Shown: piece by piece, positions 1-26,308 of the stretch
How the letters are laid out: each line of letters opens with the position of its first letter
Numbering within the stretch: the stretch's first letter is position 1
DNA from: a virus
Strand: one strand, 5' to 3'
DNA: 26,308 nt
IMG/VR virus record: IMGVR_UViG_3300025810_001189
Coordinates: 1-26,308 of that record
The notes under the pieces: generated by a model
The model's database searches: none
What the model was told of the DNA's origin: nothing
Seen by the model: only the letters and a program-made list of their open reading frames with translations
Translations under genes and position numbers: made by a program

Positions 1-113
1 GTAACTGGAAAGCCGTCGTTGAAAACTATAAAATCCCGTGTTTCCAACTGCACATCAGTCCAAGGGGCTCTACCCTCTTGTCTTGCCACATCTAACGTGT
101 CTACACTATGCAT
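1..113 (-). CDS. Unrecognised protein, 5' part only (runs off the left edge)
   Basis: An open frame starts at an ATG at 111-113 and runs off the left edge after 37 codons (start MHSVDTLDVARQEG, then ETRDFIVFNDGFPV). A good Shine-Dalgarno (GGAG, 7 nt before the ATG) and a perfect sigma70-type promoter about 20 bp upstream make it very likely a real gene. It is too short here to assign a family. It follows the 2OG oxygenase gene in the same direction but has its own promoter, so it probably heads a separate transcription unit. Confidence 0.7.
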   Translation of the reverse strand, partial: MHSVDTLDVARQEGRAPWTDVQLETRDFIVFNDGFPV

Positions 114-138
114 ACTACTTCTCCGCTGTTCAATTTAT

Positions 139-167
139 ATTATACAACTATACTTTCCAGTTGTCAA
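139..167 (-). promoter_or_regulatory. Perfect sigma70-type promoter (TTGACA-17-TATAAT)
   Basis: On the minus strand TTGACA (162-167) is followed after exactly 17 bases by TATAAT (139-144). Both hexamers match the bacterial housekeeping consensus fully. The expected transcription start is near 132, about 20 nt before the ATG at 113. It lies just after the stop codon of the oxygenase gene ending at 171. A host-polymerase-dependent, probably early promoter is the natural reading. Confidence 0.85.
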
Positions 168-170
168 CCT

Positions 171-1028
171 TTAATAACTTTGAGCAAGTCGCCACATCAA
201 GTATGCTTTGCTTTCAATAGGATCATACTTTGCATCTTCATCACGCAGGTTACTTACAATAGTTCCTGGTGTTGGATCAACAAAGTGTGGCATGCTATAA
301 CGTGTTTGGTCAATGTGCGTGTTTACAACTCTGTGCTTTGTGCTAACAAAGTAATCGTTAGTCCAACGCTGTAGCAAGTCGCCAATGTTGACCACTACAC
401 CGTCTTGTGCATATGGTACTGCATGCCATGTACCTCCTAAATCTTGTACTTCAAGTCCAGGTACATTGTTGATCTGCCATAACAGAGTGATGGTACCATA
501 GTCACTGTGTTCACCAATGCGCATTTGCTTGTCCTCTAGTGGACCAGTGTACGCAGGGTAGTGGATTACTCGTGTTGTATTGTATGGATCCTGATGCGCA
601 TCTACCAGTGTAGTACCGCAGTCTAGGATAGTATCAAACTTAGCAAGTATACGCAGAGTTAGATCATCTGCAATACGAATAGTTTCTAATCCTGTTGTAC
701 GCAGATCAACTTCCGTGGGCCATAGTGCTTCTGGCATGCGTGTATTGTTGTAGTTGAAACTTTCTTTCATGTCTTTAGGAGCAGTTGGATCTACATTTTC
801 TGCACCCATAACACTGTATCCTAGATTGTTTTCTGCTTGATAACTGTATTTCTTTTTAGTATCCAAGTCCAGTTCAAAGAACTGCTTCATATAATCAAAC
901 CAGTGACGCATGGTTTGTTGGTCTTGTTGGTTTAGTGTATTGGTAAAGACTGCGAAGCCCACGGTTGTGTAGGCTTCGCGAATCTCGTCCAGTACTGTTT
1001 CTGAATTGAAATCAATAACTGGAATCAT
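171..1028 (-). CDS. 2-oxoglutarate/Fe(II)-dependent oxygenase, isopenicillin N synthase-like family
   Basis: 285 residues, a usual length for this family. The N-terminal segment (MIPVIDF, then GFAVFTN near residue 25) is the non-haem dioxygenase N-terminal domain. The double-stranded beta-helix core carries the iron triad H174-x-D176 (GEHSDYG) and H232 (KHRVVN), and the co-substrate motif R243-x-S245 (RYSMPHF). The enzyme should use Fe(II), O2 and probably 2-oxoglutarate to hydroxylate or oxidise a small molecule; the substrate cannot be told from sequence. It starts 3 bp after the stop of the BMP-family binding protein, with an AGGA ribosome site, so the two are surely co-expressed. I infer that the oxygenase acts on the compound the binding protein helps import. 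It could equally act on a nucleotide or sugar made by the phage. Confidence 0.85.
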   Translation of the reverse strand: MIPVIDFNSETVLDEIREAYTTVGFAVFTNTLNQQDQQTMRHWFDYMKQFFELDLDTKKKYSYQAENNLGYSVMGAENVDPTAPKDMKESFNYNNTRMPEALWPTEVDLRTTGLETIRIADDLTLRILAKFDTILDCGTTLVDAHQDPYNTTRVIHYPAYTGPLEDKQMRIGEHSDYGTITLLWQINNVPGLEVQDLGGTWHAVPYAQDGVVVNIGDLLQRWTNDYFVSTKHRVVNTHIDQTRYSMPHFVDPTPGTIVSNLRDEDAKYDPIESKAYLMWRLAQSY

Positions 1029-1031
1029 AGT

Positions 1032-2105
1032 TTATTGTCCTGGTACTTTAGCGGCAATACCTTCAACATAGTACATCATAGTATTCAAATGTGCATCGTC
1101 TGCAATTTCGCCTGCTTTAAGTTGTACTTTACCTTTGTTATCCAACAGTGGACCAGTAAATGCAAAGTATTCACCTGCTTCAATAGCATCCTTGATTTCA
1201 TTTGCTTTAGCAGCAACGTCTGCTGGCATGTTAGTAAACGGTGCCATTTGTACACTGCCGTCATCCATATGACCAAAGTAGTCACCTGTTTTCCAAGTGC
1301 CATTCATTACTTCGCCAACACGCTTTACATAGTAAGGACCCCAGTTGTCAATAGTTGCAGTCAACTGTGCTTTAGGAGCAAACTTGATCTGATCACTTGC
1401 TTGACCAAAGCCCAACTTACCTTCTGATTGTGCAGCCTGCAATGGAGCAGGACTATCAGTGTGCTGTGCAACCATGTCACAACCTTCGGCCATCATAACT
1501 TTAGCAGCCTGACTTTCTTTGCCTGGATCATACCAAGTGTTTGCCCAAGTAATCATGATCTCTACATCTGGGTTCATTTTCTTTGCGCCTAAGTAGTAGG
1601 TGTTGATTTCACGAATAACTTCTGGGATTGGGAAAGCAGCAACATAACAAATCTTGTTTGTCTTTGTCATCATGCCTGCAATAATACCCTGTACATGTCT
1701 TGCTTGATATAGACGCAAGCCATATGTTGCCATGTTTTCACTTTGCTTGTAGCCAGTTGCGTGTTCAAACTTTACATTTGGGAACTCTTTAGCAACTTTT
1801 GCCATTGACTGCATATAGCCAAAACTTGTTGCAAAGATAATGTCTGCTCCGCCTTTTGCCATGTTACGCATTACACGCTCGGCATCAGGGCCTTCGGGTA
1901 CACTTTCAACAAAGACTGTTTCAACTTTGTCGCCGTATGCCGCTTCTACTTGCTGACGACCAATGTCATGCCGATATGTCCAACCATGGTCACCAATTGG
2001 GCCTACATAGATAAACCCAACTTTCACTTTGTCTGCTGCACTTGCACCCATTGCCATACTGAATACGACTGCGGCTGCAACTACAATTGATTTAATAATA
2101 TTCAT
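1032..2105 (-). CDS. BMP-family ABC transporter periplasmic substrate-binding protein
   Basis: 357 residues. A Sec signal peptide is visible: basic start MNIIKS, a hydrophobic stretch, and probable cleavage after GASA near residue 23. There is no lipobox cysteine, so a soluble periplasmic protein of a Gram-negative cell is expected. The mature part begins KVKVGFIYVGPIGDHGWTY, the hallmark of the basic-membrane-protein/PnrA-like family, with later typical pieces (GADIIFATSFGY, FEHATGY, QGIIAGMMTK). Characterised members bind nucleosides or related compounds for ABC import. No permease or ATPase gene is in the window, so the protein would have to work with the host transporter, as phage PstS is thought to do in cyanophages. 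A ribosome site (AAGGA) precedes the ATG. Finding this family in a phage is unusual. Confidence 0.88.
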   Translation of the reverse strand: MNIIKSIVVAAAVVFSMAMGASAADKVKVGFIYVGPIGDHGWTYRHDIGRQQVEAAYGDKVETVFVESVPEGPDAERVMRNMAKGGADIIFATSFGYMQSMAKVAKEFPNVKFEHATGYKQSENMATYGLRLYQARHVQGIIAGMMTKTNKICYVAAFPIPEVIREINTYYLGAKKMNPDVEIMITWANTWYDPGKESQAAKVMMAEGCDMVAQHTDSPAPLQAAQSEGKLGFGQASDQIKFAPKAQLTATIDNWGPYYVKRVGEVMNGTWKTGDYFGHMDDGSVQMAPFTNMPADVAAKANEIKDAIEAGEYFAFTGPLLDNKGKVQLKAGEIADDAHLNTMMYYVEGIAAKVPGQ

Positions 2106-2125
2106 TGATATATCCTTCTATATTA

Positions 2126-2305
2126 TTATTTTGTCAAGGGCACTGTTAGTGTGCAATCGTTATAATCGCCGTCGCTACCATAAACTCTCTCGACTGTTTG
2201 TTTGACAAGTTGTCCATCACGCACGAAGTATGATGTTAGTTCTTGTCTAATTACCCCGTCGGGTAAATTGTTAAATGCTTGTAATAGTGGACCGTCTCTA
2301 TCCAT
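2126..2305 (-). CDS. Small unrecognised protein, 59 residues
   Basis: This short frame fills most of the gap between the amidinotransferase and BMP-protein genes. The ATG at 2303-2305 has a strong ribosome site (AGGAG, 6 nt upstream) that lies inside the last codons of the amidinotransferase gene, and only 2 bp separate the two genes. The product begins MDRDGPLLQAFNNLPDGVI, continues with QELTSYFVRDGQL, and ends CTLTVPLTK. It is soluble, with no signal peptide or membrane segment. I do not recognise a family. Spacing, ribosome site and protein-like composition make it a real gene. Confidence 0.75.
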   Translation of the reverse strand: MDRDGPLLQAFNNLPDGVIRQELTSYFVRDGQLVKQTVERVYGSDGDYNDCTLTVPLTK

Positions 2306-2307
2306 AG

Positions 2308-3183
2308 TTAACTCCTGTGTAAATCTAGTGTAGTGCAGTGGTGACCACCGCCTAGTGTTCTTGAATGTGCAAATGGTACAGTGTAACTTAATACCCCATT
2401 TGCTCGTAGTGCTTGTTCTAGTTTAGGACAGTCATCAATAACTGCCAAGTCCGGACGAATCATAAAGAAGTTTAATAGTATATAGTTACTTGCAAATGCT
2501 TCTCCAGAAAAATCTTTGCGTGTTAAATCTTCGTCACCTAGCCAAATAACTTCCCAGTCTTTAAAACATTTAGGTAGTGTTTTCTTTGTAACACGATCCT
2601 TGTTTACAACAACAAGTCCGTCTGCAACAGGACTAAATGTGCTGTCAATATGCACACCGCCATATGTCTTAGTAACTTCTACAGTGTAATCAGGAAACTG
2701 TTCTTGTAACCAAGTTGCACCTGCTCGTGTACCACTAACGCTTTGTAGATATAACAGCGTTTGGCCCAGCCTACAAACGTTAGCAGCATCGAACTTTACC
2801 CATCTATTGCGTGGGGCAGTGACTACACGCTTTGCACTTTTCAGCACAAAATCTATATAATGACTCTCTTGTAGTCTACACTCATACTGCATATTACAGT
2901 CGACAACAGTATTGCCAACAACTAGCAGTCTATCACGTGGGCAATAGTTGTACATGCCGCCTGAGATAGCAAAGTTGTTATACTTTGGTCTGTAAACTTT
3001 TACACCTTCTTGTTCGAGTGTGCGAGCAAAGCGATCCAAGTCCATATCTGCTTGTGCAGTAACATGTCCAAGGTATGCACCAGGCTGTGCAAAATGACAA
3101 CCATCAGGTTTGTTAGCACCTGCTGCCAGCCCTACTACCACACTACGAAGTGGTGACCATTCGTTGTGACTACTAATCTTCAT
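2308..3183 (-). CDS. Arginine:amine amidinotransferase (glycine/inosamine amidinotransferase family)
   Basis: 291 residues, shorter than the roughly 350-420 of cellular enzymes. The catalytic set of the family is present: D132 in FDAANVCRLG, H178 in GGVHIDSTF and the nucleophile C283 in LGGGHHCTTLD. These match the Asp-His-Cys triad of AGAT and StrB1, which move the amidino group of arginine to an amine through a Cys-amidino intermediate. The start ATG overlaps the folE stop (TAATG), so it is translated with folE. Possible acceptors are glycine (guanidinoacetate), an amino sugar, or an aminomethyl group on a modified base; the sequence does not decide. Dimethylarginine hydrolase or arginine deiminase are related folds, but the GGGHHC and HIDSTF context fits the amidinotransferase branch best. 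Confidence 0.85.
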   Translation of the reverse strand: MKISSHNEWSPLRSVVVGLAAGANKPDGCHFAQPGAYLGHVTAQADMDLDRFARTLEQEGVKVYRPKYNNFAISGGMYNYCPRDRLLVVGNTVVDCNMQYECRLQESHYIDFVLKSAKRVVTAPRNRWVKFDAANVCRLGQTLLYLQSVSGTRAGATWLQEQFPDYTVEVTKTYGGVHIDSTFSPVADGLVVVNKDRVTKKTLPKCFKDWEVIWLGDEDLTRKDFSGEAFASNYILLNFFMIRPDLAVIDDCPKLEQALRANGVLSYTVPFAHSRTLGGGHHCTTLDLHRS

Positions 3184-3869
3184 TAGCGTGGTGCAAACTC
3201 CTGTTGTAGTTTGATGTTGTCAAAGAACTCTTGCTTTGTGCCTGCATCACTGTTAAATGCACCTTCGAGTACAGTTGTTTGTGTCAGACTGCTATGTGCC
3301 ATAATGCCACGATTCTCACAACAGCCATGTGTTGCTTGAATGTAAACAGCAACATCTTTACTGCCAGTTGCACTCATAATCTCACGGGCAATGTCGTTGC
3401 AAAGTTCTTCTTGTAGCGTACCTCTTCTGGCACACCATTGTGCAATGCGTGTATACTTGCTAAGTCCAATAAGTTTCTCTGCAGCAATAATACCAATGTA
3501 TGCAACGCCTGTGACTGGCTGATGATGATGGCTACAAACACTTTTAAGTTCACTGCGTACAACCAACATACCTTTGTATCCTTCTTCAACATGATTAGGA
3601 AATGCAGTTGCATTAGGCATTGGATCATAGCGACCACTCATCAATTCGTTGATGTACATCTTTGCTAGTCTGCGACCAGTGTCATTGCTGTTAGGATCAT
3701 TTGCACGATCAATGATAAGACTGTCCAGTACATCTTCAAACTTAGTAGTAAGTTCTTCAATTAGTGACTGTTTGTCGCCTTCGTGTAGATAACTTGAGAT
3801 GTTATCGCCTGCCCAATAGCGTCCGCCAGCATTGCGGATTCTTGCTGTAATTTGTTGTGAAATTGTCAT
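3183..3869 (-). CDS. folE: GTP cyclohydrolase I
   Basis: 228 residues from the chosen start. The enzyme opens GTP to 7,8-dihydroneopterin triphosphate, the entry step of both folate and 7-deazaguanine (preQ0) synthesis. Family signatures are clear: SELKSVCSHHHQP with zinc ligands C112 and H115, GLSKYTRIAQWCARR, and the third ligand C183 in ATHGCCENRG. I choose the ATG at 3869, preceded by GGAG at 6 nt; an in-frame ATG at 3899 would lie at or before the expected transcription start of the promoter at 3908-3936. The gene leads an operon with the amidinotransferase, the small protein, the BMP-family protein and the oxygenase. A QueD-like gene and a DpdA-like gene elsewhere in the window suggest its product feeds deazaguanine synthesis. 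Confidence 0.93.
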   Translation of the reverse strand: MTISQQITARIRNAGGRYWAGDNISSYLHEGDKQSLIEELTTKFEDVLDSLIIDRANDPNSNDTGRRLAKMYINELMSGRYDPMPNATAFPNHVEEGYKGMLVVRSELKSVCSHHHQPVTGVAYIGIIAAEKLIGLSKYTRIAQWCARRGTLQEELCNDIAREIMSATGSKDVAVYIQATHGCCENRGIMAHSSLTQTTVLEGAFNSDAGTKQEFFDNIKLQQEFAPR

Positions 3870-3907
3870 TGTATTCTCCGAGTTATAGTGGTGTGTCACT
3901 GTATAAT

Positions 3908-3936
3908 ATTATATGATTATTTAGGCAAATGGTCAA
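3908..3936 (-). promoter_or_regulatory. Sigma70-type promoter for folE (TTGACC-17-TATAAT)
   Basis: On the minus strand TTGACC (3931-3936) and TATAAT (3908-3913) are separated by exactly 17 bases. Only the last base of the -35 box differs from consensus. It overlaps the 3' end of the DegT-like gene and would start RNA near 3901, about 30 nt before the folE ATG at 3869. Confidence 0.75.
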
Positions 3937-4525
3937 TATTTAATTTGCTGCAATCAGGATATTCTACTAGTTGCGATTCTTTGGACTTTAGAGTATCGTT
4001 GCCCATTAGCCACATGCCTCTTGCTGCATCTTCCAATCGCATATTGTAATGATACCCAACACTGAAGTTCGTTTGATCTTGCCATGGACTAATAGTTAAG
4101 TCTCTGCCATCATATGCCATCTGTTTAAGTGCAGTATATTCGTGCTTTTTGCTTGTTAGAATAGCACCGCCATGACCAATCTCAAGTCGTTTGCTGTGTC
4201 CAAAACTTAAACATTGCAACGCATCTGCACGATACATACCTCGATCAAATGCTCTAGCACTATCCCAGATGTTGCTAGGTGCAAGTCTGTATTCATACTG
4301 CCAGCCATTGTGCGTGTCATAGTAGAACGGAATACCAAGTTTACAGAAAGTCATTGGTATGCTTAGATAAGTGTGTGCTGGTATTACACAAGGCCCTGGA
4401 TTCTTATAACGCAAACAAAGTTCAATAGCGTGTGTGCAACTGTCAGTTAGCACCACATAAGGCGCTCCGGTATACTCACTGAGCATTGCTTCGAACTTGG
4501 TTAAGTGATCGTAATCAAGTATCAT
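3917..4525 (-). CDS. Short DegT/DnrJ/EryC1-type PLP aminotransferase
   Basis: 202 residues, against about 370-400 for normal members. The PLP-binding large domain is present: an N-terminal YTGAPYVVLTDSCTHAIELC corresponding to the family's substrate/PLP loop, PAHTYLSIP, WDSARAFD (the Asp that pairs with the PLP nitrogen), and the Schiff-base lysine in SFGHSKRLEIGHGGA. The usual C-terminal small domain is mostly missing, with a stop soon after MRLEDAARGMW. The family makes amino sugars from keto sugars. Either this is a compact phage version or it has lost its C-terminal half. It overlaps the upstream 2OG-oxygenase gene by ATGA and sits with nucleotide-sugar and glycosyltransferase genes, so a surface-sugar or amino-sugar role fits. 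Confidence 0.7.
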   Translation of the reverse strand: MILDYDHLTKFEAMLSEYTGAPYVVLTDSCTHAIELCLRYKNPGPCVIPAHTYLSIPMTFCKLGIPFYYDTHNGWQYEYRLAPSNIWDSARAFDRGMYRADALQCLSFGHSKRLEIGHGGAILTSKKHEYTALKQMAYDGRDLTISPWQDQTNFSVGYHYNMRLEDAARGMWLMGNDTLKSKESQLVEYPDCSKLNIDHLPK

Positions 4526-5076
4526 TTGTGACCTGTAAGTTGCAATGTGTAGCGTTTGTCAAGTCCAATGTTTGCAGCCAGGTGTGGAGTATCGCTTTCC
4601 CAGAATGTGTAGTCACCTGCACGCCAATTAGTTATAGGACTTTCTTCAATTTCGGCAATGTGTCCAGACTTCCAATCTTCTAGATACACAACTACACGCA
4701 CACAATCTTTTAGTCTTACACCAAATAGTTCTCTGTATTTTTTGTATGTATCTTTATGGTTAGGAAGTATTACACCTGTGCCCATTTTGTAGTAACTGGT
4801 ACCAACATCTTTAACATCATAAGTATCTTCAAACCATTTTACGATTTGGTCATTCCATGCGGGCTGTGGCTTGCGCATATCACATAACATACCAGTGTAG
4901 TGACTTGTTGGATGCACATAGCCTTGGCGTTTCCATTTCATCAAGTCTTGAGGATTGTTAAAACTTTCGAGAGTGTAGTTTAGTTGTGTATAACTAACCT
5001 TGCTCCAAAAAGGTTCAATGTGACCTCTATGCCAGCGAGCGTGTGTTTCCGTAATGGATGACTTTATATCGTTCAT
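4522..5076 (-). CDS. 2OG-Fe(II) oxygenase-like protein
   Basis: 184 residues. A jelly-roll oxygenase core is suggested by H107-x-D109 (LPNHKDTYKKYR), a distal H165 (SDTPHLAANIG) and R175 (KRYTLQL), spaced as in 2OG-dependent hydroxylases of the prolyl or aspartyl hydroxylase type. I chose the ATG at 5076 (GAAGG 7 nt upstream) over an in-frame ATG at 5100. Even so, the gene overlaps the end of the dehydrogenase gene by 50 bp. Such oxygenases are frequent in T4-like marine phages, mostly with unknown substrate. With the neighbouring sugar genes it may hydroxylate a sugar, lipid or peptide; this is inference. Confidence 0.65.
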   Translation of the reverse strand: MNDIKSSITETHARWHRGHIEPFWSKVSYTQLNYTLESFNNPQDLMKWKRQGYVHPTSHYTGMLCDMRKPQPAWNDQIVKWFEDTYDVKDVGTSYYKMGTGVILPNHKDTYKKYRELFGVRLKDCVRVVVYLEDWKSGHIAEIEESPITNWRAGDYTFWESDTPHLAANIGLDKRYTLQLTGHK

Positions 5077-6250
5077 CTTCAAACCTTCTCCAAGGATCAA
5101 CTACAATACTGCCTTCGCTTAGATGGCAATATAGTTCTTGTTTGTGCGCAGTATCCATGTATTTGTAAGTAATGTCGCTGCTATGTGCCAGTAGTGCCAC
5201 TGCACTAAATGGACCACGCTGTGGATGTGTATGTGGATCTACTAGTATAGGATGGTATCCTAACTGTTCACAATAATGTGCTACTAATAAACTGTAACTG
5301 CCATCTTTATAAGGCACATCAGGCTTGTATGCTACACCGTGAATAAGCACAGGCAAGTCATGTTCCTTTGCTTGTGCTACCAAAAACTCTGCTAGGTTCC
5401 GTGCTTGTATTTCGCGAGCATTCATAATAGCATCAAAAATGTCGTAACCTAAATCAAGTTCCTGTGCCATGAAACGCAGAGCAATATTGTCACGCGGATG
5501 GCAAGCACCGCCATCACCCATCCCAGCAGTCATATACTGTGGTCCCATGATCCGTTTAGTTGACTCCGCCAGTGCCGTAGTAACCACGTCAACATTTATA
5601 TTGCCCTGCTTCATTGCGACATCCTGTATCATATTTGCCAGTCCAATCTTTGTACTGATAAACGTGTTGTAAAACACTTTGATACATTCGCACTCATCCC
5701 AAGTGCCAACTACATACCTGGGATCATTCTTGATAACAGTTTTGTATAGGTCGATTAGTTCTCGTGCATCACCTGTCTCGTCACCATCTTCAGTGCCGAT
5801 CATAACCATTTCGGGATTTACAAAATCCCAAGCAACACTGCCCATAGCAATTAAGTATGGGTTGTATACAAACCGTGTATTGGTTACAAGTGGCTCTAGT
5901 TCTCTGCGAACTGTGCCTGGTAGTACCGTGCTAATAAGCACAATCATCTGCGCACTGTTCATTACACTATCGCACTCACGCAGTACATCTTTTACAATGT
6001 CGTAATTAAAGTCTTTAGGTTCTAAGTGTGCAGTAGGCGCACGACCATCATAACTTGGATCATGTGGAGTAGGTACTGCAACGAATACAATCTTTGCAAA
6101 CTTTACTGCCTCTGCAATAGTGTCTTTAATATCTACTAAGTCACTGGTAACACTAGCAACATCATAGCCTGTTACACTATGTCCTGCTTTTGCTATCTCT
6201 TCTGCACAAGGCATACCTAGTTTGCCTGTGCCAATAAATGCTATGTTCAT
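5027..6250 (-). CDS. UDP-glucose/GDP-mannose dehydrogenase family protein
   Basis: 407 residues, near the family's usual length. The NAD-binding Rossmann motif GTGKLG lies at residues 7-12, followed by VFVAVPTP, STVLPGTVR and the NP-type strand YNPYLIAMGS. The catalytic lysine is K191 (CIKVFYNTF), and the nucleophilic cysteine is C250 in GDGGACHPRD, which matches the GFGGSCFPKD motif. Members oxidise the C6 alcohol of a nucleotide sugar to a uronate using two NAD+. The glycosyltransferase gene just upstream ends with TAATG at this start. Together they probably modify a phage or host surface glycan. The exact sugar cannot be deduced. Confidence 0.85.
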   Translation of the reverse strand: MNIAFIGTGKLGMPCAEEIAKAGHSVTGYDVASVTSDLVDIKDTIAEAVKFAKIVFVAVPTPHDPSYDGRAPTAHLEPKDFNYDIVKDVLRECDSVMNSAQMIVLISTVLPGTVRRELEPLVTNTRFVYNPYLIAMGSVAWDFVNPEMVMIGTEDGDETGDARELIDLYKTVIKNDPRYVVGTWDECECIKVFYNTFISTKIGLANMIQDVAMKQGNINVDVVTTALAESTKRIMGPQYMTAGMGDGGACHPRDNIALRFMAQELDLGYDIFDAIMNAREIQARNLAEFLVAQAKEHDLPVLIHGVAYKPDVPYKDGSYSLLVAHYCEQLGYHPILVDPHTHPQRGPFSAVALLAHSSDITYKYMDTAHKQELYCHLSEGSIVVDPWRRFEDERYKVIHYGNTRSLA

Positions 6251-7317
6251 TAGATGCTTTCTCGAATATGTTTATACAGTGCTTGTCCACTGAAGAATTC
6301 AGTTTCTAGCCTTTTAACTTGTGTATGGATTGCTGGGAGAAACTTTGTGTAATTCTCCATGTAGTTACGAATTCTAGCAACAACTTGATCTTTGTGCTGT
6401 AGATATTTATCATAACTTTCTGTCCATTCACTAGGATATAAGAATTCACCAACTGCCATTTCACTGTAACTTAAACGATTGGGTACCATTGGAATACTGT
6501 TAACAAGCGCACCTTCATACCAACTAATACCAAGTGTCTCTTGTAGGTTAGCACTGAATACAAGTTTGCTTTCACCTAACAGGTTATGGTATTCGTTCTT
6601 TGTAAGTTGTTGTTCTTGACAAATAACAAACTCGTACTCGACCATAGTTTCTTTAAGATCACGGAAGATGTCAACTTGTTTCTCTGGTGCAATACGATGC
6701 GGGAAAAGAATCAAGTTACGCTTTTCCATTCCTGCATAAGCAGTTAAACTGTTACGCAAGTACTCCATGGGCCAGCCAACAATCTTAACTTTGTTATCGT
6801 CAACATCAAAACTTTGCTTGAATAACTCTACATGAAACTGTGTAGCAAAGTAGTTGTCATCATAACATTCAAACATACTTTGTTCTGCAAGTCTTACCCA
6901 CGGCGCATCGCCAATTAATCTGCCCAAGAAATCTTGAGGATCATAACTGCCAGCATGCCACATACCACCGATCCTAATATTAACTCCAAGGAGTTCCGCC
7001 ATATAGCGTAACTGAATAACAGTGGGATTCCAAGCATCAGTGTAAAGGAAATAGTCGCCATTATGCACTTTTCCTTTACAAAACAATTCAGCGATTTGCA
7101 TAAGTTGATTACTTTTGTATACATTAGTGCCTCCAAAGTTTAAAAACGCACCCGGTGTTGTAGACTGTGGAACATCGCCGCCGCTAATAACCGTTACTTC
7201 GTCCAATACAACACTGTCACTTAACAGTGCTCGTTGCATTTGCTCTGGAAGATGTTCTTTCCATTGTTTGGTGTAGCGAGTATCAACTGCTTCGATGTCC
7301 ACAATATACACAGTCAT
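6250..7317 (-). CDS. Glycosyltransferase, GT-B fold, GT4-like
   Basis: 355 residues. The C-terminal nucleotide-sugar-binding domain shows LILFPHRIAPEKQ near 202-213 and the retaining GT4 signature E260-x7-E268 (LQETLGISWYEGA), followed by SIPMVPNRLSY. The N-terminal acceptor half is divergent (VTVISGGDVP, GDYFLYTDAWNPTV). It should transfer a sugar from a nucleotide-sugar donor to an unknown acceptor, either a host or phage surface glycan or hypermodified DNA. The start (TAAATG) is coupled to the 87-residue upstream gene, with GGAG 7 nt before. It precedes the nucleotide-sugar dehydrogenase gene that could supply or alter its donor. Confidence 0.8.
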   Translation of the reverse strand: MTVYIVDIEAVDTRYTKQWKEHLPEQMQRALLSDSVVLDEVTVISGGDVPQSTTPGAFLNFGGTNVYKSNQLMQIAELFCKGKVHNGDYFLYTDAWNPTVIQLRYMAELLGVNIRIGGMWHAGSYDPQDFLGRLIGDAPWVRLAEQSMFECYDDNYFATQFHVELFKQSFDVDDNKVKIVGWPMEYLRNSLTAYAGMEKRNLILFPHRIAPEKQVDIFRDLKETMVEYEFVICQEQQLTKNEYHNLLGESKLVFSANLQETLGISWYEGALVNSIPMVPNRLSYSEMAVGEFLYPSEWTESYDKYLQHKDQVVARIRNYMENYTKFLPAIHTQVKRLETEFFSGQALYKHIRESI

Positions 7318-7581
7318 TTAGTTTCTCCGTCCGCTTTGGAACCTTCCAGATTTAAAGTTGTTGTCCTGGTATTGACTCAAACGAAACTTTGCATCACGCA
7401 TCCAGTTTTTAGGAATACGAGTGCCTGCTTTAAAGCGAGTGTATTCTGCATAACCAGGTGCATCTGTACGATACAAGTCTGCTTCATCATATGCCCAGCC
7501 AAACTCTTTACAGAAACGCAAGTAGTCATCCAGGTCATCAAATACTTTAGTAATTTCTCTAGTCATTGGTTTTCCAGCCAC
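7318..7581 (-). CDS. Unrecognised small phage protein, 87 residues, GTG start
   Basis: The frame begins with GTG at 7579-7581, preceded by GGGAG at 7 nt, which is a better start than the internal ATG at 7566. The product has an acidic aromatic core (DLDDYLRFCKEFGWAYDEAD), then LYRTDAPGYAEYTRF and a basic tail ending SGRFQSGRRN. No signal or membrane segment is seen. I believe similar short proteins occur in other T4-like marine phages but cannot name a function. It lies between the QueD-like and glycosyltransferase genes. Confidence 0.7.
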   Translation of the reverse strand: MAGKPMTREITKVFDDLDDYLRFCKEFGWAYDEADLYRTDAPGYAEYTRFKAGTRIPKNWMRDAKFRLSQYQDNNFKSGRFQSGRRN

Positions 7582-7593
7582 AATAGTTCTCCC

Positions 7594-8040
7594 TTAGGCT
7601 TTTGGAAAGGTGACAACACAACCGTTCTCACCATCTTCGCTCACTTCAATGTGAACTTCTCTGTTTGATCCATACTTTTTACGGATCTCTAAAAACATGT
7701 CGTCTGCAATCATTTCACATGATTTGTAGTCTAGTGTCATAACGTTTTCACTGAACAACCGTTGTAGCCAACGACTGAACTGAATAAATTCAATCTCACG
7801 ATCATCATGGAATACTTCAATTGCTACACGGAAGTGAAACATGTGACGATGTGGGTATCCTAAAAAAGATACATCGTCCCAATCGCCAGTTGCTAGTTTA
7901 GGATCATCCAGTGCAGCAGGATACTTGTGAATACCCTCTTTCTGAAAGGTAACCCAGATCATACGCTTGCTTTTGTGTAGTTGTTGACGCATAGCATCTT
8001 CACGCATTGCATCTAACATCATATTATCCATTTGTGCCAT
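7594..8040 (-). CDS. queD: QueD / 6-pyruvoyl-tetrahydropterin synthase-like protein
   Basis: 148 residues, with about 25 extra N-terminal residues. T-fold landmarks align with QueD: a first zinc ligand H38 (EGIHKYP), the pair H64-x-H66 (YPHRHMFHF), the strand-helix EIEFIQFSRWLQRLF, a second helix starting SCEMIADDMFLEI, and the substrate Glu region VSEDGENGCVV near 133-143. QueD turns dihydroneopterin triphosphate into 6-carboxytetrahydropterin, the second step towards preQ0. FolE, the first enzyme, is encoded in this window. The catalytic cysteine that normally lies between the first His and the HxH pair is not visible, so the chemistry may differ. The ribosome site AAGGA supports the ATG at 8040, which overlaps the SGNH gene by 17 bp. 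Confidence 0.7.
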   Translation of the reverse strand: MAQMDNMMLDAMREDAMRQQLHKSKRMIWVTFQKEGIHKYPAALDDPKLATGDWDDVSFLGYPHRHMFHFRVAIEVFHDDREIEFIQFSRWLQRLFSENVMTLDYKSCEMIADDMFLEIRKKYGSNREVHIEVSEDGENGCVVTFPKA

Positions 8041-8623
8041 TTAGTCTTTCCTTTAGTATATTAAAAACATCTCTATGTACATCATCAAAAGGATGTACTT
8101 TAGAGTTAATCATTTCGTGATTCTGGGGAAGGAATAACCACTTGCTTTTATCTAACCATTTACTATTATACTGTATTTCATCTTGTAGTTCAATATTATT
8201 ACACAGGAAAGTGTAGTTGCATCCAATGCTTTCCAGTATTGCCTGAGCAGCAAGGATGCTATCTATACTGCGATCTAAGCACTGTTCTGGTTGTTGATCT
8301 ACGTTGTCCCACCACCAACGATCTTCATTTTTGTTAATAGTACGCCAGCCTTTTGCGCCTTCAAACATAAATGCAAATCTTACACTAAAACTCCACATCA
8401 CCAAACAAGTATCTTCTTTGTGTATATCTGCAAGTTTTATTTGTCTAAGTATTCCGTTATTTGCACTATGCCCAATGGCATGACAATTATAGTTTAGGTT
8501 TAAATGTTTTGCACATAATGCACTATAAGTTAATGAACTATATGTTGGTTGCCCATGAGTATCGCAATCACTCAAATCATAACCATATGTGAAACTATCG
8601 CCAAATGCGTGTAGTACGGACAT
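8024..8623 (-). CDS. SGNH/GDSL-type hydrolase-like protein (copy 1)
   Basis: 199 residues from the ATG at 8623, which has AGGA upstream and overlaps the previous stop (TAATG). Block I is HAFGDSFTYG with the nucleophile S10. A Gly/Asn block follows (AIGHSANNGI), and the C-terminal His lies in KVHPFDDVHRDVF. The usual Asp three residues before that His is absent. SGNH enzymes remove acyl groups from sugars, lipids or peptides. The substrate here is unknown; acetyl groups on host surface polysaccharide are a reasonable guess. The gene is AT-rich (about 30% GC by eye) compared with its neighbours, which hints at separate acquisition. Confidence 0.75.
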   Translation of the reverse strand: MSVLHAFGDSFTYGYDLSDCDTHGQPTYSSLTYSALCAKHLNLNYNCHAIGHSANNGILRQIKLADIHKEDTCLVMWSFSVRFAFMFEGAKGWRTINKNEDRWWWDNVDQQPEQCLDRSIDSILAAQAILESIGCNYTFLCNNIELQDEIQYNSKWLDKSKWLFLPQNHEMINSKVHPFDDVHRDVFNILKERLNGTNG

Positions 8624-9384
8624 TAATATTCCTGTTGATAAAAGTGAACCCAATAGCCTTTGCCGTTAGTATCACCGCCATTATTGTCCAGTTCAACACC
8701 ATCATACTCTACAGCGTATACTAGATCCTCGCCGTTGGGTGCTTCCTCTGTAGCAAATTTTAACAGATTTTGATTGAAAGGTAAAGGTGTTTCTACTACA
8801 GTTTCAAAGAAAGTTCCTTTTTCACTGCTCTGAAATTGACAGATGTATGATCCCTTTGGAGGAAACTTACCGCCATACTTGTGACCTTCAACATAGGCTT
8901 CATGTTCCCAATCACTTTCCTCACCTACACGACTCATAAAATCATTTAGGTCTTCGTGTTCAATTGTATCTTCTAGAGTCTCTGCATTATATTCTTCACT
9001 GCTAACTTTTTCAACAGTGAGATATGCAGCATCCTGTGCAACGCCGTATGTTGCATCAAACTGATCCCAAGGCTCATAGTAAGTACTACCTTCGCCTTCT
9101 TCATTGTGCATAAACATTGCTTCACGAGGAATACCTGCAGGATCCAAATCCTCATAGTCTCCTTGCTGTGCAATATCATCTGCATGAATGTCTTCAGCAT
9201 TGATAATATAGTTTACAGCATCACTGTCCCCATGTTCGTCACCATGTGCTTTCCAGAAGTCATGTGCTTCTTTACTAATGTTAATGTAACTGGTTTCTGC
9301 ACCATATCCCCAAAGACGGATACGATAAAAGTGCGGGCCTTTAAAAGCCTCGATTAGGTTTTCTTTTTCCTTTAGTGTAGCCAT
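8623..9384 (-). CDS. Unrecognised acidic phage protein, 253 residues
   Basis: A full-length frame coupled on both sides (TGATG at its start, TAATG at its end). The protein is strongly acidic and rich in aromatic residues, with pieces such as GPHFYRIRLWGYGAE, NAEDIHADDIAQQGDYEDLD and GKYWVHFY-like ending GKGYWVHFYQQEY. There is no signal peptide or membrane helix. It may be a conserved protein of T4-like marine phages, but I do not recognise a domain. The acidic, DNA-mimic-like composition is notable, but not enough for a function. Confidence 0.7.
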   Translation of the reverse strand: MATLKEKENLIEAFKGPHFYRIRLWGYGAETSYINISKEAHDFWKAHGDEHGDSDAVNYIINAEDIHADDIAQQGDYEDLDPAGIPREAMFMHNEEGEGSTYYEPWDQFDATYGVAQDAAYLTVEKVSSEEYNAETLEDTIEHEDLNDFMSRVGEESDWEHEAYVEGHKYGGKFPPKGSYICQFQSSEKGTFFETVVETPLPFNQNLLKFATEEAPNGEDLVYAVEYDGVELDNNGGDTNGKGYWVHFYQQEY

Positions 9385-9896
9385 CAGTCAATTACCTCAT
9401 CGCCTTTATAATCCCGCCAATCAGTATACACACGGCGATCCATTAAACTGTGTATGCTGTGGCACCAAACACCTGAGTTAGTATCACCCCAAGTGTTATC
9501 ATCTAACTTCAATGTAGCATTGTAGTTGAATTGTTTAATATATGGTAGTTTAACTGAAATCATGTTAACGAACTTATTGTGTTCATCAAATCCACATTCC
9601 AACACTTCTTTAACATAGAATACATCATAGTCAAGTGTACACCAATAGCCTGCTTTTAACAATGCTTTGATCATGTTTTCCCAAGCAGTCCAGTCTGCAT
9701 CACTTTCTGGTGCGAAACTTTGACTTGTGCCAAAATATAAATGCTTGATGCCATGTGCATCTGCTCGTTGTTGTATCTCATTGCAAGGCTGCACACCAAC
9801 AACAAATAGTGTAGGTTCACCGTACATTGCTGTGTGTTCTACTTCTGTACCTGTAAAGTATACAACTTCCTGTCGCTTGTTAGTATCTAGTCCCAT
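9384..9896 (-). CDS. Unrecognised phage protein, 170 residues
   Basis: The ATG at 9896 overlaps the end of the zinc-dehydrogenase gene by 10 bp, and its stop is coupled to the next gene (TGATG). The product has alternating strands and helices: VVYFTGTEVEHTAMYG, PTLFVVGVQPCNEIQ, IKHLYFGTSQSF, then YWCTLDYDVFYVKEVLECGF and VNMISVKLPYIKQFNYN. This looks like a soluble alpha/beta protein. I do not recognise the family. The constant pairing with the 253-residue acidic gene suggests a joint role. Confidence 0.7.
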   Translation of the reverse strand: MGLDTNKRQEVVYFTGTEVEHTAMYGEPTLFVVGVQPCNEIQQRADAHGIKHLYFGTSQSFAPESDADWTAWENMIKALLKAGYWCTLDYDVFYVKEVLECGFDEHNKFVNMISVKLPYIKQFNYNATLKLDDNTWGDTNSGVWCHSIHSLMDRRVYTDWRDYKGDEVID

Positions 9897-10801
9897 TGAA
9901 TATAACCTCTACCATAGTTACCTGTGCGATTGTTGGCATCTTCAAATGCTTGTTGCCATTCTGTATTTCTATTATAACTGCGATCCCAGAAGTTGTCAAG
10001 CACAAGTTTGCCATCTAACTGCCAGTTTCTAGCACAGATCATTGCTTCATAAAATGTAGGTGCTCTCGGACTTGGGAAGATCATTGTTACTGCCTTCCAC
10101 AACATGTTAGCAAGTGTAGTGTCAATGCCTTCGGGCTTTTCGGTAGCCATAATAATGATTGCATTTTCATTGATGCAGTCTGTGTTAAACACACGATCAT
10201 CTTCTTTAAGATCAACTATGATATCATATGTGCCATCAAAGTCGATCAGCAGACTGTGTCCTTGGTCACCAAACCATTCTTCGTTTGACTTACCAATAAC
10301 ATCTACACTAATATCTGGGAATAGTATTGCAAATGTGCGTAGCACAATCTTTGCTAGGAATCCACTGCCAATAATACATGCCCTGGGCAACGGTGTGGTT
10401 GTAGTTTGCAGTGCGATAGCATGCCTTGCTTGTAGCACACAGTTGACCCCGCATGCCACTGGCTCTAAAATCCACTTTGGATCTGCCGCTGGAACTACAA
10501 CCCATTGTTCAGGTTTCACATGGTACTCATCAGCATACGCTGGCTCGCCTCGGGTTGCTACATAGTCACCGGGCTGTACTCCTGAAACACCGCTGCCCAC
10601 AGCCATCACTTGTGCAAGTCCTTCATGTCCTTGCATATGTATTGGTAGTGGACCAAAGTCGCCGTTCATCATTGCGATGTCACTGCGACATACTCCTGTC
10701 ATTACTGTACGAACATGAATGTCCTGTGCATCTAACTTACCAGGAGAGTATTTTGCTTCTTCAAACACACCATTGCCTAGTGTGTATAATATATTAACCA
10801 T
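9887..10801 (-). CDS. Zinc-dependent medium-chain dehydrogenase-like protein
   Basis: 304 residues, a little short for the MDR family (about 340). The GroES-like N-terminal domain shows TGVCRSDIAMMNGDFG (catalytic zinc cysteine), the GHE motif in IHMQGHEGLAQV, and VAVGSGVSGVQPGDYV-type strands. The third zinc region ILEPVACGVNCVLQA follows, then a Rossmann segment CIIGSGFLAKIVL for NAD(P). The four-cysteine structural zinc loop is missing, as in many sugar or threonine dehydrogenase relatives. It probably oxidises or reduces an alcohol or sugar. It overlaps the upstream Gfo/Idh/MocA gene by TAATG, so the two may form consecutive steps. Confidence 0.75.
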   Translation of the reverse strand: MVNILYTLGNGVFEEAKYSPGKLDAQDIHVRTVMTGVCRSDIAMMNGDFGPLPIHMQGHEGLAQVMAVGSGVSGVQPGDYVATRGEPAYADEYHVKPEQWVVVPAADPKWILEPVACGVNCVLQARHAIALQTTTTPLPRACIIGSGFLAKIVLRTFAILFPDISVDVIGKSNEEWFGDQGHSLLIDFDGTYDIIVDLKEDDRVFNTDCINENAIIIMATEKPEGIDTTLANMLWKAVTMIFPSPRAPTFYEAMICARNWQLDGKLVLDNFWDRSYNRNTEWQQAFEDANNRTGNYGRGYIQWD

Positions 10802-11673
10802 TAGAACAACTCTAGTTGTTTATGAATCCAAACGTCACGAGCGAATTGTTCGCTCCAGTATCTATCATTATATAGATTATCTATGGCTGTGTCAACCATT
10901 TTCTCATATGCATCTTCTGGACATAGTCCAAGTGGCTCTGTGTGAATTAGGTCACCTTGTTTGAAAAACTCAATACTGATCTTATCACCTACAGGATTCT
11001 TCCAACTTGTAGTGCAGGTATACATATGCCATTCGTTGTTTAGCATTAGTTCTGCAGTGTCATCAACATCATATACACCACTTGGATCTACTACGCCATA
11101 GTCAGTTGATCCCACAGTATCCAATGTATAGTGCTGATGTTTATTAGCACTGTATAGTCCTAAACTAATCCATTCAGGATCAAATACCTGCACCCAACTT
11201 AGCAAGTGTGGCATCAAGTCTCTGCTTACACCACCCCATGCACGACTCTTATCAGTAAACCAACTACCTGGATTAGGCACTCGATTATAGTTGTGCCAGT
11301 TGAGAACAATCTCATCACTCTTGCGAGCAATCATGTACAGGTCTGCTACATTGTGTCTAAACTGATTGTTCTTGACCATTGCAAAGCGTGTGTTAGGAAA
11401 TGTATGCACAAGTGCTTCCCAATGTTCTGCTGTGCGTAATCCTGGCTTTTCTACAAACACAATCTTACAACGACTAGCAATGGTTCTTGCAATAGTGCCG
11501 TGTGTCCAATTAGGTGTGCAAATGTGTGCCGCATCAAATTCGCCTTCGACTTCTTCAATGTCCCAATAGTCAGCAGGCTTGTTTTGATCTACTGTTACTA
11601 CATCCCAGAGTTTGCTTTCGTAGATACTTTTGTAAAGTTCGCCTATACCCATACCTACTATAAGAGCTCGCAT
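10801..11673 (-). CDS. Gfo/Idh/MocA-family oxidoreductase
   Basis: 290 residues. The N-terminal Rossmann fold starts MRALIVGMGIGELYKSI. The family motif EKPG lies in IVFVEKPGLRTAEHW, and the catalytic-domain signature is WGGVSRDLMPHLLSW, equivalent to the usual GG-x3-D-x3-H. Members use NAD(P) to oxidise or reduce sugars and related compounds. The start is coupled to the transglycosylase-like gene (TAATG, with GAGGA as ribosome site inside that gene's last codons) and the end to the zinc dehydrogenase gene. A role in making an unusual sugar, or a base substituent, is possible; neither can be chosen from sequence. Confidence 0.8.
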   Translation of the reverse strand: MRALIVGMGIGELYKSIYESKLWDVVTVDQNKPADYWDIEEVEGEFDAAHICTPNWTHGTIARTIASRCKIVFVEKPGLRTAEHWEALVHTFPNTRFAMVKNNQFRHNVADLYMIARKSDEIVLNWHNYNRVPNPGSWFTDKSRAWGGVSRDLMPHLLSWVQVFDPEWISLGLYSANKHQHYTLDTVGSTDYGVVDPSGVYDVDDTAELMLNNEWHMYTCTTSWKNPVGDKISIEFFKQGDLIHTEPLGLCPEDAYEKMVDTAIDNLYNDRYWSEQFARDVWIHKQLELF

Positions 11674-13175
11674 TATACTTCCTCAAACAAACTAAAGTAC
11701 TGTGCGCTACTGTTGACTGTTTTCTTGCCAACATGACCGCGTGTGCCAACAACCTTCATCCACAGTCGTGTATGGTCATCGATCATTTTCATTTGTGCAT
11801 CATAACTGTCTAGTTCAAATATTCTGGCAATAACATCTTTAACTTCTGTTTTGTCAAATGTATCCTCTACTAGCATATAAGGATATCTACCTTCGTCAAA
11901 CACACGATTTGCTTCCTGCACACTGCGCAAGTGTGTATACACATTATGATTCATAAGCAGTGCATAGGTAAAACTATCCCAACTTGTAGCATTGCTTTGT
12001 CCCATGCGATTTACATCGTTAGGACCATATACTGTGATGTCATTTAGTTTTAGTCCTTGACTCATTGGACTTGACATCCAGTTGTCATACAGTGGATCAC
12101 AATACTGATCGTAAGGAGTAGTGTCCATGTGCAGTGCTTTGTCATCTGGCGCACTTTCCATCATGTAACTCCACTTGCCTTCATGTTCTAGTCTATACCC
12201 TGTGTACTGTGTTCCGTTGCTTGTAGCAAGGAAAGGACTAGCACAGTCAAATGTAATAGTGAAGTTTTCGTTGTGTGCTTTGCGTACACCACGCTGAATA
12301 GCAGTCAGCACCATTGCCCATTCTAGTTTGCTTGTGCCCAAGAAGTGCATAACATCGTGCTTGCCCTTTTCAAGTAAGCCGTCACGCATCAGTGTAACCA
12401 CACGCTTGAGTGCAAGGTGAATATCACACATGTTCTGACCACCCATTGCCCAGCCATTAAAGTGTGTTTCCGGATACTTTACTGGATCACAAAAGTCTTT
12501 CATTTGCTCATACCAGTCATCTGCTTGTGCAAAGTTTTCACCTTGTAGCACATTCAAGAACTTGCAACTACCATCTCTGTGTTTCATAAAGTATTCGTTA
12601 TTGTATCTTGTACCATCAACTGCTTCTTGATATGAACTGATCTTACTTGCCGCACTGCCTTCCGGACTACGATCTACCCATGCTGGAATATCCAAAATCA
12701 TTCCATAGTCCATAAACTTGTCCATCCAGCGTAGTACGCCGTCACGTTTCTTTTGCGCCTTTTCGCAACCACTGCCTGCACGCCAGTCGCCTTCCCATTT
12801 ACCTTTACCAATCTGAAAGCCTCCACTATCGCCTAGTAGCCAACTTGACTCTCTGTTGCGATCACGGAACATATCTTCTCTGTAAAGGTCTTTGGTAAGA
12901 TCCAAACTAGCGTGACCAGCACTGTGCAAACTCCACTTGTACTGCCACAATCCTTTAGGATCAAGCCAGTTCATGCTCTCAACACCATGAGGTAAATGTG
13001 TTGGGATTCTATCGTGTGGGATATATGGAACACCACTGCCCTTGATGTTTTCATCATAAGGCTGTAATCCTCTGCGCTGTCTGCCTACAAACAGTGCATA
13101 GAATGTACTAAGTGCTGGCAGGAATACTGCATAGTCCTTTTGTTCAGCGGTTAAGTTTAACTTTAGTTCCGACAT
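11673..13175 (-). CDS. dpdA: tRNA-guanine transglycosylase-superfamily protein, DpdA-type (7-deazaguanine insertion into DNA)
   Basis: 500 residues. The TIM-barrel signatures of the TGT superfamily run in order: D116-SGGFQ (residues 116-121), NVLQGEN (208-214), GWAMGG (241-246), HFLGT (277-281) and the probable nucleophile D310 in ITFDCASPFLATSNG, equivalent to the FDCVxPTR loop. The CxCxxC zinc site of tRNA-acting TGT is not visible, which favours the phage DpdA branch that exchanges guanine in DNA for a 7-deazaguanine. FolE and a QueD-like protein in the window could supply the precursor; QueC is not here. The gene overlaps the radical SAM gene by 32 bp and is coupled to the oxidoreductase gene. 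A tRNA or other nucleic-acid target remains possible. Confidence 0.8.
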   Translation of the reverse strand: MSELKLNLTAEQKDYAVFLPALSTFYALFVGRQRRGLQPYDENIKGSGVPYIPHDRIPTHLPHGVESMNWLDPKGLWQYKWSLHSAGHASLDLTKDLYREDMFRDRNRESSWLLGDSGGFQIGKGKWEGDWRAGSGCEKAQKKRDGVLRWMDKFMDYGMILDIPAWVDRSPEGSAASKISSYQEAVDGTRYNNEYFMKHRDGSCKFLNVLQGENFAQADDWYEQMKDFCDPVKYPETHFNGWAMGGQNMCDIHLALKRVVTLMRDGLLEKGKHDVMHFLGTSKLEWAMVLTAIQRGVRKAHNENFTITFDCASPFLATSNGTQYTGYRLEHEGKWSYMMESAPDDKALHMDTTPYDQYCDPLYDNWMSSPMSQGLKLNDITVYGPNDVNRMGQSNATSWDSFTYALLMNHNVYTHLRSVQEANRVFDEGRYPYMLVEDTFDKTEVKDVIARIFELDSYDAQMKMIDDHTRLWMKVVGTRGHVGKKTVNSSAQYFSLFEEV

Positions 13176-14037
13176 TCTTTTGACTTTCTAGTTCGTTCTG
13201 TGGATTTCTTGTACACATATTACAAATGTTTTGTGCATATGATCGTTCTTCTAGCCACTGATCTATTGTAGCAGAATCACTTCCATATTGCAACTTTTTA
13301 TAGTTCTCAAAGTAAGGTTTCCATTCCTCAACTTGATCTAGTCCAATGACTGGTCCAGTTTGGAATAAGCCTGCACTTGCAGGACATCTGTATAAATCGC
13401 CATCAACAAGATTTATAAAATCTCTTGCGACACAGTGTTCCCAACTTTCTTCAGCACCATTGCTGAAATAATCTTGTTTTGGTCTTGCAGTTTCGCCTGT
13501 ACCTGCATAAAACTCCCACCAAACACTCTCACTAAAACTTTCATGTAGGTGTACATAGTAGCCGTTACTACTGCGCCATCCTCTTTCTTGTCCGTACCCG
13601 TTAACAGCAGGAACTCCTTCTAGTTCTAGTAAATCAAATGTTTCTTGTGACTTCCAATAGTTTATATAGTCCCATACTACACGGCCATAATCACTAAGGT
13701 GTTGACTTATAATAATGTTAAAGCCTATCTTTTTTTGCATCTGATAATGCTCTTGATTCAGCAGTGCCCCGTTTGTCTGTACATTTAGTACACTGTTTGG
13801 AAAGTATTGCTTACATCCTTTTAACCAAAGTTCTAAATCTGGATTAATTAAAGGTTCACCACCAAACATATTGATAAAAGCAGGATTTATGTGTTGTGAC
13901 CAAAACGCTAGTTGAGCTTCGTTGTATCTATATATACCTTTAACAAGACGATGGTCACTAAAAGTAAGACAGCCATGACAACTTAGATTGCAGGTTTTGC
14001 TGATAAAAACATCTAGTTGAGATATAGTATTACGCAC
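13144..14037 (-). CDS. Radical SAM protein with extra C-terminal cysteines
   Basis: 297 residues. The 4Fe-4S site C16-x3-C20-x2-C23 (KTCNLSCHGC) and the SAM-binding GGEPL (59-63) followed by VQTNG define a radical SAM enzyme. Further cysteines near the C-terminus (EHCVARDF, DLYRCPAS, NICNMCTR) resemble a SPASM or twitch domain binding an auxiliary cluster. QueE, the radical SAM enzyme of preQ0 synthesis, is shorter and lacks such a tail, so I do not call this QueE, though it abuts the DpdA-like gene. It could modify a peptide, a sugar or a base. The gene is AT-rich compared with the DpdA-like gene and overlaps its upstream SGNH neighbour by 8 bp. Confidence 0.8.
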   Translation of the reverse strand: MRNTISQLDVFISKTCNLSCHGCLTFSDHRLVKGIYRYNEAQLAFWSQHINPAFINMFGGEPLINPDLELWLKGCKQYFPNSVLNVQTNGALLNQEHYQMQKKIGFNIIISQHLSDYGRVVWDYINYWKSQETFDLLELEGVPAVNGYGQERGWRSSNGYYVHLHESFSESVWWEFYAGTGETARPKQDYFSNGAEESWEHCVARDFINLVDGDLYRCPASAGLFQTGPVIGLDQVEEWKPYFENYKKLQYGSDSATIDQWLEERSYAQNICNMCTRNPQNELESQKNVGTKVKLNR

Positions 14038-14737
14038 TTACTTTCCTACTTAGATAGTTTCCTGCAGCTATGTTTGCTTCGTCTAGTGGATGCATAAAAG
14101 GTCCAAAATCATAGTTATTGAGCTTGCACCAATCTACATATCCTACTCCATCAAAGTTGTAAAATCTGTCTATTCCTTTAACCATATACGATAACCACGG
14201 ATATGACATATAATATCGTCTTTTATAACCCCAGATTTGTTCATAAGTAAAGATTGGAACATACTTTATGTTTTGAGCTTTACAAAAGTTTTGTAGATAC
14301 TGCATCTCTTTGTACATTATAAAAGCATCTGCTTGTTCATCGTGAGTATGCTTATACAATGTTTCACAAAAGTTTTGAAAGTCGGCATGCTCATTTTGTA
14401 TTTTTTCCTGCCCTGTTATAGGAATATGTTTTTGACTATCATCAATCTTTACAGTACAACTGGGCTCAACCCAGTTTGTTCCGTTTATTTTATAAGATAG
14501 TCTGTATTCATGTCTGCTAGAAAAAGTCCATAGCATGCATAGTATTTTAGGCTTGTTATTTTTTAAACAGTGTTCAACTAATACTCTTGTGTTTCTAGCA
14601 TTGCTAGATCCGGGCAGTGCTAGATTTACTTCTTCCAGCCCTAGGTTATTAGCAAATACCTTGCTCCATCTGTTGTTTAGATCAACGCATTCACTTCCAT
14701 AAGCAAAGCTATCACCACTTACTAATAAAGTTGTCAT
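14030..14737 (-). CDS. SGNH/GDSL-type hydrolase-like protein (copy 2)
   Basis: 235 residues from the ATG at 14737, which has AAGGA about 13 nt upstream; an in-frame ATG at 14782 lies deep inside the upstream gene. Block I is LLVSGDSFAYG with S10. The oxyanion block ALPGSSNARNTR follows, and the C-terminal His is in PFMHPLDEANIAAGNYL. As in copy 1, the Asp three residues before the His is lacking. The conserved GDSF(T/A)YG opening and CLVMWSFS/ILCMLWTFSSR strand suggest copies 1 and 2 are related to each other. Function as an esterase or deacylase is inferred only. The gene is clearly AT-rich (about 28-30% GC by eye). Confidence 0.72.
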   Translation of the reverse strand: MTTLLVSGDSFAYGSECVDLNNRWSKVFANNLGLEEVNLALPGSSNARNTRVLVEHCLKNNKPKILCMLWTFSSRHEYRLSYKINGTNWVEPSCTVKIDDSQKHIPITGQEKIQNEHADFQNFCETLYKHTHDEQADAFIMYKEMQYLQNFCKAQNIKYVPIFTYEQIWGYKRRYYMSYPWLSYMVKGIDRFYNFDGVGYVDWCKLNNYDFGPFMHPLDEANIAAGNYLSRKVSA

Positions 14738-15320
14738 AGTATTTTTTATTTCCTTTTTGACTGAGATGAAAGTCGTCATCATCTAGCATGTTATTTTCTG
14801 TTGCCCACTCACTCATGGGAGGATAAGGAAACCAATCTGGGAACCTATCTATTAGCTGTAGATGAAATCTGTCTTTTGCTAAAAACAAGTGGTCAGTATC
14901 TTGAAGAAGGTGCTTGCAAGCAATCACATATGCAAGACTGTCTTGATACTGACTTTTAATACTGTATTTTTCACGCATAAGATATGTGAGATACTTTTTA
15001 CCTGCAGGTGTGTTATTCCAAGCACCTCGCGGGCCTGCTGTACACCACGCAATACAGTCATCTAGTTCACGCATTTGTACACTAGGAAGTTCTTCTAGCA
15101 TTCTGTTAAATGGATTATCTTTGTCCAAAATAACATCTATGCGAGTAAACTCAGAAAACTGTACAATGACACGATCTTGTGGAGATAGTTTTAGTCTGTT
15201 TACAACTGTGTAAATATACTCATTGCCTGCCCCAGATACACTCCAGTTAGTATAAGGTTCTGTTATGTATCTAGGCCAGCAGTTGCCTAAACTATAACTA
15301 CATCCAACAATGTGCAGCAT
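14712..15320 (-). CDS. SGNH hydrolase-like protein (copy 3, complete Asp-x-x-His)
   Basis: 202 residues. Block I is reshaped to VGCSYSLG with S8. A Gly/Asn block appears as WSVSGAGNEYIY, and the C-terminus carries D182-x-x-H185 in DDDDFHLSQKGNKKY, the standard SGNH end motif. Between them lies a strand RVIVQFSEFTR similar in place to the WSFS strand of the other copies. Its GC looks more typical of the phage than that of copy 2, which it overlaps by 26 bp. It follows the clamp gene by TAATG. The substrate is unknown. Confidence 0.65.
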   Translation of the reverse strand: MLHIVGCSYSLGNCWPRYITEPYTNWSVSGAGNEYIYTVVNRLKLSPQDRVIVQFSEFTRIDVILDKDNPFNRMLEELPSVQMRELDDCIAWCTAGPRGAWNNTPAGKKYLTYLMREKYSIKSQYQDSLAYVIACKHLLQDTDHLFLAKDRFHLQLIDRFPDWFPYPPMSEWATENNMLDDDDFHLSQKGNKKYYDNFISKW

Positions 15321-16051
15321 TACTTGCTCTGTGCTGGAAGTAAATAGCGATACTCTGCAAGTCCACTGTCAACAACAATTTCTGCAACACCGTCGTCACT
15401 GATCTTGAATGTTGTATCTCCGCCGAGACCGAGAATCTTGCTGACTTGTTCAACGGGCCATGCCCATCCGCGTGTTGCTTCACCTGCAACGTCATGTTGG
15501 AATACAAAGTTACCAGCATGTGTGCTATGGTCACCAAAGTAAAACTTAAGGTTTCCATCTTCTGTCTTAGCAATGAATGTAGTCTCTTCACTGTTAGCAC
15601 TGATCATAAACTTGAAACGCTGGATGCTTGCTACTGTAGGCTGGAACTCAATGCCCCAATTTACTTCACGCATTTTAACTGTTTTAAGTTTTTCGTTGAT
15701 AATCTCACTTGCCATAAAGCGATAATCATTTTTAAAGTCGCCGCCTGCATTTTCAAATGCAATACCAACTGGTACGTTTTCGCCATTGCGCTCTTGTGTG
15801 TTAATGCTAATGTTAGCATTTTCTGCATACTCTGGAATACGCAGGATAACACCAAGTTTGTCCAAGTTAGGCATACCAAATGTTCCCATAAAGTCTGCTA
15901 CTGGTGTCTTAGTTGTGGCTTGTAGAATAACACTACGGTCTTCTGCAAGTCCTTCAAATGTTGTGGTTTTGTCTGTGCCTGTTACTTTAACAAGACTAAT
16001 GAAGCCAAGCGAATGTGTATGCTTGACGATGTCGAGTAGATAATCTTTCAT
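15320..16051 (-). CDS. 45: DNA polymerase sliding clamp (T4 gp45-like)
   Basis: 243 residues, close to T4 gp45 (228). There are no enzyme motifs, as expected. The N-terminal half has the clamp pattern of helix then strands (DYLLDIVKHTHSLGF, AEDRSVILQATT), with VADFMGTFGMPNLDKLGVIL resembling the gp45 segment DLNGFLGILSLV. The C-terminal strand AEYRYLLPAQ is typical of marine T4-like clamps. It would encircle DNA as a trimer, hold the polymerase, and in T4 also activate late transcription with gp33 and gp55. It has its own perfect sigma70-type promoter and an AAGGA ribosome site. The DNA polymerase here ends in a clamp-binding-like peptide. Confidence 0.75.
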   Translation of the reverse strand: MKDYLLDIVKHTHSLGFISLVKVTGTDKTTTFEGLAEDRSVILQATTKTPVADFMGTFGMPNLDKLGVILRIPEYAENANISINTQERNGENVPVGIAFENAGGDFKNDYRFMASEIINEKLKTVKMREVNWGIEFQPTVASIQRFKFMISANSEETTFIAKTEDGNLKFYFGDHSTHAGNFVFQHDVAGEATRGWAWPVEQVSKILGLGGDTTFKISDDGVAEIVVDSGLAEYRYLLPAQSK

Positions 16052-16080
16052 CGAAGTTTCCTTATGTTTATAATAGTAGT

Positions 16081-16109
16081 ATTATATTTAGGTTTGGGGT
16101 TAATGTCAA
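16081..16109 (-). promoter_or_regulatory. Perfect sigma70-type promoter for the clamp gene (TTGACA-17-TATAAT)
   Basis: On the minus strand TTGACA (16104-16109), exactly 17 bases, then TATAAT (16081-16086). It sits in the 79-bp gap between the stop at 16131 and the clamp ATG at 16051. RNA would start near 16074, leaving a leader of about 23 nt with an AAGGA site. Confidence 0.88.
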
Positions 16110-16130
16110 TAAAATTTTGGTTTTTGCCAA

Positions 16131-16847
16131 TCAAACATTGTTTTTCTTTTCGTAATAGTTGTAAAATTCTTCTTCATTTTTAAAATAATGTTCTAATAAA
16201 TCTATATCCTTAAGGAAATACTTATTTTTTAGTTTGGCATCTAGGTATGCCTGTGTTATAATATTAGGGTTATCCCATAAATCTTCAATGTAAGGGACTT
16301 GTGTTCTAAATGTATCTACTAAGTGCTGTATGTTTTCATTTTTAAACTTTATATTGTACAACTCCAATATTTCTTTACAAATTTTATTTAAATCTCCTTT
16401 GTAAAAGTCAATGAAGTTTACTACATAGTCTGCATTCATAACAGAATTATAGTCACGTAACATGAGATCAATGGTGTCATGTTCAAAAAAATGTATTCTT
16501 ATCCATTCTCGTATTTCAGCCACACTTGTATTTCCATTGGAAAAATTACAACATTGATTGATACTTTTTGTAAAAGATCTAAGATGAGGATATTTATTTG
16601 CTTTTTCTATGGTGTTAATATGCAGAGCTTCTAAACCAAACGGTGTTCCTATATCATCTTGGCGTATTCCAGACGTCCTTGTAAACATATTAAATAGAAA
16701 CTGTAAATATTCTGATTTGTTAACATTAATTTTAATTAGCCCCGCGGGTGGTAATTTGTTAAGAGTATGAACTGGCTTAAAATCTTGCACAACAATACGA
16801 TGATCATATACAGTATGGCTAGATTCTTTTAAGTCTCCGTATATCAT
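16131..16847 (-). CDS. AT-rich protein of unknown function, possibly P-loop/sulfotransferase-like
   Basis: From the first ATG (16847) the product is 238 residues, but that ATG has no good ribosome site. The frame stays open upstream to a codon ATA at 16911-16913, which has a well-placed GGAG, and the added 22 residues contain a nucleotide-loop-like motif (see the separate entry). The body is rich in Asn, Lys, Ile and Phe, with helices such as IREWIRIHFFEHDTIDLML and a C-terminal run of charged and aromatic residues. A sulfotransferase-like or other P-loop fold is my best guess, with low certainty. GC is about 30% by eye, lower than the clamp and polymerase genes around it, suggesting recent transfer. 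Confidence 0.65.
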   Translation of the reverse strand: MIYGDLKESSHTVYDHRIVVQDFKPVHTLNKLPPAGLIKINVNKSEYLQFLFNMFTRTSGIRQDDIGTPFGLEALHINTIEKANKYPHLRSFTKSINQCCNFSNGNTSVAEIREWIRIHFFEHDTIDLMLRDYNSVMNADYVVNFIDFYKGDLNKICKEILELYNIKFKNENIQHLVDTFRTQVPYIEDLWDNPNIITQAYLDAKLKNKYFLKDIDLLEHYFKNEEEFYNYYEKKNNV

Positions 16848-16913
16848 ATAATTTAAAAGATAGACTAAAAAATTACCATGTGAGCCGGGAGGAAATAAAA
16901 TGAGATGTGCTAT
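16848..16913 (-). other. In-frame upstream extension with probable AUA start
   Basis: Reading upstream of the ATG at 16847, codons stay open for 22 triplets back to ATA (16911-16913); two codons before that is an in-frame TAA. The sequence GGAG lies 7 nt before the ATA, the ideal distance. The added residues read (I/M)AHLILFPPGSHGNFLVYLL, a strand followed by a Gly-rich loop and a helix, as at the N-terminus of sulfotransferases and other P-loop enzymes. I infer that translation starts here, either at a true AUA codon or at an ATG altered by mutation or assembly error. Confidence 0.55.
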
Positions 16914-16947
16914 TTTTTAACTCCTAAAGGTAGTGTTAGTTCGTCTG

Positions 16948-17874
16948 CTAGGAACATTCATCAGTTATAATTTCAACTAGTGGAGCACTTAGTTTTTGTG
17001 TAGTTAGACCACCAGGTTTTCTGACTATCATCCAACTATTTGCTTCTCGGAAACACTGTTCCTTTACAATGTCGAATCCAAGCATTTCTACCATACTCGC
17101 CATAAGTGTTCTAGTATTATATGCGCGATAGCTGGCGTTGCCTGCGCATAACTTCAGACTAGCTATGTTTTCACAATCATTATAGGTAAAAATAAAATAG
17201 CCGCCTGGTTGTAGTATGTTATAAACTTTACGCATCTCATCTTTAATAGGATCAATGGGCCAAAATTCGTAGCAGTTAATACTTGTTGCTAACCCTAACT
17301 GACCTTGCGGCAAATTGTCTAGATCATTGTAGATCATTAAACGCTTTTCTGCAAAAAAACTGTTAAACTTGCTACGAATGCTATCTATATCTGCAATGTT
17401 TCCTGTATACACATAAAGAGGATCACAAGCAAGCATGCTTTCTGTAAGTACACCTGTGCTAGGATTAAGTTCAACTCCAGCGAACCGCCAACTGCTATAG
17501 TAACCTACGTCAGATGAAATTTCTTTAATAATTTCTTTGTCACGGATAGCTCTTTCTTGTGTTAATTCTAAGTTTCTATTTTCAGTTGCAAACGTGTCGT
17601 AGTTTTTACGAAGTAACACTAGTTCTTCTTTTCTGAGTAATTCACTAGTTTTTTTATTAATACTATGCAATACATTGTTGTAACGGAAACTAAGTTTCCT
17701 TAGCTGAGTACAAATATCGTCTAATTCATCATATAATGATTGATCTTGCCAGTACTTTGATTGTTCTCGGAAGAATGTTTTTTTTGTGTCTATTGTTGCA
17801 TCAAGATCAAACTCGTGGTCTTTGTTATCTCGCAAAAAGCGACTAAACAAAATCATTTTATCTACAAGTCTCAT
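16948..17874 (-). CDS. SAM-dependent methyltransferase-like protein with N-terminal coiled region
   Basis: 308 residues. The first 120 or so are charged and helical (DELDDICTQLRKLSFRYNN, then LLRKNYDTFATENRNLELTQ), likely a coiled coil. The C-terminal part looks like a class I methyltransferase: YYSSWRFAGVELNPST, ACDPLYVYTG, an acidic strand, then the family strand YNILQPGGYFIFTYND and a final ANSWMIVRKP. The glycine-rich SAM motif I is weak, so activity is uncertain. A good ribosome site (AGGAG, 6 nt) and a T4-type late promoter lie upstream. AT-rich relative to the polymerase gene. The substrate is unknown; sugar methylation is one option. Confidence 0.65.
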   Translation of the reverse strand: MRLVDKMILFSRFLRDNKDHEFDLDATIDTKKTFFREQSKYWQDQSLYDELDDICTQLRKLSFRYNNVLHSINKKTSELLRKEELVLLRKNYDTFATENRNLELTQERAIRDKEIIKEISSDVGYYSSWRFAGVELNPSTGVLTESMLACDPLYVYTGNIADIDSIRSKFNSFFAEKRLMIYNDLDNLPQGQLGLATSINCYEFWPIDPIKDEMRKVYNILQPGGYFIFTYNDCENIASLKLCAGNASYRAYNTRTLMASMVEMLGFDIVKEQCFREANSWMIVRKPGGLTTQKLSAPLVEIITDECS

Positions 17875-17889
17875 TGAACTCTCCTAGTG

Positions 17890-17897
17890 TATTTATA
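17890..17897 (-). promoter_or_regulatory. T4-type late promoter (TATAAATA)
   Basis: The minus strand reads TATAAATA at 17890-17897, an exact match to the gp55-dependent late promoter of T4-like phages. It lies between the polymerase stop (17906) and the methyltransferase-like ATG (17874). A start about 5-6 nt downstream would place the leader just ahead of its AGGAG site. This is the only exact copy I noticed in an intergenic position. Confidence 0.6.
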
Positions 17898-17905
17898 TGC
17901 GTACA

Positions 17906-20566
17906 TTACTCAAAGGAGAATAAATCATCAAATGTGTTTGCAGTTTGCGTTGCACCTTTAAGATCCCATTTGAGAACACTGAGCAAGTTATCAATCTTTT
18001 GATCTACGATAGTTGCTTCCATCAGTCCATTATCAAAAGGCATGTCTTTAAACCACTGTGGCAAATGTGTTTCGTCTGTGGGATAGCCAATGCTAGTCCA
18101 GCCCAGAGGATTGCTTTTTAGTTTACACACAATAGTTTTAGCACCATCCATAATCTCTTGGCTATACTTGTCGCCATTCATCTTACGCATGTTGTTCCAG
18201 TTCATTGCTGCTCTCACATGTCCGGGCATGTTTGCTTTACCAAGTCGCTTTTCTTCTGCTGCATACTTGGTCAAGTTGTTAACACGCTTGGGTGTGCCTT
18301 TTTCCCAACCTGGACGCTCGTGGAAGTTGTTTTTGAATTCTTTGATCTTTTCAATAATTTCTTCACGTTGGCTACCAGTCAGTACATCCAATAGTAGTTC
18401 ACTCATAAAGTCCTGCATAACCTTAGGTGTGTCACTGCGCTTTAGATCTAATCCCATTGCTTTTACTTTGCCGGGCTTGCCATCTGTGTCCAAACGGAAA
18501 CCTTCTAAATCATAGATTAGTGCTGCATAACGCTTCTTGGTAATGTATAGACCTTTGGTTGCAACAATCTCTCTGCCGCCTTTAATGATCTCACCATTTG
18601 CTCTTGGACAATGAAAAGCACGTTCCATGAACACTGGAAACTCTAAGTTAACTTGATCTGCAATACCATCATAGAGTTGTGCAACAATCTCTTTGGTCCA
18701 TTCTTGTCGCCCTGCCTCAACATCCTCTTGCATCATGGGCCATGCACTAAAGTATACCGAATCGGTATCGCCATATACAATAGCATCGCCTACATGGTCT
18801 TCTTTTCCTGTAAGTAGTGCGTTAACAGTTTCAGCCATTCGCTTGCTGATGCACCGTCCAGTAAGAGTTGTTGATTGCCCGATGCGATGGTCAAAGAAAC
18901 GGCAACCTGGATTAAGAATAGCACCATATAAACTATTAAGATTAATCTTCTTAACTAATTGTCGCTTGTCCCAATACTCAACATCACCTTGTTCATCCTT
19001 TGCACGTTTCAGTTCCTTCTGCATATCTTTACGCTCTGCATACCAGCGTTCAAGCAGTGCAGGGATAATGCCCTTGCGTTCATATGTAAAGATAGTACCG
19101 TTAGCACTAAGCGTCCAAGGCTGATTGCTGTCAAATATAAGACACCAAACATCATACGCACTGAGTGTATCCTCGTCACCGTTCTCCCAGTCAATGGTAA
19201 TCTCAGTGCCACGTTCCATGTTCATAACTGCTTGATACTCTTTACTACCAAACTCGCCTTCCCATGCATCAGCAAAACTTTTTTTGTCTGCCATCTTTGT
19301 GCGCACTGCATGTTCGGTCATTGTTTGACGCAGTTGTCCTACCACAGTTTCTGGACCCATGTTAAGCGCACGAATTACACTAGGATACAAACTGTTGATG
19401 TCGATAGCACCAATCCAGTCATGCAATCCTTTTTTAGGATATGCAACATATGCACCTGCAGCAGTAGTATGTTCGCCATCTCTGTTTTTACGATTGGGAA
19501 CAACCATACCACGAGCATGTGCGTCATTGATAATTGCTTGTTCTGTCACAGCAACAGCACCCATAGTAGTCATCAGCAGCACAGTGTTCTCATGTGCCAG
19601 CACATTACTTAGGTCAATAAAGCGTAGTTTTTTGTCCAGTTTGTTTAGCAGCGCAGTATCTTGTCTGTTATAATCGATAAACTTTTCAAAGTCTTGATTG
19701 TATAACTGATCCAGTGTGCCTTCATATGCAACCTTGCGTTCATCTAGTTCATGTTCGCCAATACTATCGAGAGTATAACTGTGTCGTTCTTCATATGTAT
19801 ACTTGCGATACAGTTGCATGTAATCCAAGTGTACACGCCCTACTAGATCAAATGTTTGACTTTCTTTACCAAAGCGTTCAAATGTACGCTTACGAGGTTG
19901 TTGACCGAACAAACACCATTTGCGGTTATCATCTTTACTAAGCACACGAGTAATACGATTAATTGTATAGGGTATATCATATCCTTCACTGTTCCAACCA
20001 CTTATAATATCTGCATCATCTAACAAGTCTAAAAACACTTGTAGCATCTCTGCTTCACTGGTAAACAGATATGTGTTATCAAAACGTTTTGTTAGATCCT
20101 TAGCAGTTTCCATTGTCATACTACCAGGTGGGATAGCCAATGTAACAAGTGTGTCTGTCCAGTCTAAGTATATACTAATTGCCGTAATAGGATTAAAAGG
20201 ATCCTCAGGACTACTATAGCCTTTTTCTTTGTGGAAGTCTACCTCAATATCGAAAAAAGCAGTTTGTAGTTTAGGAGCATCAGCGTTTAGATAGTTGTCT
20301 GCCAAACAACGGAACACAGGATTGATGTCACTTTCCCATACGCCTTTGCTACCTTGGATTTTAAGTTCACGTTGGAACTCTTTGCGATTGCGTGTAGCAA
20401 ATCTACTCACAGGTTTGTCATATATAGTTTTGTATTTGCCACGTGGATCATCATAGTAAAACACATAGTTGGCAGGATACTCCTGGTATGTTCTCTTTCC
20501 ATTCACACGTTCGACTACATGTATCCTGTCACGTTCTCTGTCAAAATATGCGTCTACATAACTCAT
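17906..20566 (-). CDS. 43: DNA polymerase, family B, T4 gp43-like
   Basis: 886 residues from the ATG at 20566, close to T4 gp43 (898). This start overlaps the previous stop (TGATG) and has GGAG 7 nt before; an in-frame ATG at 20626 would add 20 residues inside the upstream gene. The 3'-5' exonuclease motifs are AFFDIEVDF (D106, E108), SGWNSEGYD (N192, D197) and YNRQD (Y299, D303). Polymerase motif A is DINSLYPS (from D389), motif B is KKINLNSLYG (539-548), motif C is YGDTDS (598-603), and KKRY follows. The last residues DDLFSFE resemble the clamp-binding tail of gp43. It replicates the phage genome together with the clamp encoded downstream. Confidence 0.97.
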   Translation of the reverse strand: MSYVDAYFDRERDRIHVVERVNGKRTYQEYPANYVFYYDDPRGKYKTIYDKPVSRFATRNRKEFQRELKIQGSKGVWESDINPVFRCLADNYLNADAPKLQTAFFDIEVDFHKEKGYSSPEDPFNPITAISIYLDWTDTLVTLAIPPGSMTMETAKDLTKRFDNTYLFTSEAEMLQVFLDLLDDADIISGWNSEGYDIPYTINRITRVLSKDDNRKWCLFGQQPRKRTFERFGKESQTFDLVGRVHLDYMQLYRKYTYEERHSYTLDSIGEHELDERKVAYEGTLDQLYNQDFEKFIDYNRQDTALLNKLDKKLRFIDLSNVLAHENTVLLMTTMGAVAVTEQAIINDAHARGMVVPNRKNRDGEHTTAAGAYVAYPKKGLHDWIGAIDINSLYPSVIRALNMGPETVVGQLRQTMTEHAVRTKMADKKSFADAWEGEFGSKEYQAVMNMERGTEITIDWENGDEDTLSAYDVWCLIFDSNQPWTLSANGTIFTYERKGIIPALLERWYAERKDMQKELKRAKDEQGDVEYWDKRQLVKKINLNSLYGAILNPGCRFFDHRIGQSTTLTGRCISKRMAETVNALLTGKEDHVGDAIVYGDTDSVYFSAWPMMQEDVEAGRQEWTKEIVAQLYDGIADQVNLEFPVFMERAFHCPRANGEIIKGGREIVATKGLYITKKRYAALIYDLEGFRLDTDGKPGKVKAMGLDLKRSDTPKVMQDFMSELLLDVLTGSQREEIIEKIKEFKNNFHERPGWEKGTPKRVNNLTKYAAEEKRLGKANMPGHVRAAMNWNNMRKMNGDKYSQEIMDGAKTIVCKLKSNPLGWTSIGYPTDETHLPQWFKDMPFDNGLMEATIVDQKIDNLLSVLKWDLKGATQTANTFDDLFSFE

Positions 20567-20874
20567 CAAAGAGCTCCAATTAGTTGTACTAATGCGTAAA
20601 TGTTCATTATTGTGAACCAACTGCACAACACAAAGGCAAATGCTGCTTTTCTTATTATAGTACTAACTGCACCCAAAATGCTACCTATAAGATACAGTGG
20701 TACAAATTGCCAGCCATTGGGATCGAGGATAGTAAAACTCAATATTGCACTGGCACTGATAAGCATCACTGCTTCAATTAGTTCGCAGTAAAATGCCAAT
20801 GGACTCAGTTTATAACTGTTCTCAAAGAACTCGTATATTGCTTTTGTGTAAGCAAATTTTCTAATACGATGCAT
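20566..20874 (-). CDS. Small membrane protein, 102 residues
   Basis: After a basic N-terminus (MHRIRKFAYTKAIYEFF) the protein has about three hydrophobic segments: LIEAVMLISASAILSFTI, VPLYLIGSILGAVSTII and FAFVLCSWFTIMNIYALV. It should sit in the host inner membrane. No family is recognised. It starts right after the DsbA-like gene (TAAATG) and ends on the polymerase start codon (TGATG), an unexpected place for a membrane protein. A role in superinfection exclusion or in anchoring replication to the membrane are guesses only. Confidence 0.7.
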   Translation of the reverse strand: MHRIRKFAYTKAIYEFFENSYKLSPLAFYCELIEAVMLISASAILSFTILDPNGWQFVPLYLIGSILGAVSTIIRKAAFAFVLCSWFTIMNIYALVQLIGAL

Positions 20875-21132
20875 TTAGATTTTGCCTACAGTAGCAAGAA
20901 TATTCTCTAGCTCACTGTATTCATCACTGTGCTTTTCAAAATCTGCTTTGTATGCTGTGCGCAATGCCTTTTTAAGCACTGTTGGCTTGATCTGCATTTC
21001 TTCTGCAATGGCTTTAATAGTATCATTGAGACCATCATTGAGATCGTCAACTTCCTGCATTACAGTAATGCCTTCATTTACTAGTTGTGTTAGTTTTGCC
21101 TTTTCTTCAGGCCCGAAAACTCTGTCACTCAT
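20875..21132 (-). CDS. dsbA: DsbA-like small double-stranded-DNA-binding protein
   Basis: 85 residues, compared with 89 for T4 DsbA. The pattern DDLNDGLNDTIKAIAEEM, PTVLKKALRTAYKADFEKH, SDEYSELENILATVGKI fits the T4 protein's helical layout (NELIKDIRIRAKDELG, FNRLLALYHKDNRD, VVELYDTVF). In T4, DsbA binds duplex DNA and favours late-promoter complexes. The gene has a perfect sigma70-type promoter of its own and a strong ribosome site (AAGGAG). It would be the first gene of a unit carrying the membrane protein and DNA polymerase. Recognition is by pattern, so moderate confidence. Confidence 0.65.
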   Translation of the reverse strand: MSDRVFGPEEKAKLTQLVNEGITVMQEVDDLNDGLNDTIKAIAEEMQIKPTVLKKALRTAYKADFEKHSDEYSELENILATVGKI

Positions 21133-21160
21133 GTGAGTACTCCTTGTTGATTATTGCTTT

Positions 21161-21189
21161 ATTATATATGTATATGGGAGAAGTGTCAA
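21161..21189 (-). promoter_or_regulatory. Perfect sigma70-type promoter for dsbA-like/polymerase unit (TTGACA-17-TATAAT)
   Basis: TTGACA (21184-21189) and TATAAT (21161-21166) on the minus strand are separated by exactly 17 bases. The -35 box contains the TGA stop codon of the preceding cupin-like gene (21186-21188). The start of RNA should be near 21154, with a leader of about 22 nt and AAGGAG before the ATG at 21132. Confidence 0.88.
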
Positions 21190-21464
21190 CTAATATGTTG
21201 AGTTATTTCAACTGTAAGGTCTGACTTGCCTTTGATAAGTCTGTGATATACTCGTTCAGGAATAAAGTAATCTCTGCCAGGAACTAGTACCACAGGTAAA
21301 CTGTTGTCTAACTGTAGACACCATCCTGCACCTTCTAACACACGAACTGTACGATCCTCAGCATCACGGTGCCAGCAAAGGTCACTGTTATCTGCGTGTT
21401 CTCGAAATGTTCTTTGTTTAATGTTAGGTGCGACTTGGGTTTCCTCGTAAGGTTTTACCACCAT
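21186..21464 (-). CDS. Small cupin-like protein, 92 residues
   Basis: A single small beta-barrel is suggested: LCWHRDAEDRTVRVLEGAGW (with a possible metal-ligand His), LQLDNSLPVVLVPGRDYFIP, and VYHRLIKGKSDLTVEI with a second His. This order (H…E…G, then PG…IP…H) is that of cupin domains. Small cupin-like proteins occur in marine T4-like phages, with no known role to my knowledge. The ATG overlaps the end of the upstream head-type gene by 10 bp (ATGGTGGTAA). Confidence 0.65.
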   Translation of the reverse strand: MVVKPYEETQVAPNIKQRTFREHADNSDLCWHRDAEDRTVRVLEGAGWCLQLDNSLPVVLVPGRDYFIPERVYHRLIKGKSDLTVEITQHIS

Positions 21465-22651
21465 TGTCCGCCTTTAACTCCTAAAGCCTTGTAACGTGGA
21501 GTTCTGCAACTCCAATAACGAGCAGTAGTTTTATCATTTGCTGTTTTGCACTTGTGTCGTGCTACAAAACTTTTAACTGCACCTCTGTCTTTTGCTTTTA
21601 CGCTAAGTCCAGTTGTGTCGCCCCATGATACTTTGATCACATTGCCTTTTTTATTCTTTGTGTATACATAAAACTTCTTACTACCGCCACGCTTTGGGCT
21701 GTTAAGTTTTACTTTGCGTCCTTGATACTCTGCTTCTGAAATGTCATTTTTAGCAAAGTTCATTAAATTTTCATATGACTGGCTAATATATTTTATAATT
21801 TTAAATTTGTTTTGTGTCGTGCCTGCTCGGTTAATTTTCGATAGTACAATCTCTGCTATGTTACTAGGTACTTTTACAGTTTTGCTATTGTCAAAAATAA
21901 CATCTTTTTGTCCGTTCATCGAAATAGATTTAAGTAATTGAGCCTGCACGCCTTCTCCGTCATATTTTGTTTCATCAGACACAGGAAAGTCATATGCAGT
22001 CAAATCCATTTGAAAAGGGTTTTGTTTGCGCTCATCAAGTTCTTCTTCAATAACTTCCATTGGAACATCTAGTGGTACTAGTTCGCCTTCTACCATAATA
22101 CATTCACCAATATCTGTGTCTAGCAGTTCTTCGTCTTGCCAATCTAAATTTAAGTGTTCACGAACTACACGAACTTGGCGATAAAATTCTGTAAACGCTG
22201 GCGAACCTGCACGGAACATACACTCTGTAAATGGGATACCTTGTTTAACATGTTCGCGAATAGCATTTTGAATGTCATCCATTGCAATCTTTACATTACT
22301 TGCACTATTTTTTGGATCAAATGTTACAGGTTTTACACGTTGAATAGTACTTTGACCGGCACCCTGCCTCTGATCTACTTTGGCTTGCTTCTGCATTGCT
22401 GTTCTTTCTTGATTATCTGCTTGTTTTAAAGCACTATTTAGATCATCTCTTGTTTGTTTTGTTATATGAGCATAGTCATTGTATCTTTGGTTATCTGTAC
22501 TAATTCGATTAGCAAAATCTCTAACTCTATGATTCCTAACTTTATCTTGCATTGAGATACTTTTGTCAGCAACAGGTGTATTAACAACTGCAATAGTTCC
22601 CGGCTTTTTAGGAGGCACTGGCTGCTCTGTAATAAATTCACTTGCTCTCAT
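21455..22651 (-). CDS. Probable head-associated/internal protein with capsid-targeting-like N-terminus, 398 residues
   Basis: The N-terminus MRASEFITEQP resembles the T4 capsid-targeting sequence (MKTYQEFIAEA) and has I-T-E, a prohead-protease-like (I/L)-x-E site, at residues 7-9. The middle is polar and charged (DKVRNHRVRDFANRI, NSALKQADNQERTAM). The C-terminal 90 residues are basic: EYQGRKVKLNSPKRGG, FYVYTKNKKGNVIKVSWGD, then a His/Cys module SFVARHKCKTAND…ARYWSC. I believe that last module recurs in marine phage proteins of unknown function. The start is coupled to the upstream stop (TAATG). I infer packaging inside the head; a non-virion role is not excluded. Confidence 0.7.
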   Translation of the reverse strand: MRASEFITEQPVPPKKPGTIAVVNTPVADKSISMQDKVRNHRVRDFANRISTDNQRYNDYAHITKQTRDDLNSALKQADNQERTAMQKQAKVDQRQGAGQSTIQRVKPVTFDPKNSASNVKIAMDDIQNAIREHVKQGIPFTECMFRAGSPAFTEFYRQVRVVREHLNLDWQDEELLDTDIGECIMVEGELVPLDVPMEVIEEELDERKQNPFQMDLTAYDFPVSDETKYDGEGVQAQLLKSISMNGQKDVIFDNSKTVKVPSNIAEIVLSKINRAGTTQNKFKIIKYISQSYENLMNFAKNDISEAEYQGRKVKLNSPKRGGSKKFYVYTKNKKGNVIKVSWGDTTGLSVKAKDRGAVKSFVARHKCKTANDKTTARYWSCRTPRYKALGVKGGQWW

Positions 22652-22959
22652 TAGTTACTCACATTCTTTGCTTTGCCTTTGCGGCTCTTATTTGGATCTT
22701 CTCTACGCTTGCGTTTTACTGCTCTTGCAATACCCGCCTTGCCATCTTTTTTACCATCGCCATCTTTGTCTGCGTTGCGCAATTTTGCTGCAGCACTCTT
22801 ACTCAAACACTTGGGCTTTGACTTTCCTTTAGTATCGCCACACTTGCCAATGCGATTACCTGATCCATCATAAGCATCCCAGCCACCGCCTCCAGCGCCG
22901 CCCTTTTTGCCTTTGCCGAACCACGCTCTCAAATCTTCATGTAGTTCGTAAGCTCGCAT
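22651..22959 (-). CDS. Small basic Gly/Lys/Cys-rich protein with capsid-targeting-like N-terminus
   Basis: 102 residues from the ATG at 22959, which overlaps the previous stop (TAATG); the longer frame to 23007 is inside the upstream gene. It starts MRAYELHEDLRAWFGKG, with L-H-E at residues 6-8 as a possible prohead-protease site. A glycine-rich linker leads to GGWDAYDGSGNRIGKCGD, KPKCLSKSAAAKLRNADKDG and a very basic tail (RAVKRKRREDPNKSRKGK). The composition suits nucleic-acid binding inside a capsid. The WDAYD…GKCGD…KPKC module looks like a domain of unknown function seen in other phages. Confidence 0.68.
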   Translation of the reverse strand: MRAYELHEDLRAWFGKGKKGGAGGGGWDAYDGSGNRIGKCGDTKGKSKPKCLSKSAAAKLRNADKDGDGKKDGKAGIARAVKRKRREDPNKSRKGKAKNVSN

Positions 22960-23588
22960 TATTTCTTCTTGCTGTTGCCCCAGTTGGCTGCACCAACCTT
23001 GCGACATTTAACTAGTGCACCACTGGCATATGCACTGGGCCAAACTTTGTAGCGTGATTTTACTTTGCGATAACAAGCATCTTTTTCGCCTGCTGCTTCA
23101 TCAAACTGTTCTTCTGTAAGTGCTTCTTCAATGTCTTCACTGGCTTTTTTAAACAAATCTAATTGTGTGCCCTTTGGAATTTCAATAACTTTAGGTTCTT
23201 TTGGCTTATTTTTATCCTGCAATCTAGCCATTGCATCAAAATTTGACCTGTTGCGCAGACTTGATAAACTCTTGTATTCTTCAAGTTCTTCTTCAGTAAT
23301 GCCTTCGCTCATGCCAGTTACTGCCTTCATTGCACGATCCAGCATGCCCATGTTTTGATCTACACTAATTTTAAGATCTGGATCCATGCGCTTTGCTTCT
23401 AGTTCACTTTTGGCAAGTGCAGTAATTTTCATAGCAAGTTCCATCTTATCGCCCTTGCCCATTTGCACAGCACGAACAAGTTCAAGCACTTCTGCTTGCA
23501 CTGCTTTACGCTCGGGACTGAAAGATTTTTTCATAATCTCTACTGTGTCATCCATTGCAGAGTTTTCTGAGAACTGACGGAAACGCAT
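22959..23588 (-). CDS. Probable head-associated protein with C-terminal Cys/Trp basic module, 209 residues
   Basis: It begins MRFRQFSENSAMDD, similar in length and pattern to the other MR..EF..E starts but with F-S-E instead of (I/L)-x-E. A helical middle follows (AVQAEVLELVRAVQMGKGD, MKITALAKSELEAKRM, GMLDRAMKAVTG). After an acidic stretch the C-terminus has DACYRKVKSRYKVWPSAYAS and ALVKCRKVGAANWG, a compact Cys/Trp/basic motif that I recall from several marine phage proteins, without known function. Both ends are TAATG-coupled to neighbours. Confidence 0.68.
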   Translation of the reverse strand: MRFRQFSENSAMDDTVEIMKKSFSPERKAVQAEVLELVRAVQMGKGDKMELAMKITALAKSELEAKRMDPDLKISVDQNMGMLDRAMKAVTGMSEGITEEELEEYKSLSSLRNRSNFDAMARLQDKNKPKEPKVIEIPKGTQLDLFKKASEDIEEALTEEQFDEAAGEKDACYRKVKSRYKVWPSAYASGALVKCRKVGAANWGNSKKK

Positions 23589-24103
23589 TAGTCTTCCTCA
23601 GTCTGCTTTACTGCATACATATGTGCATCTTTTAGTGCTTGAAATGCTTCTGCAATCTTTTCATGTGCTACATTCAAATAACTTTCATCACCGCCCTCGG
23701 CAATTACTCCACCGCTAAGTTGTCCACCTTCTGCAGTAATAGCAACAAGTTGTTCCATTACTTTGTATGTGCTGTTAAACATGCGATCAAGTTTTGCTGC
23801 ACCGATGTTTGTTTCTGCAACTGTTGTAGCAACTGTGCTAAGATCATTGCCTGCCTCAACTTCACTCTTCATAAAGTTGCGATAGCGTGTTGCCATATCA
23901 TCAGTTTCTTCAACTTCCTCTGCTTCAACAACTACTGGCTGATAAGGATTCTCTGCACTGATAGCATTGAACTTACTTAGTAGATTTGCTGTTTCAGCAA
24001 TCTCCGCTGGCTTTGTGCTTGGAGCACTTTCAACAACAACTGAAGTTTCTTTGTTCTCTTCGATGTCGTTAAGTTTCTGTACTAGTTTAAAAAAGTCAGA
24101 CAT
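23588..24103 (-). CDS. Unrecognised acidic, helical protein in the head-type cluster, 171 residues
   Basis: The ATG at 24103 overlaps the previous stop (TAATG) and has GGAG 9 nt before, so I prefer it to the in-frame ATG at 24118. The start MSDFFKLVQKLNDIEENKE contains I-E-E, a possible prohead-protease site near residue 14. The rest is acidic and Ala/Thr-rich (PVVVEAEEVEETDD, LSTVATTVAETNIGAAKL), ending in helices HEKIAEAFQALKDAHMY. Low-complexity acidic composition resembles scaffold or core proteins. No domain is recognised. Confidence 0.65.
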   Translation of the reverse strand: MSDFFKLVQKLNDIEENKETSVVVESAPSTKPAEIAETANLLSKFNAISAENPYQPVVVEAEEVEETDDMATRYRNFMKSEVEAGNDLSTVATTVAETNIGAAKLDRMFNSTYKVMEQLVAITAEGGQLSGGVIAEGGDESYLNVAHEKIAEAFQALKDAHMYAVKQTEED

Positions 24104-25431
24104 TATTTTTTGCTCCATTCACTGAATTTACTTTGGGTTAGTGGTCTTGTTGTATCCTGTGCCATACTGCGTGGTTCCATACTGCGAGGACTGCGAGGTG
24201 CTCCTCGTTGTATAGGCTTTGTTTTTGGCATTGCCATACTATTTGCTTGTTTTTGCTGTTGTTGCATGCTTACTCTTGGTCCTTGTTTTACTGGGTTTTT
24301 GTCATCTTTTGGAAGTTTAGCAATGATATCACCAATAACATCTCTACCGCTTTTAGCACCTGCTTTAACTCCTTTACCTAGTTTACCAATGATGTCGCCA
24401 ATAATATCTTCATCTTCTTCAACAGCATCTTGCTCCATCATTGCCATATCAAAGCCACTTACTTTAACACCGTAACGATCTTCTAGTTCATCAGCAACCA
24501 TATCAAAAATTTCATCTTCGCTGTCACCAGGATTAACCATAACTTTAACATTTACGTCTGTTGGAAGTTTATCAAGTGCTGGACCATCATAATCAATGTT
24601 TGTTGCTCTGACCATTACTTCACGATCTTCATTAACTGCTTCTTCACTAACTAAGCCCATTTCTTTAGCAATCTCGTAGCGTAGTTCATCAGCATCGCCT
24701 GGCTCCATGTCAGCACTGCCTCTGCGTCTTGCTTCCATGTCAATCCAACTTGCCCATTCACTGCCAAACTCTTCAAGGTCGCTAAAGCCTAAACGACCTT
24801 CTGCGATACTTTCTGTAGCAGTTTTTTTCTCGTCTGCTAGATGTGCATCAATGCCTGCTGTGCTCTTTAGTCCCCAATGCTCTGCAGCCTTTTTTGCTGC
24901 GGCATATGAACTAGTGCCACTGCACTCGTACTTGCCTTTCTTAGCATGTACACAAATGTAATCACGCTCTTCTGCTTCGATAACTTCAACACTTTCCGCA
25001 TAAAGTCCATCAATGTCGCCCAAGTAACCATCACAAGCATTGTCCTCATCATTGGGACAATCACCGCCGCAATATCTGCACTCTTCTTTTTCTTCCATTG
25101 TCATAGCGTCTGTCATATCACCAGCAACAGGAACAACTGCTAGTTCTACATCAGACATTGCTTGACCTTCCATGTAGTGTTTTACGCTACCCAAGTAGTC
25201 AGCAGCCTTGGTAATCTTTGCTGCAACCCAACCATCAATGCCTTCCATCTCTGAGACATCTTTGAGCATTTTATGAATTGCTACTGCATATTTTGCACTC
25301 TTGTAGCAATCGCTTCGTGCCATTTGCACTTCATGATCTTTTTCAGCCTCATGAGCCATGTCAGCTAAACCTTCATTTAACTGTGGTTTCTCAACATTGA
25401 GTTCTTCAAGTTTTGTAATAATATCACGCAT
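24103..25431 (-). CDS. Large acidic protein with Cys cluster and internal IGDII repeat, 442 residues
   Basis: It starts MRDIITKLEELNVEKPQLNEG; L-E-E and L-N-E are possible prohead-protease sites within the first 20 residues. A cysteine cluster C118-x2-C121-x3-C125-x7-C133 (ECRYCGGDCPNDED) could bind zinc. Next comes a module YICVHAKKGKYECSGTSSYA, then AAEHWGLKSTAGIDAHLAD, which I recall from marine phage proteins. An acidic region is followed by two copies of an amphipathic repeat (342-351 and 364-373) and a Gln/Pro/Arg-rich tail (PRSPRSMEPRSMAQ). AGGA lies 8 nt before the ATG. Likely a head-associated protein, possibly cut into pieces during assembly. Function unknown. Confidence 0.68.
   Translation of the reverse strand: MRDIITKLEELNVEKPQLNEGLADMAHEAEKDHEVQMARSDCYKSAKYAVAIHKMLKDVSEMEGIDGWVAAKITKAADYLGSVKHYMEGQAMSDVELAVVPVAGDMTDAMTMEEKEECRYCGGDCPNDEDNACDGYLGDIDGLYAESVEVIEAEERDYICVHAKKGKYECSGTSSYAAAKKAAEHWGLKSTAGIDAHLADEKKTATESIAEGRLGFSDLEEFGSEWASWIDMEARRRGSADMEPGDADELRYEIAKEMGLVSEEAVNEDREVMVRATNIDYDGPALDKLPTDVNVKVMVNPGDSEDEIFDMVADELEDRYGVKVSGFDMAMMEQDAVEEDEDIIGDIIGKLGKGVKAGAKSGRDVIGDIIAKLPKDDKNPVKQGPRVSMQQQQKQANSMAMPKTKPIQRGAPRSPRSMEPRSMAQDTTRPLTQSKFSEWSKK
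24313..24408 (-). repeat. Two-copy in-frame amphipathic repeat, D(I/V)IGDII(G/A)KL
   Basis: Within the 442-residue protein, DIIGDIIGKL (342-351) recurs as DVIGDIIAKL (364-373) after a 12-residue basic linker rich in Gly, Lys and Ala. The DNA repeat is not exact, so it is an old duplication or selected similarity. Such amphipathic helices could bind membrane or other head proteins. Confidence 0.6.
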
Positions 25432-25465
25432 GGTTTTGTTCCTGTTTTATTAGTGTGTTTTATAT

Positions 25466-25678
25466 TTATCGTTTAACAATGCTACCCATAACATTGTCTT
25501 TAACATCAAGTGCATTGACTGCAGTACCATCTGGCTTTTTCTTTTGCGGTGCAACTGGAATACCGTTTTTATCTCGTTTAAGTTTAGCATGTGCTTGTAC
25601 TGGATTTGCAACTGCAGCAATATTACCACTTGCTGTTGCTGTTGCACTTGCTGTTTCCATTATCTCTTTAATTTTCAT
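25466..25678 (-). CDS. Small low-complexity protein with capsid-targeting-like N-terminus, 70 residues
   Basis: The product starts MKIKEIMETASATATASGN. I-M-E at residues 6-8 fits the (I/L)-x-E prohead-protease rule, and MKIKEIME is close in layout to the T4 capsid-targeting peptide. An Ala/Thr/Val stretch (NIAAVANPVQAHA) and a basic part (KLKRDKNGIPVAPQKKK) follow. The start lies inside the end of the upstream gene (11-bp overlap). The family is unnamed. It looks like the smallest member of the head-type group. Confidence 0.62.
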   Translation of the reverse strand: MKIKEIMETASATATASGNIAAVANPVQAHAKLKRDKNGIPVAPQKKKPDGTAVNALDVKDNVMGSIVKR

Positions 25679-25901
25679 TTAACTTTTCCTTAACGCTATA
25701 ATCACTTAGTAAAACTGGTGTGTCTGTTAAACTTTCAACACGCACATCATATGCTGGGCTATCCTCTAGTTCTACTACAAGATTGTTGCTTACGGTACGA
25801 GGAGCAATAGTATAAAAACGCTCTGTCATTAGTTCGTCATTTATGTATACTCTATACGGAGTATGGTCAACATCACATTTTAATACTGCTTCTATCCACA
25901 T
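25668..25901 (-). CDS. Unrecognised small protein, 77 residues
   Basis: I place the start at the ATG at 25899-25901 (MWIEAVLKCDVDHTPYRVYI), 1 bp after the previous stop with a weak GAGA site; an in-frame ATG at 25925 would overlap more. The product looks like a small beta-rich protein: YRVYINDELMTERFYT, NNLVVELEDSPAYDVRV, then TPVLLSDYSV. Similar short proteins seem familiar from T4-like marine phages next to structural genes, but I cannot name a function. Confidence 0.65.
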   Translation of the reverse strand: MWIEAVLKCDVDHTPYRVYINDELMTERFYTIAPRTVSNNLVVELEDSPAYDVRVESLTDTPVLLSDYSVKEKLNEN

Positions 25902-25902
25902 A

Positions 25903-26199
25903 TCAATCTCGCATATTAAATGCAAAACTTACTTGTCTTGCTAGTTGTATGCCTCTTTCCCGTTCTGCTTTCTTGGTACTCTTTTTCATTTTGTTAGCCT
26001 TAGCACGAAGTCTTTTCAAGTCTGTCTTGCTAAGTTTTTCGCCGGCGCCCTTGCCCAAATACTGTGCTGCCTTTCTTTTTAAACTGCCTGGGCGGCTGCC
26101 TGGTTTTTCTGGTTGTGTAAAGTCCTCAGTTAGTTGTTCCAACTCCTCCATCAGAGTCAGTATTGTTTGTTGTTGTTCGTTCAGATCGTTGTGTTGCAT
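25903..26199 (-). CDS. Small basic helical protein, 98 residues
   Basis: An acidic, Gln-rich N-terminal helix (NEQQQTILTLMEELEQLTEDF) is followed by a Pro/Gly turn and a strongly basic region SLKRKAAQYLGKGAGEKLSK, TDLKRLRAKANKMKKS, then RERGIQLARQVSFAFN. It could bind DNA or act as a core protein. The start at 26199 (AAGG 9 nt upstream) gives a 74-bp overlap with the end of the upstream gene; a start at 26151 would reduce this but lacks a ribosome site. No recognised family. Confidence 0.62.
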   Translation of the reverse strand: MQHNDLNEQQQTILTLMEELEQLTEDFTQPEKPGSRPGSLKRKAAQYLGKGAGEKLSKTDLKRLRAKANKMKKSTKKAERERGIQLARQVSFAFNMRD

Positions 26200-26308
26200 C
26201 GTTCTGTGCCTTTTGGTTCTGGATCCACTTCTTCGCCGCTGGCTTGCTAGGTGGAGTGTTTAAGAATCTTTGTGTCTCATTGTATACTTTATCAAAGTTT
26301 TTCTGTCT
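26126..26308 (-). CDS. C-terminal 60 residues of a gene entering from the right edge
   Basis: The frame is open from the right edge to a TGA at 26126-26128. The visible tail reads RQKNFDKVYNETQRFLNTPP, then SKPAAKKWIQNQKAQNDATQ, and ends in a polar Ser/Thr/Asn/Gly-rich stretch (DSDGGVGTTN). It is plausible as coding because of its protein-like composition and because the next gene begins within it. The family cannot be judged from this fragment. A structural (head or portal-region) gene would fit the neighbours. Confidence 0.6.
   Translation of the reverse strand, partial: RQKNFDKVYNETQRFLNTPPSKPAAKKWIQNQKAQNDATQRSERTTTNNTDSDGGVGTTN

Follow-up and report, generated by a model that had tools for sequence, protein, structure and literature searches.

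The window analysed here, the whole stretch of 26,308 bases of a virus record, contains side by side a gene for a periplasmic binding protein of the BMP type and a gene for an oxygenase resembling isopenicillin N synthase (IPNS). The locus raises the question of what a phage might do with such a pair, which compound the two proteins handle and where the genes came from. The first-pass annotation had proposed an auxiliary metabolic module in which the binding protein boosts a host ABC system and the oxygenase processes the imported compound, a nucleoside or a related nutrient.

The gene pair in the window and in other viruses

Both open reading frames are intact and situated on the minus strand. 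The binding protein gene (BMP/PnrA-type periplasmic substrate-binding protein, 357 aa, 1032..2105) comes first and is followed after 3 bp by the gene for the IPNS-like Fe(II)/2-oxoglutarate oxygenase (285 aa, 171..1028). The matches to Pfam are far above the cut-offs: the binding protein reaches 181.7 bits with Bmp (PF02608, cut-off 24.1) over residues 26-290, and the oxygenase 73.5 bits with 2OG-FeII_Oxy (PF03171, cut-off 23) and 61.4 bits with DIOX_N (PF14226, cut-off 27.3). The two genes are adjacent and intact, in line with the annotation. The N-terminus of the binding protein, MNIIKSIVVAAAVVFSMAMGASAA, displays a basic start, a hydrophobic core and ASA/A; reading the translation by eye, we assigned a putative signal peptide to residues 1-24 (2034..2105, minus strand). 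A Shine–Dalgarno-like AGAAGGA (2113..2119, minus strand) is located 7 nt ahead of the ATG of the binding protein gene. The AGGA found 9 nt ahead of the oxygenase ATG (1038..1041, minus strand) lies within the 3' end of the binding protein gene, suggesting that the two genes are jointly transcribed and translationally coupled. An Rfam scan of the window gave no match and thus no riboswitch at this locus.

A family-B DNA polymerase gene (17906-20626) is the viral hallmark of the window. Upstream of the pair we identified an amidinotransferase-like gene (2308..3183, minus strand; phmmer match to the inosamine-phosphate amidinotransferase 1bwd, E 1.7e-44), which perhaps serves base hypermodification, and, by Pfam, folE (3183-3899). 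Further upstream lies an open reading frame of 500 aa with a DSGGFQ motif (11673-13175, minus strand). A Pfam search with this frame gave no match; its AlphaFold2 model (pLDDT 81.8) retrieved tRNA-guanine transglycosylases (TGT) in all 50 top rows of Foldseek. Taken with folE and the radical SAM gene at 13144-14037, this TGT-fold gene suggests that the window encodes a 7-deazaguanine DNA modification carried out by a DpdA-like enzyme. The region 7594-8040 had been suspected by eye to be QueD-like, which was unsupported on checking. Two smaller observations concern the same region. A 59-aa frame (2126-2305, minus strand) is situated between the amidinotransferase-like and the binding protein genes and recurs in 11 viral loci. 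A packed block on the minus strand comprises a UDP-glucose/GDP-mannose dehydrogenase-like gene (5027-6250), a gene for 355 aa (6250-7317), an alcohol dehydrogenase-like gene (9887-10801) and a Gfo/Idh-like gene (10801-11673); the genes of this block are perhaps involved in a sugar-type decoration of DNA or capsid.

Scans of IMG/VR yielded 219 stretches with relatives of the binding protein and 193 with relatives of the oxygenase, and the best 80 of each were kept. The oxygenase gene was also present in 143 of the 144 viral binding protein loci, the remaining locus ending 7 bases past the binding protein gene, and the spacing was about 10 bp or less in 136 of the 144, a set in which certain contigs contribute overlapping loci and a few IMG/VR contigs (e.g. 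L019) may be mis-called bacterial ones. This adjacency and the dN/dS values against relatives of about 0.04-0.15, indicative of purifying selection, argue that the pairing is not due to chance. A dN/dS of 0.78 obtained for the oxygenase of locus L081 was discarded because an in-frame stop had shifted the codon register. The stop (L081:10187-10189, codon 63) interrupts an otherwise intact oxygenase gene whose product is 95% identical to that of the window, and reflects either a sequencing error or decay.

As annotated for the window, transporter genes are lacking near the pair: no homologue of an ABC ATPase or permease was detected in any of 147 viral loci. Pair-bearing loci without the folE and DpdA-like genes of the window still bear phage genes, namely for a DnaB-like helicase, a T4-type DNA polymerase, an SbcC-like nuclease subunit, DNA ligase and ribonucleotide reductase; the pair thus moves among different phages. 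With the polymerase gene of the window and the replication and reductase genes of these other loci, the pair is placed in genomes with viral hallmark genes and is a candidate auxiliary metabolic module, which would improve infection through host metabolism. A phage binding protein of this family had been regarded as unusual; the pair turned out to be common in marine viral contigs. Among records of isolated phages the only matches of the binding protein, below 40% identity, were in human-faecal contigs without annotation, the oxygenase had a single match of 25%, and PHROGs has no family for the binding protein. On L019, the contig that may be bacterial, a second BMP-like protein of a distant family (27%; L019:8092) follows the pair.

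Bacterial counterparts and the direction of transfer

Six of 136 genomes of the SAR116 order encode an oxygenase 66-78% identical to that of the window, and it always adjoins a BMP gene. These pairs are chromosomal, for example on a 273-kb contig; they stand next to a xanthine phosphoribosyltransferase gene (NF006613, 242 bits, cut-off 138) and housekeeping genes in two genomes and next to hydantoinase-type genes in three. We had considered one copy from a single-cell genome (L149) to be a viral contig, which was dropped since the other genomes place the pair on chromosomes near housekeeping genes. Directly upstream of the SAR116 pair, loci L263-L268 contain stop-bearing, decayed remnants of an amidinotransferase gene, the counterpart of which precedes the pair in the window. 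Such decayed remnants of phage type suggest viral donation. The genomes with the high-identity pair also encode a BMP-type permease, which in five of the six is adjoined by a second BMP of 53-54% identity. This complete BMP-type ABC operon could be the partner of the phage binding protein. In three further SAR116 loci (L260, L262 and L294) a BMP of another family (27-29% identity) adjoins an IPNS-like oxygenase (about 30%), possibly a third pairing of this kind.

In the genus SB2 of the Rhodobacteraceae all four genomes encode a BMP that is 75-77% identical to that of the phage. It belongs to an operon with the order ATPase, two permeases, BMP, and xdh genes are found upstream. Compared with their counterparts in other roseobacters, the SB2 permeases show 61-75% identity, whereas the SB2 BMP reaches only 55-61%. 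The IPNS-like oxygenase is absent in SB2. Instead, the BMP gene is followed by genes for a split (two-piece) Rieske oxygenase and then a GST (L150:11266-13505); among PDB entries the Rieske parts come closest to SxtT/SxtDIOX and to the methylxanthine demethylases NdmA/NdmB, and by this resemblance a purine or methylpurine oxygenase is possible. A protein of the viral clade thus occupies the place of the cognate binding protein in a purine-type ABC system, which is the strongest indirect indication that a binding protein of this kind functions with a cellular permease. Taken with the permease and second BMP of SAR116, it supports by inference the proposal that the phage protein serves a host ABC system.

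Outside these groups the pairing recurs at a greater distance. Of 80 bacterial loci with a BMP gene, 22 have an adjoining gene for an IPNS-like oxygenase. In 21 of them, mainly from Pseudomonas and other Gammaproteobacteria, the oxygenase is 29-34% identical to that of the window; the 22nd is the SAR116 copy L149 (76%). The operon of P. segetis (L221) has the order RutR-like regulator, ABC ATPase, two permeases, SDR, 8-oxoguanine deaminase, BMP, oxygenase, adenosine deaminase, and a xanthine riboswitch is found in the vicinity. Dioxygenases of the pcbC (IPNS-like) type are among the principal kinds of gene controlled by xanthine riboswitches, and they have been predicted to act on purines (PMC7373994). 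A scan of 14 bacterial loci for this riboswitch gave only one positive, so the linkage is not general. The Pseudomonas pairs and the riboswitch-controlled pcbC genes (PMC7373994) share with the viral pair the order of BMP followed by IPNS-like oxygenase, in a setting of ABC and purine-deaminase genes. In contrast to the few bp in viruses, the gap between the two Pseudomonas genes amounts to tens to hundreds of bp, and since the oxygenases form a separate clade with about 30-34% identity to the viral ones, the reaction may differ. The two genes are therefore neighbours in bacteria, both in an ABC operon of Pseudomonas and on SAR116 chromosomes. The module reading gains from this, as a BMP-type gene next to an IPNS-like oxygenase gene occurs in at least two separate lineages, the viral/SAR116 one and the gammaproteobacterial one, the latter among purine deaminases.

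In the BMP tree the viral, SAR116-pair, SB2 and L019 copies form one clade (bootstrap/SH-aLRT 100/100; the final tree treated L019 separately), and the BMPs of the SAR116 ABC operons are its sister group (98/98). Within this clade the SAR116-pair copies are found at two separate places and the SB2 copies at a third (support 84/71 to 85/96), all within viral sequences; in no bootstrap tree did the viral rows form one clade. A quick oxygenase tree, the deep part of which is unsure because of long branches, likewise nested the SAR116 copies in the viral ones and placed the gammaproteobacterial pair oxygenases in a distant clade. The simplest reading of the trees would be an alphaproteobacterial origin, spread in phages and two or more returns to hosts, a picture that unsampled bacterial lineages could alter; the direction of transfer is less sure for SB2. 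As a correction to the annotation, the tree points in addition to a gift of genes from virus to host. Two bacterial groups thus appear to have taken over genes of the phage pair. That the lineage evolved in marine phages and re-entered bacteria as the resident BMP of the SB2 ABC system and as a domesticated pair in SAR116, so that phages would have re-equipped abundant marine bacteria for purine import, is a tentative proposal to which we give slightly less than even odds.

Ligand pocket and active site

The solved chains closest to the phage binding protein in phmmer are the Brucella BMP 3s99 (E 2.7e-119, 52% identity) and AtzT (6pi5, E 9.4e-102, 48% identity), both homologous over the full length. 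AtzT retained guanine with a Kd of 110 nM and binds adenine with 2.5 µM, and adenine has been modelled in 3s99 (PMC6834077). According to the alignment S94, F95, E162 and W191 are identical to AtzT contact residues (contacts from PMC6834077) and W42, H215 and D217 to residues of 3s99, and all are present in all viral copies. The purine-contact set of the AtzT/3s99 subgroup, consisting of the stacking aromatics, a Ser, a Glu and H/N-T-D/N, is hence present in the phage protein. At H215-T216-D217 (codons 1455..1463, minus strand) AtzT has N218 and N220, and the phage protein has His and Asp as in purine-bound 3s99. Unlike both relatives, it comes from a virus that lacks permease genes and has an oxygenase as partner. 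As the closest relatives of solved structure are binders of free purine bases and the pocket is conserved, a purine base is the more likely ligand class, and the nucleoside named in the first-pass annotation fits less well.

One position flanking the pocket differs. E166 (codon 1608..1610, minus strand) aligns with N169 of AtzT, a second-shell residue that supports N218 (PMC6834077), and with a Gly in 3s99. Glu occupies this position throughout the viral, SAR116-pair and SB2 BMPs. The gammaproteobacterial pair BMPs (10 of 10) have Asp, as do two from Marinomonas, and of the 55 remaining bacterial BMPs 53 have Gly. Away from the BMP gene, the Marinomonas genomes also encode a gamma-type oxygenase. 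An acid at this position was thus gained twice independently in oxygenase-bearing lineages, which suggests a common ligand shift, with the reservation that these are only two events and that SB2 has the Glu without an IPNS-like oxygenase.

For the oxygenase, the iron motif H174-S-D176 (codons 501..509) aligns with H214/D216 of thymine-7-hydroxylase (T7H), the third iron ligand H232 (333..335) with H271, and the 2-oxoglutarate motif R243-Y-S245 (294..302) with R286/S288, all codons lying on the minus strand. The iron motif is invariant in viral, SAR116 and gammaproteobacterial copies, and none of H174, D176, H232 and R243-x-S245 varies across the deduplicated viral copies, so that the motifs are intact as had been noted. 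The AlphaFold2 model (mean pLDDT 90.1) has T7H (5c3p) as its first-ranked fold (Foldseek, VIA-align) with Z 33.3, rmsd 1.9 and 32% identity over 272 residues, a lead of only about 1 Z unit over other 2OG oxygenases of unrelated chemistry; the fold is widespread. IPNS itself matched weakly by sequence (E about 1e-4) and reached a fold Z of about 29. The label "IPNS-like" is therefore adequate for the fold family, whereas IPNS proper was ruled out as the closest relative, T7H being nearer by sequence and fold.

T7H shares the iron and 2OG residues and acts on a free nucleobase; the window protein is shorter and belongs to a group found in bacteria and viruses. The substrate residues of T7H are N87, E122, R190, Y217, F292 and N294, and the base is held between the aromatic residues F292 and Y217 (PMC4787775). 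N87, R190, Y217 and F292 are kept as N68, R153, Y177 and F249, while E122 and N294 are replaced by N92 and D251, for which reason we rejected T7H as the identity of the enzyme. The conserved pair F249/Y177 would fit a planar ring substrate; the same residues occur in several uncharacterised relatives. Cyanophage 2OG-Fe(II) oxygenases belong to the same broad superfamily, but those in BFVD, mostly shorter proteins, matched the model poorly (TM by query 0.32-0.44). The better BFVD matches came from giant viruses of eukaryotes.

Possible role of the pair

Cyanophages are known to carry PstS, a phosphate-binding protein, as an auxiliary metabolic gene. PstS is likewise a binding protein supplied by the phage to an ABC importer of the host, but it belongs to another family with another ligand, and the phage BMP is accompanied by an enzyme for the imported compound. 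In the preferred reading the first gene product would be exported and would capture a free purine base in the periplasm, of the adenine, guanine, hypoxanthine or xanthine class or possibly a derivative, and, having no permease of its own, would deliver it by docking to a BMP-type ABC permease of the host. In the cytoplasm the oxygenase would then hydroxylate or otherwise oxidatively modify the base, with O2 and 2-oxoglutarate being converted to succinate and CO2. The modified base may finally enter nucleotides for viral DNA through host phosphoribosyltransferases such as the xanthine phosphoribosyltransferase. We assign this capture, oxidation and use in nucleotide synthesis a probability of roughly 60%, the gene neighbourhoods that speak for it being evidence of an indirect kind. 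We are more confident of the narrower statement that the pair is a purine-related uptake module, and less so of the fate of the oxygenase product.

We considered several alternatives. The altered pocket at E166 could accept something other than a simple purine, e.g. a methylated purine or a hydroxypyrimidine, which the oxygenase would demethylate or hydroxylate. The acids at position 166 in the oxygenase-bearing lineages, as opposed to the Gly of most other bacterial copies, and the Rieske oxygenase and GST genes behind the SB2 BMP speak for it. Yet the acid arose independently only twice, SB2 has it without the IPNS-like enzyme, and the AtzT equivalent is a second-shell residue while the primary contacts are otherwise conserved, so that we regard this explanation as doubtful. 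Alternatively, the oxygenase could be a breakdown step of the hypoxanthine to xanthine to urate type, supplying ammonia and carbon to the infected cell. The bacterial counterparts do sit with deaminase and xanthine dehydrogenase genes, and HpxDE-like purine oxidation is a published parallel (PMC7373994). Such catabolism for nitrogen or carbon is nevertheless unlikely in view of the neighbourhood of the pair: neither the window nor the sampled viral ORFs contain further purine-breakdown genes, the sampled viral neighbours are replication and ribonucleotide reductase genes, and in two SAR116 genomes the adjoining xanthine phosphoribosyltransferase is a salvage gene.

A connection with DNA base modification is proposed by the window itself, where folE and the TGT-fold gene lie upstream of the pair. 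The pair could feed guanine or a related base to 7-deazaguanine synthesis, or the oxygenase could act on a modified base. When the 64 viral loci with 8 kb or more of upstream sequence are considered, a folE homologue occurs in 24 and a DpdA-like gene in 20, but 40 have no folE homologue in the flank examined, and the SAR116 and Pseudomonas pairs stand in purine contexts; we therefore consider this improbable. Least credible, and in our judgement very improbable, is a binding protein without a role in transport, for example one that excludes other phages in the periplasm, with an oxygenase linked by chance. It would account for phages that encode no permease, but it conflicts with the near-invariant adjacency over divergent viral lineages, the recurrence of the pair in bacterial ABC purine operons and the conserved ligand pocket.

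The preferred reading, purine-base capture through a host ABC system, is in part already known in kind: phage binding proteins for host ABC importers are represented by PstS, and BMP with IPNS-like oxygenase by bacterial purine operons. In the open-access literature searched we found no description of a phage BMP, of its fixed pairing with an oxygenase or of a return to hosts. If true, the nutrients for which phages supply binding proteins would include purines as well as phosphate, here with an enzyme to match, and marine phages would obtain building blocks for their DNA from dissolved organic matter, beyond the recycling of host DNA. The compact two-gene system also makes the predicted, unproven bacterial purine oxygenases of the PcbC type testable. 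Finally, a flow of genes from phages to abundant marine bacteria is suggested.

Follow-up and report, generated by a model that had tools for sequence, protein, structure and literature searches.

A block of probable capsid-targeted, prohead-protease-processed internal head proteins in a fragment of a large marine T4-like phage

The window, meaning the whole stretch of DNA that was analysed, is a 26,308-base linear virus fragment from IMG/VR (IMGVR_UViG_3300025810_001189). Its B-family DNA polymerase has as nearest isolates Sinorhizobium phage Phosso (51%) and Agrobacterium phage Atu_ph07 (43%), both large phages, and has many 76-100% matches among uncultured viral contigs. By eye, the product of the gene at 1032-2105 looks like a periplasmic solute-binding protein of the BMP/PnrA type, signal peptide included, which would be unusual for a phage. 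A GTP cyclohydrolase is encoded at 3183-3869 (phrog_2197, 2e-44), and the product of 11673-13175 resembles tRNA-guanine transglycosylases by eye. These two genes make 7-deazaguanine DNA modification possible in this phage.

The block described here consists of six consecutive head-to-tail genes, labeled a to f, on the minus strand between positions 21455 and 25678. The features are as follows, with an arrow marking a predicted cut.

26126..26308, minus strand: C-terminal part of a large multidomain protein, truncated where the contig stops; its C-terminal FDKVY..TQRFLNTPP is common to protein G006_25 of the related contig G006
25466..25678, minus strand: gene a, 70 aa, pI 10, tag MKIKEIME↓T, predicted cut after E8 (codon 25657-25655)
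25463..25469, minus strand: ATAAATA late-type promoter element, starting 38 nt upstream of gene b
24103..25431, minus strand: gene b, 442 aa, acidic, N-terminus MRDIITKLEE
23588..24103, minus strand: gene c, 171 aa, acidic (pI 4.4), N-terminus MSDFFKLVQKLNDIEE
22959..23588, minus strand: gene d, 209 aa, tag MRFRQFSE↓N (E8, codon 23567-23565), phrog_727 match (1.4e-24)
22651..22959, minus strand: gene e, 102 aa, pI 10.2, net charge +17, tag MRAYELHE↓D (E8, codon 22938-22936)
21455..22651, minus strand: gene f, 398 aa, pI 9.3, tag MRASEFITE↓Q (E9, codon 22627-22625), phrog_7595 match (3.6e-10)

All six N-termini reported in an initial annotation of this DNA are present at the positions given there. 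The block reaches beyond the coordinates of that annotation, to the end of gene f at 21455 on one side and to the end of the large neighboring protein (26126-26308) on the other. In c, d, e, and f, the start ATG shares bases with the stop of the gene before it (TAATG), which makes these starts firm and excludes start-codon artefacts.

A targeting peptide ending in (I/L)-x-E is present in a, e, and f. The tag of d ends in F-x-E, b has such sites at residues 10 and 20, and c has none. Of the six proteins, a, d, e, and f are basic (pI 8.4-10.4), and the other two are acidic, with a pI of 4.6 for b and 4.4 for c. The block is therefore not uniformly basic.

Gene b has a predicted 20-aa propeptide ending LNE↓G (codon 25374-25372), followed by the module GLADMAHEAEKDHEVQMAR..WVxxKITKAADY, which is preceded by E in 20/20 nonredundant cases. 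LEE at residue 10 was rejected as the cut site since it is LEQ in G006, whereas LNE↓G at residue 20 is conserved. Homologs of c begin with MSDFxxLVxKLNxI and have no conserved hydrophobic-x-E (phi-x-E) site; c is possibly a core or scaffold-type protein. Gene d has a second site, FDE↓AAGEKDACY (E164, codon 23099-23097), which precedes the KVWPSAYASGALVKC module, found in 365 phage records, mainly of cyanophages. In e, the tag immediately precedes the module DLRAWFGKGKKGGAGGGGWD..KCGD..KPKC, and homologs of this module follow phi-x-E in both N-terminal and internal contexts. Gene f has a second site, ISE↓A (E306, codon 21736-21734), preceding the C-terminal EYQG..RHKC..YWSC module.

None of the block proteins matches a characterised Pfam family, and its PHROG matches are either weak or to families of unknown function. 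No significant match to the T4 IPI/IPII/IPIII/Alt families was found in Pfam or PHROG, nor any significant match in a PDB sequence search. No isolated phage matched a, c, or the b module. The AlphaFold model of the f module (pLDDT 74) had no match among PDB structures at E<=0.001; its matches among viral structures are unnamed relatives and proteins annotated as XkdF and ChaB (BFVD A0A6J5T6Y7 and A0A6J5M6S8), which carry an f-type module. The model of the e module is poor (pLDDT 66).

The presence of (I/L)-x-E within the first 16 residues, as claimed earlier for most of these genes, holds for five of the six, the exception being d (FSE). It is also found in 7 of the 29 other window genes (Fisher p=0.012), in 20% of 2,687 other genes in related contigs, and in 52/231 T4 genes. 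At 13-24% of genes this motif is too common and was rejected as sole evidence for a tag. Along entire block proteins, (I/L)-x-E enrichment is significant for a and f only.

A fuller pattern, M[KR]-x(2-6)-hydrophobic-x-E, was chosen once the block, T4, and S-CREM2 sequences were known. It occurs in 5/6 block genes and 0/29 other window genes (p=1.8e-5). The related contigs, with 2,889 genes, were tested after the pattern was fixed. The tag is present on 85 of 202 module-bearing proteins (42%) and on 170 of 2,687 others (6%), with an odds ratio of 10.8 and p=2e-41, a value that overstates independence because these genes come from kindred lineages. Many of the 170 are likely members themselves, including homologs of a and a cytidylyltransferase-like protein starting MRSKEFTE. 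Small phage genes with an MR or MK start and an early acidic residue could produce similar N-termini by chance or composition, as the frequency of (I/L)-x-E alone would suggest. The distribution of the fuller pattern, together with its conservation in homologs, makes this explanation highly improbable.

The tags vary in spacing and recur on different modules. Homologs of a start with MKIKEIME, MRIREITE, MKINELLNE, or MKMYEILDE, retaining M[KR]xxE(I/L)..E with different spacing. The e module is preceded by MRAYELHE, MKITEIINE, MRASEFISE, or MLIEEILDE, and internally also by DFLNE. The tag of f, MRASEF(I/L)(T/S)E, recurs on unrelated modules, and similar tags are seen in MRASEFITE↓Q, MRASEFISE↓DLRAWF, and, before the CWKGY module, MRASEIITE↓KCWKGY. 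Near-identical tags thus front unrelated modules, and the spacing varies while hydrophobic-x-E is constant. Some f homologs have no Glu in the tag (MRFTEFDLTP, MRFSEIIHKP).

In nonredundant contexts, phi-x-E is found immediately before the module in 16/18 cases for e, 17/20 for b, 18/20 for d, and 28/32 for f, where its position is one residue back. These are four unrelated modules with phi-x-E directly upstream in 85-90% of cases. For the CWKGY module the count is 24/49. The clearest case is G002_240 (L254:10926-11984), which has four modules with one phi-x-E site each: MRADEFITE↓NLKQWF.., DELDE↓ACWKGY.., QIAE↓KQDACYHKV..WPSAYASG.., and VME↓DWQKAN..RRRWNC. The last of these is DUF6321 (7e-9). 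The sites at module borders suggest cleavable multi-module proteins. A conserved Glu inside one module family could be inherited, so the argument for cut sites rests on several unrelated families and on changed contexts.

The window contains neither a capsid gene nor a protease gene, the gp21 type included. An S77 (gp21-type) protease was found in G001 (4e-29) and also in G002, G003, G004, and G013. G001 is a close relative of 133,896 bases with a polymerase 90% identical to that of the window; the block is absent from the G001 sequence examined. Its head genes are in T4 order (portal, core-type protein, protease, scaffold, and capsid protein). An alignment of its protease with T4 gp21 and two cyanophage relatives showed that the HP and GVSSRG motifs are kept, and with them the catalytic His and Ser of family S77. 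In G002 (288,815 bp), the S77 protease is on one contig with both the capsid protein bearing LAE↓N and a multi-module protein that has a tag. G002 also encodes a 952-aa protein (L251:6569-9427) that starts with MRYKELLSE and matches Amidoligase_2 (1.5e-7), making it a tagged enzyme candidate on the same contig as the protease.

The capsid proteins of six relatives have LKE↓A, LAE↓N, LSE↓T, or IAE↓S aligned with LTE↓A (E65) of T4 gp23. The T4 protease gp21 cleaves after (L/I)-x-E, and gp23 loses a propeptide of 65 residues (PMC9026906). Because the junctions in the relatives match the T4 gp23 cut, the predicted cleavage rule of this lineage fits the phi-x-E sites of the block.

Published virion proteomes of related phages were compared. 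In S-CREM2 virions, 52 phage proteins were detected by mass spectrometry (PMC10665884), and their sequences were taken from the deposited genome. Virion protein gp160 contains both d-type and e-type modules, and gp137 contains a C-terminal RRRWNC module. Tagged virion proteins include gp6 (L280:3837-5081; MKDFDSFLEE; S-AdoMet lyase, 2e-19), gp13 (MKDLHSFLTE; an unknown protein), gp14 (L280:10579-12846; MKRFDAFLTE; kinase-like), and gp154 (MKNFSSFLTE; cytidylyltransferase). The pattern is present in 6/43 virion proteins and 1/156 other proteins (p=4.5e-4), a modest enrichment in a count that omits nine virion proteins encoded past 150 kb and in which gp17 and gp156 may be incidental. As gp160 is in the virion with no obvious tag, other packaging routes exist.

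The cytidylyltransferase was also detected in the virions of two further phages, with the N-terminus MKKFSAFLNEA in S-SM1 (PMC3037559) and MRFRQFIIEA in S-SZBM1 (PMC9146016). Tagged proteins 191 and 192 of S-SZBM1 were not detected in its virions. The accessible text of the S-CREM2 paper does not mention the capsid-targeting-like N-termini of gp6 and gp14, and the portions of the literature on the virion cytidylyltransferase that were consulted tie its packaging neither to a targeting peptide nor to prohead cleavage. Since relatives of block proteins are found inside purified particles, the block probably encodes cargo that is packaged and delivered with the DNA.

These observations also bear on whether the N-termini could be an uncleaved interaction motif for a non-head target, such as a host complex or membrane, with the Glu forming part of the module fold. 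The Glu is almost invariant beside modules b and f and could be a domain residue. Hydrophobic-x-E is nevertheless found before several unrelated modules, at both N-terminal and internal positions, and it coincides with the capsid maturation junction. Tagged proteins also occur in the virions of related phages. An interaction motif of this kind is quite improbable.

The stretch after the tag of a resembles the junction and N-arm of the capsid protein of this lineage. The alignment of a homologs (IKE↓TASAGATSAGNIATV, for example) to the capsid sequence IAE↓SATAGATQAGNIATL is in register. Against shuffled sequences, p is 0.004-0.017 for the window copy and <=0.001 for four homologs, down to 3e-4. 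Common descent of a and the capsid junction is likely, but the stretch is Ala/Thr/Ser-rich and the resemblance is no proof.

The T4 late promoter is TATAAATA, to which the ATAAATA element is close. In G001 and G006, ATAAATA lies 22-47 nt upstream of gene starts in 16/34 cases, with 0.48 expected (p=4e-21). In G001 it is chiefly ahead of apparent structural genes, and it is found upstream of b homologs at 55/80 loci.

The late-type element common to the block and structural genes, the capsid cleavage junction in a, and the strongly positive e and C-terminal part of f, with their Cys pairs, are consistent with a morphogenetic function. The modules would then be chiefly head-assembly or DNA-condensing core proteins that are packaged and are not effectors, and a would compete with or mimic the capsid N-arm. 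A set made up of DNA-binding proteins only would not be expected to include the acidic b and c. As a narrower form of the internal-head-protein reading, in which the function is specified, this is a real possibility to which we give somewhat under an even chance.

The block in G006 (61,875 bases) is syntenic with that of the window. Upstream of it (17578-23639, L270-L272) are genes for cytidylyltransferase-like, transglycosylase-domain (MRLSEL), and zeta-toxin-like kinase proteins. The last, G006_25, is 1096 aa long and has an AAA/zeta-toxin-like kinase domain (Pfam AAA_33 5e-13, Zeta_toxin 1e-11); window positions 26126-26308 are the retained end of a G006_25-like protein. It is possible that these three are further delivered proteins. 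The G006 neighborhood resembles the cytidylyltransferase neighborhood in marine T4-like phages. In the 40 kb of phage Phosso that were examined, one tagged gene and no modules were found near polB.

The initial annotation had raised the prospect of new counter-defence functions, by which these proteins would be tagged, packaged, and injected to act against host restriction or other defences in the manner of T4 IPI. IPI is itself a tagged internal protein and blocks a restriction enzyme of type IV (PMC9026906). The tagged virion proteins of S-CREM2 include a SAM lyase and a kinase-like protein, and the zeta-toxin-like multidomain protein lies upstream of the block in G006. Against this, no anti-defence or other characterised Pfam match was found in the block, and the PDB gave no confident fold for the f module. 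The modules are widespread and well conserved, which is atypical of fast-changing anti-defence genes, and b and c are acidic. The proposal is thus left as an analogy with IPI, and we consider it unlikely.

The block most probably encodes capsid-targeted, prohead-protease-processed internal head proteins of a large marine T4-like phage, with modules unrelated to those of T4. The earlier description of the block as an arsenal of internal head proteins can be kept for a, d, e, f, and probably b, and not for c, which has no conserved tag. The assignment of the former is well supported by the tag statistics, the S77 protease and capsid junction of relatives, the phi-x-E before modules, and the virion proteomes of relatives. 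The short N-terminal peptide (M[KR]xx..[FIL]xE) would direct the precursor into the prohead core, and the phage S77 (gp21-type) protease would take off the tag by cleaving after hydrophobic-x-E. In multi-module precursors, the same cleavage would free small modules, often with Cys pairs. The mature pieces would remain with the packaged DNA and would probably be delivered with it. That these very proteins are packaged, cut, and ejected is an inference, and for the mature modules DNA binding, head assembly, and host take-over are possible functions.

A broader reading is that the block represents a widespread prohead-protease polyprotein system, in which phi-x-E-preceded and often Cys-paired modules with exchangeable tags are released by the gp21-type protease, and in which a copies the capsid junction and N-arm. 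We hold this tentatively, at close to an even chance. With the tag as a sequence rule, head-packaged proteins can be looked for in uncultured marine phages, whose virion cargo is mostly unannotated. DUF6321, phrog_727, and phrog_7595 become testable virion cargo. The tagged virion enzymes of cyanophages (SAM lyase, kinase, and nucleotidyltransferase) suggest undiscovered delivered effectors.

Among known families, DUF6321 (PF19846), phrog_727, and phrog_7595 cover modules of the set and are annotated with no function; no literature on DUF6321 was found. Polyvalent proteins (PMC5512222) are multidomain proteins for which packaging and delivery alongside DNA are predicted. G006_25 looks similar to them, whereas the block consists of small modules with no known enzymatic domains. 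The cyanophage virion cytidylyltransferase and its neighbors (T4-GC190; S-CREM2 gp154-156 and gp160; S-SZBM1_139-140) have tagged N-termini and d and e modules, as the block does, and are detected in virions; the cytidylyltransferase-like neighbor in G006 is a likeness to the T4-GC190 group. The T4 core proteins gp22, gp67, and gp68, which gp21 cuts into several pieces, resemble the block in having multiple phi-x-E sites and, for the acidic b and c, in composition. The pieces of the block differ in being conserved modules and not scaffold fragments, and its genes lie near polB and not between gp20 and gp23.

T4 gene 61.1 (L278, record 18966-19130) encodes a protein starting MKTFKEFIKED, which closely resembles the internal-protein tag, and by this N-terminus gp61.1 may be an unrecognised internal protein. 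The block shares with T4 IPI, IPII, IPIII, and Alt an N-terminal tag of about 10 residues ending in (I/L)-x-E (MKTYQEFIAE), a T4-like head for which relatives encode an S77 protease, and small proteins of which several are basic. It differs in that its tag is mostly 8-9 residues long, with MR more often than MK, and in that it includes acidic members and, in several proteins, extra phi-x-E sites between modules. The block would work like the T4 internal proteins but is not recognisable as their homologs, and the repetition of phi-x-E before modules is new relative to them.
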